Below, piece by piece: positions 1 to 64,000 of a DNA stretch of 64,000 nucleotides (the stretch's first letter is position 1; each line of letters opens with the position of its first letter). The translations under genes were made by a program, and so were the position numbers. Where the stretch lies: positions 1 through 64,000 of the forward strand of contig NC_007503.1 in assembly GCF_000012865.1 (NCBI RefSeq). The letters are read 5' to 3'. Source of the stretch: Carboxydothermus hydrogenoformans Z-2901 (lineage in GTDB: Bacteria > Bacillota > Z-2901 > Carboxydothermales > Carboxydothermaceae). The notes beneath the pieces were generated by a model. It was not told the DNA's origin. It did no database searches and saw only the letters and a program-made list of their open reading frames with translations.

Positions 1-140
1 AACCTGAAAAAAGTGTGAAAAAAATTTTGTGGATTTGTGGATAAAACAAGGTTTTTGCTAATTTTTGCTAATAAAAAAAATTTATAAAGAGATTCGTGAA
101 AGCAAAGATTGTGGATAACGAAAAACTCAAGAAAAATTTC
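1..140. other. oriC: Origin-proximal region with DnaA boxes
   Basis: This AT-rich stretch lies just upstream of rpmH, the usual place of the replication origin in Firmicutes. Two exact DnaA boxes (TTATCCACA read on the minus strand) lie at 36-44 and 110-118, and a degenerate one (TGTGGATTT on plus) at 28-36. Between them is a tandem 10-bp repeat, TTTTTGCTAA, at 52-61 and 62-71, followed by an A/T run that could unwind. dnaA is not in the window and is presumably just to the left. Only part of the origin is visible, so its limits are unknown. Confidence 0.7.
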
Positions 141-169
141 TTGACGGGTCTTATCCCATCTTCTATAAT
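141..169 (+). promoter_or_regulatory. Sigma-A promoter of rpmH
   Basis: A -35 box TTGACG (141-146) and a -10 box TATAAT (164-169) are separated by 17 bp. This is close to the consensus and lies 56 bp before the rpmH start, as expected for a highly expressed ribosomal protein gene. Confidence 0.8.
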
Positions 170-224
170 TTAGGTGTATCTATAGGGGATATAGGCTTTT
201 TTAGATAGATTAGGAGGTGTGAAA

Positions 225-359
225 ATGAAAAGAACCTACCAACCAAAAAACCGGCGGCGTAAAAGAGTGCACGGCTTCTTAAAGCGGATGCGGACCCCAG
301 GCGGGCGAAATGTAATTAAAAGACGGCGGCTTAAAGGTAGAAAAAGACTTACTGCATAA
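225..359 (+). CDS. rpmH: 50S ribosomal protein L34
   Basis: The 44-residue product begins [19 protein letters not shown] and is very rich in Arg and Lys, as in every L34. It is a small protein of the large ribosomal subunit that binds 23S rRNA. The ATG is preceded by a good Shine-Dalgarno sequence (TAGGAGGTG, 211-219). The gene opens the conserved rpmH-rnpA-yidD-yidC-jag cluster next to the origin and is driven by the promoter at 141-169. The length is normal for the family and nothing is odd about it. Confidence 0.97.
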
Positions 360-379
360 AGGCCCAACGGGCCTTTATT
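358..379 (+). terminator. Hairpin between rpmH and rnpA
   Basis: AAAGGCCC and GGGCCTTT form a perfect 8-bp stem with an AAC loop, overlapping the rpmH stop and followed by a short weak T tract (TTTATT). It probably acts as a partial terminator that lowers expression of rnpA relative to rpmH. Confidence 0.6.
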
Positions 380-425
380 CTGTATAAGCTTCTCGAATTT
401 GGGAAATCCTTTTAAAAGATGTGCT

Positions 426-776
426 ATGAATAAATGCCGGTTTCTTTCTAAAAACGAAGAATACCGTAATATTTATCAAAATGGCCGTTCCATCGCATCC
501 CGCTACTTTGTTGTTTATTATCTAAAAAATGAGGATGAGAAAAAACTGCCCTCTTTTGGAATTTCGGTAAGTAAAAAAATTGGTAAAGCAGTTGTTCGAA
601 ACCGTTTGCGGAGAAGATTAAAAGAAGCTTTAAAAAGGCTTTGCTTTGAATTTTTGCCCGGCTATGATTATGTAATTATACCTCGGTTATCCTTTAAAAA
701 TGATGAATTTTCTGTGATTTTAGAACAGCTGTTATATATAATTAAATTAATGAAGCGGTCGATCGATAATGCGTAA
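426..776 (+). CDS. rnpA: Ribonuclease P protein component
   Basis: RnpA binds the catalytic RNase P RNA and helps it remove 5' leaders from tRNA precursors. The sequence carries the family's basic signature ([22 protein letters not shown]) about residues 50-71. I chose ATG 426 ([14 protein letters not shown]) because it matches the usual N-terminus; an in-frame TTG at 399 would add nine residues. Neither start has a strong ribosome-binding site, and translation may depend on coupling to rpmH. Its 3' end overlaps yidD by 8 bp. Confidence 0.93.
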
Positions 777-996
777 AATTATCTTACTTCTTATTCGCTT
801 TTATCAGAAATTTGTATCTCCTATATTAGGCAGTAATTGTCGTTTTTACCCTTCTTGTTCCCAGTATACATATGAAGCTATCGAGCGGTATGGAGTTATC
901 TACGGAAGTTACCTGGGAATTAAAAGAATCCTACGCTGTCATCCTTTTACTCCCGGAGGCTACGATCCGGTACCCGAGAAAAAGCTAAGGAGGTAA
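769..996 (+). CDS. yidD: Membrane protein insertion efficiency factor YidD
   Basis: The 75-residue product has the YidD pattern: an N-terminal amphipathic segment, then [23 protein letters not shown] with three conserved cysteines nearby (CRFYPSC, and C65 in [14 protein letters not shown]). YidD is a small membrane-associated protein thought to assist insertion by YidC. It overlaps rnpA by 8 bp and lies 7 bp before yidC, so the three are probably co-translated. Length is typical. Confidence 0.93.
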
Positions 997-1003
997 AAAT
1001 GTT

Positions 1004-1675
1004 TTGCAGCCATTAATTGATGCTATAACCTGGATTTTAAATAACCTTTATTTGTTTACCAAAAGCATAGGAATACCGAGTTATGCCCTGGCTATTATCA
1101 TGCTTACTATTTTGATAAAAATTATCTTATATCCTTTAAATCATGCTCAAATGAAGTCGATGAAAGTCATGCAAGAACTGCAGCCCAAAATGCAGGAAAT
1201 TCAAAAAAAATATAAAAATGATCCGCAAAAACAGCAGCAGGCTTTAATGGAACTTTATAAAGAATACGGGGTTAACCCGATGTCCGGTTGTTTACCGATG
1301 TTAATTCAATTACCTATTTTAATTGCATTATACCGTGCTCTTTACAATTTTAAGTATTTAAATCCGGCTCATGCTAAATTTTTCTGGATTGCCAATATAA
1401 GTCACAAAGACCCGTATTTTATTTTGCCGATACTGGCTGCTCTTACCACTTACATCCAGAGTAGAATGACTATGACATCGGGCAATGACCCCAACCAAAA
1501 AGTTATGCTTTATGTTATGCCGCTAATGATTGGCTGGATTGCTATGTCGTTGCCGGCGGGATTGGGTATTTACTGGGTGGTATTAAATATCATGGGCATT
1601 ATTCAGCAGTATTTCGTCAATCAAAGCACCCACAAGATTGTTGAAAGGGGTACCAAAGAAAATGCGGGAGATTGA
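1004..1675 (+). CDS. yidC: Membrane protein insertase YidC (OxaA type)
   Basis: YidC inserts membrane proteins with or without SecYEG. At 223 residues this is the short Gram-positive form, with a 60KD_IMP domain starting near residue 27 (YALAIIMLTILIKIILYPL), a coiled basic cytoplasmic loop (about 45-80, MKSMKVMQELQPKMQEIQKKY), and later membrane segments. There is no lipoprotein signal, unlike the Bacillus form. The start is TTG 1004, set by AAGGAGGT at 987-994. A nearer ATG at 999 is out of frame and would stop after five codons. Its end overlaps jag by 14 bp. Confidence 0.93.
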   Translation: MQPLIDAITWILNNLYLFTKSIGIPSYALAIIMLTILIKIILYPLNHAQMKSMKVMQELQPKMQEIQKKYKNDPQKQQQALMELYKEYGVNPMSGCLPMLIQLPILIALYRALYNFKYLNPAHAKFFWIANISHKDPYFILPILAALTTYIQSRMTMTSGNDPNQKVMLYVMPLMIGWIAMSLPAGLGIYWVVLNIMGIIQQYFVNQSTHKIVERGTKENAGD

Positions 1676-2282
1676 GGTTACCGGCAAGACTGTTGAGGAA
1701 GCGGTAAGTTTGGGTTTAGAGCAGCTCGGGGTAGATCGATCGCTCGTTGAGATTGAAATTTTGGAGCAACCTTCCAAAGGTATTCTGGGTCTTTTTGGAC
1801 AGAAACCGGCTAAGGTAAAGCTTACTATTAAAAGTAAGGTTATGGAAAAGGCCAGAAAATTTTTGGATGATGTTATTTCGGCCATGGGTGTTAACGTTGG
1901 TTACGAAGTATTAGAGAGGGACGATCATCTTTTAATTAACCTCTATGGCAGTGATGTTGGTATATTAATTGGGTACCGGGGAGAAACTTTGGATGCGTTG
2001 CAATATATAACTAATTTAGCTGCCAATAAAAATGAAATAACTCCCCGGCGGATTATTTTAGATGCCCAGGGTTATCGCGAACGACGGGAAAAAACTTTAA
2101 TCCGCCTTGCTGAAAAAGTGGCGGAAAAGGTTCGGCAAAAAGGACGTCCTTTTGCTTTAGAACCTATGACCCCGCAGGAGAGACGAATCATCCACACCGC
2201 TTTACAAAATTTTGAAGGGGTTTATACCTACAGTGAAGGCGAAGACCCAAATCGTAAAGTAATAATAGCACCTAAAAGATAG
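1662..2282 (+). CDS. jag: RNA-binding protein Jag/KhpB (Jag-N, KH, R3H domains)
   Basis: The 206-residue protein has the three Jag parts: a Jag_N domain (about 1-50, REIEVTGKTVEEAV... GLFGQKPAKV), a type-II KH domain (about 60-135, with LIGYRGETLDALQYI as the nucleic-acid loop), and a C-terminal R3H domain (ERRIIHTALQNFEGVYTYSEG). It binds RNA and in other Firmicutes affects cell elongation and division with KhpA. ATG 1662 is preferred to TTG 1638 because it begins the Jag_N strand and has AAAGGGG upstream. The gene overlaps yidC and is followed at once by a terminator. Confidence 0.9.
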   Translation: MREIEVTGKTVEEAVSLGLEQLGVDRSLVEIEILEQPSKGILGLFGQKPAKVKLTIKSKVMEKARKFLDDVISAMGVNVGYEVLERDDHLLINLYGSDVGILIGYRGETLDALQYITNLAANKNEITPRRIILDAQGYRERREKTLIRLAEKVAEKVRQKGRPFALEPMTPQERRIIHTALQNFEGVYTYSEGEDPNRKVIIAPKR

Positions 2283-2306
2283 GCAGGTTTAACACCTGCC
2301 TTTTTT
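2281..2306 (+). terminator. Terminator after jag
   Basis: GGCAGGT and ACCTGCC form a 7-bp stem with a TTAAC loop, overlapping the jag stop codon, followed by six Ts. It closes the rpmH-jag cluster. A TATAAT at 2324-2329 downstream may be the -10 of the mnmE promoter, but no good -35 is visible. Confidence 0.88.
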
Positions 2307-2358
2307 CATCGATTAAATATTGTTATAATTTTTTAAAAAGCTTTTAGGAGTGAAGGAA

Positions 2359-3744
2359 ATGATGGAAGATACCATCGCTGCCATTTCCACCCCTTTGGGG
2401 GAAGGAGGCATTGGAATCGTAAGGGTTAGCGGTCCGGGCGCGATTGAAGCTGTAAAAAATGTTTTTATACCTCGACAAAGCAAAGATTTGTCTAAAGTTC
2501 CAAGCTTTACTCTACATTATGGAAAAATCGTTGACCCTGCTGACGGCAAAATCGTTGATGAGGTTTTGGTATCGGTTATGCGGGCCCCTAAAAGCTATAC
2601 CGGTGAAGACGTGGTAGAAATAAACTGTCACGGCGGTATTGTGGCGGTGGAAAAAGTTTTAGAACTTATTTTAAAACAAGGAATACGTTTAGCCGAACCC
2701 GGTGAATTTACCAAAAGGGCTTTTTTAAATGGACGCATCGATTTATCCCAGGCCGAAGCGGTTATAGATATTATCCGGGCCAAGACCGAAGCAAGTTTGA
2801 AGCTTGCGGGACGACAACTTTCTGGCGAACTTCGGGAAAAAATAAATGCTGTACGGCAAAAAATAATCAACATTTTGGCTTTCATTGAAGTAAGCATTGA
2901 CTATCCGGAATACGAGTTTGATGAAGTAACTCCCGAAACTGCCCTTAAAAACATCGATGAAATAATAAACGATGTCCGAAGACTTCTTTCTTCCTATGAA
3001 CGGGGACGGATTTTAAGAGAAGGTATTACCGCCGTTATAGCCGGAAAACCCAATGTGGGTAAATCGTCTTTATTAAATGCTTTATTACGGAAAAAAAGGG
3101 CAATAGTTACCGATATACCCGGCACTACCCGGGACGTGATTGAAGATTATTTAAATTTAAAAGGCATTCCGGTTAAAATCGTCGATACCGCGGGTATCCG
3201 GGAAACGGAAGATTTAGTGGAAAAACTTGGAGTAGAAAAGACCCGGGAGTATTTAAATCAGGCGGATGTGACGTTATTTGTTGTCGACGTTAGTATTGGG
3301 ATTGATGAAGATGATGAGAAGATTTTAAGTTTAATTAATAAAGATAAAAGCTTGTTGGTCATCAATAAAATTGACTTGCTGCAGGGTAAGGTAAATTTTG
3401 AGCAATATGCAGTAAAAACAGGTATTAAAAATTTCGTTCCTTTTTCAGCCAGGAACTTTGAAGGTCTGGAAATTTTGGAAAATAAGCTTTACGAAATTCT
3501 CATTCCCGAGCAGGAAGGAGAAGGTGAATCCGCTTTAATTTCCAACCTTCGCCATAAAAATTACCTGGAAAAAGCTTTAAATTCGTTATTAAGTGCCAAG
3601 GAAAGTATAGCTTCTGGCGAGCCGGTAGATCTTGTGGCCATTGATTTAAACGAGGCCTTAAGGGAATTAGGGGCAATTACCGGCGATGCTCTCGGTGATG
3701 AGATCATAAACGAAATATTTTCCCAATTTTGTGTTGGAAAGTAG
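2359..3744 (+). CDS. mnmE: tRNA uridine-5-carboxymethylaminomethyl modification GTPase MnmE
   Basis: MnmE works with MnmG to modify U34 of several tRNAs. The 461-residue product shows an N-terminal folate-binding domain (MEDTIAAISTPLGEGGIGIVR), an inserted G domain (P-loop GKPNVGKSS about 229-237, GTTRD, DTAG, NKID), and the C-terminal motif FCVGK with its conserved cysteine. The ribosome-binding site TTAGGAG (2344-2350) favours ATG 2359; GTG 2350 overlaps it and ATG 2362 is possible. mnmG follows after 9 bp, as in many genomes. Confidence 0.95.
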   Translation: MMEDTIAAISTPLGEGGIGIVRVSGPGAIEAVKNVFIPRQSKDLSKVPSFTLHYGKIVDPADGKIVDEVLVSVMRAPKSYTGEDVVEINCHGGIVAVEKVLELILKQGIRLAEPGEFTKRAFLNGRIDLSQAEAVIDIIRAKTEASLKLAGRQLSGELREKINAVRQKIINILAFIEVSIDYPEYEFDEVTPETALKNIDEIINDVRRLLSSYERGRILREGITAVIAGKPNVGKSSLLNALLRKKRAIVTDIPGTTRDVIEDYLNLKGIPVKIVDTAGIRETEDLVEKLGVEKTREYLNQADVTLFVVDVSIGIDEDDEKILSLINKDKSLLVINKIDLLQGKVNFEQYAVKTGIKNFVPFSARNFEGLEILENKLYEILIPEQEGEGESALISNLRHKNYLEKALNSLLSAKESIASGEPVDLVAIDLNEALRELGAITGDALGDEIINEIFSQFCVGK

Positions 3745-3753
3745 GGGTGTGAA

Positions 3754-5649
3754 ATGGAATATCATGCTGGCGATTATGATGTTATTGTAGTGGGAGCCGG
3801 TCATGCTGGGGTGGAAGCGGCCCTGGCCTCTGCCCGTATGGGACTTAAAACATTGCTTTTAACTTTGTCCCTGGATAACGTGGCTTTAATGCCCTGCAAT
3901 CCTGCCGTTGGTGGTCCCGCAAAAGGTGTGGTGGTTCGGGAAGTGGATGCTTTAGGCGGAGAAATGGGAATTAACACCGACAAAACTTATATTCAAATAC
4001 GGATGCTTAATACCGGAAAAGGACCGGCGGTTCGTACTTTGCGGGCGCAAGCGGATAAAAGACGTTACCAGGAGGAAATGAAAAAAACCATTGAACGTCA
4101 GGAAAACCTTTACTTAAAACAGGCAGAAACCATCAAAATCTTGGTCGAAGGGGAAAAAGTTCGGGGCGTCCTCACTCGAACCGGGGCTGTTTTTACTTCG
4201 CGAGCGGTTGTCGTTACCTCCGGGACTTATTTAAATTCCCGGATTATTATTGGAGATGTCCACTATCCTTCCGGACCGGCGGGATTTCCTTACGCAAGTC
4301 TCCTGTCAAAAAGTCTGGCCGATTTAGGATTTAAGCTTGGGCGTTTTAAAACCGGAACTCCTGCCCGGGTTGATAAAAGAACCGTTGATTTTTCAAAAAT
4401 GATTGAACAACCGGGCGATGACCGGCCTCTTTATTTTTCTTATATGAGCGAAGGAATAAAGCGACCTAATGTATCCTGCTGGCTTACCTACACCAATTTA
4501 GAAACTCATACGATTATCTTAGAAAATTTGCACCGTTCCCCTCTTTATTCGGGGGAAATTAAAGGAGTTGGTCCCCGGTATTGTCCCTCAATTGAAGATA
4601 AGGTTGTACGTTTTTCCGATAAACCCAGACATCAGGTGTTTTTAGAGCCGGAAGGTCTTGATACCTATGAAATGTATGTCCAGGGAATGTCTACAAGCCT
4701 TCCCGAAGACTTGCAGATAAAAATGCTAAGAACCCTTCCCGGCCTTGAACGGGTGGAAATAATGCGCCCTGCTTATGCGATCGAGTATGACTATATTGAT
4801 CCGACTCAGTTAAAGTTAACCTTAGAAGCAAAACACATTCAAGGACTTTTCTTTGCCGGGCAAATTAACGGGACTTCCGGTTACGAAGAAGCTGCCGGTC
4901 AGGGGATAGTCGCCGGAATTAATGCTGCTTTGTACGTTAAAGAAAAAGAACCGTTTATCCTCAAAAGATCTGAAGCTTACATCGGGGTCATGATTGATGA
5001 TCTTGTAACCAAGGGTGTTACTGATCCCTACCGCCTTTTAACTTCCCGAGCGGAATATCGACTACTTTTGCGCCATGATAATGCTGATCTCCGCCTCACC
5101 GAAAAAGGTTATAAAATTGGCCTTGTTACCGAAGAGCGGTGGCGAAAGTTCAATGAGCGGGTCGAGAAAATCAATAAATTGATGGAGTTTTTGGAAGAGA
5201 ACCAGGTAACTCCTACAAAAAGAAATCTTGAAATAATGGAGGAATACGGTACCTCTCCGCCCAAACACGGGATTTCCGGTAAAGAGTTTTTGAGGCGTCC
5301 GGAAATTAACATGGAAGCAATCGAAAAAATTTTTGCCATCGATGGGCAGTTTCCCGATGATGTAAAAGAACAGGTGGAAATCTTAGTAAAATATGAAGGA
5401 TACATCGAAAAACAACTGAAGGAAATCGAGCGCTTTAATAAATACGAAGGTAAAAAATTACCTCCCGATTTTGATTACAGCAAGGTAAAAGGTTTATCTG
5501 CGGAGGCGGTCCAAAAACTTAATGCTATAAAACCGGAAAATATTGGGCAGGCTTCGCGGGTTTCCGGGGTAACTCCAGCCGATATTTCGGTGCTATTAAT
5601 TTATTTAGAGAGTAGAAAAAGTGAGGATAACAATGGAAGCGAAGCTTAA
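3754..5649 (+). CDS. mnmG: tRNA uridine-5-carboxymethylaminomethyl modification enzyme MnmG
   Basis: MnmG (GidA) is the FAD-dependent partner of MnmE in wobble-uridine modification. The 631-residue product starts with a dinucleotide fold ([21 protein letters not shown]) and keeps the GidA signatures [20 protein letters not shown] and [16 protein letters not shown]. The C-terminal helical domain that contacts MnmE follows from about residue 550. Length is normal. It lies 9 bp after mnmE and overlaps rsmG by 17 bp, so the three genes form one operon. Confidence 0.96.
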
Positions 5650-6340
5650 AACTTTTTTTGCCGAGTTTGGACTGTCAATTGAAAAGGAAAAAATCCAGCT
5701 TTTTGAACGGTATTATCGCTTATTAATATCTGAAAATGAAAAATACAACTTAACAGCGGTAACCGGTGAAGATGAGGTTATCGTAAAGCATTTTCTTGAT
5801 AGTACTGCTGTTCTAATTTACCGTGATCTAACGGATTTAAACGCGGTGGATATTGGAACCGGTGCCGGTTTTCCCGGAATTCCCTTAAAAATTATGGTTC
5901 CGGGTTTAAAACTACTGCTTTTGGATTCTTTAAAAAAACGTTGTCTGTTTCTTGAAAGGGTTGTGCGGGAACTAAATTTAACGAACGTAACGGTAATAAA
6001 CGAGCGCGCGGAAAACCTTGGACGGCAAAAGCCGTTTCGGGAACTTTTTGATGTAACCTTTTCCCGGGCTGTTGCTGAGGTTAGAGTCTTACTGGAGTTT
6101 CATGCTCCACTTTTACGCCTGGGGGGAGAAACTATACTGTTCAAAGGTCCCGGGGTCGATGAAGAATTAAAAAAAGCAGAAAAGGCAGCAAAACAACTGG
6201 GCATGGAGTTAAAAGATGTATATTACTACCGCCTTCCGGGTAACTTTGGAGAGCGCTCACTGGTGGTTTATAAAAAATTGCAAAATACTCCGGAAAATTA
6301 TCCTCGGCGTCCGGGTATTCCGGAAAAGAGACCTTTATAA
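5633..6340 (+). CDS. rsmG: 16S rRNA (guanine527-N7)-methyltransferase RsmG
   Basis: RsmG (GidB) methylates G527 of 16S rRNA using S-adenosylmethionine. The 235-residue protein has the SAM-binding motif [17 protein letters not shown] near residues 74-90 and the family's SRAVAEV segment. ATG 5633 is chosen over GTG 5621 because GTGAGGAT just ahead serves as the ribosome-binding site. The C-terminal tail [14 protein letters not shown] is typical. The gene sits between mnmG and the parS-parA-parB locus, a common origin arrangement. Confidence 0.94.
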
Positions 6341-6347
6341 CTATAAA

Positions 6348-6363
6348 TGTTTCACGTGAAACT
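6348..6363. promoter_or_regulatory. parS: parS site 1 (ParB binding)
   Basis: TGTTTCACGTGAAACT matches the 16-bp Spo0J/ParB centromere consensus TGTTTCACGTGAAACA at 15 positions. It lies between rsmG and parA. ParB would nucleate here and spread to organise the origin region. Confidence 0.92.
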
Positions 6364-6402
6364 TCCGATTGGTCTCAAGATGTATTTTTAAGAAAAATTT
6401 AA

Positions 6403-6418
6403 TGTTTCACGTGAAACA
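6403..6418. promoter_or_regulatory. parS: parS site 2 (ParB binding)
   Basis: TGTTTCACGTGAAACA is a perfect 16-bp palindromic parS site, its start 55 bp downstream of the first and 65 bp before the parA start. Being this close to parA it may also let ParB repress its own operon. Confidence 0.95.
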
Positions 6419-6482
6419 TCAAGAAACATTCCCAAAATTATGTTAAAATATGTTTAGTTAAGTTTTACAGCGGGAGGATAAT

Positions 6483-7247
6483 ATGGGAAAGATTATTGCC
6501 GTTGCCAACCAAAAAGGTGGCGTAGCCAAAACTACTACAGCAATAAATCTGGGGGCAGCCCTGGCATTAGCAGGGAAAAAAGTCCTTCTGGTGGATACCG
6601 ACCCCCAGGCAAACATGACCAGTGGTCTGGGTTTTCCCAAGGAAGGATTGCCGGTAACAATATATGACATGCTGGTGGATGGCTTTAAGGAAGAAGGGGT
6701 TTTAGAAACGGAAATTTCCGGGCTATATCTTATTCCGTCTACGGTGGAATTGGCCGGTGCTGAAATTGAACTGGTTATGCTTGAAGAAAGGGAGCTTCGC
6801 CTAAAAAAAGTGTTGCATCCCTTAAAAGATAAATACGATTACACTTTAATTGATAGCCCGCCATCTTTGGGCCTTATTACCTTAAACGGTCTGGCAGCGG
6901 CAGATACCATCCTCATTCCCATTCAGTGCGAGTATTATGCTTTAGAGGGAGTAACCCAGTTAATAAATACAATTGACCTAGTAAAAAAACGTTTAAACCC
7001 GGATTTAAAAATTGAAGGGGTATTACTTACAATGTTTGACGGTCGGACCAACCTGTCGATTCAGGTAGTAGAAGAGGTAAAGGGATTTTTCAAGGGTTTA
7101 GTTTACGGTACGGTAATCCCGCGCAATGTCCGTTTATCGGAGGCGCCGAGCTACGGCAAGCCCATTTTCTTATATGATCCAAAGTGCCGCGGAGCGGAAG
7201 TATATCATGAACTTGCCAAGGAAGTGATGGAAAGAAATGAAAAATAA
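6483..7247 (+). CDS. parA: Chromosome partitioning ATPase ParA/Soj
   Basis: ParA-family ATPases bind DNA non-specifically and, with ParB at parS, segregate origins; Soj also regulates DnaA. The 254-residue protein has a deviant Walker A (KGGVAKTT, residues 11-18, with K11 the signature lysine), the switch motif DTDPQANMTSGLG and Walker B-like DSPPSLG. Length is that of chromosomal Soj. It follows two parS sites and overlaps parB by 11 bp. Confidence 0.95.
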   Translation: MGKIIAVANQKGGVAKTTTAINLGAALALAGKKVLLVDTDPQANMTSGLGFPKEGLPVTIYDMLVDGFKEEGVLETEISGLYLIPSTVELAGAEIELVMLEERELRLKKVLHPLKDKYDYTLIDSPPSLGLITLNGLAAADTILIPIQCEYYALEGVTQLINTIDLVKKRLNPDLKIEGVLLTMFDGRTNLSIQVVEEVKGFFKGLVYGTVIPRNVRLSEAPSYGKPIFLYDPKCRGAEVYHELAKEVMERNEK

Positions 7248-8097
7248 AAAAGGTTTGGGTCGAGGGTTAAATGCTTTGATTCCCGAGGGAAAAATAAATT
7301 TAGAGCGGGAAAATGGTCTTGTGGAAATTAATGTTGAAAAAATAGTACCCAATCCCAAGCAGCCCCGTACGATTTTTAGCGAGGAAGCTTTAAAGGAGCT
7401 GGCCGAGTCAATTCAAAAGCACGGGGTTTTACAGCCAATCGTTGTCCGAAAAATCGCCGAAGATAAATATGAATTGGTGGCGGGAGAACGTCGCTGGCGG
7501 GCAGCGCAGTTAGCCGGCTTAAAACAAATTCCAGCGGTGGTAAAAGATTTTAGCGATGAAGAAGCAACGGTGGTTGCCCTGATGGAAAATCTCCAACGGG
7601 AAGATTTAAATCCTCTGGAGCAGGCCAAAGCATTAAAGCGTCTTATCGAGGAGTTTGGTTTAACCCAGGAAGAGGTCGCTGAGAACCTGGCTAAATCCCG
7701 CACGTACGTTACGAATCTTTTACGCCTGTTAAATCTCCCTCCGGTAATTCAGGAAATGGTGGAGAAAGGGGAATTGACATACGGCCATGCCCGCACGTTA
7801 TTGGCTTTAGACGATCCCCTTAAAATGAGTGAAGTTGCCCGGGAAATTATCAAGGAGGGACTTTCGGTACGGGCAACGGAAGAATTGGTGAAAAAAATAA
7901 AAAATAGTCCTGAGGTAAAAGTAAGAACCAAACGACAGGTAGCTCCTGAAATCCAGGAAATTGAAGACAAATTGCGAGCCTTTTTTGCAACCAAGGTTGA
8001 AATAAAAAGTACAGCTAAAGGGCGGGGAAAAATCACCATAGAATACTATTCGCCGGAGGAGTTGCAGCGGATTCTTGATTTATTGTATATCGAATAA
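7237..8097 (+). CDS. parB: Chromosome partitioning protein ParB/Spo0J
   Basis: The 286-residue protein starts with KKGLGRGLNALIPE, the ParA-interacting N-terminus typical of chromosomal ParB. The CTPase/ParB-N domain spans about 28-120 (PNPKQPRTIF, VAGERRWRAAQLAG, ENLQREDLNPLEQA), followed by a helix-turn-helix (LTQEEVAENLAKSRTYVTNLLRLL, about 140-165) that reads parS. A C-terminal dimerisation segment ends the protein. Its target sites lie directly upstream of parA. Confidence 0.95.
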   Translation: MKNKKGLGRGLNALIPEGKINLERENGLVEINVEKIVPNPKQPRTIFSEEALKELAESIQKHGVLQPIVVRKIAEDKYELVAGERRWRAAQLAGLKQIPAVVKDFSDEEATVVALMENLQREDLNPLEQAKALKRLIEEFGLTQEEVAENLAKSRTYVTNLLRLLNLPPVIQEMVEKGELTYGHARTLLALDDPLKMSEVAREIIKEGLSVRATEELVKKIKNSPEVKVRTKRQVAPEIQEIEDKLRAFFATKVEIKSTAKGRGKITIEYYSPEELQRILDLLYIE

Positions 8098-8126
8098 ACT
8101 CCAGTAAGTTAAAAGAGGTGGAAAAA

Positions 8127-9278
8127 GTGCCCACGATTTACTTTGACAACAGTGCCACAACCTACCCCAAACCCCCGGAAGTACTGGAAGCAATGATTTA
8201 TTTTGCCGAAAAAGTAGGGGCAAATCCCGGAAGAGGAAGTCACCAAAGGGCTTTAAAAGCCTCCCAAATAATCCTCGAAGCCCGCGAAGCGGTAAAAAAA
8301 CTAATCAATGGAGTTTCGGCGGACCGGGTAATTTTTACCGCCAATGCCACGGAAAGCTTAAACTTGGCCTTAAAAGGCCTTCTTCAAGCGGGAGATCATG
8401 TCATAGCGTCGCCCTTTGAGCATAATGCGGTTCAGCGTCCTTTAAACCGCTTACGCCGGGAAGGAGTTGAGGTGAGTTACTTATCATCGTCACCTGCGGG
8501 AGAAATCGACCCGGACGAAATAAAAAAGCTTTTAAAGCCCAATACCCGGGCTGTGGTCGTAACCCATGCGTCAAATGTTTTGGGGTGCATCACACCGGTG
8601 GCGGAAGTGGGAAAGATCTGCAGGGAAGCGGGAGTTGCATTAATTGTGGATGCGGCGCAATCCCTGGGAACGATTCCGGTGGATGTCCAGAGCTATAACA
8701 TTTCCCTGCTGGCTTTTACCGGTCATAAAGGATTATACGGTCCTCAGGGGACCGGCGGGCTTTACATTGCTCCGGAATGGGAAAAAGTTTTAAAAACCCT
8801 GAAGGAAGGCGGTACCGGCGGGCATTCGGAGGAAGAGCTACCGCCGGAAATTTTGCCTGATAAATACGAAAGTGGTACCCTCAATACGATTGGTATTGCA
8901 GGACTAAAAGCCGGGGTGGAGTTTGTTTTAAAGATAGGTGTGGAGAAAATTTTTCAACATGAAAAGAAACTGACCCGGAAACTTTATCAGGGGTTAAAGG
9001 AGCTGGGAGCGGAAATTTTGGGTCCGGATCCGGAAAACGACCGGGCACCGCTTGTGTCTTTTAATTTTCCCGGGGCCGATGCGGCAACGGTAAGCTTTAT
9101 GTTAGATAAGCTTTACGATATAGCTACCCGGCCCGGACTTCATTGTGCTCCAAAAGCCCATGAAGTTGCCGGCACTTTAGACCGGGGAGCCGTACGGGCA
9201 AGCTTTTCGTATTTTAATACCGAAGAAGAAGTAGAGGAATTTTTAGAGGCAATAAAGGAGATAAAAGATGAATTATAA
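8127..9278 (+). CDS. Class V aminotransferase, cysteine desulfurase-like
   Basis: The 383-residue protein resembles cysteine desulfurases (NifS/SufS/CsdA type), which use pyridoxal phosphate to take sulfur from cysteine. It begins TIYFDNSATTYPKPPEV, and the lysine in AFTGHKGLYGPQGTGGLY should hold the cofactor. The motif RPGLHCAPKAH near residue 334 holds the candidate sulfur-carrying cysteine. The start is GTG 8127, 6 bp after AGAGGTG; GTG 8118 is inside that site. It is the subfamily found as a single gene in many anaerobes; no iron-sulfur scaffold gene is next to it, so the sulfur acceptor is unknown. Confidence 0.87.
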   Translation: MPTIYFDNSATTYPKPPEVLEAMIYFAEKVGANPGRGSHQRALKASQIILEAREAVKKLINGVSADRVIFTANATESLNLALKGLLQAGDHVIASPFEHNAVQRPLNRLRREGVEVSYLSSSPAGEIDPDEIKKLLKPNTRAVVVTHASNVLGCITPVAEVGKICREAGVALIVDAAQSLGTIPVDVQSYNISLLAFTGHKGLYGPQGTGGLYIAPEWEKVLKTLKEGGTGGHSEEELPPEILPDKYESGTLNTIGIAGLKAGVEFVLKIGVEKIFQHEKKLTRKLYQGLKELGAEILGPDPENDRAPLVSFNFPGADAATVSFMLDKLYDIATRPGLHCAPKAHEVAGTLDRGAVRASFSYFNTEEEVEEFLEAIKEIKDEL

Positions 9279-9281
9279 ATT

Positions 9282-9307
9282 GAGCCAAATTTTTTGGCTC
9301 TTTTTTT
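9282..9307 (+). terminator. Terminator after the desulfurase-like gene
   Basis: GAGCCA and TGGCTC form a stem around an A/T loop (AATTTTT), directly followed by seven Ts. It starts just after the stop codon and isolates the yeiH-lysR pair downstream. Confidence 0.88.
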
Positions 9308-9351
9308 ATTTGCCCCTTAGTTTAATGCCCAGAAAATCGAAAACGGAATAC

Positions 9352-9419
9352 TTATAAGTTTTACTTATAAAATTCATTGTTACTTGATATTTCTGCTGGC
9401 GCCATTAATATGATATTCT
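9352..9419 (+). promoter_or_regulatory. LysR-type operator and yeiH promoter
   Basis: TTATAAGT-TTT-ACTTATAA (9352-9370) is a perfect 8-bp inverted repeat of the kind bound by LysR regulators (T-N11-A core). A plausible promoter follows: TTGATA (9384-9389), 16 bp, TAATAT (9406-9411). The palindrome would then be centred about 57 bp before the transcription start, the position from which LysR proteins activate. The probable regulator is the lysR gene downstream of yeiH. Confidence 0.6.
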
Positions 9420-9470
9420 AATGGCTGTAAACTCAATTCCCCGGGGAAAAATTTTAAGAGGGGGTAGCGT

Positions 9471-10502
9471 ATGTCGCAGGAAGCCATAGTATTGATAAAT
9501 AAAAAAAATAAATCTTTTAATATGGTACGGGGCTTAACATTAACCCTAACTTTAACCCTACTGGCCCGGCAGTTAAGCAGCCTTCCCCTTTTTTCCGTTA
9601 TGGGAACCATGGTAATCGCCATCCTTTTAGGCATTTCCTGGCGTGCGGTGCTGGGGGTGCCTCGAATAGCCAACGAAGGTATCGATTTTGCGGCCAAAAA
9701 GTTGTTAAGACTTGGTGTGATTCTAATGGGCATCCGCCTGGATTTCAATATGATAATTGCCTCCGGACCTCGAATTATTTTAATTGATGCCTTGGTCATA
9801 GTTTTTACAATTACCCTGTTCTGGTGGCTTGGTAAGCGTTTTTCCCTGAACAAACGCTTGACCGCTCTTCTCGGGGTAGGCACCGCTGTATGCGGGGCAG
9901 CGGCCATTGCTGCGGTAGCGCCCCTGGTGCATGCCGATGATAATGAGACAGCTATATCGGTAGGTATTGTTGCTTTGCTTGGTACCCTGGGTGCCTTGGT
10001 TTATACCCTGCTCCAACCCTTTTTACCCTTAAGCCCCTATGCGTACGGGGTGCTTACCGGTTCTACCTTGCATGAAGTGGCTCATGTGGTAGCGGCTTCT
10101 ATGGCGGGAGGAAAGGAAAGTTCCGAAATTGCAATCCTGGTAAAATTAGGTCGGGTAGCACTGCTAATTCCCGTGGCCATGGTTATGGGTTATCTTTTTA
10201 ACAAAAAACACCGAGGGTCTTCGCAGCAACACTCCAGGCAATTACCCATTCCCTGGTTTGTCTTCGGTTTCTTCGGTTTTAGTTTGGTAAATACCTTTAA
10301 CCTCCTGACACCTGCGATGGAACAGTTTATCCTGCAGGTAAGCATTTTTCTCCTGACGATGGCTATGGCTGGACTTGGCCTGCACGTGAGGCTACAAACT
10401 TTCAGGCGGGTAGGGGGTGGCTCGCTGCTGGTGGGTGTGATCGGATCTCTGGCATTAGCCCTGTTTGGCTGGGGATTGCTGATATTATTTTCAATTACTT
10501 AA
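9471..10502 (+). CDS. yeiH: YeiH family putative sulfite/sulfate exporter
   Basis: A 343-residue polytopic membrane protein of the UPF0324 family (Cons_hypoth698), with about ten hydrophobic helices. Typical segments are RLGVILMGIRLDF, the glycine/alanine-rich GVGTAVCGAAAIAAVAPLV and TGSTLHEVAHVVAA. Family members are often controlled by CysB/CysL-type LysR proteins and are proposed to export sulfite or sulfonate products; the substrate is not proven. A LysR-type operator precedes it and a LysR gene follows after 34 bp, which supports a sulfur role. Confidence 0.87.
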   Translation: MSQEAIVLINKKNKSFNMVRGLTLTLTLTLLARQLSSLPLFSVMGTMVIAILLGISWRAVLGVPRIANEGIDFAAKKLLRLGVILMGIRLDFNMIIASGPRIILIDALVIVFTITLFWWLGKRFSLNKRLTALLGVGTAVCGAAAIAAVAPLVHADDNETAISVGIVALLGTLGALVYTLLQPFLPLSPYAYGVLTGSTLHEVAHVVAASMAGGKESSEIAILVKLGRVALLIPVAMVMGYLFNKKHRGSSQQHSRQLPIPWFVFGFFGFSLVNTFNLLTPAMEQFILQVSIFLLTMAMAGLGLHVRLQTFRRVGGGSLLVGVIGSLALALFGWGLLILFSIT

Positions 10503-10536
10503 GCCTTAAAAAATAATGCAAAAAGGAGGTTCCTTT

Positions 10537-11430
10537 TTGAACCGAAATCAGCTGGAAATTTTCCGGGTGGTGGCGGAAAAGAAAAGTTTTTCTGAAGCTG
10601 CTCGCTTACTGCATATTTCTCAGCCTGCCATTAGTATGCATATCCAGGCTTTAGAAGAATATTATGGGACAAAGCTTCTTGACAGGACCACTAAGCGGGT
10701 TACCCTCACCCCGGCAGGAGAAATTCTCTATAAGTACACCCTGCACCTGTTATCCCTAATGGACAAAGCTCAACGGGATATTAGCCAGGCTGCTGGTATC
10801 ATTAAGGGCAAGCTTATTTTGGGGGCGAGTTTAACCATCGGGGGTCATGTTTTACCCCCGCTGCTTAGCTCCTTTTACCGAAAATACCCGGATGTAAATA
10901 TTACCATGGAAATAATGAATACCGAAAAGGTGCTGGAACGGGTAAGCGATCTTACGTTAGATCTGGGTTTTGTAGAGGGAGAGGTAACCACCGGAGAACT
11001 TCACGTGGAAGCTTTAGCCCGGGATGAACTGGTAGTAGTGGTAGCGGCCAACCATCCTCTTGCTGGACGCGGGCGGATTTCCTGGGAGGAATTAGCAACA
11101 TTACCTCTGGTAATGCGGGAACCCGGTTCCGGTACCCGGAAGGTGATAGAAGAGCGACTGCAGGCAGCTGGCTTTAAACTGCCGGAACTAAAAATAGTAA
11201 TGGAACTGGGCAGCACCGAGGCAATAAAGGGAGCAGTCGAAGCGGGATTAGGAGCGGCTATCCTTTCAAAGTGGACGGTAAGGCGGGAGATTAACTGGGG
11301 GATATTTAAGCAGCTTCTGATAGAAAATTTACCGATTTACCGGGAATTTTATGTAGTTTTAAATAATAATAAGTTTCACTCGCCGGCGACCCAGGCCCTG
11401 ATTCAATTCTGCCGGGAGCATCTATCGTAG
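10537..11430 (+). CDS. LysR family regulator, CysL-like
   Basis: A 297-residue LysR-type regulator: winged helix-turn-helix at residues 1-60 (LEIFRVVAEKKSFSEAARLLHISQPAISMHIQALEEYYG) and a periplasmic-binding-like effector domain from about 88. REPGSGTRKVIEERL and MELGSTEAIKGAVEAGLG are typical of the CysL/CbbR/YeiE branch, which senses small sulfur or carbon metabolites. The start is TTG 10537, set by AAAAGGAGG at 10521-10529; ATG 10516 lies upstream of that site. It is probably co-transcribed with yeiH and is its likely activator. Confidence 0.88.
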   Translation: MNRNQLEIFRVVAEKKSFSEAARLLHISQPAISMHIQALEEYYGTKLLDRTTKRVTLTPAGEILYKYTLHLLSLMDKAQRDISQAAGIIKGKLILGASLTIGGHVLPPLLSSFYRKYPDVNITMEIMNTEKVLERVSDLTLDLGFVEGEVTTGELHVEALARDELVVVVAANHPLAGRGRISWEELATLPLVMREPGSGTRKVIEERLQAAGFKLPELKIVMELGSTEAIKGAVEAGLGAAILSKWTVRREINWGIFKQLLIENLPIYREFYVVLNNNKFHSPATQALIQFCREHLS

Positions 11431-11444
11431 GTTTAAAGCTACCA

Positions 11445-11475
11445 AAAAGGAGCCGGAATACGGCTCCTTTTTAGC
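11445..11475. terminator. Bidirectional terminator between lysR and larC
   Basis: AAAGGAGCCG and CGGCTCCTTT form a 10-bp stem around GAATA, with As before it and Ts after it. It can terminate lysR on the plus strand and the larEBC operon on the minus strand. Confidence 0.87.
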
Positions 11476-11477
11476 AA

Positions 11478-12644
11478 TTAACTTTTAAACTGCTTCTGCC
11501 AAACGGCCAGAGCTTCCTCATAAACTTCCCGAAAGGAAACTTTAAATTCTTGAGCTGCTTTTTGGCATACCTCAAATTCCGGATGAACGGAAATAACCCT
11601 GCCTTGATAGCGACCAATTTTTACCGGAATCAAACCGTAGCGGGTATTTAGCTGAATTATTTCTCGTTCGGCTTCATAGCGTTCTATCGTTTGTCTTCTT
11701 ATCCCCAGACTTCCCGTTTCGGAAAAGATAATTTCGGCAAATTTTTCTTCGTCAGCTTCCGAACAAAGTACCGAAAGGATAACCCCCGGGCGGTTTTTCT
11801 TCATTTGAATTGGAGTAATAAATACATCCAAAGCGCCTTCGCGCAAGAGCCGGTTAAAAATAAATCCTAAAGCTTCGGGGGAGAGATGGTCAATATTGGT
11901 TTCCAAAAGAACTACTGTTTTTGCTTTTACCGGACTTCCGGCGAATAAAATTCCCCGCAGTAAATTAGGATAAAGAAAATCCCTGCTTCCGGCACCATAG
12001 CCGGTTTTTAAAATACTTCCCGAAGGCGGAACCTGTTCCGTTTTTTGTACCAGGGTCCGGTAAAGGGCAGCTCCGGTAGGGGTTACCAGTTCCCCTTCTA
12101 CCGGTGCGGGAGTTACCGGAATACCGGTCAAAAGTTCCAAGGTGGCCGGAGCCGGCAGGGGGATGGGACCGTGAGCGGAGTTTACAAACCCCCGGGAAAG
12201 GGGTAACGGTGAGGCGATTACCGTATCTACCTCTAAAAGATAAACTCCAAGAATACTACCACAAATATCAACAATGGCATCGACCGCCCCTACTTCATGA
12301 AAATGAACTTTATCAATAGTGGTACCGTGAATTTTTGCTTCTGCTTCTGCTAAAAGTTTAAAAGCGTACTTGCTTTTATCCTTTACCTCAGAGGGAAGGG
12401 AACTTTTTTCGATAATTTCGTATATATCGTTTAAATGACGGTGGTGATGGGGCTTTGGATATAACACCGAAACTTTTTTTCCGGAAATGCCGTTTTTTTG
12501 AACGGTTTTAACGTCTAAAAAAAACTCCAGGGGCAATGTATTTAAAAGATTAAGAAACTTTTCCACGTTAACTCCCAGGTCCAAAAGAAGGCCCAACATC
12601 ATATCTCCGGAAATTCCCATAAAACAATCGAGATACAGCAACAT
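11478..12644 (-). CDS. larC: Nickel-pincer cofactor nickel insertase LarC
   Basis: LarC inserts nickel into pyridinium-3,5-bisthiocarboxylic acid mononucleotide, the last step in making the pincer cofactor of lactate racemase, in a CTP-dependent reaction. The 388-residue product starts LLYLDCFMGISGDMMLGLLLD, has a histidine cluster PKPHHHRHLNDI at about residues 64-75 (likely metal binding) and the conserved HFHEVGAVDAIVDI. Unlike Lactobacillus plantarum, where larC is read with a programmed frameshift, here it is one open frame. It lies 1 bp after larB in a larE-larB-larC operon. Confidence 0.92.
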   Translation of the reverse strand: MLLYLDCFMGISGDMMLGLLLDLGVNVEKFLNLLNTLPLEFFLDVKTVQKNGISGKKVSVLYPKPHHHRHLNDIYEIIEKSSLPSEVKDKSKYAFKLLAEAEAKIHGTTIDKVHFHEVGAVDAIVDICGSILGVYLLEVDTVIASPLPLSRGFVNSAHGPIPLPAPATLELLTGIPVTPAPVEGELVTPTGAALYRTLVQKTEQVPPSGSILKTGYGAGSRDFLYPNLLRGILFAGSPVKAKTVVLLETNIDHLSPEALGFIFNRLLREGALDVFITPIQMKKNRPGVILSVLCSEADEEKFAEIIFSETGSLGIRRQTIERYEAEREIIQLNTRYGLIPVKIGRYQGRVISVHPEFEVCQKAAQEFKVSFREVYEEALAVWQKQFKS

Positions 12645-12645
12645 T

Positions 12646-13392
12646 TTACTTCTCCTTTAAGCCCAAAATTGAAATTGCTAAAGCGGCTGCTCCAAAGCCG
12701 TTATCGATGTTAACTACTCCGATTCCCGGAGCACAACTGTTTAACATCGTTAAAAGAGCGGAAAGTCCCTGAAAGTTGGCACCGTAGCCAACCGAAGTAG
12801 GGACGGCAATAACCGGACAGGAGACAAGCCCGGCAACTACCGAAGGCAACGCTCCTTCCATACCTGCTACCGCTATAATAACATCGGCCTTTCGTATTAA
12901 GTCAATACTGGCAAATAAGCGGTGAATGCCAGCAACACCGGCATCAAAAAGAGTTAGCGGTTTAAATCCGGCAAACTTGAGGGTTTCCTCTGCTTCCAAA
13001 GCTACCGGAAGATCCGAAGTACCGGCGGTGATGATAAGAGGATTACCGGGCCGAGGCTTTCCCTCCTGGTAGTAGGCAGCGGTTTTAGCCCGTTCATTGT
13101 AAGTAGCCGCGGGAATAAGTTTTTTAATTGCTTCATAATGGTCTTTACTTACCCTGGTGGCTAAAAAGCGACCGTGACGCTCATAAAGTTTTTGGGCAAT
13201 GAGGGCCGTTTCCTCCGGCGTTTTATTTTGAGCAAAAATTACTTCGGCAAACTCCGTCCGCTTTTCCCGGTGAAAATCAACCCGGGCAAAACCCAGGTCT
13301 TCAAAAAACTCGTTCCGCAAAATTTCTAAAGCTTTAGCGGCAGTAATTTTTCCCGTTTCGACCTCTTTTAAAACATTATAAAGATCTTGCAT
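12646..13392 (-). CDS. larB: Nickel-pincer cofactor biosynthesis protein LarB
   Basis: LarB carboxylates nicotinic acid adenine dinucleotide at C5 and removes AMP, the first step towards the nickel-pincer cofactor. The 248-residue protein has the family's N-terminal region (FARVDFHREKRTEFAEVIFA) and a PurE-like C-terminal domain (TAGTSDLPVALEA, VIAVAGMEGALPSVVAGLV, PTSVGYGANFQGLSALLTMLNSC). It adjoins larE without a gap and precedes larC by 1 bp, so translation of the three is coupled. Confidence 0.93.
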   Translation of the reverse strand: MQDLYNVLKEVETGKITAAKALEILRNEFFEDLGFARVDFHREKRTEFAEVIFAQNKTPEETALIAQKLYERHGRFLATRVSKDHYEAIKKLIPAATYNERAKTAAYYQEGKPRPGNPLIITAGTSDLPVALEAEETLKFAGFKPLTLFDAGVAGIHRLFASIDLIRKADVIIAVAGMEGALPSVVAGLVSCPVIAVPTSVGYGANFQGLSALLTMLNSCAPGIGVVNIDNGFGAAALAISILGLKEK

Positions 13393-14196
13393 TTACCGCG
13401 CCTCCAAAACTTCATTCATACTGCCGGTACGGTATCCCTGGAGATCAAGGCAAACATATTTAAAGCCCAGCTCGTGAAAATGATTAAGAATTTCCGTACG
13501 CTTTTCGACAGCCAAAGACAGCTCTTCAGGGTCCAACTCGATTCGGGCAACGGGGTCGTGAAAGCGAACCCTGACGATATTAAAGCCCAGATCCTTTAAA
13601 TATTTTTCCCCTGAATAAATTTTTCGCAAACTTTCCTTCGTAATTTTCGTATGGTAAGGAAAACGGGAGGCAAGGCAGGCTTCTGCCGGCTTATTCCAGT
13701 TGGGAAGCCCCATTTCCCGGGCAAAACGGCGGATTTCTTCTTTGGTAAACCCGGCTTCCCGTAAAGGGGAACGGACCCCAAGTTCGGCAATTGCCCGGTG
13801 CCCGGGGCGATAGTCGTTGTTATCGTCTAAATTTGCTCCATCAACGACATAGTTAAAATTTAATTGTTCTTTTAATTCAATAAGTTTGGTAAAAAGGTTT
13901 TTCTTGCAGTAATAACACCGGTCCGGGGGATTATTGACAAAGTTGGGATCCGAAAATTCATCGGTATAAACCTTCAGTAATTTAACTTCAAGCATCTTTG
14001 CTATATTTTCTGCTTCTAAAAGTTCGTCGGGCTTATAAGTATCGGAAATGCCCACGGCGGCTACCACTTTATCTCCCAAGACATCTCTGGCAACTTTTAA
14101 AAGAAAACTGCTGTCAACTCCTCCGGAAAACGCTACCACAACCGACTCCATTTCGGTTAAAATAGAAGTAAGTTTTGTGAGCTTCTGCTGCGCCAT
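13393..14196 (-). CDS. larE: ATP-dependent sulfur transferase LarE
   Basis: LarE adenylates the carboxylates of the LarB product and adds sulfur to them. The 267-residue protein has the PP-loop SGGVDSS (24-30). C174 in EACLASRFP corresponds to the sacrificial cysteine of the Lactobacillus enzyme. C94 and C97 (RCYYC) are two further cysteines; three-cysteine LarE forms are known to hold an iron-sulfur cluster that supplies sulfur catalytically, so this may be that type (inference). It is the first gene of the minus-strand lar operon. No larA is next to it; the nearest candidate is at 56.2 kb. Confidence 0.92.
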   Translation of the reverse strand: MAQQKLTKLTSILTEMESVVVAFSGGVDSSFLLKVARDVLGDKVVAAVGISDTYKPDELLEAENIAKMLEVKLLKVYTDEFSDPNFVNNPPDRCYYCKKNLFTKLIELKEQLNFNYVVDGANLDDNNDYRPGHRAIAELGVRSPLREAGFTKEEIRRFAREMGLPNWNKPAEACLASRFPYHTKITKESLRKIYSGEKYLKDLGFNIVRVRFHDPVARIELDPEELSLAVEKRTEILNHFHELGFKYVCLDLQGYRTGSMNEVLEAR

Positions 14197-14276
14197 ACCG
14201 CACCTCCGGTTTGTTATTAATTAATTGTAGCAAATTTTCAAGACAAAAAAAACCAAGAATTACGGAGGGATTTAAA

Positions 14277-14771
14277 ATGCTAAATTTTACAGCTGTAATG
14301 CGGCCGGAAGTAATTTTAGGCGCATTTGGTTTAAATTTAATATTTTTTCTTTTGCTGCTTAACTTATATATAAAAACGGTTAAACTAAGACGGGAACTAA
14401 AGGATTTACTTAAAGGAAACTCCGGACAAAATCTGGAAAATATTTTACTGGATTTAGCCCGGAATAATGAGGTACTAAAAGGGGAAGTTACAAACTTAAA
14501 AAAGTATACCGAAGAATTAAACCAAAGGCTTTTAGTGGCAGTGCAAAAAGTAGGAATGGTACGTTATAAAGCTTTACCGGACCTGGGCTCAGAGTTAAGC
14601 TTTTCGGTGGCGTTTTTAGATGCCAACAATAATGGGGTTGTAATTACCAGTCTTTACGGGCGGGAGCAGTGTCTGGTGTATGGAAAACCGGTGGAACGGG
14701 GTATTTCCACCTATCCGTTAACGGAAGAGGAACAAAAGGCAATTCGCAAAGCGATGGAAGAAGGGAGATAA
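14277..14771 (+). CDS. DUF4446 family membrane-anchored protein
   Basis: The 164-residue product has one N-terminal membrane helix (about 9-32, VILGAFGLNLIFFLLLLNLYI), a coiled-coil stretch (about 36-90) and a C-terminal domain with YKALPDLGSELSFSVAFLDANNNGVVITSLYGREQ, the DUF4446 signature. Function is unknown; homologues often lie near parB in clostridia. ATG 14277 follows CGGAGGG at the right spacing, so upstream in-frame codons are ignored. The 80 bp separating it from the divergent larE must hold both promoters. Confidence 0.82.
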   Translation: MLNFTAVMRPEVILGAFGLNLIFFLLLLNLYIKTVKLRRELKDLLKGNSGQNLENILLDLARNNEVLKGEVTNLKKYTEELNQRLLVAVQKVGMVRYKALPDLGSELSFSVAFLDANNNGVVITSLYGREQCLVYGKPVERGISTYPLTEEEQKAIRKAMEEGR

Positions 14772-14772
14772 T

Positions 14773-15411
14773 ATGTATTTTAAAGACCGGGAGGATGCAG
14801 GTCGGGTTTGCGCTGCAAAATTATGGCAGGAAGGTATTAACGGAGATGTTATTGCTGCAATACCCCGGGGGGGAGTGGTAGTAGCTGCACCAATAGCTGA
14901 AAAATTAAAGATCCCCTTAAAACTTATCTTACCCAAAAAGATTGGGGCTCCGCATAATGAAGAGGTAGCAATTGGGGCAGTTACTGCGGATGGTTCGCTG
15001 GCTTTAAATGAAGAATACATAAGCTTACTGGGTCTTTCACCGGAAGTTGTAGGGAAACAAATAAAAAAAGCCCAGCAAAAAATCAAAGAAATGCAAAATA
15101 TATACAATATGGATTATATAAACTACGACTATACAAATAAAAATGTCCTTTTGGTGGATGATGGTTTAGCTACTGGTTTTACCGTCTTAGCGGCGGGCTT
15201 GTCTTTAAAAAAGAGAGGTGCAAACTCAATTACTGTGGTGGTACCGGTGGCAAGTGCTGAAGCGATTTCGTTACTGAAAAATCACGGCTTTATGGTATTT
15301 TCCTTAATAGTACCGGAAGATTTTTACGCTGTTGGGCAGTTTTACAAAGATTTCCGGCCGGTGGAAACCGAGGAAGTTTTAGCGCTTCTTGCTAAGAATT
15401 ATTCAGGATAA
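14773..15411 (+). CDS. Phosphoribosyltransferase family protein
   Basis: A 212-residue type I phosphoribosyltransferase fold: the N-terminal AAIPRGGVVVAAPIAEKL and the PRPP-binding loop VLLVDDGLATGFT near residues 125-137. It is the stand-alone predicted phosphoribosyltransferase type (as in COG1926), not a recognised purine or pyrimidine salvage enzyme, so its substrate is unknown. It starts 1 bp after the DUF4446 stop and is probably co-transcribed with it. Confidence 0.85.
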   Translation: MYFKDREDAGRVCAAKLWQEGINGDVIAAIPRGGVVVAAPIAEKLKIPLKLILPKKIGAPHNEEVAIGAVTADGSLALNEEYISLLGLSPEVVGKQIKKAQQKIKEMQNIYNMDYINYDYTNKNVLLVDDGLATGFTVLAAGLSLKKRGANSITVVVPVASAEAISLLKNHGFMVFSLIVPEDFYAVGQFYKDFRPVETEEVLALLAKNYSG

Positions 15412-15457
15412 GCAGAGAGAAAATTGAAAAAAATAAGCTCACCGGGAGGTGAGTTTA

Positions 15458-15694
15458 ATGAAAAAGGTTGCGGTGGAGCAAGGACTCAGTAACTTACATG
15501 AAATACTCAGAGAATCAGGTTATCAAGTGGTGGACCCAAGACAGGAGCAACGGGTGGATGCCTTTGTGGTTTCGGGAGTTAAAAATAACCTTATGGGTAT
15601 GCAAGATACCAACACTAAAGCTCCGGTAATAAACGCCAGTGGCCGTTTCCCTGAAGAAATTGTAAATGTTCTGCGGGAGAAAATTGGTGACTAA
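15458..15694 (+). CDS. YkuS family protein (UPF0180)
   Basis: A 78-residue protein with the YkuS pattern: VAVEQGLSNLHEILRESGYQVV, then DAFVVSGVKNNLMGMQDT and a C-terminal PVINASGRFPEEI. Function is unknown; it occurs in spore-forming Firmicutes. ATG 15458 is chosen because GGGAGGTGAG directly precedes it. Its 3' end overlaps the 3' end of the converging yyaC gene by 80 bp. Confidence 0.84.
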   Translation: MKKVAVEQGLSNLHEILRESGYQVVDPRQEQRVDAFVVSGVKNNLMGMQDTNTKAPVINASGRFPEEIVNVLREKIGD

Positions 15695-16205
15695 GCTCGA
15701 TTAAGACCTCGCTTAAAAAGCGAGCCATGGCCATTACCGTTGAGAGACGGGTGTTTTGCAGCACCATGAATTCCATAAAACCACCAACATTAACCACCCC
15801 GGTGAGACTTAAATCTCCTACCGGGGGTAATTTTTTATTTAAGGCAGCTCCTGGGTTTAGAGGACCGTCTTTTAAAACTATTTGTCCAACGCTGTTTAAT
15901 GACCCCAAGGAAGCGTCCACAGCAATGAGAAAGGGATTTTTATATTGATGATAAATATTTTTTAAAGTTTCTTCTAAGTTTACCGCATGAACCGGTTCTT
16001 CTAAACAACCGTAAACATGAAAAAAATTTATCCGGGCGTTTTTTAAAAAGCTTCCCACTAAAGGGCCAAAAGCATCGCCGGTGGAACGATCGGTACCTAT
16101 ACACAAAATTACCACCGGTCGATTTAAAGCTTTTCGCAGAATTTCCCGACTTATTGCTGTTTTTAAAAGTTTTTTATCTTCAGGGTTTTGAAAATAAAAC
16201 TTCAA
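15615..16205 (-). CDS. yyaC: Spore protein YyaC (DUF1256, GPR-like fold)
   Basis: The 196-residue product carries the YyaC/DUF1256 signatures VVILCIGTDRSTGDAFGPLVGSFL (about 31-54), HAVNLEE and IAVDASLGSLNSVGQI. YyaC is a putative sporulation protease related to the germination protease GPR; its substrate is unknown. Length fits the family, so the 80-bp tail-to-tail overlap with the YkuS gene appears real. It is one of several spore-related genes in the window (Gin, LonC, RicT). Confidence 0.87.
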   Translation of the reverse strand: MKFYFQNPEDKKLLKTAISREILRKALNRPVVILCIGTDRSTGDAFGPLVGSFLKNARINFFHVYGCLEEPVHAVNLEETLKNIYHQYKNPFLIAVDASLGSLNSVGQIVLKDGPLNPGAALNKKLPPVGDLSLTGVVNVGGFMEFMVLQNTRLSTVMAMARFLSEVLIELSHQFSPAEHLQFLQGNGHWRLLPEL

Positions 16206-16300
16206 CTTCCTGCCCTCCCTCCGTCTTGTTACTATAATATCCAGATAAAGGAAAAATTATACTGTTTTTGCATAAAATTTAGTAGTACACGGGGAGGGTG

Positions 16301-17302
16301 ATGGTTATTTGGTTAAAACTTGGAATGATTATTATAGGTAGTTTGGTAGGGGCAGGTTTTGCATCAGGTCAGGAGATCATGTTATTTTTTAATCGTTACG
16401 GAGAAAAAGGTTTTTTGGGAATAGTTTTAACCGGGGGGTTATTGAGTTTTTTTTCCTGGGGAACATTAAAGGTGAGCCATAATTTAAAACTAAAAAATTA
16501 CCGGGAATTAATTGAGTTAAGCTTAAGTTCCCGTTATCAGTTTTTAGCGGATTTCGCTTTTACCGCGGTTTTATTTGGGGGATTAGGGGTAATGCTTTCG
16601 GCCAGCGGGGCAATTTTTCACGAATATTTTAACCTTCCGGGTCTCTTTGGTATTGGCTTTTTGCTTTTAATTGTTCTCTTAACGGGTCAAAAACAACTGC
16701 TTGGTTTATATTATATAAACATAATCTTAACTCCCCTCTTGGTGATTTTTTTGATAGTAATTTCCTGTAAAGAATTAAGTGCGTTTAAGTATGTTGCGGC
16801 AGAAAACCATTGGCTGCAAAACTGGCTATCGGCAGCAATTATCTATGCTTCGTATAATATTTTGCTTTTGGGGTCGGTTTTGGTGCCACTGGGGCGGGAA
16901 ATGAAAGCTGCTGATATTATAGGAGGAGTAATTTTTGGAACAATACTTTTTTGGTTGTTAGCGGGGTTAATCTATTTTGCCTTGGCCGCTAACTATCCCG
17001 ACGTCCTTAAATATCAGGTACCATTGTTGTATTTGGCAGGTAAAAAGCATTTTGTTTCTTATTGGCTCTTTGGAATTTGTATTTGGCTTGCAGTGGCCAC
17101 CACTGCAGTTTCCGATGGAGTGGCTTTGGCCCTTCGACTACCCAAAAGCCGAAGATTACTTTTTTTTGTATATTTTTTGAGTTTTTTAGTTGCCTTAATA
17201 CCCTTTCAGTACCTGGTGAAATATCTTTATCCCCTTTTTGGCTATGCCGGTTTTTTATTTTTATATTGTTTGTTAAAATTATTAATAGGAATAAAATGGT
17301 AG
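16301..17302 (+). CDS. YkvI-like integral membrane protein
   Basis: A 333-residue protein with about ten membrane helices. The N-terminus GMIIIGSLVGAGFASGQEIMLFFNRYG is the YkvI signature and resembles the first helix of amino-acid/LeuT-fold transporters. The substrate is unknown. ATG 16301 follows GGGGAGGG closely; GTG 16298 is part of that stretch. The gene is followed after 9 bp by a CvpA-like gene and then an aminopeptidase, which could suggest peptide or amino-acid handling, but this is only context. Confidence 0.8.
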   Translation: MVIWLKLGMIIIGSLVGAGFASGQEIMLFFNRYGEKGFLGIVLTGGLLSFFSWGTLKVSHNLKLKNYRELIELSLSSRYQFLADFAFTAVLFGGLGVMLSASGAIFHEYFNLPGLFGIGFLLLIVLLTGQKQLLGLYYINIILTPLLVIFLIVISCKELSAFKYVAAENHWLQNWLSAAIIYASYNILLLGSVLVPLGREMKAADIIGGVIFGTILFWLLAGLIYFALAANYPDVLKYQVPLLYLAGKKHFVSYWLFGICIWLAVATTAVSDGVALALRLPKSRRLLFFVYFLSFLVALIPFQYLVKYLYPLFGYAGFLFLYCLLKLLIGIKW

Positions 17303-17311
17303 GTGGTTAGT

Positions 17312-17863
17312 ATGAGCTTCAATACCCTTGATTATTTACTGCTGGGATTGTTTTTATTTTTATTATTTAAAGGAAGCCGGGAAGGAATTTTGGGACTTCC
17401 GGTAAAAATTACTGCCCTTGCAGGTGGGGTCATAGTTTCATTTTTATGGGGGGACATGCTGTTTCCCAAAGTTATTCCTGCTTTTTTACCCTATCTTCCG
17501 CAAAGCCTGAAAAATCAGTACTTACCGGTGTTTTTTAAAGGGGTTTTATTTTTAGTAACGGCAGTCTTAATCTGGAAAGCCGGGGGAAGTATAAGACGGG
17601 GTCTTAGAAAAACTCCATTAGGAATTATAGATTCTCTTTTGGGAATTTTTTATAATGGAGTGAAAGGGGTTATTTTTTTAGTGGTGTTATCTCTTATTTT
17701 AATACCGTTGGCAGGGGTTTTGATTAAGACTTCTCTTGGGGGAGAGATTAAAGACTTTTTAAGTTTGGTTCAAAATTCTCTGGTTTTAAATTACTTCTTT
17801 ACCTTAGTTAAAGATGGCATTTCAACCTTTACAGGAATAAAGGAGGCTAAGCTATGGATTTAA
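17312..17863 (+). CDS. CvpA family membrane protein
   Basis: A 183-residue hydrophobic protein with four predicted membrane helices. It starts FNTLDYLLLGLFLFLLFKGSREGILG, the CvpA-type first helix with a charged turn, and has TPLGIIDSLLGIFYNGVKGVIFLVVL in the middle, where the family's conserved glycines lie. CvpA proteins have been linked to colicin V production and envelope homeostasis; the role here is unknown. Its end overlaps the aminopeptidase gene by 10 bp, so they are one transcript. Confidence 0.75.
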   Translation: MSFNTLDYLLLGLFLFLLFKGSREGILGLPVKITALAGGVIVSFLWGDMLFPKVIPAFLPYLPQSLKNQYLPVFFKGVLFLVTAVLIWKAGGSIRRGLRKTPLGIIDSLLGIFYNGVKGVIFLVVLSLILIPLAGVLIKTSLGGEIKDFLSLVQNSLVLNYFFTLVKDGISTFTGIKEAKLWI

Positions 17864-19245
17864 TGTTAAAACGGGAAAATATTTTTTCCAACACAAAAGA
17901 CCAAAATCCAATCTACCTGTTTAATAGGGAGTATCTTGATTTTTTAAGCGGTTGTAAAACCGAACGGAAAGTAGCAAGTTACATAGTGGAAGAGGCTCAA
18001 AAACGCGGGTTTACGAATCTTGAAGAGGCTTTAAAGGAGGAAAGAACATTAAAACCCGGAGATAAAGTTTATCTTTTCTTTAAAAACAAAGCGGTGCTTT
18101 TAGCGGTAATCGGGGAAAAGCCTTTAAGAGAAGGTTTTAATTTAGTTGCATCTCATTTAGACGTACCGAGGCTTGATTTAAAACCGCAGCCTCTCTATGA
18201 AAAAGATGGCTTTGTTCTGTTAAAAACTCACTACTACGGTGGAATTAAAAAATACCAGTGGGTAACAAGGCCTTTAGCTCTTTGGGGTACGGTAGTTTTG
18301 AAAGGCGGAAAAGTTTTAGATATAAAATACGGAGAAGACGAAAACGAGGGAGTTTTAACGATTACCGATTTACTACCTCATCTTGCTAAAGACCAGATGG
18401 AGAAAAAAATAAGAGAAGCCATTACCGGGGAAGATTTAAATGCGCTTACCGGAAATATTCCGGACCAGGAGGCCAAGGAAAATAAAATTAAAACTTATAT
18501 CCTAAAACTTCTCCACGACCGCTTTGGTATAACTGAAGAAGATTTAATTACTGCGGAACTATCACTGGTACCGGCAGGTCCAGCCCGGGAAGTGGGTTTG
18601 GACCGGAGCATGGTTGGCGGTTTTGGCCAGGACGACCGGGTGTGCGTATTTACTTCTTTAAAGGCAATTTTGGAAGTAGAAGCACCGGTAAAAACTGCAA
18701 TAGCTTTATTTATGGATAGAGAAGAAATCGGCTCCATGGGCAACACCGGCATGCAAAGTAAGTTTTTAGAAAATGCTATCTTAAAGCTTTTGGTAGCTCA
18801 GGGAGAAAAAGACGAACTTATGCTTAGGCTTTCGTTAGAAAATGCCCGGGCGCTATCGGCGGATGTGACTGCTGCGGTAGACCCGACCTTTGAAGGGGTT
18901 TTAGAAAAAAATAACGCAGCCCAGATTAATTACGGCATTGTTTTGACCAAATATACCGGTTCCGGCGGCAAGTACGGTACCAGCGAAGCATCGGCCGAGT
19001 TTATGCGGGAGATAATAGATTTATTTAATCAGGAAGGAATTCGCTGGCAAACCGGGGAACTGGGCAAAGTGGACCAGGGCGGTGGCGGTACCGTAGCCCA
19101 GTTTTTAGCAAATCTCGGGATGGAAGTATTGGATGCGGGAGTTGCTTTATTATCGATGCACTCTCCCTTTGAAGTAGCCGGTAAAGCCGATATTTATGAA
19201 GCTTACCGGGCGTATAAAGCATTTTTGAGTGGTGGTAAGTCGTAG
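17854..19245 (+). CDS. M18 family zinc aminopeptidase
   Basis: The 463-residue protein is a bacterial M18 (aminopeptidase I) enzyme, a cytoplasmic, dodecamer-forming metallopeptidase that removes N-terminal residues from peptides. Metal-binding signatures are present: ASHLDVPRLDLKPQPLYE, FMDREEIGSMGNTGMQSKF, SADVTAAVDPTFEGV and LLSMHSPFEVAGKADIYEAYRAYKAF. AGGAGG lies before ATG 17854. It overlaps the CvpA-like gene by 10 bp. The C-terminal codons lie in a short duplicated sequence (see 19232-19270). Confidence 0.92.
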   Translation: MDLMLKRENIFSNTKDQNPIYLFNREYLDFLSGCKTERKVASYIVEEAQKRGFTNLEEALKEERTLKPGDKVYLFFKNKAVLLAVIGEKPLREGFNLVASHLDVPRLDLKPQPLYEKDGFVLLKTHYYGGIKKYQWVTRPLALWGTVVLKGGKVLDIKYGEDENEGVLTITDLLPHLAKDQMEKKIREAITGEDLNALTGNIPDQEAKENKIKTYILKLLHDRFGITEEDLITAELSLVPAGPAREVGLDRSMVGGFGQDDRVCVFTSLKAILEVEAPVKTAIALFMDREEIGSMGNTGMQSKFLENAILKLLVAQGEKDELMLRLSLENARALSADVTAAVDPTFEGVLEKNNAAQINYGIVLTKYTGSGGKYGTSEASAEFMREIIDLFNQEGIRWQTGELGKVDQGGGGTVAQFLANLGMEVLDAGVALLSMHSPFEVAGKADIYEAYRAYKAFLSGGKS

Positions 19246-19270
19246 GAATTTAAAAGTGGTAAGTCGTAGG
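19232..19270 (+). repeat. Short direct repeat at the M18 gene end
   Basis: GTGGTAAGTCGTAGG occurs at 19232-19246, covering the last codons and stop of the peptidase gene, and again at 19256-19270. A related string (CCTACGAC on plus) recurs at about 37714. It looks like low-level repeat expansion rather than an attachment site. Confidence 0.6.
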
Positions 19271-19379
19271 TGTTAAGTGGTCGGTCAATAATAAGGGTAA
19301 CCCAAGAGGTAGGGGCAACTCCTGTTGCCCATTGTGATGTGTGAATAAACTCTGCCAAGAAGGAGGGGGCAGGTGAAAA

Positions 19380-19796
19380 TTGAAAAGCTATAGAAAGGAA
19401 CTCTGGTTTAACCTTCCGACCCGCCGGGGTTTTGTCAACATTACCCCGGACGTAGAAAAATGCGTAAAGGAATCGGGAATTAAAGAAGGCCTTTGCCTGG
19501 TGAACGCCATGCACATTACCGCTTCGGTATTTATCAACGACGATGAACCGGGACTGCACCACGATTTTGAAGTATGGTTAGAACAGCTTGCACCGGAAAA
19601 ACCTTATGAACGCTACCGGCATAACGGTTTTGAGGATAACGCCGATGCCCATTTGAAAAGAACTATTATGGGCCGGGAAGTCGTGGTAGCGGTTACCGAA
19701 GGTAAGCTTGACCTTGGGCCCTGGGAGCAAATTTTTTACGGGGAGTTTGACGGGAAACGGAAAAAAAGGGTTTTGGTGAAAATTATCGGGGAATGA
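19380..19796 (+). CDS. YjbQ family protein (UPF0047)
   Basis: A 138-residue protein with the UPF0047/YjbQ pattern: [50 protein letters not shown], then [35 protein letters not shown]. The conserved histidines and the DLGPWEQIF motif are intact. Members show weak thiamine-phosphate synthase activity in vitro, but the true role is open. The start is TTG 19380 after AAGGAGGGGG; a nearer GTG is out of frame. Confidence 0.88.
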
Positions 19797-19797
19797 C

Positions 19798-20679
19798 CTA
19801 CATAAGCTCCAATAACGGCTTAATATCATAGCGGCGGCGGTGGAAATTACTCCACAGGTCGCCGTATTTTTTTACCCGCTCCCAGATAGTTTTGATATTA
19901 AACTCGGCAGGGGAGATCTCCCCTTTTGTTACTTCTTCCCACAAAAGAGGGGTGGATACCGGAGCTTTTGGTAGGGGCCGAAGACTGTAGGGAAAGACCA
20001 TAGTGCGTCCCCGGGAATTTTGAAGATAGTCAAGGTATACTTTGCCTGTTCGCTTTTTAATTACCCGCTCCAAAGTTACCTTTTCGGGATAAGCTTTTAA
20101 AATTAACCGGCAAAGATTAAAAGCTGCCCGGGTGGTGTCTTTAAAACCGTACTTTGGTTCTATGGGGACAAAAAGATGCATACCTTCTTTGCCGGAGGTT
20201 TTGGGCCAGGCCTCAAGGCCAAGTTTTAAAAGGACCTCCCGTAAAAGAAGGGCTACAGGAAGGCAATCCTGAAACGAAAGTGGAGGTTCGGGATCTAAAT
20301 CAAAAACCAAAATATCCGGATTTTCTATCTGGGGTACTTCTGAAAGCCAGCAGTGAAGCTCGATTACTCCCTGATTTACAAGCCATAAAAGGGCTTCTTT
20401 ATGTGCTACATAGGGGTAGTTTACCCATTTCTTTTCTTTTTCGTGCCAGATAGCTACTTTATTTAAAAAATTAGGAGCATAGGCGGGAATTTCTTTTTGG
20501 TAAAAGCTTTTTCCGGCAATTCCGTCAGGAAAGCGGTTCATCACAAAGGGGCGGTTACTGATATAGGGAAGGATGTGATCAGCCATTAAGTAGTAGTAAG
20601 CAATAACATCTTTTTTAAAAATTAGATCCGCAGGATAAAAAAGTTTATCGGGATTGGTAATGATTTTACTTAAATCCAT
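19798..20679 (-). CDS. ligD: LigD-type polymerase/primase domain protein (NHEJ)
   Basis: A 293-residue archaeo-eukaryotic primase-type polymerase as in the polymerase domain of LigD, which fills and extends ends during non-homologous end joining. Signatures are ITNPDKLFYP at the start, the metal-binding DILVFDLDPEPP, KTSGKEGMHLFVPI and GKVYLDYLQNSRGRTMVFPYSLRP. ATG 20679 has GGGAGGT ahead, so the upstream in-frame extension is rejected. It overlaps the ligase gene by 14 bp, so polymerase and ligase are separate proteins here. Confidence 0.92.
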   Translation of the reverse strand: MDLSKIITNPDKLFYPADLIFKKDVIAYYYLMADHILPYISNRPFVMNRFPDGIAGKSFYQKEIPAYAPNFLNKVAIWHEKEKKWVNYPYVAHKEALLWLVNQGVIELHCWLSEVPQIENPDILVFDLDPEPPLSFQDCLPVALLLREVLLKLGLEAWPKTSGKEGMHLFVPIEPKYGFKDTTRAAFNLCRLILKAYPEKVTLERVIKKRTGKVYLDYLQNSRGRTMVFPYSLRPLPKAPVSTPLLWEEVTKGEISPAEFNIKTIWERVKKYGDLWSNFHRRRYDIKPLLELM

Positions 20680-21490
20680 GGTTACCTCCCTTGGCCGGAG
20701 AAAACCCCACAATTTTGGGATGGCGAAGTCCCCCAGGGGTTTTTTCAAGATATTGAATACTAACCTCTAAAAGAGGATAAAGGATGATTTCCCGGGGGTT
20801 TTTTTCTTTAACTATGGGGGTAAGCAGATTTAAAAGGTCGTTTTGTCCCCAAAAAGGGATTTTATAGCTTTTATTAGCTTTTTGGTCAAAAACCATTAAG
20901 CTTTCCACCTTCCCCTGTTTTAAGAAAACTTTTGTTAAAAGAAAATTTTCTTTGGTATAATTTTTTATTTTAAGCCAGAGGGCGGTACGTTTTCCCGGGT
21001 AATAAAAAGAAGAAATTTTTTTGGCAACTATCCCTTCGTAATTTTCCAAAGCTGCCTTATTAAAAAAATCTATTCCCTTTTCAAGTACGTACGGAGCAAT
21101 TTTAAAAGGCGGTGGTAGGTCTTTTAAAAAGCTTTTGCGCTCAAGAAGAGGTGTGGCTAAAAGACTTTTTCCGGAAAATCTTAAAACATCAAAAATTACT
21201 AAAAAAATATTTTCTTCCTTTTTCGAAAACCCCAGAAGTTTGGAAAAACTTCCCTTCTTACCCTCCCCCCAGATAATTTCTCCGTCCAGAACGGTATCTT
21301 GCGGAAAAAATGTTTTTACTTCGGTCAATTGAGGAAAAGAAAGGGCTAAATTTTTACCGTTTCGGGAAATTAATTTAACCTCTTTTTCAATAAAAACAAG
21401 GCAGCGGAAACCATCCCATTTATATTCAAAAAGCCAGGACCCATCATCAAAGGGAGCTTCCCTTTCTTCTAAAAGCATGGGTTTAAACAA
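20666..21490 (-). CDS. ATP-dependent DNA ligase (LigD ligase domain, NHEJ)
   Basis: A 274-residue ATP-dependent ligase. EYKWDGFRC places the adenylated lysine at K24, followed by nucleotidyltransferase motifs DGEIIW and the EGIVAKK segment; a short OB-fold domain follows from about 190. It seals breaks held by Ku. It lies 3 bp after ku and overlaps the polymerase gene, forming the operon ku-lig-pol. No nuclease (phosphoesterase) domain of the three-domain LigD is seen. Confidence 0.92.
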   Translation of the reverse strand: MFKPMLLEEREAPFDDGSWLFEYKWDGFRCLVFIEKEVKLISRNGKNLALSFPQLTEVKTFFPQDTVLDGEIIWGEGKKGSFSKLLGFSKKEENIFLVIFDVLRFSGKSLLATPLLERKSFLKDLPPPFKIAPYVLEKGIDFFNKAALENYEGIVAKKISSFYYPGKRTALWLKIKNYTKENFLLTKVFLKQGKVESLMVFDQKANKSYKIPFWGQNDLLNLLTPIVKEKNPREIILYPLLEVSIQYLEKTPGGLRHPKIVGFSPAKGGNHGFK

Positions 21491-21493
21491 AGC

Positions 21494-22279
21494 TTATGCA
21501 CCAACTTTTTCTCCGGTAATTTTTTCTAAAGACAAACGAAGAGCTTCGGTTAAATCAATAACTTTTGCCGGAACTTTTTCTTCGGGAATGACAATAGCTT
21601 CGTGCTGGATTTTCTTTTCAATTACCTCCATTAAAGCTTCCCGGTAAGTATCTTTATATTTTTCGGGATTAAAAGGAGTGGTTAAAGAATCAATTAACAT
21701 TTTGGCCATAGAAAGCTCCCGTTCCTCCACCGGAATTTCCTCAGGTATTTCCAATATTTCAAACTTACGAATTTCGTCGGGATAGAAAATGGTGGAAACG
21801 GTTAAAACCTGTTCTTTAAAAACCCGCACCATGGCGATATTTTCCTTAGTTCTTAAAACCATCTTTGCGATGGCAATTTTCTTGCTATCCTTTAAAGCCT
21901 GCATTAACAAGGCATAAGGCTTTTCTCCGCCTTCGGAAGGTGTTAAGTAATAGCTTTTTTGCAAGTAAATAGGGTCCACTTCGGCTAAGTTTACAAAATC
22001 CAAAATTTCAATTTTTCGCCCTTTTAACTTCGGTAAAGCTTCAAGCTCTTCTTCGGTAAAAGTGACAAACTGTCCTTTAGAAAATTCATACCCTTTGGTA
22101 ATTTCCTCCGGGCTAACTTCACGGTTGCATACGGCACAGAACTTTTTATAATGAATTGGCCCGCCGCAGTTTTGGTGAATAAGGGAAAAAGAGATGCTTT
22201 TAGATTCGGTTGCAGGATAAAGTTTTACCGGAATGGATACTAGACCAAAGGCGATAAAACCCTTCCAGATTGGCCGCAT
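21494..22279 (-). CDS. ku: Ku protein (NHEJ end binding)
   Basis: Bacterial Ku forms a homodimer that encircles DNA ends and recruits LigD. The 261-residue protein starts MRPIWKGFIAFGLVSIPVKLYPA, as bacterial Ku does, and has a putative metal site (C in NCGG and CAVC, about residues 38-51). The C-terminal part KVIDLTEALRLSLEK may contact the ligase. It is the first gene of the minus-strand end-joining operon, which in spore formers protects DNA in resting cells. Confidence 0.95.
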   Translation of the reverse strand: MRPIWKGFIAFGLVSIPVKLYPATESKSISFSLIHQNCGGPIHYKKFCAVCNREVSPEEITKGYEFSKGQFVTFTEEELEALPKLKGRKIEILDFVNLAEVDPIYLQKSYYLTPSEGGEKPYALLMQALKDSKKIAIAKMVLRTKENIAMVRVFKEQVLTVSTIFYPDEIRKFEILEIPEEIPVEERELSMAKMLIDSLTTPFNPEKYKDTYREALMEVIEKKIQHEAIVIPEEKVPAKVIDLTEALRLSLEKITGEKVGA

Positions 22280-22377
22280 AAAATCCGCTCCTTTTTAATT
22301 TAGTATGGCGGGAAGAAAAATTTTTAAACTTATAACGAATAGTAATTATATTGAAAAGAAAAATGACAAAAATTTAT

Positions 22378-22406
22378 TTGAAATATAAATATTCATTATG
22401 TTATTA
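22378..22406 (+). promoter_or_regulatory. Probable promoter of yedE-tusA
   Basis: TTGAAA (22378-22383) and TTATTA (22401-22406) are 17 bp apart in the AT-rich gap between the divergent ku and yedE genes. The -10 is weak. Confidence 0.4.
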
Positions 22407-22436
22407 TCTTGAAGGAAAGAAAGGAGGAAATTGATA

Positions 22437-23648
22437 ATGGGCGAAATTATCAAAAGCTATTACCAGAAAGTAATTGCGGAATTTTGGGACCAAAAGACTG
22501 CGGTCGTACTTCTGGGCATTTTAAGCGGCCTTTACTTTGGAACAGTGGGCGTAGTCTGGGCGGTAACCGGAGAATTTACCCGCTGGGGGGCAAGTTTTCT
22601 TAAATTAATCGGAGTGGACTTATCTCCTTATACTTATTTAAAAATCATCAAATATAAAGGTACCGTTTTAACCCGGATAGACGGGGTAATGGTGCTGGGA
22701 ATGTTTGCGGGAGCCTTGATTGCAGCTCTTTTCGGGCAAAATTTTAAACTTAGAATTCCTACTGCTAAAAGGGTGCTCCAGGCTTTAATTGGCGGTATAA
22801 TTGCTGGCTTTGGTACCCGTCTTGCTATGGGCTGTAACTTGGCTGCCCTTTTTACCGGAATACCTCAATTTTCCCTTCATACCTGGTTTTTTACCCTGGG
22901 AACAATTTTTGGTACCTATATTGGAATAAAAATTACCCTCTCTCCTTATTTTCGGGGAGAGCCCAAACTGGTCAAAGCTTCGGAATTTAATGCGGGAAAT
23001 TTAAAGGCAAATACCCAGATCCAACCCTTTTTGGGCTGGCTTGGACTTATTGTTTTTGCCGGAATTTTATTGTCCCGGCCGGAAATGCCGAATAATTTAA
23101 AACTTGCTACCGTTTTTGGCTTTGCCTTTGGCTTTTTAATTCAAAAGGGGCAGGTCTGCTTTACCTCAGCCTTCCGGGATTTATGGTTGGTTGGACGCAC
23201 GACTACGCTAAAGGCTCTGGTCTGGGGTATGGCGGTGCAGATGCTTCTGACAGCGGCTTTTATCGCCAAGGGAACGCCTGCCAAAGTTCTCTGGGCCGGT
23301 CCCAATGCGTTAATTGGTGGCCTTTTATTTGGTATTGGGATTGTTATTGCCGGAGGATGTGAGACCGGCTGGATGTACCGATCAATGGAAGGCCAGGTTC
23401 ACTTCTGGTTTGTAGGGTTGGGCAATGTGATTGGGGCAACAATCTTGTTCCTGGTGTGGGATAAGGGGGTTTATAAATACTTAGCCGAGCCGTTTCCGAA
23501 GTTTAGCTTGATAGAACATTTTGGTTACTTACCGGCCTTTATATTGACTGGATTATTCCTTTTAGGGCTGTACTTATGGGCGGATTTACGGGAAGCAAGC
23601 GGCAGGTCAATGATAAAAAATAAGACCATGTCGGTGAGGAGGGTGTAA
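22437..23648 (+). CDS. yedE: YeeE/YedE family sulfur (or selenium) compound transporter
   Basis: A 403-residue polytopic membrane protein with two Sul_transp-type repeats. Conserved cysteine motifs of the family are visible: TRLAMGCNLAALFTG (about 135), GQVCFTSAFRDLWL (about 238) and IAGGCETGWMYRSMEGQ (about 305). Relatives import thiosulfate, and one branch is tied to selenium metabolism. It is followed 1 bp later by a tusA-like gene, the standard pairing. Start ATG 22437 has AAAGGAGGAAA ahead; TTG 22431 is less likely. Confidence 0.88.
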   Translation: MGEIIKSYYQKVIAEFWDQKTAVVLLGILSGLYFGTVGVVWAVTGEFTRWGASFLKLIGVDLSPYTYLKIIKYKGTVLTRIDGVMVLGMFAGALIAALFGQNFKLRIPTAKRVLQALIGGIIAGFGTRLAMGCNLAALFTGIPQFSLHTWFFTLGTIFGTYIGIKITLSPYFRGEPKLVKASEFNAGNLKANTQIQPFLGWLGLIVFAGILLSRPEMPNNLKLATVFGFAFGFLIQKGQVCFTSAFRDLWLVGRTTTLKALVWGMAVQMLLTAAFIAKGTPAKVLWAGPNALIGGLLFGIGIVIAGGCETGWMYRSMEGQVHFWFVGLGNVIGATILFLVWDKGVYKYLAEPFPKFSLIEHFGYLPAFILTGLFLLGLYLWADLREASGRSMIKNKTMSVRRV

Positions 23649-23649
23649 T

Positions 23650-23883
23650 ATGGAAGAGAAACGGTATGTTTTGGATTTACGGGGGGAACCCTGTCCTTAT
23701 CCGGTGGTGTATTCCCTGCAGGTTCTGGCAGAACTGGAAAGCGGAGCGCTTTTGGAGATTTTAGCCGACTGTCCGCAATCGTTTAAATCGGTTCCGGAAG
23801 AAGTGGTAAAAGCTGGGTACGAAATGGTCGAACCCCCGCAAAAAATCGGGCCAACGTTAAGGTTTTTGGTAAGAAAACCGTAA
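23650..23883 (+). CDS. TusA/YedF family sulfurtransferase
   Basis: A 77-residue protein with the SirA/TusA CPxP motif (LRGEPCPYPVVYSLQVL), in which C17 would carry persulfide sulfur or selenium. The fold continues with LEILADCPQSFKSVPEEVVKAGYE. Next to YedE it probably accepts the imported sulfur species on the cytoplasmic side. A bidirectional terminator follows. Confidence 0.9.
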   Translation: MEEKRYVLDLRGEPCPYPVVYSLQVLAELESGALLEILADCPQSFKSVPEEVVKAGYEMVEPPQKIGPTLRFLVRKP

Positions 23884-23895
23884 AATTTGATAAAT

Positions 23896-23933
23896 TAAAA
23901 AGGCCGAGAAGCTTTTAGCTTTTCGGCCTTTTA
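23896..23933. terminator. Bidirectional terminator between tusA and ychF
   Basis: AAAAGGCCGA and TCGGCCTTTT form a 10-bp stem with a further inner pairing GAAGC/GCTTT, with A and T runs on either side. It overlaps the ychF stop codon and can end transcripts from both directions. Confidence 0.88.
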
Positions 23934-25019
23934 AACGTTAAACCTGAAGTAAATGACATCGCCATCCTGTACCACGTAATCTTTTCCTTCCAAGCGGATT
24001 AACCCTTTTTCCCGGGCGGCGGTCATCGAGCCAACTTCTATTAATTCTTCCCAGGGAATAACTTCTGCCCGGATAAAGCCTCGCTCGATGTCCGAGTGGA
24101 TTTTGCCGGCGGCCTGAGGAGCTTTGGTACCTCTTTTTATGGTCCAGGCTTTAACCTCCTGGGGGCCGGCAGTAAAGAAGGTAATCAGGCCAAGTAAAGC
24201 ATAACCGGTTCTAATAAGTTTATTTAACCCCGGCTCTTCAATACCAAGGTCTTCTAAAAACAACGCCCGTTCATCTTCGGGAAGTTCCTGTAATTCGCTT
24301 TCGATTTTAGCCGACAGTACGACAACTTCGGCGTTTTCCTTTGCGGCAATTTCCCGCACTATATCGACTTCTTTGGGCGGTGAGAGAAGATCTTTTTCTC
24401 CCACATTGGCCACGTAAACTACGGGCTTGGCGGTGATAAAACCGATTTCCCGTAAAATCTCCTTTTCCTCATCGGAAAATTCATGGGCCCGTACCGGAAG
24501 ACCCCGGTCAAAGCCGTCAATTATTCTTTTAAGCATTTCTGCCTCAATTTTGCCCCGTTTTTCCCCGCTCTTGGCAACTTTTTCCGCCCGCTCTAAACGT
24601 CTTTGGGCGGTTTCTAAGTCCGCTAAGATAAGTTCGGTATTTATGGTATCAATATCCCGGGCGGGGTCAACCGAACCTTCGACGTGGGTAACATTAGGGT
24701 CGGTAAAACAGCGTACCACATGGGCAATACCGTCAACCTGCCGGATGTGGGATAAAAATTTATTGCCCAAGCCCTCTCCCCGGCTTGCTCCCCGAACAAG
24801 ACCGGCAATATCCACAAAACGGGTAACGGCCCGTACCACCCGTTCGGGTTTTACTACTTCCGCAATTTTATCCACCCGGGGGTCGGGGACTTCTACCACT
24901 CCCACGTTGGGTTCAATGGTGCAAAAAGGATAATTGGCCGCTTCGGCTTTAGCCTTGGTGATCGCATTAAATAAAGTAGACTTTCCCACATTGGGCAGTC
25001 CCACAATTCCTATTTCCAT
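23931..25019 (-). CDS. ychF: Redox-regulated ATPase YchF (Obg family)
   Basis: YchF is a ribosome-associated P-loop ATPase of the Obg group. The 362-residue protein has the P-loop GLPNVGKSTLFNAIT (about 7-21), FVDIAGLVRGASRGEGLGNKFL, and VYVANVGEKDL in place of the NKxD guanine-specificity motif, which explains ATP preference in the family. The C-terminal TGS domain ends with VQDGDVIYFRFNV. Standard length; transcribed alone or with the minus-strand genes upstream. Confidence 0.95.
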   Translation of the reverse strand: MEIGIVGLPNVGKSTLFNAITKAKAEAANYPFCTIEPNVGVVEVPDPRVDKIAEVVKPERVVRAVTRFVDIAGLVRGASRGEGLGNKFLSHIRQVDGIAHVVRCFTDPNVTHVEGSVDPARDIDTINTELILADLETAQRRLERAEKVAKSGEKRGKIEAEMLKRIIDGFDRGLPVRAHEFSDEEKEILREIGFITAKPVVYVANVGEKDLLSPPKEVDIVREIAAKENAEVVVLSAKIESELQELPEDERALFLEDLGIEEPGLNKLIRTGYALLGLITFFTAGPQEVKAWTIKRGTKAPQAAGKIHSDIERGFIRAEVIPWEELIEVGSMTAAREKGLIRLEGKDYVVQDGDVIYFRFNV

Positions 25020-25088
25020 CTACTTCCTCCTCTTTATAATTAATGTTTTTTAATTGTTTTTAGTTTCCAACATCCAACCTTCCAATTT

Positions 25089-25289
25089 CTAACTTCCAGT
25101 AGTTTTGCGTACCGCCCGAATTTTTCTAATAATTTTTTCCCGGGGAACTAAAATAATATGGCCGCAGCCGGTGCATTTTAAGCGAAAATCAATACCTATT
25201 TTTAGCACTTCCCACTCGTAATTTCCGCAGGGGTGTGGCTTTTTTAGTTTAATTATATCGCCTATTTGAATTTCACGCGGATCAACCAT
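25089..25289 (-). CDS. DUF951 family protein
   Basis: A 66-residue protein with the whole DUF951 pattern: IGDIIKLKKPHPCGNYEWEVLKIGIDFRLKCTGCGHIILVPREK, with three cysteines (HPCG, CTGC) that suggest metal binding. Function is unknown. ATG 25289 has GGAGAT ahead and fits family starts, so the longer frame to 25361 is rejected. It overlaps the end of the mscS-like gene by 8 bp, a common pairing in Firmicutes. Confidence 0.87.
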   Translation of the reverse strand: MVDPREIQIGDIIKLKKPHPCGNYEWEVLKIGIDFRLKCTGCGHIILVPREKIIRKIRAVRKTTGS

Positions 25290-26136
25290 TATCCATCTCC
25301 CTTTCCTCCCGGGTAATGTAGACCCGTCGGGGATATGGAATTTCAATACCTTCGGCGTCAAAAGCTTCTTTAATGGCTTTTCTAAGCTCCCACTCGATAT
25401 TCCACTGTTCCATGGGCTTTACCTTGGCAATTACCCGAAAAACCATTTCCGAGGGTCCGAAATTAACAATCCCCAAAACCTTGGGGCCTTCATAGATAAG
25501 TTCTCCGTATTTTTCTTTTATTTGCTGGCAAACCCTTTCTAAAACCCGGTTTACCTTTTCCACATCTTCTTCGTACGCTACCCCTACGTCCACTAAAGCC
25601 CGCTGAGGTCCCCGGGTTTTGTTGGTGACCATCGTTATACTGCCGTTGGGGATGATATGAAGCTCACCGGTAAAATCCCGGAGTTTGGTAACTCTAAGCC
25701 CTAATTCTTCGACAATGCCGGAGGTTTGCCCGATGGTAACGTAATCCCCCACCGCAAACTGGTCTTCCATTAAAATAAAAAAACCGCTTATCACATCTTT
25801 AACCAAGTTCTGGGCGCCAAAGCTTACGGCTAAACCTAAAATACCAGCTCCGGTTAAAAGGGTTTTGGCAAAACCGGTATTTTCAAAGACCTGGGCAATA
25901 ATAGTAAGAAATGCGGTAATGTAAATAAAGTAACTCCAGAGACTTTTTAAGATGGTACGCAGGGTTTCAACCCGGTTTTCCTTAAGGCTTAACTTTTTGC
26001 CGTAGGGAACAATAAAACGGTTGATAAAGGAGTGGCCAAGCTTAAGTAGTACCACCGAGCTTACCAGAATAATCAAAAGAATTAAGGATTTATCGAGAAT
26101 TTTATCCCAGTTTAAGTTTAAAAGGCCAAAATTCAT
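25282..26136 (-). CDS. Small-conductance mechanosensitive channel (MscS family)
   Basis: The 284-residue protein has two N-terminal membrane helices, then the pore-lining helix (FAKTLLTGAGILGLAVSFGAQNLVKDVISGFFILMED, about 88-124) with the family's Gly/Ala packing, and the cytoplasmic beta domain (FAVGDYVTIGQTSGIVEELGLRVTKLRD). It should open under membrane tension to release solutes in hypo-osmotic shock. The DUF951 gene overlaps its 3' end. Confidence 0.92.
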   Translation of the reverse strand: MNFGLLNLNWDKILDKSLILLIILVSSVVLLKLGHSFINRFIVPYGKKLSLKENRVETLRTILKSLWSYFIYITAFLTIIAQVFENTGFAKTLLTGAGILGLAVSFGAQNLVKDVISGFFILMEDQFAVGDYVTIGQTSGIVEELGLRVTKLRDFTGELHIIPNGSITMVTNKTRGPQRALVDVGVAYEEDVEKVNRVLERVCQQIKEKYGELIYEGPKVLGIVNFGPSEMVFRVIAKVKPMEQWNIEWELRKAIKEAFDAEGIEIPYPRRVYITREEREMDNG

Positions 26137-26208
26137 CAGTATCCCTCCGGCAATTAATCTATTACAATATTATATTTAATCTTTTCCAAAAAAACAAATG
26201 GTACCGGA

Positions 26209-26291
26209 AGGGACGGTTCTTACAGTGACCATTTTCCGTTATTAAAGACAAAAAAATTGCCAGCGAACAGCTCGCTGGCAGAACCGTCCCT
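26209..26291. repeat. Inverted repeat with GGGACGGTTCT arms
   Basis: AGGGACGGTTCT (26209-26220) and AGAACCGTCCCT (26280-26291) form a perfect 12-bp inverted repeat; the right arm abuts the end of cooS. It shares its GGGACGGTTC arm with the repeats at 37642 and 45051, though its interior differs. Confidence 0.7.
26251..26280 (-). terminator. Terminator of cooS
   Basis: Read on the minus strand, TGCCAGCGA and TCGCTGGCA form a 9-bp stem with a 5-base loop, followed by a run of Ts (As at 26251-26256). It lies inside the larger inverted repeat, 10 bp after the cooS stop. Confidence 0.82.
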
Positions 26292-28180
26292 TAAATACCC
26301 AGTTTGGCGCGGCGGTCGTTGATGTGGGCAAGGATATCATCGGCAACTTTGACGGGGTCGCTCCCCACGGCTATTCTTCCGCCGGTGATACTGGGGAGGT
26401 CCCGGGTTAAAAGTTTTACCAGGTTTGGTGCACCCATCACCGGAGGATCCGGAGCTACATGGGTATATAAGCCATAGGCTAAGGCAAAGAGGGCGTCAAT
26501 GGTAGCTTTTTGTTCCATGTACATGGGAGCGGTCACGGCTACCGGCAAATCGGCGGTGTCAACGTTTAAGGCGTTGGCTAAGGCTGTTACCACTAAAGAA
26601 ATTCGGCCGGTGTCGGTACAGGTCCCAAAAGAAAGTACCGGTGGAATATTTAAGTTTCGGCATACTTCACTAAGTCCTGGTCCGGCTAAGTTTATCGCAT
26701 CCAAATTACAGAGTCCGGCAACTTCAAGGGCATGGTTGCCGCAGCCACCGGATAAGATCAGGATATCCCGCTTAATTAACTCTTTTGCCAGGTTTACGGT
26801 GACGTAGTCCTGAGGACCGTTCTTTAAAGTAGTGCAATTGATAAGTCCAACCGCTCCTTTAATCTTTCCGGCTTTAATAACTTCAATTAAAGGATTTATG
26901 CTGCCACCCAAAGCTTTTAAAATAGCTTCCGGGGTGAAACCGGTGATGGCTTTTTGGATGTTGGCGGGAATTTTGGGGGTAATTTTTCCGTGGCGTTTGT
27001 TTTTAAAGCTGTCAACGGCGATATCAATGATTTTTTGCGCGATTTCCCGAACTTCACTGGGCTTATAGTCAAGGAAATGGTGAATACCCGGAAAACGTAC
27101 CAGCCGGGATACCGAGACTAATGTTGCTCCGTATTTTTCCGCTAAAGGTCCTAAATTGGGCGGTGAGCAGTTCATATCCATCGCCAAGACATCAACGGCT
27201 CCAGTGGCCAACATCGGCTCAATAGTTAGCCAGTTGCCGGTTAGACCCCGGAAAACTTCGTCCTTTTGGAAGCGCTGTACTACTTCCTGGCCGCTTTCAA
27301 TACTGCCGTAAATTCTAAGGCTTTTGGCACCGGCGGCTTTGGCTTTATCCTGGTTTACCGCTTCTTTAGCCGCTAAGATTAAAGCCACCCCGACAAACGG
27401 TTCGTGACCGTTAAAGACGATGTTGATGTAATCCGCATCAAAGATGCCCAGGTCCACATCCATTTCATGGGGCATACCGGTACCAAATAAAATATCCTGC
27501 ACCAGCTCAAGGCCTATCTGGGCACCGTAAATACAGGAAAGTCCGAGCCTTAGTCCTTTAGTTGCTAAGGATACATAATCCCCGTCGACGTTGGTAAGGC
27601 AGCTGGCGGCGGCATCTTTTAGCTCGTGCAGGGGACCGGCCGGATAAATCCCAAGCTTACGCCAGACTTCTTTTCGTTTTAAAGGAGCGTAGACCTCAAT
27701 CATTTTCCCCGGTTCGTCATAGTCCCGGTATAACTCCCAGATTAAAAAGTCGGAAAGACGTACTGCCACATCTTCCGGTTTGCCTTCGGTGTTTAGCTCT
27801 AAATCCTTGGCCATCTGGTAAAGTTTATCTTTATCGGTAATGGTAAAGGGGGTGTTACCGAGAGCGGTCATTTTTAAAGTTTTATAAGCTTCATAGGCAT
27901 GGTAAGTATAGGTTGAAGTACCCATTACGTTTCTTAATAGCATGTAGCGCATTGCCATGCCATCGGCGTTAATTCCGCAGACCCCCAGGGTTGCTCCAAC
28001 CTTTTCGTTTATCCGGCAAGGACCGTTACTGCAGAGCTGACAGGAAACCCCGAGCTCGCAGTAATTGCAGCGGATCTTTTCCTGGGGGTCAAAACGGTCA
28101 AAACAGTTGGAAAGCTGGTCTTCGGCTAATCGCTGATATAGCTCGTTAACCGATGGGTGAATGGACGTTTTTGTAGCCAT
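26291..28180 (-). CDS. cooS: Carbon monoxide dehydrogenase-like protein CooS (CODH-V type)
   Basis: The 629-residue protein has the fold of the Ni-Fe CO dehydrogenase catalytic subunit. Cysteines C38 and C41 (CNYC, a CX2C) suggest a [2Fe-2S] D cluster; C47, C50, C55 and C68 fit cluster B. Cluster C ligands H259, C338, C449, C480 and C521 and K558 are kept. However, the usual GICCTGNE motif reads GSIESGQE, so the cysteine matching C295 of CODH-II is lost, and the HSxHGxH proton-relay motif is replaced around TSTYTYHAYEAY. No electron carrier or maturation gene is adjacent. It matches what I recall as CODH-V, reported to hold a modified cluster without CO oxidation. Start ATG 28180 follows GGAGGAGGT. 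Confidence 0.9.
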   Translation of the reverse strand: MATKTSIHPSVNELYQRLAEDQLSNCFDRFDPQEKIRCNYCELGVSCQLCSNGPCRINEKVGATLGVCGINADGMAMRYMLLRNVMGTSTYTYHAYEAYKTLKMTALGNTPFTITDKDKLYQMAKDLELNTEGKPEDVAVRLSDFLIWELYRDYDEPGKMIEVYAPLKRKEVWRKLGIYPAGPLHELKDAAASCLTNVDGDYVSLATKGLRLGLSCIYGAQIGLELVQDILFGTGMPHEMDVDLGIFDADYINIVFNGHEPFVGVALILAAKEAVNQDKAKAAGAKSLRIYGSIESGQEVVQRFQKDEVFRGLTGNWLTIEPMLATGAVDVLAMDMNCSPPNLGPLAEKYGATLVSVSRLVRFPGIHHFLDYKPSEVREIAQKIIDIAVDSFKNKRHGKITPKIPANIQKAITGFTPEAILKALGGSINPLIEVIKAGKIKGAVGLINCTTLKNGPQDYVTVNLAKELIKRDILILSGGCGNHALEVAGLCNLDAINLAGPGLSEVCRNLNIPPVLSFGTCTDTGRISLVVTALANALNVDTADLPVAVTAPMYMEQKATIDALFALAYGLYTHVAPDPPVMGAPNLVKLLTRDLPSITGGRIAVGSDPVKVADDILAHINDRRAKLGI

Positions 28181-28248
28181 TTTACCTACCTCCTCCAAAA
28201 AATTTTCTTTTTTAGATTGGTATTTAAAAGAAAAAAATATACATAAGG

Positions 28249-28277
28249 TTGCCAAAATAGCTTGGGAGTGTTATAAT
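28249..28277 (+). promoter_or_regulatory. Promoter of rpsF-ssb-rpsR
   Basis: TTGCCA (28249-28254), 17 bp, then TATAAT (28272-28277). The start of transcription would be about 28284, giving a leader of about 70 bases before rpsF. Confidence 0.75.
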
Positions 28278-28292
28278 TTTTGCGGCAAACTG

Positions 28293-28345
28293 TACTACCC
28301 TGCTCTATCCAGCGAGATAGGGCCATAGTCCAGAGGGAGGAGGTG
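28293..28345 (+). promoter_or_regulatory. Structured rpsF leader, possible S6:S18 target
   Basis: The leader contains CTATC and GATAG arms around CAGCGA (about 28302-28317), flanked by CCC and GGG. In many bacteria the S6:S18 complex represses this operon by binding a leader hairpin. The position fits, but I could not match the known motif base by base. Confidence 0.35.
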
Positions 28346-28351
28346 TAAGTA

Positions 28352-28642
28352 ATGCTGCGCCAGTACGAAGTAATGTACATTTTGCATCCGGAGCTTGATG
28401 CGGAAAAAACCGAAAGCATTATTGAGAGATTTAAAGGGATGATTGAACAGGAAGGCGGCGAAGTAACCAAAATCGACCGCTGGGGCAAACGGCGTTTTGC
28501 CTATGAAATTAAAAAGCTCCGGGAAGGCTATTATGTGGTAATGAACTTTAAAGCCAAAGCGGAAACTGCACAAGAGCTTGACCGGCTTTTAAGAATTTCC
28601 GATGATGTTGTGCGGCATATTGTTATTCGGGAAGACAAGTAA
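28352..28642 (+). CDS. rpsF: 30S ribosomal protein S6
   Basis: The 96-residue protein begins LRQYEVMYILHPELDAEKTESIIERFKGMIEQEGGEV and includes DRWGKRRFAYEIKKLREGYYVVMNFKA, the S6 signature. S6 binds the central domain of 16S rRNA with S18. It opens the rpsF-ssb-rpsR operon, the order usual in Firmicutes. GGGAGGAGGTG precedes the ATG. Confidence 0.97.
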   Translation: MLRQYEVMYILHPELDAEKTESIIERFKGMIEQEGGEVTKIDRWGKRRFAYEIKKLREGYYVVMNFKAKAETAQELDRLLRISDDVVRHIVIREDK

Positions 28643-28660
28643 CCTTTTGGGGTGAATTTT

Positions 28661-29092
28661 ATGTTTAATAAAGTTATTTTAATAGGGAGGCTGACCCGGG
28701 ACCCGGAGCTTAGACATACACCCCAGGGAACGCCGGTAGCATCGATCACCGTTGCGGTAGACCGTCCTTTTACCACCAAAGAAGGGCAACGGGAAACCGA
28801 CTTTATTGATGTGGTGGTTTGGCAGAAACTTGCCGAAACCGTCGCCCGCGTCTTAACCAAAGGACGGCTTGTTATGGTGGAAGGAAGACTGCAAATTAGA
28901 AGCTATACCGATAAAGAAGGCCAGAAACGGCGGGTTTATGAAGTAGTGGGGGAAAACGTGAGGTTTTTAGATAAACCCAAGAATGCTGGATTGGCTCCTG
29001 GCAACTTACCTGACGAGTTTCCTGCGGTGGACTTTGACCCGTCGGATTTTGGTACGGAAATCGAGATTAGCGATGAAGATATCCCATTTTAA
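28661..29092 (+). CDS. ssb: Single-stranded DNA-binding protein
   Basis: The 143-residue SSB has the OB fold (NKVILIGRLTRDPELRHTPQGTPVASITVAVDRPF ... DFIDVVVWQKLAETV) and ends in the acidic tip ISDEDIPF that recruits replication and repair proteins. ATG 28661 follows TTTTGGGGTGA; GTG 28652 lies in that sequence and is rejected. It is embedded between rpsF and rpsR. Confidence 0.96.
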   Translation: MFNKVILIGRLTRDPELRHTPQGTPVASITVAVDRPFTTKEGQRETDFIDVVVWQKLAETVARVLTKGRLVMVEGRLQIRSYTDKEGQKRRVYEVVGENVRFLDKPKNAGLAPGNLPDEFPAVDFDPSDFGTEIEISDEDIPF

Positions 29093-29110
29093 CGTAAGGG
29101 AGGTTGGACC

Positions 29111-29341
29111 GTGAAAAAAGAAAAAGGTAGCCGTCGCAAAAAGCGGGTATGTGCTTTTTGCGTGGATAAAATAGTAGATGTAGATTACAAAGACGTAAAC
29201 CGTCTGAAAAAATATATTACCGAACGGGGTAAAATTCTTCCCCGGCGGATTTCCGGTAATTGTGCCCGGCACCAGCGGCGTCTTACTACCGCCATCAAGC
29301 GGGCTCGAATTATGGCTTTACTGCCGTTTACCGTAGAATAA
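29111..29341 (+). CDS. rpsR: 30S ribosomal protein S18, zinc-ribbon form
   Basis: The 76-residue protein has [60 protein letters not shown], all S18. C14 and C17 with C51 and H54 form the metal-binding pattern of the Cys-containing S18 type. GTG 29111 is the start, after GGGAGGTTGG. A terminator follows directly. Confidence 0.96.
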
Positions 29342-29347
29342 GCGCTG

Positions 29348-29378
29348 AAAAAGGAGCTTTTTATGGCTCCTTTTTTTA
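29348..29378 (+). terminator. Terminator after rpsR
   Basis: AAAAAGGAGC and GCTCCTTTTT form a 10-bp stem around an A/T loop, followed by more Ts. It closes the rpsF-ssb-rpsR operon. Confidence 0.9.
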
Positions 29379-29464
29379 GTTTATTGCAAGTTCCAGCGTT
29401 TTACTCTATAATAATTGGCAACTTACGATTATAATTAAAGTTGAATAAAAAATGAGGTGATTTT

Positions 29465-30454
29465 TTGAACAGCACCCGGCAGTTAGTAGAAAGTGCTTTT
29501 TTAGCGGCGATTACAGCGGTTTTGGTCATATTAAGTGTGTATTTTCCGCCCTTGGCGATAGTTGTAGATTTTCTTACCCCCATACCTATTGCCGTGTTAG
29601 TGGTAAGGCATTCGACCAAAGCAGGTATTTTGGCAATTGGGGTGGCGGCTATTCTTCCCCTTTTGACTATGGCTGACCCTATAACGGTTTTTACGGTTTT
29701 ATTTAAGACAGGACCTCTTGGGCTTGTTTATGGCTATTTTATCAAAAGAAACTTAAAACCAACCTTAACCGTTGCCGCCGGAATGGTAGCAGGAACTTTA
29801 GGAACGGTAATTACGTGGGGGATTACGTTTTTCCTGACAAAAATTAATCCCTTTGTCATCGGGCGGGATATGGAGGAAGCGGGAAAACAGGTATTAGAGT
29901 TTTACTATAAAACGGGACTTATAAAGCCCGGTACCGAACAGGCGAAAATGTTAGCCGATACTTTTGCCCAGATGCCTAAAATAGCCGAGCTATTACTTCC
30001 CGGGGCAATTCTAATTTCTTCGCTAATTTTTGCCTATCTTACCTTTATTCTTACGAAAAAGCTTTTGGGCCGCTTAGGATATAGTTATCCCGACCTGCCT
30101 CCTTTTCGGCTCTGGCGGATGCCCTTAGGGCTTTTACTGGTGATGGCGGTGGGGGTACTAATGTTTTCGGGCTTTCAAAAATACCCGGTAATAAGTAAAA
30201 TTGGCTTTAATCTTATGTATATAACCGGCTTTTTGTTTTTTATAAGTGGACTGAGCATTACCGTTTTTGCCTTTAAAAACCAGGTTTTGCCGCCTTTGTG
30301 GCGAACATTTTTAATAGTTTTTGGGATATTATATCCCCCTATGGCCATGTGGTTTATCCTGGTTTTGGGCATGACCGATACATTGTTTGATTTTCGCAAA
30401 AAGTGGGAATCCGGGAGGGTGAATGATGAAGGTAATACTTCTAACGGAAGTTAA
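29465..30454 (+). CDS. YybS family membrane protein (DUF2232)
   Basis: A 329-residue protein with about eight membrane helices; the N-terminal half resembles S components of ECF transporters (VESAFLAAITAVLVILSVYFPPLAIVVDFLTPIPIAVLVVRHS). It is the YybS family, usually found just before rplI as here. The substrate, if it transports anything, is unknown. The start is TTG 29465 after GAGGTGA. Its end overlaps rplI by about 29 bp. Confidence 0.85.
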   Translation: MNSTRQLVESAFLAAITAVLVILSVYFPPLAIVVDFLTPIPIAVLVVRHSTKAGILAIGVAAILPLLTMADPITVFTVLFKTGPLGLVYGYFIKRNLKPTLTVAAGMVAGTLGTVITWGITFFLTKINPFVIGRDMEEAGKQVLEFYYKTGLIKPGTEQAKMLADTFAQMPKIAELLLPGAILISSLIFAYLTFILTKKLLGRLGYSYPDLPPFRLWRMPLGLLLVMAVGVLMFSGFQKYPVISKIGFNLMYITGFLFFISGLSITVFAFKNQVLPPLWRTFLIVFGILYPPMAMWFILVLGMTDTLFDFRKKWESGRVNDEGNTSNGS

Positions 30455-30881
30455 AAAACTTGGGAAAAAGGGAGATGTAGTGGAGGTTGCCGAAGGTTAC
30501 GGGCGTAACTACCTGATTGCCAAAGGTCTTGCGGTAGAAGCTACCGAAGGTAAATTAAAGGAATTACAACAACAAAAAGAAGCGGCTAACCGGAGGAAAG
30601 AAAAAGAATTGCAAGAGGCAAGAAGCTTGGCGGAAAAGCTTAAAAATATTGAATTAGTCTTATACGGAAAAGGCGGGGAAAATGGCAAGCTTTTTGGAGC
30701 GATAACCAGTAAAGATATTGCCGAAGCTTTAGAGAAAAATTACCAAATTAAAATTGATAAAAGAAAATTGGATTTAAAAGAAAACATTAAAGCCCTTGGA
30801 GTGTATACGGTAGAAGTAAAGCTTCATCCGGAGGTAACAGCAAAACTCAAGGTAGCGGTTAAAGAAGAAGGAAGGGGTTAA
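30426..30881 (+). CDS. rplI: 50S ribosomal protein L9
   Basis: The 151-residue L9 begins MKVILLTEVKKLGKKGDVVEVAEGYGRNYLIAKGLAVEAT, the rRNA-binding N-terminal domain, then a long connecting helix (about 40-75) and a C-terminal domain. Two ATGs are adjacent; ATG 30426 has the better distance from GGGAGGG (30413-30419) than ATG 30423 and gives the standard N-terminus. It lies inside the yybS-rplI-lonC-dnaB run. Confidence 0.95.
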   Translation: MKVILLTEVKKLGKKGDVVEVAEGYGRNYLIAKGLAVEATEGKLKELQQQKEAANRRKEKELQEARSLAEKLKNIELVLYGKGGENGKLFGAITSKDIAEALEKNYQIKIDKRKLDLKENIKALGVYTVEVKLHPEVTAKLKVAVKEEGRG

Positions 30882-30883
30882 AG

Positions 30884-32782
30884 GTGAAATTTTTTCTACT
30901 GCCTAACGAGCGGCGCGAATTGGAAAAAAAAGTCGAACTAATCGGAAATGTATTAACCAATTTATACGGTCCGGATAAACTTATTTTAAAAGCTGCCAAG
31001 GTGGAAGCCTTAAATCTCATTCAATCGGAGAAGTTAGAAGAAAAGGTTTTGGGCTATCAGAAAATCGTCTTAGAGGATCCCTCCCTGACCCGGGTACCGG
31101 CGGCAGGTGAACTTGCCGAAATTTTAGCAACCATTGAAGACCATATAGCGGATATTTTAGCCCGCCGGACGGTAGAGGAAGACCTGGAGCGCAAAGTAGA
31201 GCGGAAGATGCAGGAACGGCATGAGGAGTATTTAGAGGAAATCCGGCGGCAGGTTTTAAAAGAATCCGGCAACGTGGAAAACGCTCAAACCTTAAAAAAA
31301 CTCGCCCGCCTGGAAAAATTAGAAGAAACCAAAATTGCTGCCACGGCTATGTCTTTTCTCCGTCCCCGGAGTTTTTCCGAAATCGTCGGGCAGGAGCGGG
31401 CCATTCGGGCACTTTTAGCAAAACTTTCATCACCTTTTCCCCAGCACATCCTCTTATATGGACCGCCGGGGGTGGGGAAGACCACCGCTGCCCGTTTGTG
31501 TTTGGAAGAGGCCAAAAAGCGTAAAGGCTCACCCTTTGCTCCGGATGCTCCTTTTGTGGAAGTGGATGGCACTACATTGCGCTGGGACCCACGGGAAGTT
31601 ACCAATCCCCTTTTGGGTTCGGTGCATGATCCCATTTATCAGGGAGCCCGCCGGGATTTAGCGGAAACGGGAGTGCCGGAACCAAAACTCGGACTTGTTA
31701 CCGAAGCCCACGGTGGGATATTATTTATCGATGAAATTGGGGAGTTGGACCCTTTATTACAAAATAAGCTTTTAAAAGTTTTGGAAGATAAACGGGTATA
31801 TTTTGATTCGGCCTATTACGACCCCGATGACCCCAATGTACCGCAGTACATTAAAAAAATCTTTGAAGAAGGGGCGCCGGCGGACTTTATTTTAATCGGT
31901 GCTACCACCCGCTCGCCGGAAGAAATAAATCCGGCCTTAAGGTCACGCTGCGCGGAAATCTTTTTTGAGCCGTTGGGGCCGGCGGAAATAAAAGAGATAG
32001 TTTTAAAAGCGGCGCAAAAGTTAAATGTCAAACTTGCTCCGGATGTACCGGAGCTAATTGCCGGTTATACGGTGGAAGGACGGAAGGCCGTTAATATTTT
32101 AGCCGATGGATATGCAATAGCCCGGTTTAAAAATCCCGAAGGGGATGCTTTAACCATTACCGCCGATGATATTTTAGAGGTGGTTAATGTCAGCCGGATT
32201 TCGCCCAATAACCTGGTTAGGGGTAGCGATACTTATGAAATTGGCAAAGTGTTTGGCTTAGGGGTTTATCAGTATTTGGGGTCGGTATTAGAAATTGAGG
32301 GAATAGCCTTTGATGCTAAAACTCCCGGTCAGGGAACGGTTCGTTTTAACGATACTGCCGGTTCTATGGCAAAAGATTCGGTGTTTAATGCTTTGTCGTC
32401 TATCCGAAAAATTACCGGCATCGATCCCCATAACTATGACCTGCATGTAAACGTAGTAGGCGGAGGTAATATTGACGGTCCTTCTGCCGGGGCAGCGCTG
32501 TTTTTGGTGATGTACTCGGCAATTACCAGGACTCCTTTGCGCCAGGACATTGCTATTACCGGTGAGATTTCCGTGCACGGAAGGATTAAGCCCGTAGGCG
32601 GAATTCCGGAAAAAATTTACGGCGCTAAACAGGCGGGGATTTCTACGGTACTGATTCCCTTTGATAATTTAAAAGACGTACCCCGGGGTCATTTGGGGAT
32701 AAAGGTTGTGCCGGTAAAGACGGTAGAAGAAGTAGTGGAAATTGCTACCCAAAAACCCCTTTTAACCACCAGGGCGGTGTAG
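30884..32782 (+). CDS. lonC: Lon family ATP-dependent protease, LonC type
   Basis: The 632-residue protein has a long coiled N-terminal region (about 1-160) in place of the Lon substrate domain, then an AAA+ module (Walker A GPPGVGKTT near 193-201; Walker B GGILFIDEIGEL) and a Lon proteolytic domain with the catalytic serine in DGPSAGAAL (about 533) and lysine in GGIPEKIYGAK (about 576). It is the sporulation-associated LonC type of Firmicutes. It starts at GTG 30884, 2 bp after rplI. It is distinct from the LonA and LonB forms. Confidence 0.9.
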   Translation: MKFFLLPNERRELEKKVELIGNVLTNLYGPDKLILKAAKVEALNLIQSEKLEEKVLGYQKIVLEDPSLTRVPAAGELAEILATIEDHIADILARRTVEEDLERKVERKMQERHEEYLEEIRRQVLKESGNVENAQTLKKLARLEKLEETKIAATAMSFLRPRSFSEIVGQERAIRALLAKLSSPFPQHILLYGPPGVGKTTAARLCLEEAKKRKGSPFAPDAPFVEVDGTTLRWDPREVTNPLLGSVHDPIYQGARRDLAETGVPEPKLGLVTEAHGGILFIDEIGELDPLLQNKLLKVLEDKRVYFDSAYYDPDDPNVPQYIKKIFEEGAPADFILIGATTRSPEEINPALRSRCAEIFFEPLGPAEIKEIVLKAAQKLNVKLAPDVPELIAGYTVEGRKAVNILADGYAIARFKNPEGDALTITADDILEVVNVSRISPNNLVRGSDTYEIGKVFGLGVYQYLGSVLEIEGIAFDAKTPGQGTVRFNDTAGSMAKDSVFNALSSIRKITGIDPHNYDLHVNVVGGGNIDGPSAGAALFLVMYSAITRTPLRQDIAITGEISVHGRIKPVGGIPEKIYGAKQAGISTVLIPFDNLKDVPRGHLGIKVVPVKTVEEVVEIATQKPLLTTRAV

Positions 32783-32794
32783 GAGGATTTTTTT

Positions 32795-34126
32795 ATGAAC
32801 GAGCTTTTAATGCTACCTCCGCATAATATTGATGCCGAACAGGCGGTTCTTGGGACCATATTAAGTAATGGTGAAAGCCTTTATAAAGTCATTGAAATCT
32901 TAAAACCCGAGGATTTTTACCGGGAATCCCATAAACTTCTTTACCAGGTAATGCTTGAATTAAATGAAAAGGGCGAACCGATTACCATTTTAACGGTAAC
33001 CGAGGCCTTAAAACAAAAAGGTGACCTGGAGCGGGCGGGGGGAGTTTCGTATATTGCTTCCCTTTTAGCCATGGCAGTGCCGGAAGCTACCCTGGAAAGC
33101 CATGCCGAGATAATTGAAGAAAAAGCAGTTTTGCGGCATTTAATAGACCTTTCGGAGAAAATAAAAAGGCTTAGTTATACTGAAAAAGATGCGGAAAGCA
33201 TTTTAGAAGAGGCGGAACGACTGGTTTTAGAAGTAGGAATGAAACGGAATCAGCAGTCGTATACCGCGGTTCGAGAAATTGTTTACGACGCCATCGAACG
33301 AATTGAGTTTTTATACCAGAACCGGGGCAATATTACCGGGATTCCGACTCATTTTTACGATTTAGACCGGATGTTAAACGGCTTGCAAAAAAGCGACCTG
33401 ATTATTGTGGCCGCCCGGCCGGCGATGGGAAAAACCAGTTTTTGTCTTAATGTCGCCCAAAATGCTGCGATTAAAAGCGGAGTGCCGGTGGCGGTTTTTA
33501 GCCTGGAAATGTCCAAAGAGCAGCTGGTGACCAGGATGCTGACCTCCGAAGCCATGGTAGACCAGCACCGGGTAAGGGCCGGGGAGCTTTCCGATGAAGA
33601 TTGGTTGCGGTTAACCGAAGTGGCGGGAATATTAGCTAAAGCTCCGATTTACATTGACGATACTCCCGGTTTAACGATACGCGAGCTCCGGGCCAGAGCA
33701 AGGAGGCTTAAGCAGGAAAAAAACATCGGGTTAATTATAATTGACTACCTGCAACTTTTAAACGGCAGTCGCCGGGCCGAAAGCCGGCAGCAGGAAATTT
33801 CCGAAATCTCCCGGGCCTTAAAAGGGCTGGCGAAAGAGTTAGACTTGCCGGTGGTGGCGTTATCCCAGCTTTCCCGGGCGGTGGAGGCGCGGCAGGATAA
33901 AAGGCCTATTATGTCGGATTTAAGGGAATCCGGTTCGTTAGAGCAGGATGCCGATATTGTCATGTTTATCTACCGGGAAGAGTATTACAAGCCCGATACG
34001 GAAAAGAAAAGCATAGCGGAAATTATCATTGCCAAGCAAAGAAACGGCCCAACGGGGATTGTGGAGCTGGGATTTTTAAAAGAATTCACCAAATTTGTTA
34101 ATTTAGCCAAAAAGTATACGGAATAA
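32795..34126 (+). CDS. dnaB: Replicative DNA helicase DnaB
   Basis: The 443-residue hexameric helicase opens the replication fork. The N-terminal domain (PPHNIDAEQAVLGTILSNGESL) binds primase; the RecA-like domain has Walker A AARPAMGKTSFCLN near residues 206-219, MSKEQLVTRMLTSEA, and IIIDYLQLL as Walker B, ending with motif H4 DLRESGSLEQDADIVMFIYRE. It follows lonC by 12 bp; dnaB next to rplI is a common arrangement. Confidence 0.97.
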   Translation: MNELLMLPPHNIDAEQAVLGTILSNGESLYKVIEILKPEDFYRESHKLLYQVMLELNEKGEPITILTVTEALKQKGDLERAGGVSYIASLLAMAVPEATLESHAEIIEEKAVLRHLIDLSEKIKRLSYTEKDAESILEEAERLVLEVGMKRNQQSYTAVREIVYDAIERIEFLYQNRGNITGIPTHFYDLDRMLNGLQKSDLIIVAARPAMGKTSFCLNVAQNAAIKSGVPVAVFSLEMSKEQLVTRMLTSEAMVDQHRVRAGELSDEDWLRLTEVAGILAKAPIYIDDTPGLTIRELRARARRLKQEKNIGLIIIDYLQLLNGSRRAESRQQEISEISRALKGLAKELDLPVVALSQLSRAVEARQDKRPIMSDLRESGSLEQDADIVMFIYREEYYKPDTEKKSIAEIIIAKQRNGPTGIVELGFLKEFTKFVNLAKKYTE

Positions 34127-34141
34127 TTTTTTTGGCAAAAC

Positions 34142-34171
34142 TTGACGATGGAAAGATAATAGCGGTATACT
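34142..34171 (+). promoter_or_regulatory. Promoter just after dnaB
   Basis: TTGACG (34142-34147), 18 bp, TATACT (34166-34171). Transcription would start near 34178 and meet a strong terminator about 40-50 bases later, before the P-loop gene at 34295. Confidence 0.65.
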
Positions 34172-34179
34172 AAATTTAA

Positions 34180-34227
34180 AACGCAGCATTAGACGGGACA
34201 AAGTTACTTTGTCCCGCTTTTGCGTTT
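34180..34227 (+). terminator. Strong hairpin terminator, nested stems
   Basis: CGGGACAAAG and CTTTGTCCCG (34194-34203, 34207-34216) form a 10-bp stem with a TTA loop. An outer stem pairs AACGCA (34179-34184) with TGCGTT (34221-34226), followed by Ts. It can end dnaB transcripts and also attenuate the promoter at 34142. Confidence 0.85.
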
Positions 34228-34294
34228 TTAGGGGAATATTATACAAAAAAAAGTTTTTTTAAGAAAAATTATATAACAGCTTAGGATGGTAAAA

Positions 34295-34957
34295 ATGCGC
34301 ATAGTAGAAGCCTTTATTGGCGAATATGCCAGCGGAAAGAGTGAAAATGCAGTAAACCGGGCATTGGAACTAAAAAATCAAGGCAGAACGGTAAACCTGG
34401 TGGACTTGGATACGGTAGAACCATTTTATACCCTGACTCCCATTAAAAAAGAGTTGGAAGCTTTGGGACTTAAAGTATTGGCCTGGGAGCGGGATGAGGC
34501 GCTTGGCTTTGGGGAGACAGGGGTACTTTTAAAGCCGGAAATTCGCTGGGCTCTTAGATATCCTGGGGACGTAATTTTTGATGTGGGCTACGGTGTGCAT
34601 GGTTCAAGAAGTTTAAACTTAATTGAAGGAATCTGGCAGGAACCAAATTTAAAAGTTTATACGGTTATCAATGCTTCCCGTCCCATGACCCGGGAAGTTG
34701 ATGATATTGTCGAGCATGTAAAAAGCCTTGGCCGGGTGGATGGATTAATCAACAATACCCACTTGGGGGATGAAACCACCTGGGATGTAATTTGTGACGG
34801 CGAGGAAAAAGTGTTAAGGGCTGCAAAAATTTTGGGCTTACCGGTATTATGGACCGCCGTCGACCAAAAACTAATTAATGGTAATGAGGAAATGCTTCAA
34901 AAGCTTAAAACCCCGGTTAAGGGGTTAGTAAGATACATGCCAAAAACTTTTTGGTAA
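34295..34957 (+). CDS. Uncharacterised P-loop NTP-binding protein
   Basis: I do not recognise a named family beyond a P-loop NTPase of the SIMIBI/ParA-like kind. The 220-residue product has a P-loop GEYASGKSE near residues 8-16, then VNLVDLDTVEPFYTL, DVIFDVGYGVHGSRSL and DGLINNTHLG, which resembles the guanine/adenine-specificity region. ATG 34295 follows AGGATGG; ATG 34286 is inside that site. It lies 21 bp before the 2-oxoacid oxidoreductase genes and is probably in their operon, where it might help assembly or regulation. That role is a guess from context. Confidence 0.75.
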   Translation: MRIVEAFIGEYASGKSENAVNRALELKNQGRTVNLVDLDTVEPFYTLTPIKKELEALGLKVLAWERDEALGFGETGVLLKPEIRWALRYPGDVIFDVGYGVHGSRSLNLIEGIWQEPNLKVYTVINASRPMTREVDDIVEHVKSLGRVDGLINNTHLGDETTWDVICDGEEKVLRAAKILGLPVLWTAVDQKLINGNEEMLQKLKTPVKGLVRYMPKTFW

Positions 34958-34978
34958 TACTACGAGGAGGTGCGAAAA

Positions 34979-36067
34979 ATGGCAAATAAGCCAATTACCG
35001 GGGAGCAAAGAGTGTTTATGACCGGGAACGAGGTTATCGCTTATGCGGCGGTGATGGCCGAAGCGGATATTATGTACGGTTACCCGATTACTCCCCAAAA
35101 CGAAATTATGCACTACTGGACCAGGCTTGCGCCAAAATACGGCAAAAAGTTTTTACAAACCGAGGACGAGCTCTCGGCTGGTTTTACTACCATAGGAGGG
35201 GTCCTGGCCGGAAGAAAGGCTTTTACCGCCACTGCCGGTCCTGGCAACACCTTGATGCAGGAGCCGATGTCCATGGCGGAAATGATGCGGATTCCCACCC
35301 TCTTGATAGTACAACAGCGGGGTGGTCCATCAACGGCTACCGTTATTTATTCCCAGCAGGAAGTAACGATGACCACCTATGGTGGCAACGGTGAAGGCTT
35401 TAGAATTGTCTACTCTACCGCAAGCCACCAGGACCTTTATGATTATGTAATTAAAGGTTTTAATACCGCGTGGAAATACCGTTTCCCCACCTTTATCTTG
35501 GGCGATGGTTATCAAGCCAAAATGCGGGAAGCCTGTGTTATGTACGATCCTGCCGAAAGAGGGATCGAACTTGTAAAACCTACTCCTTACATGGGTGCTC
35601 CCGGCACTCCCGGGGTAGACCGCAAACCAAGTCATATGCGGAACACCTACAACACCGAGGAAGAGCTGTATGAAGTGGTCATGAACCTTGCCAAAGCGTA
35701 CGAAGCCATAATACCGGAAGTGGTAGAATTTGAGGAACTAAATGCCTTTGAAGCGGATACCGTTATCATTGCCCACGGTGTCGTTTCCCGGGCGGCCAAA
35801 GGAGCGGTAAAAGAACTTCTTGCCGAAGGTGAGAAAAAAGTTGGCTATTTCCGGCCAATTACCTTAAGACCTCTTGCGGTAAACGAACTACGGGAAATTG
35901 CTCAAAGAGCCAAGAAACTGATTATAGCAGAATCTTCCTATGGTCAGCTTTTAAAGCAAATTAAAGAAGCAATTTACGGAACCGATGTTGAAATACACAC
36001 CATCTTAAAGCCGGGTGTGGGCATTACCCAGGAAGAAATCGTGGCCAAGTACCACGAGGTTAAATAA
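34979..36067 (+). CDS. korA: 2-oxoacid:ferredoxin oxidoreductase, alpha subunit
   Basis: The 362-residue subunit has the pyrimidine-binding part of the thiamine-diphosphate enzyme: FMTGNEVIAYAAVMAEADIMYGYPITPQNEIMHYW, TEDELSAGFTTIGGVLAGRKAFTATAGPGNTLMQEP, and the later domain II with DTVIIAHGVVSRAAKGAV. The sequence fits 2-oxoglutarate (KorA) or branched-chain oxoacid (VorB) enzymes; I favour 2-oxoglutarate from the neighbouring C4 metabolism but cannot prove it. ATG 34979 follows GAGGAGGTG. First structural gene of a korABCD operon. Confidence 0.85.
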   Translation: MANKPITGEQRVFMTGNEVIAYAAVMAEADIMYGYPITPQNEIMHYWTRLAPKYGKKFLQTEDELSAGFTTIGGVLAGRKAFTATAGPGNTLMQEPMSMAEMMRIPTLLIVQQRGGPSTATVIYSQQEVTMTTYGGNGEGFRIVYSTASHQDLYDYVIKGFNTAWKYRFPTFILGDGYQAKMREACVMYDPAERGIELVKPTPYMGAPGTPGVDRKPSHMRNTYNTEEELYEVVMNLAKAYEAIIPEVVEFEELNAFEADTVIIAHGVVSRAAKGAVKELLAEGEKKVGYFRPITLRPLAVNELREIAQRAKKLIIAESSYGQLLKQIKEAIYGTDVEIHTILKPGVGITQEEIVAKYHEVK

Positions 36068-36080
36068 GGGAGGGATAAAG

Positions 36081-36824
36081 GTGAACTATCCGCAAATACC
36101 AAAAAGCTGGAATATAGAATCAAAACCCCATAAGTTTTGCCCCGGCTGTGGCCACGGGATAGCTTTGAAAGCTTTAGGTATGGTCATTGATGAGCTTGGC
36201 ATTCAGGATAAAACGGTTTTTGGTGTAGATATTGGTTGTTCCCTTTTGGCCTGGGACTTTTTCAATGTGGATACCATCCAAACCCACCACGGTCGTACCA
36301 CACCGGTCATAACCGGGATAAAGAGGGCTAACCCGGAATTAATAACCATTGCTTACATGGGGGACGGTGGCGGTTACGCTATTGGTTCGCAGCACCTGGT
36401 TAATGCTGCAGCAAGAAATGAAAAAATCACCGTTATCCTGATTAACAACACCAACTACGGAATGACCGGTGGGCAAATGGCACCAACGACCCTGCCCGGA
36501 CAAAAAACTGAAACCACCCCTTATGGCCGGGATGTCGGTGAAACTGGTTATCCGACCTTAGGTCCGGAAATGGTAGCGGCAATTGCCCGGGAAGGGGCTT
36601 ATGTGGCCCGTGGAACAGTGGCCAATCTCCGCCAGTTAAAAGGATTTATCAAGAAAGCCATTGAAAACCAGATGGCCGGCAACGGTTTTTCCTTTGTGGA
36701 AGTGCTTTCCGGCTGTCCTACCAACTGGAGGACCAATGCCAAAGAAACCTGGGACTTCATTGAAAACACCATGACCCAATACTTTAAAGTAGGGGAATTA
36801 AAAGTACCCGGGAAGGGGGAATAA
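36081..36824 (+). CDS. korB: 2-oxoacid:ferredoxin oxidoreductase, beta subunit (TPP-binding)
   Basis: The 247-residue beta subunit starts NYPQIPKSWNIESKPHKFCPGCGHGIALKALG, includes VFGVDIGCSLLAWDF and the thiamine-diphosphate motif from YMGDGGGYAIG to NNTNYGMTGGQ. CPGCGH and later cysteines are as in KorB-type subunits. Start GTG 36081 after GGGAGGG; the longer frame from 36015 lies inside korA and is rejected. With the alpha subunit it decarboxylates a 2-oxoacid to its acyl-CoA, or runs in reverse to fix CO2 with reduced ferredoxin. Confidence 0.88.
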   Translation: MNYPQIPKSWNIESKPHKFCPGCGHGIALKALGMVIDELGIQDKTVFGVDIGCSLLAWDFFNVDTIQTHHGRTTPVITGIKRANPELITIAYMGDGGGYAIGSQHLVNAAARNEKITVILINNTNYGMTGGQMAPTTLPGQKTETTPYGRDVGETGYPTLGPEMVAAIAREGAYVARGTVANLRQLKGFIKKAIENQMAGNGFSFVEVLSGCPTNWRTNAKETWDFIENTMTQYFKVGELKVPGKGE

Positions 36825-36826
36825 AG

Positions 36827-37390
36827 ATGGCGAAGGTCGTTAAAATTGCTCTGGCCGGCGAAGGTGGACAGGGAGTTCAGTCGGTAGCGGAAATTATTGC
36901 CGAAGCGGCCAACGAAGAGGGAAAAGAGGCAATTTACATCCCTAACTTTGGTGTGGAGCAGCGGGGCGGAGTGTCCATTGCCTTTATCCAAATTAGCGAT
37001 GAGCCTATCGGCAGTCCCAAGTTTGAAAAAGGGGATATCGTGGTAGCCCTTTCCGACCGGGCGATACGGCGGACCCGGCAGTATGTAGGGGAAAACACGA
37101 TTTTTGTTTACGACAGCAGTATTGAAGGGGTAGAGCAGGACCTGCCTACCAACGCTAAAAAAATCCTGGCAATTCCGGCGTTGGAAATAGCCAAAAAAGA
37201 ACTCCACCCCCGGGTATTTAACGTTGTGATCATGGGAGCGGTGCTGGAAGCTACGGGTGTAGTTACAATGGAACAGGCTAAAAAAGCTATTGAGAAGAAA
37301 TTGGGATATAAATTTGAAAAGGACCCGAAATTACGGGAATTAAACTATAAAGCCATTGACCGGGGTGCTTCCCTGGTCCGGGAACAGTAG
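36827..37390 (+). CDS. korC: 2-oxoacid:ferredoxin oxidoreductase, gamma subunit
   Basis: The 187-residue gamma subunit begins KVVKIALAGEGGQGVQSVAEIIAEAANEEGKEAIYIPNFGVEQRGGVSIAFIQIS, the POR-gamma domain that binds coenzyme A. It lies 2 bp after korB and before the ferredoxin gene, completing the usual set. Length is typical. Confidence 0.9.
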   Translation: MAKVVKIALAGEGGQGVQSVAEIIAEAANEEGKEAIYIPNFGVEQRGGVSIAFIQISDEPIGSPKFEKGDIVVALSDRAIRRTRQYVGENTIFVYDSSIEGVEQDLPTNAKKILAIPALEIAKKELHPRVFNVVIMGAVLEATGVVTMEQAKKAIEKKLGYKFEKDPKLRELNYKAIDRGASLVREQ

Positions 37391-37405
37391 AAGGGGGGAA
37401 GACCG

Positions 37406-37642
37406 GTGGAATTTAAAGCAAGAGTATTGGAGCACACCAAAGGTACCTGGACGATTTATCCGGGCCTTTGCAAAGGTTGCGGCCTCTGCATGGCAAAATG
37501 CCCCAAAGGAGCGATTAGCTGGTCGGAAGTCTTGGGGGTCTACGGCACCCCGGCCGTGGAATCCGATGATAAATGTATCGCCTGCGGCATCTGCCAGATG
37601 GTCTGCCCCGACTGCGCTATCTACGTCGAAAAGAAAAAGTAG
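37406..37642 (+). CDS. korD: 2-oxoacid oxidoreductase ferredoxin-like delta subunit
   Basis: A 78-residue two-[4Fe-4S] ferredoxin domain: CKGCGLCMAKCPKGAI and CIACGICQMVCPDCAI. It passes electrons between the TPP site and free ferredoxin. GTG 37406 follows GAAGGGGGG. A repeat that doubles as a terminator begins at its stop codon. Confidence 0.9.
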   Translation: MEFKARVLEHTKGTWTIYPGLCKGCGLCMAKCPKGAISWSEVLGVYGTPAVESDDKCIACGICQMVCPDCAIYVEKKK

Positions 37643-37706
37643 CAATTTCGGGACGGTTCTTTTCTTTATACTTAAAGTATAAAGATAGGGACTGTCCCTA
37701 TTTTTA
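37642..37706 (+). repeat. GGGAC...GTCCC repeat acting as terminator, copy A
   Basis: Starts at the korD stop (TAGCAATTTCGGGACGGTTC). It holds a perfect inner palindrome TATACTTAAAGTATA and a right arm AGGGACTGTCCCT, then Ts. The outer arms pair imperfectly. It is close in sequence to the copy at 45051 and sits in the same place relative to a stop codon. Confidence 0.8.
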
Positions 37707-37723
37707 TATTTAAAACCTACGAC

Positions 37724-39238
37724 CTAAATTACTACTTCTTGGGTGGTGGTAGAGGCTGGAGTGGTGAGTTCAACGGTTTTTACCTTGCCCTGGGGTTGGG
37801 TTACTGTTAGTTTTACCACGGTGTTGGCCGGCACCGGGAGGGTTAACCTACCGGTTACCGGGTGGAGGTAGCCCACATCTATAAAGTCCTGGCCTCTGGC
37901 ATTATAGGATATCATTCCTTCGAAAGGTTTCTTCTGAGGATTTTGACTTATGATTTTTAAATAAGAAGCTTCAGCAAGATATTTTAATAATTTTCCGGCA
38001 TCGGGAATTCCCCAGCCGTAGCCAAAGTTTGGCTTAGCGGCAAAACTTCCGGAAATTTTTAAAAGACTGAAAAGGGTGTCGGGGTCTAACTTATATTTTT
38101 CCAGGATTGCTGCAAGCATTCCCGAAATTATAGGAGCGGCAGCGGAACTTCCGCTTTGCGAAGCATATCCTTTGCTCCAGGTAGATACGACACCCACTCC
38201 CGGGGCTAAAAGGTCTGGCTTTAAATAATAGGGAAAGCGAAAGGTAGCAGTTTGAGGTGTGACAAAATCAGTGTTGCTAAAGGGGGCCGGGTAAAGAAAT
38301 TTATAATTTACGGTTTTTGGATAAAAATCCAAAGCGCCAACTCCCAACACCCCGGGGATATTTCCGGGGCTTGAGGATGTTTCGGGGCCATCATTGCCAA
38401 TGGCTGCTACCGGCAAGATGCCTAAAAGCAGAAGATTGACCATGGGTTGAACGAGGAGAGATAAAAATCCTTCTACCCCCCACGACATATTAACTATGCT
38501 AATGTTTTTTTGCAGAGCTATAAACTGAAGGCCGGCGATAATTTGCTCTAAGCTACCGGAACCATCACGGTCTAAAACTTTTACCGAAAAAAGTTTTGCT
38601 GCGGGGGCAATTCCCAGCGGGTTATCTTTTGTACCGGCGACAATTAAGCCCCCGGTAAAAGTACCGTGCCCATTATCATCAAAAGCTTCACCTGGTTTAC
38701 CCGGAGTCACCTTACCGTCTTGCTCCACCTTTGCCCAGCCCACGATTTTCCCCAAAAGATTGGGATGCCTGGGATTTATTCCGGTATCCAAATGGCCTAC
38801 CACAATTCCTTCCCCAAACAATCCCTTATCCCAGAGGGCAGTGGCGTTTACCGGTTTATACTGCCAGAGGCTTTCCTTAAAAAGAGCCCGGGCAGGGTGG
38901 TAGATTTTCCGGCGGGTAACGGGGATTTTCACTCTTTGCTCCGCTAAATCAATGCTTCTTACTTCGGGATTTTCTAAAAGCCTTTGAATAGTATCCGCAT
39001 CAAGCTCGGCAATAAACCCCGGTAAAAGCCAGTAACTTCTTGCGTTATCAGCTCTAACCCCTAAGAGTTTTTTAACCTTCTCCTCAAGATGTTTTTCCAG
39101 GGTTGTGATTACTTCTTCCCGGTCAAGTCCCCGGTAAACAGGCTCTTCGAAAATTACCGCAACCTTAACCGTTTCTCCTATCTTTAAGGTAAAAAGCTTT
39201 TCTTTTAAAGCTTTTCCCATTTTATTCTTACCTGCCAT
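37724..39238 (-). CDS. Subtilisin-like serine protease (S8 family)
   Basis: A 504-residue subtilase. The N-terminal part (about 20-105) resembles an I9 propeptide. The catalytic triad is D151 (VVGHLDTGIN), H191 (DDNGHGTFTGG) and S365 (SGSSAAAP), with the oxyanion asparagine N283. A beta-rich C-terminal domain of about 60 residues follows. No signal peptide is visible, so it may be intracellular or leave by another route. Start ATG 39238 follows AAAGAGGTGA. It is convergent with the kor operon. Confidence 0.9.
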   Translation of the reverse strand: MAGKNKMGKALKEKLFTLKIGETVKVAVIFEEPVYRGLDREEVITTLEKHLEEKVKKLLGVRADNARSYWLLPGFIAELDADTIQRLLENPEVRSIDLAEQRVKIPVTRRKIYHPARALFKESLWQYKPVNATALWDKGLFGEGIVVGHLDTGINPRHPNLLGKIVGWAKVEQDGKVTPGKPGEAFDDNGHGTFTGGLIVAGTKDNPLGIAPAAKLFSVKVLDRDGSGSLEQIIAGLQFIALQKNISIVNMSWGVEGFLSLLVQPMVNLLLLGILPVAAIGNDGPETSSSPGNIPGVLGVGALDFYPKTVNYKFLYPAPFSNTDFVTPQTATFRFPYYLKPDLLAPGVGVVSTWSKGYASQSGSSAAAPIISGMLAAILEKYKLDPDTLFSLLKISGSFAAKPNFGYGWGIPDAGKLLKYLAEASYLKIISQNPQKKPFEGMISYNARGQDFIDVGYLHPVTGRLTLPVPANTVVKLTVTQPQGKVKTVELTTPASTTTQEVVI

Positions 39239-39344
39239 TTTTGTCACCTCTTTCCGGTTCTCTTAATAAAATATGAAATTACCAATGCCAGGGTAACTTT
39301 TTATTTTTTGCGTGTTTGGTAACAATACTATTGGGGTGAATTTT

Positions 39345-39518
39345 ATGTACTGTGCCTTTTGTAACTCGTTTAAGGAAAAGGGTATTTGGCTTTTGGGCCG
39401 TTTTTTATGCCGGGAATGTGAAAAGGAGTTAACCAAAATCCTGCCGGTTAATCCTGCCTATCCGTTCATCGTCAAAAGGTTTCGAAACTTTTTCTTAAAA
39501 CAAAAGCAGTTATGGTAA
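39345..39518 (+). CDS. Gin/CsfB-like anti-sigma-G zinc protein
   Basis: The 57-residue protein has two CxxC pairs (CAFC and CREC) around KEKGIWLLGRFLC, the pattern of Gin (CsfB), a zinc protein that inhibits sigma-G during sporulation. It lies upstream of a YaaO-like decarboxylase gene and tmk, as in Bacillus (csfB-xpaC-yaaN-yaaO-tmk). ATG 39345 follows TTGGGGTGA at 5 bp. Confidence 0.82.
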   Translation: MYCAFCNSFKEKGIWLLGRFLCRECEKELTKILPVNPAYPFIVKRFRNFFLKQKQLW

Positions 39519-39553
39519 AATTATTGTAAAAGGTTAAATCTTAAGGAGAAGCT

Positions 39554-40882
39554 ATGTCAGGTTTAATAGATAAAATCCAAAAACATATCCAAAAAAAACC
39601 TATCTCTTTCCACATGCCCGGTCATAAAAATGGCCGGTTTATACCGAAAAAAGTAAAAAATCTTTTAGGAGAAAAATATTTCAAAGCAGATTTAACCGAG
39701 CTTCCGGGTCTCGATAACCTTTATGCGCCGGAAGAGGCCATACTTAAATTAGAGGAGAAACTTTCCCGCTACTTTGGTTTACCCCGGGCGCATCTATCGG
39801 TTAACGGCTCTACGGCGGCGGTAATAGCCTTACTGCTTTCGTTTTTTCGGCCGGGTGAAAAAATAGCAATTGATCGGATGTCCCACGTATCTCTGTACCA
39901 TGGGATGGTTTTAGGGGATTTAATTCCGGAATTTATCTATCCTCATTGGGACGAGGAGTACGGACTTCCGGTAAATAAGACTCCTAAAGCTCACAACAAA
40001 AGTTATTTTCTGACCAACCCCGACTACCAGGGGCTAATCCGGGATTTAACGGAGCTTAAAACCGACCGGCTCCTTCTGGATGCGGCCCACGGGGGTTTAA
40101 TTCCTCTATGGCGACCGGATTTTTTTAAAAACATTGCAGGATTTGCGGTAAGCCTGCATAAAACCGGTCCCTTTCCCAATCCTCTGGCGGCGGTGGTTTT
40201 TCGGGATAAAGGGATAGAAGTGAAACGGGCGCTAAACTTAATCCAAACTACCAGCCCTTCGTACCCCTTAATGGCTGCGGCCGAGGGCGGGGTGGACATG
40301 CTATTAAAGGTTGGTGCACGAGCCTTTCAAAAAGCCAAGGAGCTTTCGGACCATTTTAAGGAGTACTTGAAAAAACGGGGGATCGGGTTTCTTCAGGATA
40401 AATACCCGGCGGACCCTTTAAAAGTTACCATAAAAGCGGCGGATTTGGGTGTTTCCGGAGAAAAAATTGCCGCAAAGTTAATGAAAAAGGGAATTTATCC
40501 GGAGGCTTACGGTCCGGGTTATGTGCTTTTTATGTTTTCCCCGGGTAATACCGAAAAAGATGTCAAAAAGCTTATAAACATTATTGAAACAATAAAAGGT
40601 ACAGATAAAAAAATCTTTATCCCGAAAAATCCTTTTAGTTTTCAGCCAGAACTAAAATTAACCCCGCGGGAAGTGTATTATGCCCAAGAAAAGCTTGTGG
40701 ATTTAAAAGCTTCAGTGGGTTATACTGCCCGGGATGGGGTTACGGTTTACCCTCCGGGAGCACCGGTACTCTATCCGGGGGAAGAAATTACTAAAGAAGC
40801 AGTGGAGTATTTAGAGTATCATTTAAACTTGGGAGTAAAGGTAACCGGGATATATGATGGCAGGATAAAGGTGGTAAGGTAA
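39554..40882 (+). CDS. Orn/Lys/Arg decarboxylase family protein (YaaO-like)
   Basis: The 442-residue protein is a fold-type-I PLP enzyme of the basic amino acid decarboxylase family. ISFHMPGHKNGRF at the start, LSVNGSTAAVIALLLSFFRPGEKIAIDRMSHVSLYHG, LLLDAAHGG and SLHKTGP (K203 as PLP lysine) are present. The short form without the wing domain is like YaaO/SpeA of Firmicutes, so arginine or lysine is the likely substrate. It overlaps tmk by 1 bp. Confidence 0.88.
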   Translation: MSGLIDKIQKHIQKKPISFHMPGHKNGRFIPKKVKNLLGEKYFKADLTELPGLDNLYAPEEAILKLEEKLSRYFGLPRAHLSVNGSTAAVIALLLSFFRPGEKIAIDRMSHVSLYHGMVLGDLIPEFIYPHWDEEYGLPVNKTPKAHNKSYFLTNPDYQGLIRDLTELKTDRLLLDAAHGGLIPLWRPDFFKNIAGFAVSLHKTGPFPNPLAAVVFRDKGIEVKRALNLIQTTSPSYPLMAAAEGGVDMLLKVGARAFQKAKELSDHFKEYLKKRGIGFLQDKYPADPLKVTIKAADLGVSGEKIAAKLMKKGIYPEAYGPGYVLFMFSPGNTEKDVKKLINIIETIKGTDKKIFIPKNPFSFQPELKLTPREVYYAQEKLVDLKASVGYTARDGVTVYPPGAPVLYPGEEITKEAVEYLEYHLNLGVKVTGIYDGRIKVVR

Positions 40883-41493
40883 TGCGCGGTAAATTTATTA
40901 CCATTGAAGGGGTGGAAGGGTCAGGAAAAACCACCCAGATACAATATATTGCTCGGTATCTTACAGAAAAAAATATACCCCACATTATCACCCGGGAGCC
41001 CGGTGGTACTGCTTTGGGTAAAAAAATACGGGAACTTTTATTAAACCCCTCCTACCCGGTGGTACCGGAAGCAGAAATTCTTTTATACCTGGCTGACCGG
41101 GCCCAGCATGTGGGGGAAAAGATAATTCCCCATTTGGACAAAGGGGTATGGGTAATTTCCGACCGGTATTTTGATTCCACGTTGGCTTATCAGGGTTACG
41201 GCCGGGGATTTGACCTAACCCTTCTAAAAAGTTTCATAGCTTTTGCTACCAAAGGTTTAATTCCTGATTTAACAGTATTAATTGACCTTCCTCCGGAAGT
41301 AGGATTATCCCGGGTTAAAGGCCGGGGGGAATATGACCGTTTGGAGCGGGAGACTTTGGAGTTTCACCAAAGGGTAAGGGAAGGCTTTTTACAACTTGCC
41401 AGAGATCAGCGTTTTCGAGTGGTGGATGGCCGGAAAAAGCCCGAGGAAATTTTTTGGGAAATCAAAGGGTTTTTGGAGGGGCTAAATGGATAA
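40882..41493 (+). CDS. tmk: Thymidylate kinase
   Basis: The 203-residue kinase phosphorylates dTMP to dTDP. The P-loop FITIEGVEGSGKTTQ (4-18), the DR(Y/H) motif SDRYFDSTLAYQGYGRG and the lid region GRGEYDRLE are present. It overlaps the decarboxylase gene before it and holB after it, in the tmk-holB-ricT-yabA-trmN6-rsmI run typical of Firmicutes. Confidence 0.96.
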   Translation: MRGKFITIEGVEGSGKTTQIQYIARYLTEKNIPHIITREPGGTALGKKIRELLLNPSYPVVPEAEILLYLADRAQHVGEKIIPHLDKGVWVISDRYFDSTLAYQGYGRGFDLTLLKSFIAFATKGLIPDLTVLIDLPPEVGLSRVKGRGEYDRLERETLEFHQRVREGFLQLARDQRFRVVDGRKKPEEIFWEIKGFLEGLNG

Positions 41494-42289
41494 TCTAATT
41501 ATAGAAGCTTTAAATCAGGATAAGCTAAGTCATGCGTATTTATTAACTTCACCGGTTCTTGAGGCGGTAGTGGATTTTGCCCGAAGGACCGCCCGGGAAA
41601 TCTTAATAAAATCGGCCAATGACCCCGTGGAGGCAGCAAACCTTTTTGAGGCGGGAACTCATCCGGATTTTCTCTGGCTTGCACCCGATGGGAGCTCCTT
41701 TAAAATCTGGCAGGTCAATGAAGTGTTGATTCCCAAAGTTTACCTTACTCCCCAAAAGGGCAGCCGCAAGGTAATTGTTTTAGAAGAAGTAGATAAAATG
41801 ACCCTTGATGCCGCCAATGCTTTTTTAAAGACTTTAGAGGAGCCGCCGGCAGGGGTTACTTACCTTTTAATTGCTACCATGCCGGAAAAAGTGCTTCCGA
41901 CAATTCATTCCCGTTGCCAAAAAGTTAAAGTTTCAGCCGAAGATTTTACAGGCCAGTATAAAGGGTATGCGGAAAAGTTTTATGAGCTTTTAACTTTGCC
42001 CTGGGAGGAGTTTTATAAAAAGACGGAAAAGATTACCCGGGAAGAGCTAAATAATCTTTTGCTGGCAGGAGAATTAATTCTCCGGGATGCGCTGATTGTT
42101 GATAAAGGATCGGAAAAATTGTTTTATCCGGATCTTTTCGATAAAGCACGGGAATTAAACCGTTTAGGTGAAGAGGAAATTTACCGTTTACTTAATCGTT
42201 TGGAAGATTTTTTAGCCAAAACCCGTTTAAATTTAAATCCCAGGCTTGTGTTAGAAAACCTCTACCTGAACTTTAGCTTTTACAAGTAG
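41486..42289 (+). CDS. holB: DNA polymerase III delta-prime subunit
   Basis: The 267-residue protein is a clamp-loader delta-prime subunit: HAYLLTSPVLE, HPDFLWLAPDGSSFKIWQVNEVL, KVIVLEEVDKMTLDAANAFLKTLEEPPAGVTYLLIATMPEKVLPTIHSRCQKV, with the SRC motif of the family. It lacks a working Walker A, as delta-prime usually does. It overlaps tmk by 8 bp. Confidence 0.93.
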   Translation: MDNLIIEALNQDKLSHAYLLTSPVLEAVVDFARRTAREILIKSANDPVEAANLFEAGTHPDFLWLAPDGSSFKIWQVNEVLIPKVYLTPQKGSRKVIVLEEVDKMTLDAANAFLKTLEEPPAGVTYLLIATMPEKVLPTIHSRCQKVKVSAEDFTGQYKGYAEKFYELLTLPWEEFYKKTEKITREELNNLLLAGELILRDALIVDKGSEKLFYPDLFDKARELNRLGEEEIYRLLNRLEDFLAKTRLNLNPRLVLENLYLNFSFYK

Positions 42290-42344
42290 TAAACTTTGAA
42301 AAAATAATTTATAATAAAAACAATTATAAATTTGGAGGAGTAAT

Positions 42345-43193
42345 ATGCCAAAAGTAGTTGGGATTCGCTTTAAAAGAGCGGGGAAGATTTATTATTTTGA
42401 CCCGTTGGACATAGATTTTCAATACGGTGATGGTGCTATAGTAGAAACCATCCGGGGGGTAGAATACGGCGAAGTAATGATTCCACCCAAAGAGGTTCCT
42501 GAAGAGGAATTGGTTTTACCGCTAAAGCCGGTGATAAGGAAAGCTACCCCTGAAGATTTGGAAATTGTGCGGGAAAATAAAAAAAGGGAAAAAAAAGCCT
42601 TTGCTATTTGCCTGGAGAAAATTGCCCAGCACGGACTTCCCATGAAACTCGTGGGGGTAGAATATACTTTTGACCGCAATAAAGTAATTTTTTATTTTAC
42701 CGCTGATGGGCGGATTGATTTCAGGGAACTGGTGCGGGATTTAGCAGCGGTGTTTAAAACCCGGATTGAACTTCGGCAAATCGGAGTCCGGGATGAAGCG
42801 AAAATGATCGGCGGCCTTGGCTGTTGCGGGCGGGAGCTTTGCTGTGCTTCTTGGCTTTCGGAATTTGCTCCGGTTTCGATTAAAATGGCCAAAGAGCAAA
42901 ACCTCACTTTAAACCCTACCAAGATTTCCGGCATCTGCGGCCGCCTGATGTGCTGTCTCAAATTCGAAAGCGATACTTACGAACAGGTCAAAGACGATTA
43001 TCCGGAAGTTGGCGAAGCGGTGCTTACTCCGATGGGAGAAGGTAAGGTTACCGGAGTTAATATTTTCAGGAAAACCGTCTATGTGGAGTTAAAGGAACAA
43101 AAGCATGTCAAGGAGTTCCCGGCGGAAGAGGTAGTGGCTAAAGAGGAAGTAGAGGAGGGTGAGGTATTTGAACAATCTTTCGACCCTTCTTAG
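42345..43193 (+). CDS. ricT: PSP1 domain protein RicT/YaaT
   Basis: The 282-residue protein has the PSP1 domain (GAIVETIRGVEYGEVMIPPKEV...). Cysteines in GGLGCCGRELCCASWL and ISGICGRLMCCLKFE match the iron-sulfur ligands of RicT, which with RicA and RicF affects RNase Y-dependent RNA maturation and sporulation in Bacillus. It starts 55 bp after holB and overlaps yabA. Confidence 0.93.
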   Translation: MPKVVGIRFKRAGKIYYFDPLDIDFQYGDGAIVETIRGVEYGEVMIPPKEVPEEELVLPLKPVIRKATPEDLEIVRENKKREKKAFAICLEKIAQHGLPMKLVGVEYTFDRNKVIFYFTADGRIDFRELVRDLAAVFKTRIELRQIGVRDEAKMIGGLGCCGRELCCASWLSEFAPVSIKMAKEQNLTLNPTKISGICGRLMCCLKFESDTYEQVKDDYPEVGEAVLTPMGEGKVTGVNIFRKTVYVELKEQKHVKEFPAEEVVAKEEVEEGEVFEQSFDPS

Positions 43194-43524
43194 CCAGTTT
43201 GAGGAAAATATAAAAAAGCTTTTGGAAGAGTATTTGGAAATCAAATCCTATGTTTCCCAGCTTGAAGAGGAGAATCAAAAGCTACGCCAGGAGGTTATCA
43301 AGTTTTACAAGCCACTGCAGGAAGAAGCCAAAAAAGAAAAAAAGCCCGGGCCTGGATTTCAAAACTTGGCCCGTCTTTACCAGGAGGGGTTTCACGTTTG
43401 CCATGTGCATTTTGGCGAAGCCCGGGGTGATGAAGACTGCCTCTGGTGTATAACTTTTATCAAAGGAAGAAACAACGAGCGAGGGGAAGGAATTGACGAA
43501 GAAATACGCCGAACTGCCCCCTGA
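43168..43524 (+). CDS. yabA: Replication initiation control protein YabA
   Basis: YabA binds DnaA and DnaN to limit initiation. The 118-residue product has an N-terminal coiled coil (about 1-60, leucine zipper) and a C-terminal zinc domain with HVCHVHFGEARGDEDCLWC. TTG 43168 is chosen since GGAGG (43154-43158) is 9 bp before it; GTG 43159 abuts that site. It overlaps ricT by 26 bp and trmN6 by 32 bp. Confidence 0.9.
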   Translation: MNNLSTLLSQFEENIKKLLEEYLEIKSYVSQLEEENQKLRQEVIKFYKPLQEEAKKEKKPGPGFQNLARLYQEGFHVCHVHFGEARGDEDCLWCITFIKGRNNERGEGIDEEIRRTAP

Positions 43525-44242
43525 TCGGGTGGACGATTTAAAAAGAGCCGGGCTGAAGATTTACCAGAACCCGGCGCTTTTTTGTTTTGCGATTGATAGT
43601 GTCCTCCTGGCCTGGTTTACCAAAACAGCTCCCAACGACCGGGTAGTGGACCTTGGAACCGGCAACGGCGTTGTTCCCCTGCTTTTATATGGAAGAAACC
43701 GGGAGATTGGGAAAATATACGGCATTGAAATTCAGGAAAAGCTGTACCAGTTGGCGGTGAAGTCTGTAGCTTTAAACAATCTTGAAGAAAAAATCGAAAT
43801 AATCCTTGGTGATTTAAAAGATGCACCCGCTATCCTCGGGAAGGGTTTTGATGTAGTAACCGCCAACCCTCCTTATCGCAAAAAGGGGGAGGGGCGTTTA
43901 AATCCCGTGCCGGAAGTAGCGGTAGCCCGCCATGAGCTTTTAACTACTCTGGAAGACGTGGTGGCGACAGCGGCAAAACTTTTAAAACCCCGGGGGAGTT
44001 TTTATTTAGTGCATCTGCCCGAAAGGCTTCCGGAAATCTTTACCCATTTTACCCGGTATAAACTAAATCCCGAAGTGTTACTGCCGGTGCAGCCCAAGCC
44101 CGGAGAGAACGTAAACCTTGTTTTAATAAAAGCGGTTAAGGGGAGCCGGCGCAAATTAGAGTTTTTAGCTCCTTTGTGGGTTTATGAAAAAGACGGTCAA
44201 TATTCCGAACAGGTGCGCCGGATTTTTGAGGGGGAAGAGTAA
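43493..44242 (+). CDS. trmN6: tRNA1(Val) (adenine37-N6)-methyltransferase-like protein
   Basis: A 249-residue SAM-dependent methyltransferase. VVDLGTGNGVVPLLL is the SAM motif and VVTANPPYRKKGEG gives the NPPY of N6-adenine methyltransferases. It is the YabB/TrmN6 family in the yabA-yabB-rsmI order of Bacillus. The start is TTG 43493, and its end overlaps rsmI by 1 bp. Confidence 0.9.
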   Translation: MTKKYAELPPDRVDDLKRAGLKIYQNPALFCFAIDSVLLAWFTKTAPNDRVVDLGTGNGVVPLLLYGRNREIGKIYGIEIQEKLYQLAVKSVALNNLEEKIEIILGDLKDAPAILGKGFDVVTANPPYRKKGEGRLNPVPEVAVARHELLTTLEDVVATAAKLLKPRGSFYLVHLPERLPEIFTHFTRYKLNPEVLLPVQPKPGENVNLVLIKAVKGSRRKLEFLAPLWVYEKDGQYSEQVRRIFEGEE

Positions 44243-45051
44243 TGGGAACCTTATATTTGGTACCGACACCCCTTGGCAACTTAAAAGATATTACCTTAAG
44301 GGCGTTAGATACCTTAAAAGAAGTAGATATCATAGCCGCCGAAGACACCCGGCATACTTTGAAGCTTCTAAACCATTATGAAATAAAAAAACCCCTTCTA
44401 TCCTACCACGAACACAACCGCCGGGAAGCGGGGAAAAAAATTCTTGAACTTTTAGCCCAGGGGAAACAAGTGGCTTTGGTAACCGATGCCGGAACTCCAG
44501 GCATTTCCGACCCGGGAGAGGATATCGTGCGGGAAGCACTAAAGGAAGGGTATAAGGTTGAGGCACTTCCGGGAGCTTCGGCTTTAATTGTGGCCCTGGC
44601 GGCCAGCGGCCTTACTACTTCCCGCTTTTGCTTTGAAGGATTTTTACCCCGAAAAGCCGGGGATCGGGAGAAATGGTTACGGGAACTTTCCCGGGAAAGA
44701 CGAACCATGATTTTTTACGAAGCCCCCCACAGGCTTCTTAAGACTTTGGAAGATTTAGCAAAACATTTTGGAGAAAATCGCCGGATGGTGGTAGCCCGGG
44801 AGCTTACCAAAATCCATGAAGAGTATATCCGGGGAAGCATTGCCGAGGTTCTCTCCCATTTTAAAGAAAAAGAGCCCAAAGGCGAGTTTGTGTTGGTGGT
44901 AGAAGGAGCACCACCGGAAGAAAAAAACGTGGAGGAATTTGTGCGGGAATGTATCGAAAGAGGTTTATCCCAGAAAGAGGCAGTTTTACTTGGCCGCGAA
45001 CTTGGCTTTAAGAAAAAAGAAATTTATAAATTGTATCTTCAATTGAAGTAG
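44242..45051 (+). CDS. rsmI: 16S rRNA (cytidine1402-2'-O)-methyltransferase RsmI
   Basis: RsmI methylates the ribose of C1402 in the decoding centre. The 269-residue protein has the tetrapyrrole-methylase-like fold: LYLVPTPLGNLKDITLRALDTLKEVDIIAAEDTRHTLKLL, VTDAGTPGISDPGEDIVREA, LPGASALIVALAASGL and FEGFLPRK. It ends the tmk-rsmI operon, and a terminator-like repeat starts at its stop codon. Confidence 0.96.
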   Translation: MGTLYLVPTPLGNLKDITLRALDTLKEVDIIAAEDTRHTLKLLNHYEIKKPLLSYHEHNRREAGKKILELLAQGKQVALVTDAGTPGISDPGEDIVREALKEGYKVEALPGASALIVALAASGLTTSRFCFEGFLPRKAGDREKWLRELSRERRTMIFYEAPHRLLKTLEDLAKHFGENRRMVVARELTKIHEEYIRGSIAEVLSHFKEKEPKGEFVLVVEGAPPEEKNVEEFVRECIERGLSQKEAVLLGRELGFKKKEIYKLYLQLK

Positions 45052-45114
45052 CAGTTTCGGGACAGTTCCTAAAATTATACTTAAAGTATAAAAAGAGGGA
45101 CTGTCCCTTTTTTT
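45051..45114 (+). repeat. GGGAC...GTCCC repeat acting as terminator, copy B
   Basis: Begins at the rsmI stop (TAGCAGTTTCGGGACAGTTC). GGGACAGTTCCT (45059-45070) pairs with AGGGACTGTCCC (45096-45107) with one G-T wobble; the centre holds TATACTTAAAGTATA (45076-45090); seven Ts follow. Same layout as copy A at 37642. Confidence 0.85.
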
Positions 45115-45170
45115 ATCTAATAAAATCGGCCTTTTTGGTAAACGCTAATAAAAATGAAAGGGGGCCGATT

Positions 45171-46046
45171 ATGCGGGATGTGGATTTTGATCGGGGACTT
45201 CGGGAACGAATTGAAGAAGCGCTTTTAAGTAAATTAAAAGAAAGCGCCATCGGCATGAATATTGATGTGAAAGATGGGGTGGTCAAGCTTCAAGGAACGG
45301 TCGATGTGCTTTCCGAGAAAAAAGCGGCGGAAGAAATTATCCACCGCATTCCCGGGGTCAAAAAGGTAGAAAACGAGCTTACGGTAGCGTTGGATAACGG
45401 AAGCTACAGCGACCGGGAAATAGAAGAAGAATTAAACGATAAACTTGCCAATGACCCTCGGATTGAAGGAGAAATCGGAGCTAAAGTTTTTAATGGCATA
45501 GTCACTTTACAGGGCAGAGTAGATGCTGCAATTAAAGAATTCTGGGCCCGGCAGGTAGCGGAAAGGACCCGGGGAGTGGTGGAAGTACGAAGTCAGGTAG
45601 AAGTATTGCCGGAAATGGAGATAGATGACAGCAAAATTGCCAATGAAATCTCGCGGCAGCTCAATAATTCCCTGCATGTTAATCGCCGGGATATAATTGT
45701 AGAAGTGGTAAACGGCGAGGTAACGTTAAAAGGAGTGGTGGATACCCCTGAACAGGCTCTTCAGGCGGAGCTGATTGCCTTAGGAGTCAAAGGTGTAAAA
45801 CGGGTGGAAAAAGAGTTAGAGTTTCGCCACGGAGAAGATGAAGGCGATAAAAAGCTAACCAACGAGTTAAGAGAAGCTTTAGGTAAAGCCGGCCTTGCCA
45901 TGGTACGGGCAGTGGTGGTCGATGGAATTGCGTTTTTACACGGTAAGGTTGGTACCCCCGACCAACGTCACCGGGCCGAAGAAGTGGCAGCAAAAATTGA
46001 AGGAATCCGGGAAGTGCATAATGCCATTTACATAACGGTTCATTAA
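45171..46046 (+). CDS. Protein of four BON domains
   Basis: The 291-residue protein consists of four BON-type units at about 7-67, 75-143, 149-217 and 224-291. Each has a helical start and the conserved V-x-G-x-V core (VKLQGTVDVLSEKKAAEEI, VTLQGRVDAAIKEFWARQV, VTLKGVVDTPEQALQAELI, AFLHGKVGTPDQRHRAEEV). BON domains often bind membranes or lipids, but no signal peptide or membrane helix is seen here. ATG 45171 follows AAAGGGGG. HtrA is downstream, so an envelope stress role is possible but unproven. Confidence 0.85.
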   Translation: MRDVDFDRGLRERIEEALLSKLKESAIGMNIDVKDGVVKLQGTVDVLSEKKAAEEIIHRIPGVKKVENELTVALDNGSYSDREIEEELNDKLANDPRIEGEIGAKVFNGIVTLQGRVDAAIKEFWARQVAERTRGVVEVRSQVEVLPEMEIDDSKIANEISRQLNNSLHVNRRDIIVEVVNGEVTLKGVVDTPEQALQAELIALGVKGVKRVEKELEFRHGEDEGDKKLTNELREALGKAGLAMVRAVVVDGIAFLHGKVGTPDQRHRAEEVAAKIEGIREVHNAIYITVH

Positions 46047-46107
46047 TCAAAACCCAAAAAATCTTAAAAACTTCTCCACAAATCCTTAACAAATTTAAGC
46101 AGGAAAT

Positions 46108-46155
46108 ACCCCGCTTGAAGGCGAATTTATACCTCAAAATAAAAAAAAGCGGGGT
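46108..46155 (+). promoter_or_regulatory. Hairpin that may mask the htrA ribosome-binding site
   Basis: ACCCCGCTT (46108-46116) is perfectly complementary to AAGCGGGGT (46147-46155). The right arm contains the only G-rich stretch before htrA ATG 46164, and no T tract follows, so it is not a terminator. Confidence 0.55.
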
Positions 46156-46163
46156 TGTGTGGT

Positions 46164-47276
46164 ATGTACTATTATTACAGCAATCAGGATAAAAAACCGT
46201 CATTTTTAAGCTATGTCTTGGTTTCCCTAATTTCAGCTATTATCGGTGGCCTTTTAGTGGTAATGTTTGTACCAGGCCTGGTGAAAGGAAATGTATCAAC
46301 TACCGGGACTATAGAGAAAAGGGTTATTTATGAGGATAAAAGCCCGGTAGTTACGGTAGCCGAAGAAGTAGGGCCAGCGGTGGTGGGAATTTCCAACAAA
46401 GTAACATTTCAGGCCGGGGATGTACCTCATAATAATGTAGAACAGGCTACCGGTTCAGGAGTTATCATTGATGCCAGAGGTTACATTGTCACCAATGAGC
46501 ATGTTATTCGCAATGCTACTGATTTAACGGTAACGCTGGCAAACGGAAAACAATTCCCGGCGAAAATAGTGGGAAAGGATCCCCGAACGGACCTGGCGGT
46601 AATAAAAATTGATCCCGGCAACGAAAAGCTCACGGTTGCCCGCTGGGGGGATTCGGATAAAATAAAAGTAGGGGAGCTGGCGGTAGCCATAGGAAACCCT
46701 TTAAGCCTTGATTTTGCGAGAACCGTTACTGCCGGTATAATTTCGGCGAAAAACCGTATTTTAAACATGGACGGCCAGCAGTACGAGCTGATTCAGACCG
46801 ATGCGGCGATAAACCCCGGAAACTCCGGCGGAGCCTTAGTAAATGCTGCCGGTGAAGTAATAGGCATTAACTCCATTAAAATTTCCCTGTCGGGAGTTGA
46901 AGGTTTAGGCTTTGCCATTCCGAGCAATATCGCTAAGCCTATCGTTGAAGAGCTCATTAAAAACGGTAAGGTCATTCGCCCCTGGATGGGGATTGAAGGA
47001 CAAACCATTGACGAAGAATTTGCTCAGTATAAGGGCTTAAAGCAGAAAAGCGGTGTGTATGTAGCCCGGGTAGTAAAAGACGGACCGTCGGCGAAAGCAG
47101 GTTTAAAAGATAACGATATTATCATCGAATTTGACGGGGTAAAAATCGAGAAGTTTGAAGATTTAAGGAATGCCGTTTTAAAACACAAAGTCGGTGACGA
47201 AGTAAAAGTGAAAGTATTGCGGGGCGATAAAGAAATGACCTTTAAAGTTAAACTTGGCGAAATGCCGGCGGAGTAA
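46164..47276 (+). CDS. HtrA/DegP-type membrane-anchored serine protease
   Basis: A 370-residue S1C protease. One membrane helix lies at about 15-37 (YVLVSLISAIIGGLLVVMFV). The catalytic triad lies in VTNEHVIRN (H), DPRTDLAVIKI (D) and PGNSGGALVN (S), and a PDZ domain follows (about 270-365, KSGVYVARVVKDGPSAKAGLKDNDIIIEFDG). It should act outside the membrane on misfolded proteins. ATG 46164 is chosen over TTG 46155. The upstream hairpin suggests translational control. Confidence 0.93.
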   Translation: MYYYYSNQDKKPSFLSYVLVSLISAIIGGLLVVMFVPGLVKGNVSTTGTIEKRVIYEDKSPVVTVAEEVGPAVVGISNKVTFQAGDVPHNNVEQATGSGVIIDARGYIVTNEHVIRNATDLTVTLANGKQFPAKIVGKDPRTDLAVIKIDPGNEKLTVARWGDSDKIKVGELAVAIGNPLSLDFARTVTAGIISAKNRILNMDGQQYELIQTDAAINPGNSGGALVNAAGEVIGINSIKISLSGVEGLGFAIPSNIAKPIVEELIKNGKVIRPWMGIEGQTIDEEFAQYKGLKQKSGVYVARVVKDGPSAKAGLKDNDIIIEFDGVKIEKFEDLRNAVLKHKVGDEVKVKVLRGDKEMTFKVKLGEMPAE

Positions 47277-47336
47277 GGGATGGTACCGGCAACCTGTGAC
47301 TTTTGCGACCTTATACCCGTTTATCTGGTGGTGTAA

Positions 47337-47816
47337 ATGGAAATTACAATTGTTGCGGTTGGCAAAATCAAAGAAAGGTATTTAAAAGAGGGGATAGCCG
47401 AGTATTTAAAACGGCTATCCCCTTATGCCCGTTTAGCGGTAATTGAGGTGGACGATGAAAACGCTCCGGAAAACCTATCGCCGGCGGAAGCCGAAAAGGT
47501 AGTAAAAAAGGAAGGGGAGCGAATTTTAGCTAAAATTACCCCTTCTTCTTTTGTTATTGCCCTTGATCTTAAAGGAAAAAATCTCTCATCTGAAGAGTTT
47601 GCCCATTTTATTTCGGAAAAGAATCTTTATGGGCAAAGTAAGCTTACTTTTATTATCGGCGGCTCTCTTGGCCTTTCCCGTGAGGTCCTGGAACGGGCGG
47701 ATTTTAAGCTTTCTTTTGGCAGGATGACCTATCCCCACCAGCTGATGCGCTTAATCCTTTTAGAGCAGATCTACCGGGCCTTTAAAATAATCCGGGGCGA
47801 GCCTTATCATAAGTGA
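47337..47816 (+). CDS. rlmH: 23S rRNA (pseudouridine1915-N3)-methyltransferase RlmH
   Basis: The 159-residue SPOUT methyltransferase modifies pseudouridine 1915 in helix 69. [78 protein letters not shown] and the C-terminal GEPYHK are all RlmH signatures. Length is exact for the family. Confidence 0.97.
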
Positions 47817-48185
47817 TAAAGACAAAAATCTAGATAAAATAAAAAATATAACAAGATTTGGGTTTCTTCCAACTCCCCATGGTTTAACAGGGATAATTTT
47901 GAAAGGGGAGTTAACCCCTCTTATCCTTCATAAGAAACCGTAACAGTTACTCGGGTTGCTGCTCGACTTTGCCCTATCATCCTGAAATGTAAAAGATTTA
48001 AAGAATTGCCATTTTATTAAGTTGAAAATCATTTACAAAAATAAAGTTTAATTCCAATTCCCCTGCCGTTTTGGCAGGGGATTTTTTATGCCTTAATCGT
48101 TAGTATGTTTTGTAGGTTGTAAAGAAGCATTTTATTTTTATTGGGAATCTACAGGCAATGCTGTTCTTCAGCCCTTAGATTTAAT
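47817..48185. other. Gene-free interval with nested inverted repeats
   Basis: No coding frame is convincing. The part 47861-47939 has an outer pair GGTTTCTT/AAGAAACC and an inner pair AACTCCCC/GGGGAGTT (47871-47878, 47905-47912). GGATAA inside the inner loop (47891-47896) can pair with TTATCC (47921-47926) outside it. GTAACAGTTAC (47940-47950) is a small palindrome. A terminator at 48060 follows. It may be a structured RNA or a decayed element. Confidence 0.5.
48060..48087 (+). terminator. Intrinsic terminator
   Basis: CCCCTGCC and GGCAGGGG form an 8-bp stem around GTTTT, followed by ATTTTTT. It lies 240 bp after rlmH with no gene between, so it may end a non-coding transcript from the structured interval. 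Confidence 0.85.
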
Positions 48186-49094
48186 TTAAGTTTCTAAATT
48201 AATGATTTCTGCAAATTCTTTTGACTTAGTGTAGTTTTGGACGAAACCAATGAAAGCTTGAGCAGCCCGTGATAGGCATCGATCTTTTTGCCAGGCTAAA
48301 CCGATAGTTATGTTCATTGGTTCTTCTAATTGGATACTGACAATTTTATCCCATTTTTTTGTTATTCCATTCATTAAAAAAGTAATTCCCAAGCCATTAC
48401 TAACCAATTCTTTTATCGTTTCAATTTGGCATGAGGAAAGGAGAATATTTGGAGAAAACCCGTAATAGTTGCAGAGGGCGATAATTTTATGACGAGTGTA
48501 GGAATCCTCTTTTAATAAGATAAATTGTTCATCTTCTAATTGGCGCAAACTTATTCTTTTTTCCTGACTAAATCTATGATTTTCAGATACACAAAGAACA
48601 ATTTGGTCTTTGGTTATGGGCAACATACAGAGATTTTCACTTTGCTCTGGAAGAATGATAAGACCCAAGTCAAGTTCTCCATTTTCAAGTAAAGATACCA
48701 TAGCCCAGGAACCTTCTTCGCGTACATGCAATTCCAAGTGGGGGTAAGCGTTTTTAAAACCTTTGAAAATTTTAGGAAAAAGGTAAGCTCCGATCATTGG
48801 GGGGATTCCAAGTTTAATAACACCTTTTTTATAATTTTTTAAATCTTCAAGCTCGGATTGGGCTTTTTTTACATCCTTTAGTATTTTTTCTACATGTTGA
48901 AGAAACAGCTTGCCCTCGTCGGTTAGAACAACTTTCCGTTTACTACGATCGAAAAGTTGGACTTTTAGTTCTTGTTCAAGATTATTTATTGCAATTGTGA
49001 TGGATGGTTGAGCAACATGAAGTTGTTCAGCAGCACGAGTAAAGCTGTTAAGTTTGCTAACAGCATAAAAATACTCTAATTGTCGGAATTCCAT
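48186..49094 (-). CDS. LysR family regulator of the dicarboxylate island
   Basis: A 302-residue LysR regulator. MEFRQLEYFYAVSKLNSFTRAAEQLHVAQPSITIAINNLEQEL is the DNA-binding domain and the effector domain begins near 90 (KLGIPPMIGAYLFPKIFKGF). It is closest in look to CynR/CitR-like regulators. ATG 49094 follows AAAGAGGTGA, so the extra N-terminal frame is rejected. It is divergent from the transporter-fumarase-fumarate reductase genes and probably controls them in response to a C4 acid. Its base and codon use is like the island, unlike the flanks. Confidence 0.87.
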   Translation of the reverse strand: MEFRQLEYFYAVSKLNSFTRAAEQLHVAQPSITIAINNLEQELKVQLFDRSKRKVVLTDEGKLFLQHVEKILKDVKKAQSELEDLKNYKKGVIKLGIPPMIGAYLFPKIFKGFKNAYPHLELHVREEGSWAMVSLLENGELDLGLIILPEQSENLCMLPITKDQIVLCVSENHRFSQEKRISLRQLEDEQFILLKEDSYTRHKIIALCNYYGFSPNILLSSCQIETIKELVSNGLGITFLMNGITKKWDKIVSIQLEEPMNITIGLAWQKDRCLSRAAQAFIGFVQNYTKSKEFAEIINLET

Positions 49095-49157
49095 TTGTTT
49101 CACCTCTTTTAAGATGCCACTAAAAAAGAATCCAGTTAATAAGTGAAAAAAATAACA

Positions 49158-49218
49158 AATTATGTTAATCAATTTCGTCATCTAATTATTTCGAATATTA
49201 GTATACCAATTATGTTAA
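49158..49218. promoter_or_regulatory. Direct repeats and dyad, probable LysR operator region
   Basis: AATTATGTTAA occurs at 49158-49168 and 49208-49218, exactly 50 bp apart (about five helical turns). Between them CTAAT and ATTAG (49182-49201) form a partial dyad. All lie 64-124 bp before the lysR start in the divergent gap. Confidence 0.5.
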
Positions 49219-49387
49219 AAAAAATCAATCAAATAAGAGCAAGAGCTGTTTATATACTCGAATCAGCAGAAATAGATAATATAAATAAAGTTATTTAAAA
49301 AAAATATTAATTACTTAGGAAAGACTAAATAATAAATAGAAAATATTAGAAATTTTCCCTTAAGAAAGGATAAAATATATAGTGAAA

Positions 49388-49403
49388 TGTGAATCATTTC
49401 ACA
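49388..49403. promoter_or_regulatory. CRP-type palindrome TGTGA-N6-TCACA
   Basis: TGTGAATCATTTCACA is a perfect match to the CRP-family consensus. It lies 61 bp before the transporter start codon. It also sits within an inverted repeat GTGAAAT/ATTTCAC (49382-49401). It suggests that a CRP/FNR-family protein controls the island. Confidence 0.65.
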
Positions 49404-49464
49404 CACCCGTTGGGCCCAATGGGAATGGAAAATTAAAAATTTTTAAAAGGAGAGAGTGAATTGT

Positions 49465-50865
49465 ATGAATAAAAAAATTCGCGCATTGCTAACCTGTGCT
49501 GTAGGTTTAGCAATTTGGTTTTCCCCAATACCGACAGGCTTAGATCCCAAAGCTTGGCACTTGTTAGCGATTTTTGTGGCGACAATTATAGGTTTTATCT
49601 TGCAGCCTCTACCAATTGGCGCAATAGCTTTTATTAGTGTCACATTATCAGCTCTTACTGGGATTTTAGATGCCAAAGCTGCATTGGCGGGGTTTGCAAA
49701 TTCCACAATTTGGCTGATTGTTTCTGCTTTTATATTTGCTATAGGTTTTGTTAAAACCGGTTTGGGATTACGAATAGCCTATTATTTAATCCGCTTATTA
49801 GGCGATAGTACTTTAAAGTTGGGGTACACATTGGTATTAAGCGATTTAATTATAAGTCCTGCCACACCTTCTAATACGGCCCGGGCGGGGGGAGTATTAT
49901 TCCCGATTGTACGGAGTCTTGCCGAGGCTTTTGGCTCTAAACCTGGGGAGTCCCCTCGCAAAGTGGGTGCATACCTTATGCAAACAGCATATCAAGGTAA
50001 TGCTATTACTTCAGCCATGTTTTTAACTTCGATGGCTGGTAACCCGCTTATTGCACTTCTTGCTTTGAAAACTCTCAAGATAGACATTACTTGGAATCTG
50101 TGGGCTAAAGCAGCAATTGTACCTGGAATAATTTCAATCTTAGTAATTCCTTACTTGCTTTATAAAATTTACCCACCAGAAATCAAGAAAACACCTGAAG
50201 CTAAAGAAATTGCGGCTAAGGAACTGGTTAAAATGGGACCTATGAAATTTGAAGAAAAAGTATTAGCTATTGTATTTATTGGGGCTCTAATCTTATGGGC
50301 TACCTCCCAATATACCAAAATTGATGCTACTATTGTAGCAATGTTAGGCGTTTCTGCCATGCTAGTAGCAAAAGTTATTGATTGGAAAGATGTTCTGGCT
50401 GAAAAAGGAGCATGGGATACCTTAGTGTGGATGGGTGTGTTAGTAGCACTAGCTGGTAATCTTTCTGAGCTAGGTTTTATTCCCTGGTTTGCGAAAAACG
50501 TAGGGAATATGATTTCTGGAATTTCATGGTTCTGGGCGTTCGTTATTCTTCTGGTAGTTTACCTTTATGCTCATTATGGATTTGCTAGCTTAACTGCTCA
50601 TATTACTGCAATGTATGCTGCTTTTGCTTCTGTTGCAGTGGCAGCCGGTGCACCACCTTATCTTGTAGCACTATCTTTAGCCTTTATGTCTAATTTGTGT
50701 ATGTCTTTGACCCATTATGCTGCAGGTCCATCCCCGATTTATTTTGGTGCAGGCTATGTTGATCAGGGAACATGGTGGAAACTTGGTTTTATTGTTTCTA
50801 TAGTAAACCTGTTTATCTGGGTTGGTATCGGAGCAGTATGGTGGAAAGCCCTTGGACTCTGGTAA
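49465..50865 (+). CDS. DASS/SLC13 family C4-dicarboxylate (or 2-oxoglutarate/malate) transporter
   Basis: A 466-residue transporter with about twelve membrane helices, of the DIT1/CitT type. Substrate and sodium-site motifs are visible in SPATPSNTARAGGVLFPI (about 132-149) and SLTHYAAGPSPIYFGAGYV near 415. It starts AWHLLAIFVATIIGFILQPLPIGA. Its neighbours (fumarase, fumarate reductase, LarA homologue) point to malate, fumarate or tartrate-like acids. ATG 49465 is preferred to GTG 49456. Confidence 0.88.
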   Translation: MNKKIRALLTCAVGLAIWFSPIPTGLDPKAWHLLAIFVATIIGFILQPLPIGAIAFISVTLSALTGILDAKAALAGFANSTIWLIVSAFIFAIGFVKTGLGLRIAYYLIRLLGDSTLKLGYTLVLSDLIISPATPSNTARAGGVLFPIVRSLAEAFGSKPGESPRKVGAYLMQTAYQGNAITSAMFLTSMAGNPLIALLALKTLKIDITWNLWAKAAIVPGIISILVIPYLLYKIYPPEIKKTPEAKEIAAKELVKMGPMKFEEKVLAIVFIGALILWATSQYTKIDATIVAMLGVSAMLVAKVIDWKDVLAEKGAWDTLVWMGVLVALAGNLSELGFIPWFAKNVGNMISGISWFWAFVILLVVYLYAHYGFASLTAHITAMYAAFASVAVAAGAPPYLVALSLAFMSNLCMSLTHYAAGPSPIYFGAGYVDQGTWWKLGFIVSIVNLFIWVGIGAVWWKALGLW

Positions 50866-50876
50866 AGTTGCTTATA

Positions 50877-50918
50877 TTACACCACTGGATCAGTTAGTTC
50901 ACTGGTCCGGTGGTGTAA
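50877..50918 (+). other. Hairpin between transporter and fumarase genes
   Basis: TTACACCACTGGA (50877-50889) pairs with TCCGGTGGTGTAA (50906-50918), 13 pairs with one T-G wobble, around a 16-base loop. No T tract follows on the plus strand, so it may stabilise or process mRNA rather than terminate. Confidence 0.6.
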
Positions 50919-50976
50919 AAATTCTCATAAATGTGTTTTTTACTTCTAAATTTGGAAAAAGGAAAGGGGTAAGAGG

Positions 50977-51822
50977 ATGCGTATCATTGAAGCAGCTCAA
51001 ATTACGGAAGCTGTTGCTCAGCTTGCAATTAAAGCTAATTATTATTTAAATCCTGACCTGTATGAAGCGCTGGTTAAAGGTCGGGAAATGGAAGAATCGC
51101 CAATAGGTAAAGAGATTTTTGAAATATTGATAAAAAATGCTGAAATTGCTAGGGAAGAGGAAATGGCAATTTGTCAAGATACTGGCATGGCAGTTGTGTT
51201 TATGGAAATTGGCCAAGATGTTCATATAGTAGGGGGAAATCTTGAGGACGCCGTTAATGCAGGTGTGGCAAAGGGGTATTTAGAAGGGTATTTACGAAAA
51301 TCTGTCGTAGAGGAGCCATTATTTAACCGAGTTAACACTAAGAATAACACTCCAGCTGTAATTCATGTGTCAATTGTTCCTGGTGACAAAGTTAAAATAG
51401 TGCTTGCTCCTAAAGGTTTTGGTAGTGAGAATATGAGCGCACTTAGAATGTTTAAACCGTCTGATGGTATTGAAGCTATTAAGAAGTTTGTTGTTGATAC
51501 TGTAGTCAATGCTGGTTCAAATCCTTGTCCACCTATAGTAATTGGAATAGGAATTGGCGGTACAATGGAAAAAGCTGCTCTTTTAGCGAAAAAAGCCTTG
51601 ATTCGTCCGCTTAATATACGGAATTCTCATCCACAGTATGCTGCTTTAGAGCAAGAATTACTTGAATTAGTGAATAACACTGGTATTGGACCTCAGGGGT
51701 TAGGTGGACGGATAACAGCATTGGCAGTAAATATTGAGTGGTTCCCAACCCACATTGCAGGTTTGCCAGTGGCAATTAATATAAATTGTCACGCCACCAG
51801 GCATGCTGAAATCGAACTTTAA
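50977..51822 (+). CDS. Class I fumarate hydratase (or related hydro-lyase), alpha subunit
   Basis: The 281-residue subunit is the N-terminal half of iron-sulfur class I fumarase (TtdA-like). Cysteines in [29 protein letters not shown] and [12 protein letters not shown] would hold the [4Fe-4S] cluster. [28 protein letters not shown] is typical. Tartrate dehydratase is the main alternative. AAAGGAAAGGGG precedes ATG 50977. The beta subunit follows after 23 bp. Confidence 0.9.
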
Positions 51823-51845
51823 AGACTCTATAAGGGGGAAAAAAG

Positions 51846-52400
51846 ATGAAAGAGCCTATCCGTATTACACTTCCTTTAACTGAAGAAAAGGTGCGTAGTC
51901 TTAAAGCAGGTGATAGTGTCTTAATTACTGGTGTAGTTTATACTGGCCGGGATGCTGCTCACAAGCGCATGGTAGAAGCGTTGGACCGTGGAGAAGAACT
52001 ACCTACTGATTTAAAGGATCAAGTGATTTATTATGTGGGACCAACTCCTGCAAAGCCAGGTAAACCTATAGGGTCAGCTGGGCCTACCACTAGTGGTCGG
52101 ATGGATGCATATACGCCTCGACTTTTAGAAAAAGGACTAAGAGGAATGATTGGTAAAGGATACCGTTCGCCTGAAGTAATTGAGGCAATTAAAAAATATG
52201 GAGCAGTATATTTTGTTGCTATTGGGGGAGCAGCTGCATTGATTGCCAAAAGTATTAAGAGTTATGAAGTAATTGCTTACGAAGATTTAGGGCCTGAAGC
52301 ACATGCCAAAATCTATGTAGAAGATTTTCCGGCGATTGTAGCTATTGATTGTGAAGGAAACAATATCTACGAAATTGGACCAAAAAAATATAAGAGGTGA
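51846..52400 (+). CDS. Class I fumarate hydratase, beta subunit
   Basis: The 184-residue subunit is the C-terminal half of class I fumarase (TtdB-like): GDSVLITGVVYTGRDAAHKRMVEALDRGEELP, YVGPTPAKPGKPIGSAGPTTSGRMDAYTPRLLEKGLRGMIGKG and a closing EDFPAIVAIDCEGNNIYE. With the alpha subunit it interconverts malate and fumarate. RBS AAGGGGG precedes the ATG; the fumarate reductase gene begins 4 bp after the stop. Confidence 0.92.
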   Translation: MKEPIRITLPLTEEKVRSLKAGDSVLITGVVYTGRDAAHKRMVEALDRGEELPTDLKDQVIYYVGPTPAKPGKPIGSAGPTTSGRMDAYTPRLLEKGLRGMIGKGYRSPEVIEAIKKYGAVYFVAIGGAAALIAKSIKSYEVIAYEDLGPEAHAKIYVEDFPAIVAIDCEGNNIYEIGPKKYKR

Positions 52401-52404
52401 TTAA

Positions 52405-54114
52405 ATGCTTAAGTACGACGTACTCGTAATAGGCAGTGGAGGAGCGGGAATGCAGGCTGCTTTAGTAGCAGCTAAGTCGGGAGAATTAAATGTTGCTCTT
52501 ATGACAAAAGTGTTTCCTACGCGTTCTGCTACTTGTTGTGCCCAAGGTGGTACTAATGCAGCTCTTCGGAATGTTGATAAGTCTGATTCAATTGAAAAAC
52601 ATGCTTTTGACACTATAAAAGGAAGTGACTTTCTTGCAGACCAGGATGCTGTAGAATTTTTTGTTAGTTTATTACCTGAAACTATTTTGGAGCTGGATTA
52701 TTTTGGAGTTCCTTTTTCCCGTCTTGAAGATGGTACAATAGCTCAGCGGCCTTTTGGGGGACAGTCTCATCCGAGAACATGCTATTCTGCAGATAAAATA
52801 GGTGCTGTAGTTTTACACACCTTATACGAACAGTGCCTAAAAAATCAGGTAAATATTCTTACTGAGTGGTTCTTATTAGATCTTGTAGTAGAAAACGAGC
52901 AAATTATTGGTGTTGTTGCTATGAATATGAAAACAGGAGATATTCATCCGATCCTGGCTAAAGCTGTTGTTTTAGCGACAGGTGGGGCTGGACGCGTTTA
53001 CTGGAACCGAACCACTAACCCGTTTGCCTCCACGGGCGACGGGATGGCTGCAGCTTTTAGAGTAGGAGTTGCTTTAAAAGATCCAGAGTTTGTACAGTTT
53101 CATCCAACCGGCTTAGCTGGAACAGGGATCCTAATGTCTGAGGCTTGCCGGGGTGAAGGAGGATATCTCCTGAATAATAAAGGTGAACGGTTTATGCAAC
53201 GTTATGCTCCAGAAAAAATGGAGCTTGCAACTCGTGACTTGGTTTCTCAAGCTATTGAAACTGAAATTAAAGAAGGTCGTGGATTTGGAGAAGGTATAAA
53301 TGCTTATGTTCTGCTTGATTTACGTCACCTTGGACGGGAAAAAATCTTAGAACGTTTACCACAAATCCGTGAGCTTGCTATCCAGTTTGAGGGTATTGAT
53401 CCTATCGAGCAGCCAATTCCTGTGCGTCCAAGTTGTCATTATAGCATGGGTGGAATAGATGTTATAGATTACAAAACTTGTGCTACGGTTGTTAAGGGAT
53501 TATATGCTGCTGGAGAATGTTCTTGTATTTCAATCCATGGTGCAAACCGTTTGGGTGGCAATTCAACTGCCGAAGCTGTTGCTTTTGGTAAAGTTGCTGG
53601 CAAAGCAGCGGCAGAATATGCTCAAAATGTAGGATTTTCTTCTGAGAAAAAAGTAAGTGAGTGTGCTAAGAAATGGGAAAATGAATACAATATTGCTGTT
53701 TCGCGGACAAATGGTCCGTCGGTTGCTTCTATTCGTAGTCGTTTAGCAGAGACAATGTGGCTTAATGTTGGGGTTTTTCGCAAGGAAAAAGAAATGTTGC
53801 AGGCAGCAAAAGATGTTGATGCATTAATTGAAGAGTATAAATACTGTGTTGTTGGTGATAAAAACAGAATTTATAATACGGCGTTTACGCAGTACATCGA
53901 ATTGGGTAATATGCTTACGGTTGCTAAGGCTATTGTTATAGGAGCGTTAAACCGCAGAGAAAGTCGTGGTTCGCATAAAAGAGAAGATTATCCGCAAAGA
54001 GATGATAAAAACTACTTAAAACATACAATTATTACCCTTGAAGGTTCGGAGTACAAGTTGTCGTATCGACCGGTTGTTATTACAAAATATCAACCGGCAG
54101 AGAGGAGGTACTAA
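52405..54114 (+). CDS. Fumarate reductase/succinate dehydrogenase flavoprotein subunit
   Basis: The 569-residue flavoprotein has the FAD fold VLVIGSGGAGMQAALVAAKSG, VQFHPTGLAGTGIL, GEGGYLLNNKGERF, RPSCHYSMGGIDV and HGANRLGGNSTAEAVAFG, so the active-site residues are present. In place of the usual R-S-H-T at the covalent FAD site it reads TRSATCCAQGG (A42), so FAD is probably bound non-covalently. No signal peptide is seen, so it should be cytoplasmic. It is directly followed by the iron-sulfur subunit gene. Confidence 0.9.
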   Translation: MLKYDVLVIGSGGAGMQAALVAAKSGELNVALMTKVFPTRSATCCAQGGTNAALRNVDKSDSIEKHAFDTIKGSDFLADQDAVEFFVSLLPETILELDYFGVPFSRLEDGTIAQRPFGGQSHPRTCYSADKIGAVVLHTLYEQCLKNQVNILTEWFLLDLVVENEQIIGVVAMNMKTGDIHPILAKAVVLATGGAGRVYWNRTTNPFASTGDGMAAAFRVGVALKDPEFVQFHPTGLAGTGILMSEACRGEGGYLLNNKGERFMQRYAPEKMELATRDLVSQAIETEIKEGRGFGEGINAYVLLDLRHLGREKILERLPQIRELAIQFEGIDPIEQPIPVRPSCHYSMGGIDVIDYKTCATVVKGLYAAGECSCISIHGANRLGGNSTAEAVAFGKVAGKAAAEYAQNVGFSSEKKVSECAKKWENEYNIAVSRTNGPSVASIRSRLAETMWLNVGVFRKEKEMLQAAKDVDALIEEYKYCVVGDKNRIYNTAFTQYIELGNMLTVAKAIVIGALNRRESRGSHKREDYPQRDDKNYLKHTIITLEGSEYKLSYRPVVITKYQPAERRY

Positions 54115-55068
54115 ATGCAAAAAGTTACTTTTAAAATAAGACGATTTGATGGGGAAAAATCATGGGTTCAGGAGTATCAATTTCCTTATCAGCCTGGGAA
54201 AACGATTCTTTGGGCATTATCTTATATAAAAGAGTCTATTGACCCAACGTTAACCTTTACCGCATCCTGCCGCCATGCTGTTTGTGGTGCGTGTGCAGTG
54301 CGGGTTAATGGGCAGGCGGTGTTGGCCTGCGAAACTTTGTTGGATAAGATGTTAGACCGTTGGGAAACTGATACTTTGCTAATTGAGCCTCTGCAGAATT
54401 TTAAAGTAATTCGCGACTTAGTGGTAGATTGGGAAACAAAAGTGGAACGACTAGCAAGGGTAAAACCATGGTTGATACCTCGCGACGAATTTAGCAAAGA
54501 AACAGGCTGTCGGCAAACGCCTGAGGAATTCAAAAAAATTAATAAAAATTCCGACTGTATTTTATGTGGTTGCTGTGCATCGGAGTGTAATAAACTTAGC
54601 AATAACGACAGTGATTTTCTTGAACCTTTTATCTTCTCTAAAGCCCAAAAATTTATCGCTGATTCTCGCGATAAAGACCCGCTTTCGCGTATAAGTACTG
54701 CCATTAATAATGGAGCCTGGAAATGCATGCATTGTCAGGAATGTGTCACCAAGTGTCCGAAAGGCTTATCTCCGGCTGATGATATTTCTTTCATTCGTCA
54801 GTTTGCAATAGCTAATGGGATTAGAAATAATCCTGGTACCCGTCATGCTAAATCATTTTTGGACGATATTCAAAAAACCGGCCGGTTAAATGAGGCGTTG
54901 ATGTTTATTAAAACTGAAGGATTGTTAGGATCATTAGGTAGCATCCCAGTGGCTTTGCGCTTGGTAAGAAAGGGGAAACTACGCTTGAAGCATGTGTTGG
55001 CCAAACCTATAAAAGAAATCGAACAGGTCCGCACAATAATTAAGGTTATTACGAAAGATAAAAAATAG
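54115..55068 (+). CDS. Fumarate reductase/succinate dehydrogenase iron-sulfur subunit
   Basis: A 317-residue subunit. C52, C57, C60 and C72 hold a [2Fe-2S]; C148, C151, C154, C158 and C204, C210, C214 hold the other two clusters. C207 is an extra cysteine in KCMHCQECVTKCP, which in archaeal-type (SdhE-containing) enzymes goes with a second [4Fe-4S] in place of [3Fe-4S]. It is longer than FrdB of E. coli and has the C-terminal part found before an HdrB-like partner. It lies 0 bp after the flavoprotein gene. Confidence 0.9.
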   Translation: MQKVTFKIRRFDGEKSWVQEYQFPYQPGKTILWALSYIKESIDPTLTFTASCRHAVCGACAVRVNGQAVLACETLLDKMLDRWETDTLLIEPLQNFKVIRDLVVDWETKVERLARVKPWLIPRDEFSKETGCRQTPEEFKKINKNSDCILCGCCASECNKLSNNDSDFLEPFIFSKAQKFIADSRDKDPLSRISTAINNGAWKCMHCQECVTKCPKGLSPADDISFIRQFAIANGIRNNPGTRHAKSFLDDIQKTGRLNEALMFIKTEGLLGSLGSIPVALRLVRKGKLRLKHVLAKPIKEIEQVRTIIKVITKDKK

Positions 55069-55160
55069 TTAGGAAAAATTGAATGAAAATGTCCAAAGCA
55101 GATGTTTGCAAAATCAATTAAAGAGATATAAGCAGGCTTGTAAAATATTAAAATAACAAC
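55069..55160 (+). pseudogene. Diverged duplicate of the iron-sulfur gene end
   Basis: A frame here reads LGKIE*KCPKQMFAKSIKEI*, which resembles the true C-terminus RKGKLRLKHVLAKPIKEIEQ just upstream, with in-frame stops. It looks like a decayed tandem duplication of the gene's last 60-90 bases, or a remnant of recombination at this joint. Confidence 0.45.
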
Positions 55161-55193
55161 GAGAAAACCTAAAAAAGGGGAGTAAGTACAATT

Positions 55194-56057
55194 ATGAAAT
55201 ATGCATTTTTTCCTGGATGCGTTTTGCAAGGGGCAAGTGAAGAAGCGTATATAGCAACGATAAAAGTCGCAAATGCCTTAGGAATAGAATTAGTGGAAAT
55301 TCCGGGGTGGACTTGTTGCGGAGGTTCCCACCTTCAGGATTACGATGGAACGGTTGCTTTAGCAGTTAATGCGAGAAATATTGCTTTGGCAGAGAAGATG
55401 AACCTGCCGATTCTTACTGTATGTAGCACTTGCACGTTAATGTTGAGGGAGGCTAAGCATAAGCTGGATAATGGTAAAACGGAGTCTATAAACCAAGCTT
55501 TGCAACAAGTTGGATTAGTTTATAAGGGGACTAGCCAAGTTACCCATTTTTTATGGGTGCTGATTAATGATTATGGGTTAGAAAGGTTAAAGAAAAAAGT
55601 TAAAAAACCGCTTAAAGGATTGAAAGTTGCGGGATATTACGGGTGTCATATTTTACGTCCTCCTCACATTATGAATTTTGAAGATTATGCAAATCCTCAT
55701 TCCCTTGAAGATTTGATCAGAACCTTGGGAGCTGAACCCGTTGATTTTGATGCTCGTTTGAAATGTTGCGGTTTTCATGCGCTTTTAACTAGTAATGCTG
55801 ATGCAATTAAAGCTACAGGGAAAATCAATCTTAGTGCGATTAATGCTGGTGCAGACTGCACTGTTACTCCGTGTCCTCTCTGTCAGATGCAGCTTGATAT
55901 GTATCAACCAGAAGGGAAACGAGCAGTTGGTGCTAAAAAAGAGATTCCATCTTTGCATTTTACTCAACTAATAGGATTAGCCCTTGGCTTTAATGCAGAG
56001 GAGCTTGGGCTAAATCGACATATTGTAAATACTTCAGTTGTATATGCTGCTCGCTGA
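55194..56057 (+). CDS. CCG-domain subunit of fumarate reductase (SdhE/HdrB-like)
   Basis: A 287-residue protein with two CCG modules: C9, C41-C42-G and C77/C80 (STC) in the first, and YYGCHIL, RLKCCGFHALL and TPCPLCQMQ in the second. Such domains bind a non-cubane iron-sulfur cluster in HdrB and in SdhE/TfrB/MfrE proteins. It replaces a membrane anchor, so the reductase may take electrons from thiols, a quinol or a soluble carrier; the donor is unknown. A terminator follows. Confidence 0.88.
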   Translation: MKYAFFPGCVLQGASEEAYIATIKVANALGIELVEIPGWTCCGGSHLQDYDGTVALAVNARNIALAEKMNLPILTVCSTCTLMLREAKHKLDNGKTESINQALQQVGLVYKGTSQVTHFLWVLINDYGLERLKKKVKKPLKGLKVAGYYGCHILRPPHIMNFEDYANPHSLEDLIRTLGAEPVDFDARLKCCGFHALLTSNADAIKATGKINLSAINAGADCTVTPCPLCQMQLDMYQPEGKRAVGAKKEIPSLHFTQLIGLALGFNAEELGLNRHIVNTSVVYAAR

Positions 56058-56083
56058 AACTAATATAGACGCTTATTGACACA

Positions 56084-56120
56084 TTAAACCGCAGAATTTA
56101 AATACGTTCTGCGGTTTTTA
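56084..56120 (+). terminator. Terminator after the CCG-domain gene
   Basis: AAACCGCAGAA and TTCTGCGGTTT form an 11-bp stem around TTTAAATACG, followed by TTAT. It partly separates the LarA homologue from the genes before it. Confidence 0.87.
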
Positions 56121-56175
56121 TCCAATTAGCTCATGATTGAAATCTTGGTGAAAAAGAGAAAGGGGCAATAATAAA

Positions 56176-57432
56176 ATGATAATTGAATTAGGATTTGGTA
56201 AAGAAAAAAAACAGCTTTCAGTTAAGTCGGAAAATTTGTTAGGGGTTTTGGTACCCAATCAGGTTGAAGTTGAGCTAACCGGGAAAGAGGAAGTAATCAG
56301 AGCATTAAACAACCCTATTGATTCTCCAAAATTAAGAGAAATTGCCAAACCGGGAGAAAAAATTGCTATAATAACCAGTGATATTACCAGGCCTGTACCC
56401 AATAAAATTTTGTTGCCTCTGGTGCTTGAGGAATTATGGCAAGCGGGAGTAAAAGATGAAGATATTACAATAGTATTTGCCCTTGGGAGTCACCGTTTTC
56501 ATACCGAAGAGGAAAAGATAAGTTTGGTTGGCGAAGAAATATACCATAGGATTAAGTGTATAGATAGCGATCAAAGAGATTGTGTGCGTTTAGGCTATAC
56601 AAAGTTCGGAACTCCTGTAGATGTCTTTCGACCGGTTGCAGAAGCCGATCGACGGATATGCCTGGGAAATATAGAATATCATTATTTTGCCGGTTATAGT
56701 GGTGGAGCTAAGGCAATCATGCCCGGTGTCTCAAGTCGGGAAGCGATCCAGGCTAATCACAGCCGTATGGTGGAAGTAGAAGCTCATGCAGGCAATATTG
56801 CCACCAACCCAGTGCGCCAGGATATTGACGAAGTAGCTAAGTTTGTTTCCTGTGACTTTATTCTCAATGTAATCCTTAACGAACAAAAACAAATTATTAA
56901 AGCGGTAGCTGGCCATTATCTTTCTGCCCACCGAAAAGGATGTGAATTTTTAGATCAATTATATAAAGTAAAAATCAAGGAAAAAGCAGATATCGTTATT
57001 GTTTCTGCCGGAGGCTTTCCTAAAGATATCAATTTATACCAAGCGCAAAAGGCTCTGGATAATGCCAAGCATGCTGTTAAAAAAGGTGGAATAATAATAT
57101 TGGTAGCAGCCTGTTCCGAGGGATTTGGTGAAAAGGTTTTTGAAGATTGGATGTTATCGGTATCTAGGCCGGAAGATTTAATTAACCGTATCAAGGAAAG
57201 ATTTCAGTTAGGGGGTCATAAAGCTGCTGCAATTGCTATGGTATTACGGGAGGCTGAGATCTTTCTAGTATCGGAATTAAATCCTGATATTGTTCGCCAA
57301 ATTTTTCTTACCCCTTTTACCAGTTTGGAGCAAGCCTTAGCCAGAGCATTTGAGAAAAAAGGGCCTTCAGCTAAAGTGTATGTAATTCCCTATGGGGGAG
57401 CGACTTTGCCCTATTTTGATGCAGAATGTTGA
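56176..57432 (+). CDS. LarA family nickel-dependent hydroxyacid racemase
   Basis: The 418-residue protein is a lactate racemase homologue. R72 (SDITRPVPN), H106 (GSHRFH), H169 (EYHYFAGYSGG), K179 (GGAK) and H195 (QANHSR) match R75, H108, H174, K184 and H200 of Lactobacillus LarA with the same spacing (10 and 16 between the last three), so it should bind the nickel-pincer nucleotide. Its neighbours are malate/fumarate genes, so malate racemase is my inference; lactate or another 2-hydroxyacid remains possible. It needs LarE, LarB and LarC, which are at 11.5-14.2 kb. RBS AAAGGGG. Confidence 0.88.
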   Translation: MIIELGFGKEKKQLSVKSENLLGVLVPNQVEVELTGKEEVIRALNNPIDSPKLREIAKPGEKIAIITSDITRPVPNKILLPLVLEELWQAGVKDEDITIVFALGSHRFHTEEEKISLVGEEIYHRIKCIDSDQRDCVRLGYTKFGTPVDVFRPVAEADRRICLGNIEYHYFAGYSGGAKAIMPGVSSREAIQANHSRMVEVEAHAGNIATNPVRQDIDEVAKFVSCDFILNVILNEQKQIIKAVAGHYLSAHRKGCEFLDQLYKVKIKEKADIVIVSAGGFPKDINLYQAQKALDNAKHAVKKGGIIILVAACSEGFGEKVFEDWMLSVSRPEDLINRIKERFQLGGHKAAAIAMVLREAEIFLVSELNPDIVRQIFLTPFTSLEQALARAFEKKGPSAKVYVIPYGGATLPYFDAEC

Positions 57433-57664
57433 TTAGGTGGTATAAAACGTATATACTTATGTTGCGTAGCCAACGTTCCTGTTTTTTCACTTTTTGAGAA
57501 GCGAAGAGGAACTCTTGTTATATCTTCGGTTTTTTGTAGATACGCCATTTAATACCATTTCCATTAATGCCAGTAAAAGCGTCTGTTTGTATCAGGTTTA
57601 AATAATGTAATTCAAACAGCAAAAAGGAAAGCTCGGACTATAACTTAACTTTTGAGGTGAAAGA

Positions 57665-58933
57665 ATGTCCGACCTTTTAACAGGTATTAAGAATTACCAG
57701 CAGATGTTCTGGCAAAATCCCAATAAACTTTCGGCTGATGAGGCTTTGGCCAGGATTAATTTTAGTTTTGATGATATCTTCGAGGCTCAAAAGAGACTTC
57801 AAAGATTTGCCCCTCTTATAAAAAAGCTTTTCCCCGAGACGGAAAACGGGATTATCGAATCGCCGTTAGCAGAAATTCCCCGGATGAAACAGGAAATTGA
57901 AAAGCTTTACGGCGGGAAAATTCACGGCCGTCTTTTCCTAAAATGCGACAACTACTTAAAAGTAGCCGGTTCTATCAAAGCCCGGGGCGGTATTTATGAA
58001 GTGTTAAAGCATGCCGAAACCCTCTTATTAGAAAATGGACTCATTACCCTGGAGGATGATTACTCCAAAATCGCTGAGGAGCGGTTTAAAAAATTTTTCA
58101 GTAACTACAAAGTAGCGGTGGGTTCTACCGGAAATCTCGGGTTATCTATTGGAATCATGGCAGCAGCTTTAGGTTTTAAGGTAGATGTCCACATGTCCCA
58201 TGATGCTAAGGAGTGGAAGAAAAAAATCCTAAGAGACCGCGGCGTAAATGTGATCGAATACCGGGAGGATTACTCTAAAGCGGTAGAAGAAGGCCGGAAA
58301 AAAGCGGCGGCGGAGAAGAACACCTATTTTATCGATGATGAAAACTCCCGGGATTTGTTTTTGGGCTATTCTGTTGCGGCTTTACGGCTAAAAGACCAGT
58401 TAACGGAGCTTGGCATTGAAGTAAATAAAGAAAACCCCCTTTTTGTCTACCTGCCTTGCGGTGTAGGTGGGGCCCCGGGAGGTATTTCCTTTGGGCTAAA
58501 AACCATCTTTAAAGACGATGTTTACTGTTATTTTGTGGAGCCCACCCATTCACCCTGCATGCTTTTGGGCTTGGTTACCCAGAAATTTTCCGCTATCCAC
58601 GTAAGGGATTTTGGTCTCGATAACATTACCGAAGCGGACGGACTGGCGGTGGGGTCTCCTTCCAAGCTCGTAGCGGAAATAGCCAATATTTTAATTGACG
58701 GGATTTATACCATCGAAGATGAGGAACTTTTTAAGTTGTTAGCTCTATTAAAAGACAGCGAAAACATTAAAGTTGAGCCATCGGCAGCAGCCTCGCTAAA
58801 AGGGCCGCTTTTAGTCAATAGCAGGGCAAATGCGATCCATATTTCCTGGGCAACCGGAGGAATATTTATTCCGGAAGAGATTTACCGGGAAATGTATATG
58901 AGGGGTAAGAGTTACCTTAAAGATGTGTATTGA
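57665..58933 (+). CDS. dsdA: D-serine ammonia-lyase
   Basis: The 422-residue PLP enzyme converts D-serine to pyruvate and ammonia. FLKCDNYLKVAGSIKARGGIYEVLKHAE holds the PLP lysine (SIKARG), with VGSTGNLGLSIGIMAAALGF and LPCGVGGAPGGISFGLK as the phosphate-binding loops. Its GC-richer codon use returns to that of the chromosome, unlike the island before it. RBS GAGGTGA. A promoter for the next gene overlaps its stop codon. Confidence 0.92.
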   Translation: MSDLLTGIKNYQQMFWQNPNKLSADEALARINFSFDDIFEAQKRLQRFAPLIKKLFPETENGIIESPLAEIPRMKQEIEKLYGGKIHGRLFLKCDNYLKVAGSIKARGGIYEVLKHAETLLLENGLITLEDDYSKIAEERFKKFFSNYKVAVGSTGNLGLSIGIMAAALGFKVDVHMSHDAKEWKKKILRDRGVNVIEYREDYSKAVEEGRKKAAAEKNTYFIDDENSRDLFLGYSVAALRLKDQLTELGIEVNKENPLFVYLPCGVGGAPGGISFGLKTIFKDDVYCYFVEPTHSPCMLLGLVTQKFSAIHVRDFGLDNITEADGLAVGSPSKLVAEIANILIDGIYTIEDEELFKLLALLKDSENIKVEPSAAASLKGPLLVNSRANAIHISWATGGIFIPEEIYREMYMRGKSYLKDVY

Positions 58934-58958
58934 CAAATTATAAGGTTTTATGTAGAAT
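58930..58958 (+). promoter_or_regulatory. Promoter of the NSS transporter gene
   Basis: A consensus TTGACA (58930-58935), 17 bp, TAGAAT (58953-58958). The -35 overlaps the dsdA stop codon. Confidence 0.75.
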
Positions 58959-58973
58959 TATGCACGGTTTGAC

Positions 58974-59004
58974 CGCCCAAATATTAATGGGCGTTTTCTT
59001 TTTT
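58974..59004 (+). terminator. Leader terminator/attenuator before the NSS transporter
   Basis: CGCCCA (58974-58979) and TGGGCG (58988-58993) form a stem around AATATTAA, followed by TTTTCTTTTTT. It lies between the promoter at 58930 and the ribosome-binding site, so it may control read-through. Confidence 0.75.
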
Positions 59005-59034
59005 ATTAAAATTTATGGCAGTAGGAGGAGCAGT

Positions 59035-60396
59035 ATGGAAGGGAAAAAACGGGAAACTTTTTCTTCAAGCCTTGCGGTCTTTTTTGCAACATTGGGTTCC
59101 GCCATAGGCCTTGGGAACATCTGGAGATTTCCCTACATTACCGGCATGAACGGTGGCGGCGGCTTTCTTTTAATCTACTTTTTATGTATTTTGTTTGTGG
59201 GTATACCCATCATGATTAGTGAATTTTACATCGGAAGAAAAACTCGCAGTAACGCTGTAGGAGCTTTTAGAAAGTTAAACCATTCCAACTTTAAATTTAT
59301 AGGGCTGATGGGAGTTTTAGCAGCGTTTTTAATTATGTTTTTTTACAGCTCTGTAGCAGGATGGGTTTATTCTTATGTTTTTAAAAGTATTATTGGCGAG
59401 TTTAACAATATAACCGTTGAAAAATCCAAAGAACTTTTTAACCTAACAATTTCTCATCCTTTTTATCCGATCCTTTGGCAGTTTGTTGTTCTTTTGGTTG
59501 TAGCCATAATCTTAATTTTTGGTGTGAAAAAAGGAATAGAACGGGTTACCAAAACCTTGATGCCGGTCTTATTTCTTTTAATTTTAATCATTGACATCCG
59601 GGCATTAACCTTAGATGGTGCCCGGGAAGGGGTTAACTTTTTAATTAACGTGGATTTTTCTAAAATAACCCGAGACAGTATTCTCATCGCCTTAGGCCTT
59701 GCTTTCTTTAAATTGTCCATAGGTATGGGCACGATGATCACTTACGGCAGTTACTTTACCAGGGAAAACAATATGCCTGCCACAGCGGCAAAAGTGGCCT
59801 TTTCCGATACCCTGGTATCCCTTTTAGCCGGTTTGGCTATCTTTCCGGTAGTCTTTACCTTTAACATGGAGCCGGCAGCCGGACCGGGACTTTTGTTTAT
59901 CACTATTCCTTTGGTCTTTACTAAATTACCTTTGGGAACTGTTCTTTTAACTCTATTCTTTATCCTAACCTCAATTGCAGCCACTACGGCGATGATCTCC
60001 ATGGTAGAAGTGCCGGTAGCTTATTTTGCCGAAGAAAAAGGTATGGAGAGAAAGAAAGCGGTGCTTTTAACTACCGCAATAATATTTGTCTTTGGGGTAT
60101 TTGCTACTTTATCCCTGGGTGGAAGCCCGGTAATAAGCAACTTTAAATTATTTGGTAAAAACATCTTTGATTTATTTGATTATGTATCTTCAAACATCCT
60201 TTTACCCCTTGGTGGCTTATTTATTGCAATTTTTGTTGGCTATTTTGTAAAAAAAGAAGATTTATACCAGGAACTCGGTAACTTTGGCTTAATAAACAAC
60301 CAGCGGATTATCGATGTCTTCTATCTTATTGTAAGATACGTAACCCCAATCCTGGTTATTGTAATCTTTTTAAATTCCCTGGGGCTTTTGGGGTAG
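59035..60396 (+). CDS. Sodium-dependent amino acid transporter (NSS/SNF family)
   Basis: A 453-residue LeuT-type transporter with about eleven membrane helices. The first helix FFATLGSAIGLGNIWRFPYITGMNGGGGFLLIYF is the NSS signature with the sodium and substrate backbone sites. Substrate is not clear from sequence; the D-serine deaminase gene before it suggests a small neutral amino acid. ATG 59035 follows TAGGAGGAG; the longer frame from 58930 runs through the promoter and terminator and is rejected. Confidence 0.92.
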   Translation: MEGKKRETFSSSLAVFFATLGSAIGLGNIWRFPYITGMNGGGGFLLIYFLCILFVGIPIMISEFYIGRKTRSNAVGAFRKLNHSNFKFIGLMGVLAAFLIMFFYSSVAGWVYSYVFKSIIGEFNNITVEKSKELFNLTISHPFYPILWQFVVLLVVAIILIFGVKKGIERVTKTLMPVLFLLILIIDIRALTLDGAREGVNFLINVDFSKITRDSILIALGLAFFKLSIGMGTMITYGSYFTRENNMPATAAKVAFSDTLVSLLAGLAIFPVVFTFNMEPAAGPGLLFITIPLVFTKLPLGTVLLTLFFILTSIAATTAMISMVEVPVAYFAEEKGMERKKAVLLTTAIIFVFGVFATLSLGGSPVISNFKLFGKNIFDLFDYVSSNILLPLGGLFIAIFVGYFVKKEDLYQELGNFGLINNQRIIDVFYLIVRYVTPILVIVIFLNSLGLLG

Positions 60397-60720
60397 GGTA
60401 GTATCGTAGCTAAAGCGGTGGAGAGAAGTTTAGACATTTACTTATATGCGTTAGGAGTAAAAGAAAACTAAACCAAAAAGGAGAATGCCCTTTGGAGGGT
60501 ATTCTCCTTTAATTTTGCTTTAATTTAATGTGTTAAAGTATTCCTTTTTAAAGATAGCAAAATACTCTTTGTTTAAGTAGTTTTGTTCCCTAATTAAAAT
60601 TGTGGAACTGGAGATAAGGTATCATGAGAAATAATTATAATTGCTTGGTTTTCTTATGTAAGGTAAAATAAGGAAAAGGATATTTTTGGTGGCCCGAAAC
60701 TCGGGCTAGGGTGTGAAATT
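60397..60720. other. Gene-free interval before mntA
   Basis: It contains the terminator at 60478-60510, an AT-rich stretch without a convincing frame, a candidate promoter TTGCTT (60641-60646), 17 bp, TAAAAT (60664-60669), and the hairpin GCCCGA/TCGGGC (60692-60706) just before the AGGGTGTGA ribosome-binding site of mntA. I see nothing else. Confidence 0.6.
60478..60510 (+). terminator. Terminator after the NSS transporter
   Basis: AAAGGAGAATGCCC pairs with GGGTATTCTCCTTT (14 positions, one G-T wobble) around TTTGGA, followed by AATTTT. Confidence 0.85.
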
Positions 60721-61173
60721 ATGATTAAGTATAAAAAAATTGATTTTGAAAAAGTAAATAAAGTTTTCCCGGATATTGATAAAGTCTTTGCCAGGTATGG
60801 CTCTAAAATTGTAGTAGCTTATGTTTTTGGCTCGTATAGGCGGGGAGAGATTAGGCCTTTAAGCGATATTGATCTGGCAGTACTGCTGGATAGAAATCTT
60901 TCTAAGACTGAGCGGTTGGAAATACAAATCGAACTTTTAGATGATTTAATTGAATTTCTTGGGACGGAGGAGATTGATTTAGTTATTTTGAATGATGTTC
61001 CTCTCAGTATCCAGTACGGGGTTTTAAAGGATAAAAAGATTGTATATTATTCCGATAAACAAAAATTAGTTGATTTTGAAGCGGATGTGGTTTTAAAGTA
61101 CTTAGATATTAAACCTCTGCGGGATGAATTTAACCGGGAGTTTATCAAAAGAGCGGGTGAATATCTTGGATGA
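60721..61173 (+). CDS. mntA: MntA-type nucleotidyltransferase antitoxin
   Basis: A 150-residue nucleotidyltransferase with the minimal domain signature VFGSYRRGEIRPLSDIDLAVLL (GS-x10-D-x-D, about 39-60) and LVILND with the third acidic residue. In MNT/HepT pairs the nucleotidyltransferase AMPylates the toxin on a tyrosine and neutralises it. Its 3' end overlaps hepT by 8 bp. The hairpin directly before its ribosome-binding site may limit translation. Confidence 0.88.
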   Translation: MIKYKKIDFEKVNKVFPDIDKVFARYGSKIVVAYVFGSYRRGEIRPLSDIDLAVLLDRNLSKTERLEIQIELLDDLIEFLGTEEIDLVILNDVPLSIQYGVLKDKKIVYYSDKQKLVDFEADVVLKYLDIKPLRDEFNREFIKRAGEYLG

Positions 61174-61600
61174 AAAATTATTAACCCAGATAAGGTTTCT
61201 AAAAAAGTATTTAAATCTTTTAAAAGATATGGCCCAAAAGAGTAAAAAGGAATATTTAGAAGATTTTATATATAAAGGAGCTGTTGAAAGATATCTGCAG
61301 CTGGCCATTGAATGCTGTATCAATATTGGCAATAGAATTATTTCCCTCGAACAGTTTAAATATGATTTAACTCCGCCGGAAACTTATGCGGAAGTATTTG
61401 AAAAGCTTCAAAAAATCGGGTTAATAGAGGAAAACTTAAGCACAAAACTTAAAACGATGACTCAGTTTCGTAATAAACTTGTTCATGTTTACTGGGAAAT
61501 TGATGATGCTGTGGTTTATGATATTTTGCAGAATAATTTAAAGGATATCGAAGAATTTTTAAAAATTGCTATAAAGTATGTTCAGAGTGAAGGGAAATAA
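61166..61600 (+). CDS. hepT: HepT-type RNase toxin (DUF86)
   Basis: The 144-residue product has the HEPN toxin motif R-x4-H-x-Y (RNKLVHVYW, near residue 110) that forms the RNase active site and carries the modified tyrosine. It is the second gene of an MNT/HepT toxin-antitoxin pair. TTG 61166 overlaps the mntA stop and has GGGTGA ahead; GTG 61157 is possible. Confidence 0.87.
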   Translation: MDEKLLTQIRFLKKYLNLLKDMAQKSKKEYLEDFIYKGAVERYLQLAIECCINIGNRIISLEQFKYDLTPPETYAEVFEKLQKIGLIEENLSTKLKTMTQFRNKLVHVYWEIDDAVVYDILQNNLKDIEEFLKIAIKYVQSEGK

Positions 61601-61676
61601 AAGTAATTAGGATTCCGGAACTCGAAATGAAAGAACGGGTAAAAGAGAGGAATATTGTATACCTATTTCAAACCGG

Positions 61677-61706
61677 TTGACGGAAATGACCGCTTAGTGG
61701 CAAAAT
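61677..61706 (+). promoter_or_regulatory. Probable promoter of glnK-amtB
   Basis: TTGACG (61677-61682), 18 bp, CAAAAT (61701-61706). Transcription would begin near 61713, just before the first leader hairpin. Confidence 0.5.
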
Positions 61707-61717
61707 AAAGGTAGCAA

Positions 61718-61735
61718 CGATGCAGTGCTGCATCG
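61718..61735 (+). promoter_or_regulatory. Leader hairpin P1 of glnK-amtB
   Basis: CGATGCAGTGCTGCATCG is self-complementary. As a hairpin with a six-base loop the loop is AGTGCT, with A at 1 and G at 4, the pattern I recall for ANTAR-protein targets. No ANTAR gene is in the window. Confidence 0.45.
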
Positions 61736-61744
61736 AGAGCGATG

Positions 61745-61777
61745 AAGCCTTTTGGAAAGTGTTCCAAAAGGCTTTTT
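61745..61777 (+). terminator. First leader terminator of glnK-amtB
   Basis: GCCTTTTGGAA and TTCCAAAAGGC (11 bp) around AGTG, then five Ts. It is preceded by GCGATGAAGCCT. Confidence 0.85.
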
Positions 61778-61795
61778 AGCTTTTATAGGCAATGA

Positions 61796-61846
61796 AGCCT
61801 CTGGTGAAGGGTCCGGCGCCGCCCTTTATCAGGGGCTAAATTTTTT
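61796..61846 (+). terminator. Second leader terminator of glnK-amtB
   Basis: AGCCTCTGGTGAAGGG (61796-61811) pairs with CCCTTTATCAGGGGCT (61822-61837) along 16 bases with three G-U pairs, followed by AAATTTTTT. It is preceded by GCAATGAAGCCT, nearly the same string that starts the first terminator. The ribosome-binding site AGGAGGTGG comes directly after. Confidence 0.8.
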
Positions 61847-61848
61847 AG

Positions 61849-63536
<1,688 letters not shown>

Positions 63537-63551
63537 AAAATAAGATAATGG

Positions 63552-63593
63552 GCAGCTCCTGCGGGTGAAGGTAGGAAGCAGGAGCTGCTTTTT
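63552..63593 (+). terminator. Terminator after amtB
   Basis: GCAGCTCCTGC and GCAGGAGCTGC (11 bp) around a 15-base loop, then TTTTT. Confidence 0.88.
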
Positions 63594-63683
63594 AATACAA
63601 AAATAAGTTTTTAAAATGAAACTTAACAGGGGTTAAAAATATTTGGGGATAGTTTGAATTAGAAAGGATGTGAACCTCAAAAG

Positions 63684-64000
63684 GTGTCTCCTACCGAAAA
63701 AATCGTACCTTTTTTTCAACCGGTGTTCTCGGTGAATACATTCAGCGTATTGGGTTACGAAGTTTTGGCTAGAAAGATAACGCCCCAGGGTATTGAGAGC
63801 CTTGGTGCGTTTTTTCATGACCCCCAGGTGCCACCAGAGAATAAGATCAAAGTTGACCGTTTTGTTCGCCGCAGGGCATTGGAACTTTTTAAGCAAAGTA
63901 ACAAAAATTTGCGGCTATTTTTAAACATCCAGCCCCAGTGGCTTTATCCTTTCATAAGTAAAGAAACAAATTTTCCTACCCTGGAGTACCTTGATGAATA
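63684..64000 (+). CDS. EAL domain protein (cyclic-di-GMP phosphodiesterase-like), N-terminal part
   Basis: The frame from GTG 63684 runs off the window. It reads FFQPVFSVNTFSVLGYEVLARKI, the EAL signature (here E-V-L), then DRFVRRRALELFKQSNKNLRLFLNIQPQWLYP. The usual EAL glutamate is kept (E in GYEVLAR), and the later metal residues are outside. It may be an active c-di-GMP phosphodiesterase or a binding protein. No clear ribosome-binding site stands near GTG 63684 (AAAGGATG is 14 bp before), so the start is uncertain. Confidence 0.78.
   Translation, partial: MSPTEKIVPFFQPVFSVNTFSVLGYEVLARKITPQGIESLGAFFHDPQVPPENKIKVDRFVRRRALELFKQSNKNLRLFLNIQPQWLYPFISKETNFPTLEYLDE

Follow-up and report, generated by a model that had tools for sequence, protein, structure and literature searches.

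A Carboxydothermus gene product identical to CooS-V, the nickel-free hybrid-cluster enzyme with a carbon monoxide dehydrogenase fold

RESULTS

The gene analyzed here is very probably cooS-V of Carboxydothermus hydrogenoformans, or of an identical strain, encoding a Ni-free hybrid-cluster enzyme that has the fold of carbon monoxide dehydrogenases (CODHs) without their CO chemistry. It was found in a window of 64,000 nucleotides, on the minus strand, where an open reading frame running from an ATG at 28180 to a stop ending at 26291 gives a product of 629 amino acids. In a Protein Data Bank sequence search all 629 residues were identical to those of 7b7q_A, and the same was true for 7b7t, 7b95, 7b97 and 7b9a; the five entries 7B7Q, 7B7T, 7B95, 7B97 and 7B9A are those of CooS-V from C. 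hydrogenoformans, gene CHY_RS00160 (PMC9311411). The finding is true and already known, having been published on exactly the same protein, and the CODH-V structure with a modified cluster that an initial annotation of this DNA had mentioned is the structure of this very protein.

A longer frame starting with TTG was also present, the ATG form being the one that was crystallized, and a good ribosome-binding site (GGAGGAGG) precedes the ATG. The protein scored 483.8 bits with the Pfam Prismane family (PF03063) and 776.3 bits with NCBIfam TIGR01702 (CO dehydrogenase catalytic subunit, cut-off 478), and a contig of C. islandicus encodes a protein that is 97% identical. The same genome has four more genes of CODH type, of which one is split, and in addition encodes a distinct hybrid-cluster protein that is class III-like, matching the description of C. 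hydrogenoformans in PMC9311411.

Cluster residues in comparison with CODH-II

The residues of the active site were compared by alignment of CooS-V with CODH-II, CODH-I and CODH-IV of the same genome. As the initial annotation had read from the sequence, GSIESGQE (residues 292–299) here faced GICCTGNE. Its claim that one cluster-C cysteine is missing was correct for Cys295, with the refinement that its place is taken by Glu295, a residue that coordinates the cluster in its own right (PMC9311411); at the position of Cys294 in CODH-II we found Ile294. The proposed replacement of the HSxHGxH motif by TSTYTYHAYEAY (residues 88–99) held for His93, which has become Tyr91, but not for every histidine, as one of them is kept (His94); His99 and His102 of CODH-II have been exchanged for Glu97 and Lys100. 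Five other cluster-C ligands and the lysine had been taken to be retained and indeed were, with His261 of CODH-II found as His259, with Cys333, Cys446, Cys476 and Cys526 as Cys338, Cys449, Cys480 and Cys521, and with the lysine as Lys558. His561 of CODH-II was replaced by Glu556, two residues ahead of Lys558 as in hybrid-cluster proteins. Every ligand named in PMC9311411 was recovered by the alignment, and the motif pattern is not due to chance, since the identity to a solved structure extends over the full length of CooS-V and the pattern is kept in its relatives. The positions of these residues, and of further features, are given in Table 1.

Table 1. Features of the cooS-V region, with positions in the window
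Feature	Position	Strand	Remark	Basis
cooS-V (CODH-V) CDS	26291..28180	-	629 aa + stop	Identical to PDB 7b7q_A over 1-629; Pfam and NCBIfam matches
Cys38 and Cys41	28058..28069	-	Type III D-cluster (intersubunit [2Fe-2S])	Sequence; role of Cys41, PMC9311411; type III as in group D-1
C47-x2-C50-x4-C55-x12-C68	27977..28042	-	[4Fe-4S] cluster motif (cluster B position)	Sequence; motif named in PMC9311411
Tyr91 codon	27908..27910	-	Replaces acid-base His93 of CODH-II	Alignment; same change listed for structural group D-1
His94 codon	27899..27901	-	Retained (His96 of CODH-II)	Alignment
His259 codon	27404..27406	-	Retained cluster ligand	Alignment; structure, PMC9311411
Glu295 codon	27296..27298	-	Replaces cluster-C Cys295; hybrid-cluster ligand	Alignment; PMC9311411
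Cys338 codon	27167..27169	-	Retained cluster ligand	Alignment; structure, PMC9311411
Cys449 codon	26834..26836	-	Retained cluster ligand	Alignment; structure, PMC9311411
Cys480 codon	26741..26743	-	Retained cluster ligand	Alignment; structure, PMC9311411
Cys521 codon	26618..26620	-	Retained; bears redox-switching persulfide	Alignment; PMC9311411
Glu556 codon	26513..26515	-	Hybrid-cluster ligand at His561 position of CODH-II	Alignment; PMC9311411
Lys558 codon	26507..26509	-	Retained (Lys563 of CODH-II)	Alignment
Intrinsic-terminator-like hairpin and T run	26258..26280	-	Just 3' of cooS-V stop; count of such hairpins in this region not above chance	Conserved in C. islandicus

With 32% identity to CODH-II, CooS-V shares with that enzyme its fold and homodimeric state, the motif for cluster B, the catalytic lysine and all ligands of cluster C but one, but differs from it in having Glu for Cys295, Ile for Cys294, Tyr for His93 and Glu for His561, and in its type of D-cluster. 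The complete cluster-C set of an active Ni,Fe-CODH, five cysteines and one histidine, is broken in CooS-V by the glutamate at position 295. Whereas CODH-II has a Ni,Fe cluster and CO activity, CooS-V has a hybrid cluster and no CO activity. The fold, the TIGR01702 score above cut-off and the retention of five of the six ligands together with the lysine could still be taken to mean that the protein is a true Ni,Fe-CODH whose cluster C is unusual. We find this highly improbable, as the published protein, which was produced in E. coli, contained no Ni and showed neither CO oxidation nor CO2 reduction (PMC9311411), and as a C295E variant of CODH-II was lowered in both Ni and CO activity while its hydroxylamine reductase activity was raised (cited in PMC6344411). 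The earlier inference that CO would not be oxidized agrees with that report of an Fe/S/O hybrid cluster without CO or CO2 activity. The exchange of Cys295 for Glu295 appears to be the key change.

Comparison with hybrid-cluster proteins and structural group D-1

From biochemistry, EPR and crystal structures, CooS-V has been described as a homodimer of CODH fold having a bridging [2Fe-2S] cluster and one [4Fe-4S] cluster per subunit, in which a Ni-free, redox-morphing Fe/S/O hybrid cluster, [4Fe-3S-nO], occupies the place of cluster C (PMC9311411). It resembles hybrid-cluster proteins in this Fe/S/O cluster and its ligand types, as well as in the Tyr-x-x-His and Glu-x-Lys motifs. Both of these signatures were shared by the class III-like hybrid-cluster protein of the same genome (28% identity to CooS-V). 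It is unlike hybrid-cluster proteins in its CODH-type dimer with a bridging cluster and in its lower redox potentials; furthermore, Glu295 was not aligned with the Glu of hybrid-cluster proteins in our sequence alignment, as is likewise stated in PMC10502027. With the Hcp family model TIGR01703 the protein reached 46.8 bits, below the cut-off for membership at 360.8 bits. CooS-V thus works like a hybrid-cluster protein, yet is not a member of that family by sequence.

The features of Ni-CODH structural group D-1 (clade D; PMC6344411) were all found in CooS-V, with no difference between the protein and the group: Glu295 at the first C-cluster cysteine, Tyr91 at the acid–base histidine together with the kept Lys558, and a type III D-cluster, where Cys38 and Cys41 are present and the position of Cys47 in CODH-II is Ser46. 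The active sites of this group were predicted to match those of hybrid-cluster proteins, with CooSV as the modeled example of the group (PMC6344411).

Relatives and conservation of the ligand set

When 399 genomes sampled from the phylum were searched, 85 had a strong relative of CooS-V, and in roughly 60 the relative was at least 54% identical; 76 sequences were compared. More than 60 relatives could be compared over the motif region, and a single one of these departed from the pattern. Full-length relatives of at least 50% identity shared Glu295, Tyr at His93, His261, the four cysteines, Glu561 and Lys563 (CODH-II numbering where it differs), with the exceptions of L099, described below, and of three group D-1 relatives (L067, L068 and L070) having Gln for the otherwise conserved His94. 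Among the relatives sharing this set, which agrees with that of structural group D-1, were proteins from Methanoperedens archaea, Sporomusa, a Desulfurobacterium bin and an Acetobacteraceae bin. That the ligands are conserved in Bacillota, in archaea and in further phyla suggests that purifying selection has been strong. Glu295 was reported as unique to CODH-V of C. hydrogenoformans among the sequences aligned in PMC10502027; in the larger set compared here it was general for the group, in agreement with PMC9311411 and PMC6344411.

Relatives of 41–46% identity had kept Cys295, yet the tyrosine in place of His93 and the glutamate in place of His561 were already present in them; these two changes can therefore occur without the loss of Cys295. 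In an unrooted tree, setting the hybrid-cluster outgroup aside, one branch with a support of 100 parted the Glu295 sequences from those with Cys295. The branch of the outgroup had a length near 10 and the root could not be placed; published scenarios have either a CODH (PMC9311411) or a CooS-V-like protein (PMC10502027) as the first form.

One group D-1 relative of 55% identity (L099; G186:C21:53435-67309, gene 5998-7959, minus strand) had a full-length open frame in which the four hybrid-cluster cysteines were changed to Ser, Gly, Ser and Ser and Glu556 to Asp, with retention of Glu295, His259, the tyrosine and the [4Fe-4S] cysteines. It had a long branch and was the sole such case seen in the family. 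This loss of four cysteines in an open frame may be a new observation, and the gene may either encode a protein that still serves without the cluster or be in decay. For CooS-V itself, the notion of a decaying CODH paralogue without function could draw on its solitary gene and on this one relative, but we regard it as scarcely credible, because almost every relative with an identity of 50% or more retains Glu295, the tyrosine, the histidine, the four cysteines, Glu556 and Lys558.

The group D-1 proteins of Methanoperedens (L045–L051) were about 60% identical to bacterial CooS-V, which suggests transfer of the genes between the domains. In surveys these genes could be tallied as CO dehydrogenases, though their residues predict a hybrid cluster.

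Gene neighborhood

The cooS-V gene is solitary, located between a gene for an MscS-type channel and the divergent rpsF-ssb genes. No conserved neighbor was found among 65 group D-1 loci, where no family occurred in more than about a tenth, and a solitary location is therefore the rule for the group. The most frequent family, seen at 7 of the 65 loci with varying position and orientation, was that of cyclic-nucleotide-binding proteins, mostly Crp/Fnr-type regulators; one such neighbor was rejected as Crp/Fnr, being a DUF2225 protein. Clade D genes have been described as frequently standing alone or close to transcriptional regulators, and as co-occurring with active CODHs (PMC13056359); in Clostridium autoethanogenum, deletion of a clade D gene changed little under standard growth conditions. 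Among candidate promoters and regulator sites of cooS-V none stood out, the number of matches being that of chance, and only the divergent rpsF promoter did so.

Directly after the stop codon, at 26209-26291, an inverted repeat (AGAACCGTCCCT) flanks the terminator-like hairpin. The 12-mer was counted 32 times across the genome, frequently with two copies facing each other in inverted orientation, compared with 0 for a reversed control, and the copy next to cooS-V was conserved in C. islandicus. In appearance the repeat is a palindromic or MITE-like element of dispersed type.

Among the Cys295-containing relatives nearest to group D-1 (L107–L113), genes for a ferredoxin-like protein and an FAD oxidoreductase were often found directly downstream, and in two of these (L108 and L110) the upstream gene fuses a hybrid-cluster-protein-associated domain (TIGR03980) with a nitrite/sulfite reductase-like half.

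DISCUSSION

The hydroxylamine reductase activity named in the initial annotation has been published, but it is very weak, with a kcat of 0.13 s-1 and a kcat/KM of 20 M-1 s-1, and should not be taken as the cellular function; this kcat/KM is about two orders of magnitude below that of typical hybrid-cluster proteins, and also below that of a normal CODH (PMC9311411). Reduction of NO was not above background, and the midpoint potentials were about 300 mV below those of the E. coli hybrid-cluster protein (PMC9311411). The cluster was seen as [4Fe-3S] when reduced and as [4Fe-2S-S*-2O-2(H2O)] when oxidized. Upon reduction the persulfide sulfur of Cys521 enters the cluster and a channel opens, which is closed upon oxidation, and in crystals the cluster was oxidized by hydroxylamine (PMC9311411).

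From these properties CooS-V is inferred to reduce, at low potential, a small and probably oxidized nitrogen or oxygen species, which would reach the cluster only in its reduced state. Against such a reductase stand the very slow turnover of hydroxylamine and the lack of NO reduction detectable above background, and the gene context points to no substrate or partner. It is possible, though doubtful, that the protein is a nitrosative-stress enzyme equivalent to hybrid-cluster proteins, with NO or hydroxylamine as its true substrate. The ligand set and tyrosine shared with those proteins, the oxidation of the cluster by hydroxylamine and the Crp/Fnr-type regulators adjoining some relatives would fit such a role, which is difficult to reconcile with the kinetics and potentials given above and with the genome having its own hybrid-cluster protein.

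The slow turnover, the large and reversible redox-driven rearrangement and the frequent placement of clade D genes alone or near transcriptional regulators, along with active CODHs elsewhere in the genome, could instead indicate a redox sensor or regulatory protein, in which the morphing cluster is a switch and not a catalyst. We consider this unlikely, because a domain search gave no DNA-binding or signaling domain in CooS-V, no partner gene was conserved at the 65 group D-1 loci, and channels lead to the reduced cluster. A broader proposal, which we put forward tentatively and with rather low confidence, is that CooS-V is either a redox-gated switch or a reductase of very low potential, acting on a substrate outside those considered so far, in a role distinct from that of CODHs as well as from that of hybrid-cluster proteins.

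As already published, CooS-V illustrates how one ligand change, from Cys to Glu, in a CODH scaffold accompanies an iron–sulfur–oxygen cluster and the loss of CO chemistry. The group is widespread and routinely annotated as CO dehydrogenase, whereby predictions of CO metabolism can be misled, and for the same reasons the physiological substrate of CooS-V is still worth knowing.

Follow-up and report, generated by a model that had tools for sequence, protein, structure and literature searches.

Malate racemases have been described as the largest group of the LarA superfamily (PMC11770544), and the members that bear on the present work are Mar2 (LarAH6) from Thermoanaerobacterium thermosaccharolyticum (PDB 6D6Z and 7S91) and Mar1 (LarAH5) from Desulfitobacterium hafniense (PMC7583248). 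No demonstrated cellular role for any malate racemase was found in the literature. A second point of comparison is the CO-induced symporter–fumarase–succinate dehydrogenase cluster of Carboxydothermus pertinax (cpu_07800–07850 and cpu_15750–15760), whose operon was 460–960-fold up under CO (220- to 960-fold for operon and LysR gene together) and was interpreted as part of the reductive TCA branch (PMC6557876). For the reductase itself, the nearest described enzymes are those of the SdhABE type, 8-methylmenaquinol:fumarate reductase (Mfr) and the methanogen thiol:fumarate reductase (Tfr), with FrdA, FrdB and CCG parts.

Carboxydothermus hydrogenoformans is a heat-loving bacterium that uses carbon monoxide. 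The window analysed here is a 64,000-nt stretch of its genome (contig NC_007503.1, positions 1–64,000), for which a sequence-only reading had proposed a C4-dicarboxylate gene set at 48186–57432. This gene set is real: all eight ORFs are intact, and the LysR, DASS, FumAB, FrdA, FrdB, third-subunit and LarA families score over their curated cutoffs. With a probability of roughly 0.6, we interpret the locus as a C4-dicarboxylate reduction operon under LysR control, with a malate racemase at its 3′ side that feeds D-malate to succinate. The features are as follows.

11478–12644, minus strand: larC, NPN cofactor biosynthesis (nickel insertion)
12646–13392, minus strand: larB, NPN cofactor biosynthesis
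13393–14196, minus strand: larE, NPN cofactor biosynthesis (sulfur transfer)
47815–57646: block missing at the rlmH–dsdA site of congener G001, from genome comparison
47969–48041: insertion-element remnant (81% similarity with the end of the element interrupting frdB in congener G002)
48186–49094, minus strand: LysR-type regulator, divergent from the operon
49095–49464: divergent LysR/DASS promoter region, aligned with the congener at a mean column identity of 84%
49465–50865, plus strand: DASS-family dicarboxylate transporter (TIGR00785)
50977–51822, plus strand: class I fumarase alpha subunit (NF004885)
51846–52400, plus strand: class I fumarase beta subunit (NF005310)
52405–54114, plus strand: FrdA/SdhA flavoprotein (TIGR01812)
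54115–55068, plus strand: FrdB/SdhB iron-sulfur subunit (TIGR00384)
55194–56057, plus strand: FrdE/SdhE, HdrB-like third subunit with two CCG domains (PF02754)
56086–56119, plus strand: intrinsic terminator 3′ of frdE (12-bp stem, −16.6 kcal/mol, z −6.3)
56176–57432, plus strand: LarA homologue, predicted LarAH6 nickel-pincer malate racemase (NF052593 and residues)

The first-listed LysR ORF extends to 49181, but its helix-turn-helix begins only at residue 32, so the true start is probably Met30, at about 49094; the start of the DASS gene is probably the ATG at 49465. The LysR ortholog in G002 is 93% identical.

That the LarA homologue is a malate racemase, as had been proposed, is a strongly supported prediction from the family cutoff, the signature residues and the presence of genes for NPN biosynthesis. 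The protein scored 615.6 bits against NF052593, the LarAH6 malate racemase equivalog (cutoff 500), which places it by cutoff in the same family as Mar2, and Mar2 was also its best PDB match (417 bits, as against about 244 for lactate racemases). The catalytic histidine pair (H106 and H169) and the NPN-binding residues R72, K179, H195 and K292 are kept, together with Q291, H348 and K349; R74, Y172, K181, H197, Q293 and K351 of Mar2 correspond to R72, Y170, K179, H195, Q291 and K349, with roles taken from PMC7583248 and PMC11770544. Malate racemases are recognized by H/Q-K at the positions of LarA W358-T359 (PMC11770544), and the window protein has H348-K349 there, a malate signature that it has in common with Mar2 along with the catalytic and NPN-binding residues. 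The two differ at a loop residue (K173 in Mar2, F171 here) and in that the window gene, unlike that of Mar2, stands in a fumarate-reduction operon context. Its predicted activity is shared with Mar1, but it falls below the LarAH5 cutoff (432 versus 462). Assignment as a lactate racemase was rejected: NF033504 gave 385 bits against a cutoff of 460, and the lactate-type F-F-W signature is absent, with Y170-F171-H348 in its place. Two complete larBCE sets are present in the genome, one as larC–larB–larE in the window and the second at 1.141–1.144 Mb.

The DASS protein scored 462 against TIGR00785 (cutoff 198.6), and its closest solved relatives are the chloroplast dicarboxylate transporters DiT1 and DiT2.1. 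Both hydratase subunits pass their fumarase cutoffs (alpha, NF004885, 424 versus 276; beta, NF005310, 329 versus 238), and both miss those of tartrate dehydratase TtdAB (alpha, NF006084, 180 versus 365; beta, NF006082, 103 versus 264). These scores bear on a tartrate pathway, in which LarA would epimerize the C2 position of tartrate, the substrate that the class I hydratase would dehydrate. Known malate racemases do show promiscuous tartrate epimerase activity (PMC11770544), and at three clostridial loci a LarA about 61% identical to the window protein lies near L-tartrate dehydratase subunits. Against this, the hydratase here, like its counterpart in the distant genome G040, passes the fumarase cutoff and fails that for tartrate dehydratase, and the adjoining fumarate reductase requires fumarate; we regard a tartrate pathway as highly improbable.

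FrdA and FrdB scored 801 and 213 against TIGR01812 and TIGR00384, respectively (cutoffs 567 and 88), and the third subunit matched PF02754 twice, which identifies it by sequence as a predicted CCG/HdrB-like SdhE and not a cytochrome b anchor. The enzyme thus has the SdhABE composition (SdhA, SdhB and an SdhE that carries a pair of CCG domains); the operon holds no gene for a cytochrome b, and no Tat-type leader was seen on FrdA. The window enzyme nevertheless differs from the described members, missing all Mfr and Tfr equivalog cutoffs (NF042982, 743 versus 1100; NF042952, 362 versus 600; NF042965, 341 versus 500; and NF004898), and its FrdB and FrdE are separate genes, whereas Tfr fuses FrdB with the CCG part.

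In the proposed pathway, malate (both enantiomers, in the sequence-only reading) would be imported by the DASS carrier, with succinate probably leaving in return, a substrate range that we infer for the carrier. LarA, with the nickel-pincer cofactor made by LarB/C/E, would convert D-malate to L-malate, the iron-sulfur fumarase would dehydrate L-malate to fumarate, and a cytosolic SdhABE-type FrdABE would reduce fumarate to succinate, with electrons presumably derived from CO or H2 during growth on CO and with larA presumably co-expressed with the operon. The earlier proposal of reduction to succinate fits the type of reductase, and the direction of flux is inferred. The operon might instead be oxidative or biosynthetic, running from succinate to malate or, as a reductive TCA branch, from malate to succinate, with D-malate made by LarA as a product or buffer. 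The fumarase and racemase are reversible, and the C. pertinax study reads its operon as part of the reductive TCA branch (PMC6557876). Against this, the operon begins with a transporter gene, and elsewhere in the genome there is another Sdh/Fum locus, which includes a malic enzyme; we consider this alternative improbable. That second locus (fumarase, Sdh, malic enzyme and a TRAP transporter) could equally use L-malate, which also counts against the proposed pathway through the window operon.

Comparison with congeners confirmed an insertion difference at this block: in G001, dsdA follows rlmH by 104 bp and 47815–57646 is missing. The downstream D-serine dehydratase and SNF transporter genes were rejected as block members, being flanking genes conserved in both congeners. 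The C. pertinax cluster is the same operon, with 89–96% protein identity in G002 and with the promoter region and terminator conserved. Its reported CO induction, taken with this conservation of operon and promoter region, speaks for the proposed pathway. It differs in lying at another chromosomal site without larA, and its frdB carries an insertion element at a contig break.

The hairpin and T-run at 56086–56119, kept in G002, lie between frdE and larA; they were noticed by eye and confirmed by folding, and are not among the terminators listed by the scan. Because this terminator separates frdE from larA, the whole set of eight cannot simply be read as a single operon in this genome. No clear promoter was found in the 56 bp after it, and a promoter scan gave no excess over shuffled sequences (27 versus 34).

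These observations bear on a reading in which larA arrived by insertion as a stand-alone D-malate salvage gene, transcribed independently or by read-through. The L-malate formed would then go to the other fumarase or to the malic enzyme at 1.227 Mb and not specifically to this operon. The terminator, the absence of larA from the congener operon (90% identical), the ancestry of LarA among malic-enzyme and inositol clusters and the malic enzyme encoded in the genome all favour this reading, and the first three of these count against D-malate feeding through the operon, for which the evidence is mixed. The distant genome G040 argues the other way, since there a member of another malate-racemase family occupies the corresponding place in the operon, 26 nt after frdE, and we judge independent salvage to be rather unlikely.

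The linkage of LarA to C4 genes, also part of the sequence-only reading, held up in part. None of 151 LarA loci in Bacillota genomes had a Fum/Frd set beside it, nor did any other LarAH6-cutoff locus in the 399-genome phylum sample lie beside Fum/Frd genes. Absence of C4 linkage was initially concluded from this LarA-anchored survey, from which G040 had been left out because its LarA falls just under the LarAH6 cutoff; a search from FrdE then found it. G040 has the exact gene set and order, LysR–DASS–FumAB–FrdABE–LarA, with operon gaps of 98, 22, 32, 2, 2 and 26 nt, the last between frdE and larA, and with larEBC adjoining LysR. FrdE-like matches near some other LarAs were 22–45% identical CCG proteins of other complexes and were not counted.

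The G040 racemase belongs to LarAH5, the Mar1 family (565, cutoff 462), in a different clade from the window LarA, so the position has been filled twice; such repeated recruitment to a single place speaks for a functional role. LarA is present in two of the three full DASS–Fum–FrdABE operons seen. The chance of a LarA directly following a given frdE is near 0.002, a rough estimate for a genome of some 2,500 genes that holds no more than about 4 LarA homologues. Set against the LarA-less congener operon, evidence for a functional link is mixed. That distant genomes have made this pairing with racemases of separate families, LarAH6 and LarAH5, suggests that it is useful and points to a possible cellular job for these enzymes: next to malate uptake, fumarase and fumarate reductase, the racemase would have the testable role of making D-malate available for fumarate reduction.

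In the tree, the window LarA is nested among homologues from an inositol/malic-enzyme cluster (100/99 with L062). These ancestral neighbours suggest an inositol-to-D-malate route, of which no published description was found. In it, a two-subunit transketolase would split 2-deoxy-5-keto-D-gluconate to malic semialdehyde, GAPDH- and PGK-like enzymes would turn this into D-malate and ATP, and LarA followed by malic enzyme would lead to pyruvate; if true, this would be a natural internal source of D-malate. Caloramator quimbayensis has such a two-subunit transketolase, with a GAPDH/PGK pair adjacent. It is tentatively possible that fumarate-reduction operons have repeatedly acquired a malate racemase, drawn from different LarA families in at least two recruitments and opening D-malate as a respiratory substrate, with the LarAH6 lineage coming from this undescribed inositol route.

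Profile matches bore out the gene set that the sequence-only reading had described. The LysR regulator is divergent from the DASS transporter, the fumarase comprises alpha and beta subunits (FumA, FumB), and FrdA and FrdB are followed by a third, CCG-domain subunit (FrdE) and by LarA. The features concerned are as follows.

Window 48186-57432: lysR (divergent), DASS, fumA, fumB, frdA, frdB, frdE, larA
Window 56086-56119: 12-bp hairpin followed by a T-run, in the frdE/larA interval
Window 56176-57432 (+): larA
Window 11478-14196: larC, larB and larE, NPN cofactor genes
Genome 1141297-1144020 (1.141-1.144 Mb): second larEBC set
Genome 1171247-1172605 (L055:8248-9606): second LarA homologue
Genome 1222112-1233432 (1.222-1.234 Mb; L060): second C4-dicarboxylate locus, with FumAB, SdhA, two small membrane proteins in SdhC/D-like positions, SdhB, malic enzyme, a probable two-component system and a TRAP transporter

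The hydratase scored above the fumarase model cutoffs and below those for tartrate dehydratase. The reductase is of the SdhABE kind, without a cytochrome b; FrdB contains 14 cysteines and FrdE 11, the latter including two Cys-Cys-Gly motifs. It is similar to 8-methylmenaquinol:fumarate reductase and thiol:fumarate reductase, yet falls below every equivalog cutoff of both. The closest solved relatives of the transporter are the chloroplast proteins DiT1 (477 bits) and DiT2.1 (422 bits), with VcINDY at only 51 bits; likeness to chloroplast dicarboxylate transporters would suggest an exchange mechanism. L-Malate formed by LarA could also be destined for the second C4 locus.

LarA passed the LarAH6 malate racemase model (615.6 bits, cutoff 500), and its top solved-structure match is Mar2, a LarAH6 malate racemase. 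By alignment, Mar2 residues R74, Y172, K181, H197, Q293 and K351 correspond to R72, Y170, K179, H195, Q291 and K349, with H106 and H169 as catalytic histidines. Residues 348-349 form the H-K pair that PMC11770544 defines as the malate signature; among the substrate residues named there, the sole change is Mar2 K173 to F171. Taken together, these features make it highly probable that the protein is a malate racemase, as had been proposed. Scores for lactate racemase, LarAH5 and LarAH10 were below all three model cutoffs. Because the second LarA homologue belongs to group 22 (526.8 bits, cutoff 400), the NPN cofactor probably serves at least two clients in this genome. Genes resembling 2-oxoacid:ferredoxin oxidoreductase were seen by eye upstream of that homologue. 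Two larB copies occur in one congener (G002) and one in the other (G001), both genomes being without a malate racemase.

Linkage of LarA to C4 genes elsewhere gave a divided result. The Fum/Frd set was found at none of 151 LarA loci, but a reverse search with FrdE as query, which returned 12 genomes outside the genus at ≥47% identity, identified one genome (G040; contig C5, L255) carrying LysR, DASS, FumA, FumB, FrdA, FrdB, FrdE and LarA, arranged and oriented as in the window. The gaps there are 98, 22, 32, 2, 2 and 26 nt, and larE, larB and larC adjoin LysR. Operon proteins are 53–69% identical to those of the window and LarA 43%. The G040 LarA passed the LarAH5 malate racemase model (565, cutoff 462), fell just below that for LarAH6 (492.7, cutoff 500) and lies in a different clade from the window LarA (100/100). 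By these assignments, two known malate racemase families therefore follow this operon at an identical position. The tree rules out that both inherited a single ancestral LarA, except where a different racemase had displaced one copy, a case that would equally favor function. Mainly on the basis of G040, we consider that LarA functions in malate or fumarate reduction, with a probability of about 0.6. Among the FrdABE loci examined, the complete DASS-Fum-Frd set was present only in the window, G002 and G040, and no further case of LarA directly adjoining FrdABE was seen. No description of this combination turned up in the literature searched, in agreement with the earlier reading; the individual parts are already known, and what is new is their pairing.

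In a tree of 89 LarA homologues, the window LarA is sister to that of G052 (100/99; 78% identical), both within a 14-member clade (99/92) in which 11 members have GAPDH, PGK, transketolase halves or inositol genes as cluster neighbors. Over the 151 loci, malic enzyme lay in the fetched stretch at 40, GAPDH and PGK at 38, and IolD with transketolase, GAPDH and PGK at 17. IolD was not found in the window genome (best matches 29–30%). From tree position, clade neighborhoods and the lack of IolD, the window LarA was therefore very likely acquired from the GAPDH/PGK/transketolase/inositol-cluster lineage. At three loci, all in clostridial MAGs (L148:1242-2764, L155 and L181:5328-6934), L-tartrate dehydratase-type subunits lie ~4 kb from a LarAH6-type racemase, both subunits having been scanned in L148 and L181; this family may possibly serve tartrate too.

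In G001, dsdA follows rlmH by 104 bp and window positions 47815-57646 are absent. In G002, rlmH and dsdA are ~5 kb apart, with other genes in the interval; the LysR-DASS-FumAB-FrdABE operon occurs at a different site with ~90% DNA identity. Judged from these arrangements, block and operon have therefore been mobile within the genus. The left border of the window block holds a remnant resembling the insertion element of G002 frdB. That element interrupts the gene with an 8-bp repeat, TTTTCTTG, at both junctions (L057:11432-11529, L056:1-98) and has inverted ends of ~28 bp; the contig ends inside frdB, the remainder of the operon lying on another contig (L057, L056). The same split is seen in C. 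pertinax, where cpu_07810-07850 and cpu_15750-15760 are given as separate clusters and the last subunit as cytochrome b (PMC6557876); we infer that G002 is C. pertinax. Contrary to that naming, the sequence points to a single operon whose last subunit is of the CCG type and which the insertion element has split. In C. pertinax under 100% CO versus N2, both media containing pyruvate and thiosulfate, the symporter-fumarase-Sdh genes rose 460–960-fold, the separated FrdB/FrdE part 420–640-fold and the LysR gene 220-fold (PMC6557876). Because LysR (93% identical) and its promoter region are conserved between window and G002, CO induction would be expected for the window operon too.

The frdE/larA hairpin (−16.6 kcal/mol, z −6.3) was equalled by 0 of 200 shuffles and also stands 3′ of frdE in G002, which lacks larA. 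By eye, no convincing promoter was found in the 56 bases from terminator to larA start; a TTGACA is present, but its −10 is poor and it overlaps the terminator. The terminator marks a rearrangement breakpoint: the G002 genes 3′ of frdE (BenE-like carrier, M24 peptidase, IclR, ferredoxin; L056:2054-8013) correspond to window-genome positions 1.1307–1.1367 Mb, where the second larEBC set follows a few genes later.

A separate lead came from Caloramator quimbayensis (L103:1-11227), where GAPDH (type II), PGK, the split transketolase TktN and TktC, IolB, IolD, IolE, IolG and LarA form a cluster with malic enzyme. IolB is below its cutoff (103 versus 205), and neither iolC nor iolJ was among the ORFs listed for this cluster and its relatives. 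The arrangement suggests a route from inositol via D-malate to pyruvate: transketolase action on 2-deoxy-5-keto-D-gluconate would leave HOOC-CH2-CHOH-CHO, the carboxylate analogue of glyceraldehyde-3-phosphate, whose oxidation would give D-malate. If true, this would explain a malate racemase ahead of an L-malate-specific malic enzyme. No such route was found in the literature searched, and an inositol gene survey (PMC9430895) mentions neither transketolase nor malate; carnitine breakdown offers a precedent for conversion of malic semialdehyde to D-malate (PMC11353897). The conserved LarAH6-inositol cluster is also present at L062, L063, L104–L106, L110 and L112, often with malic enzyme.
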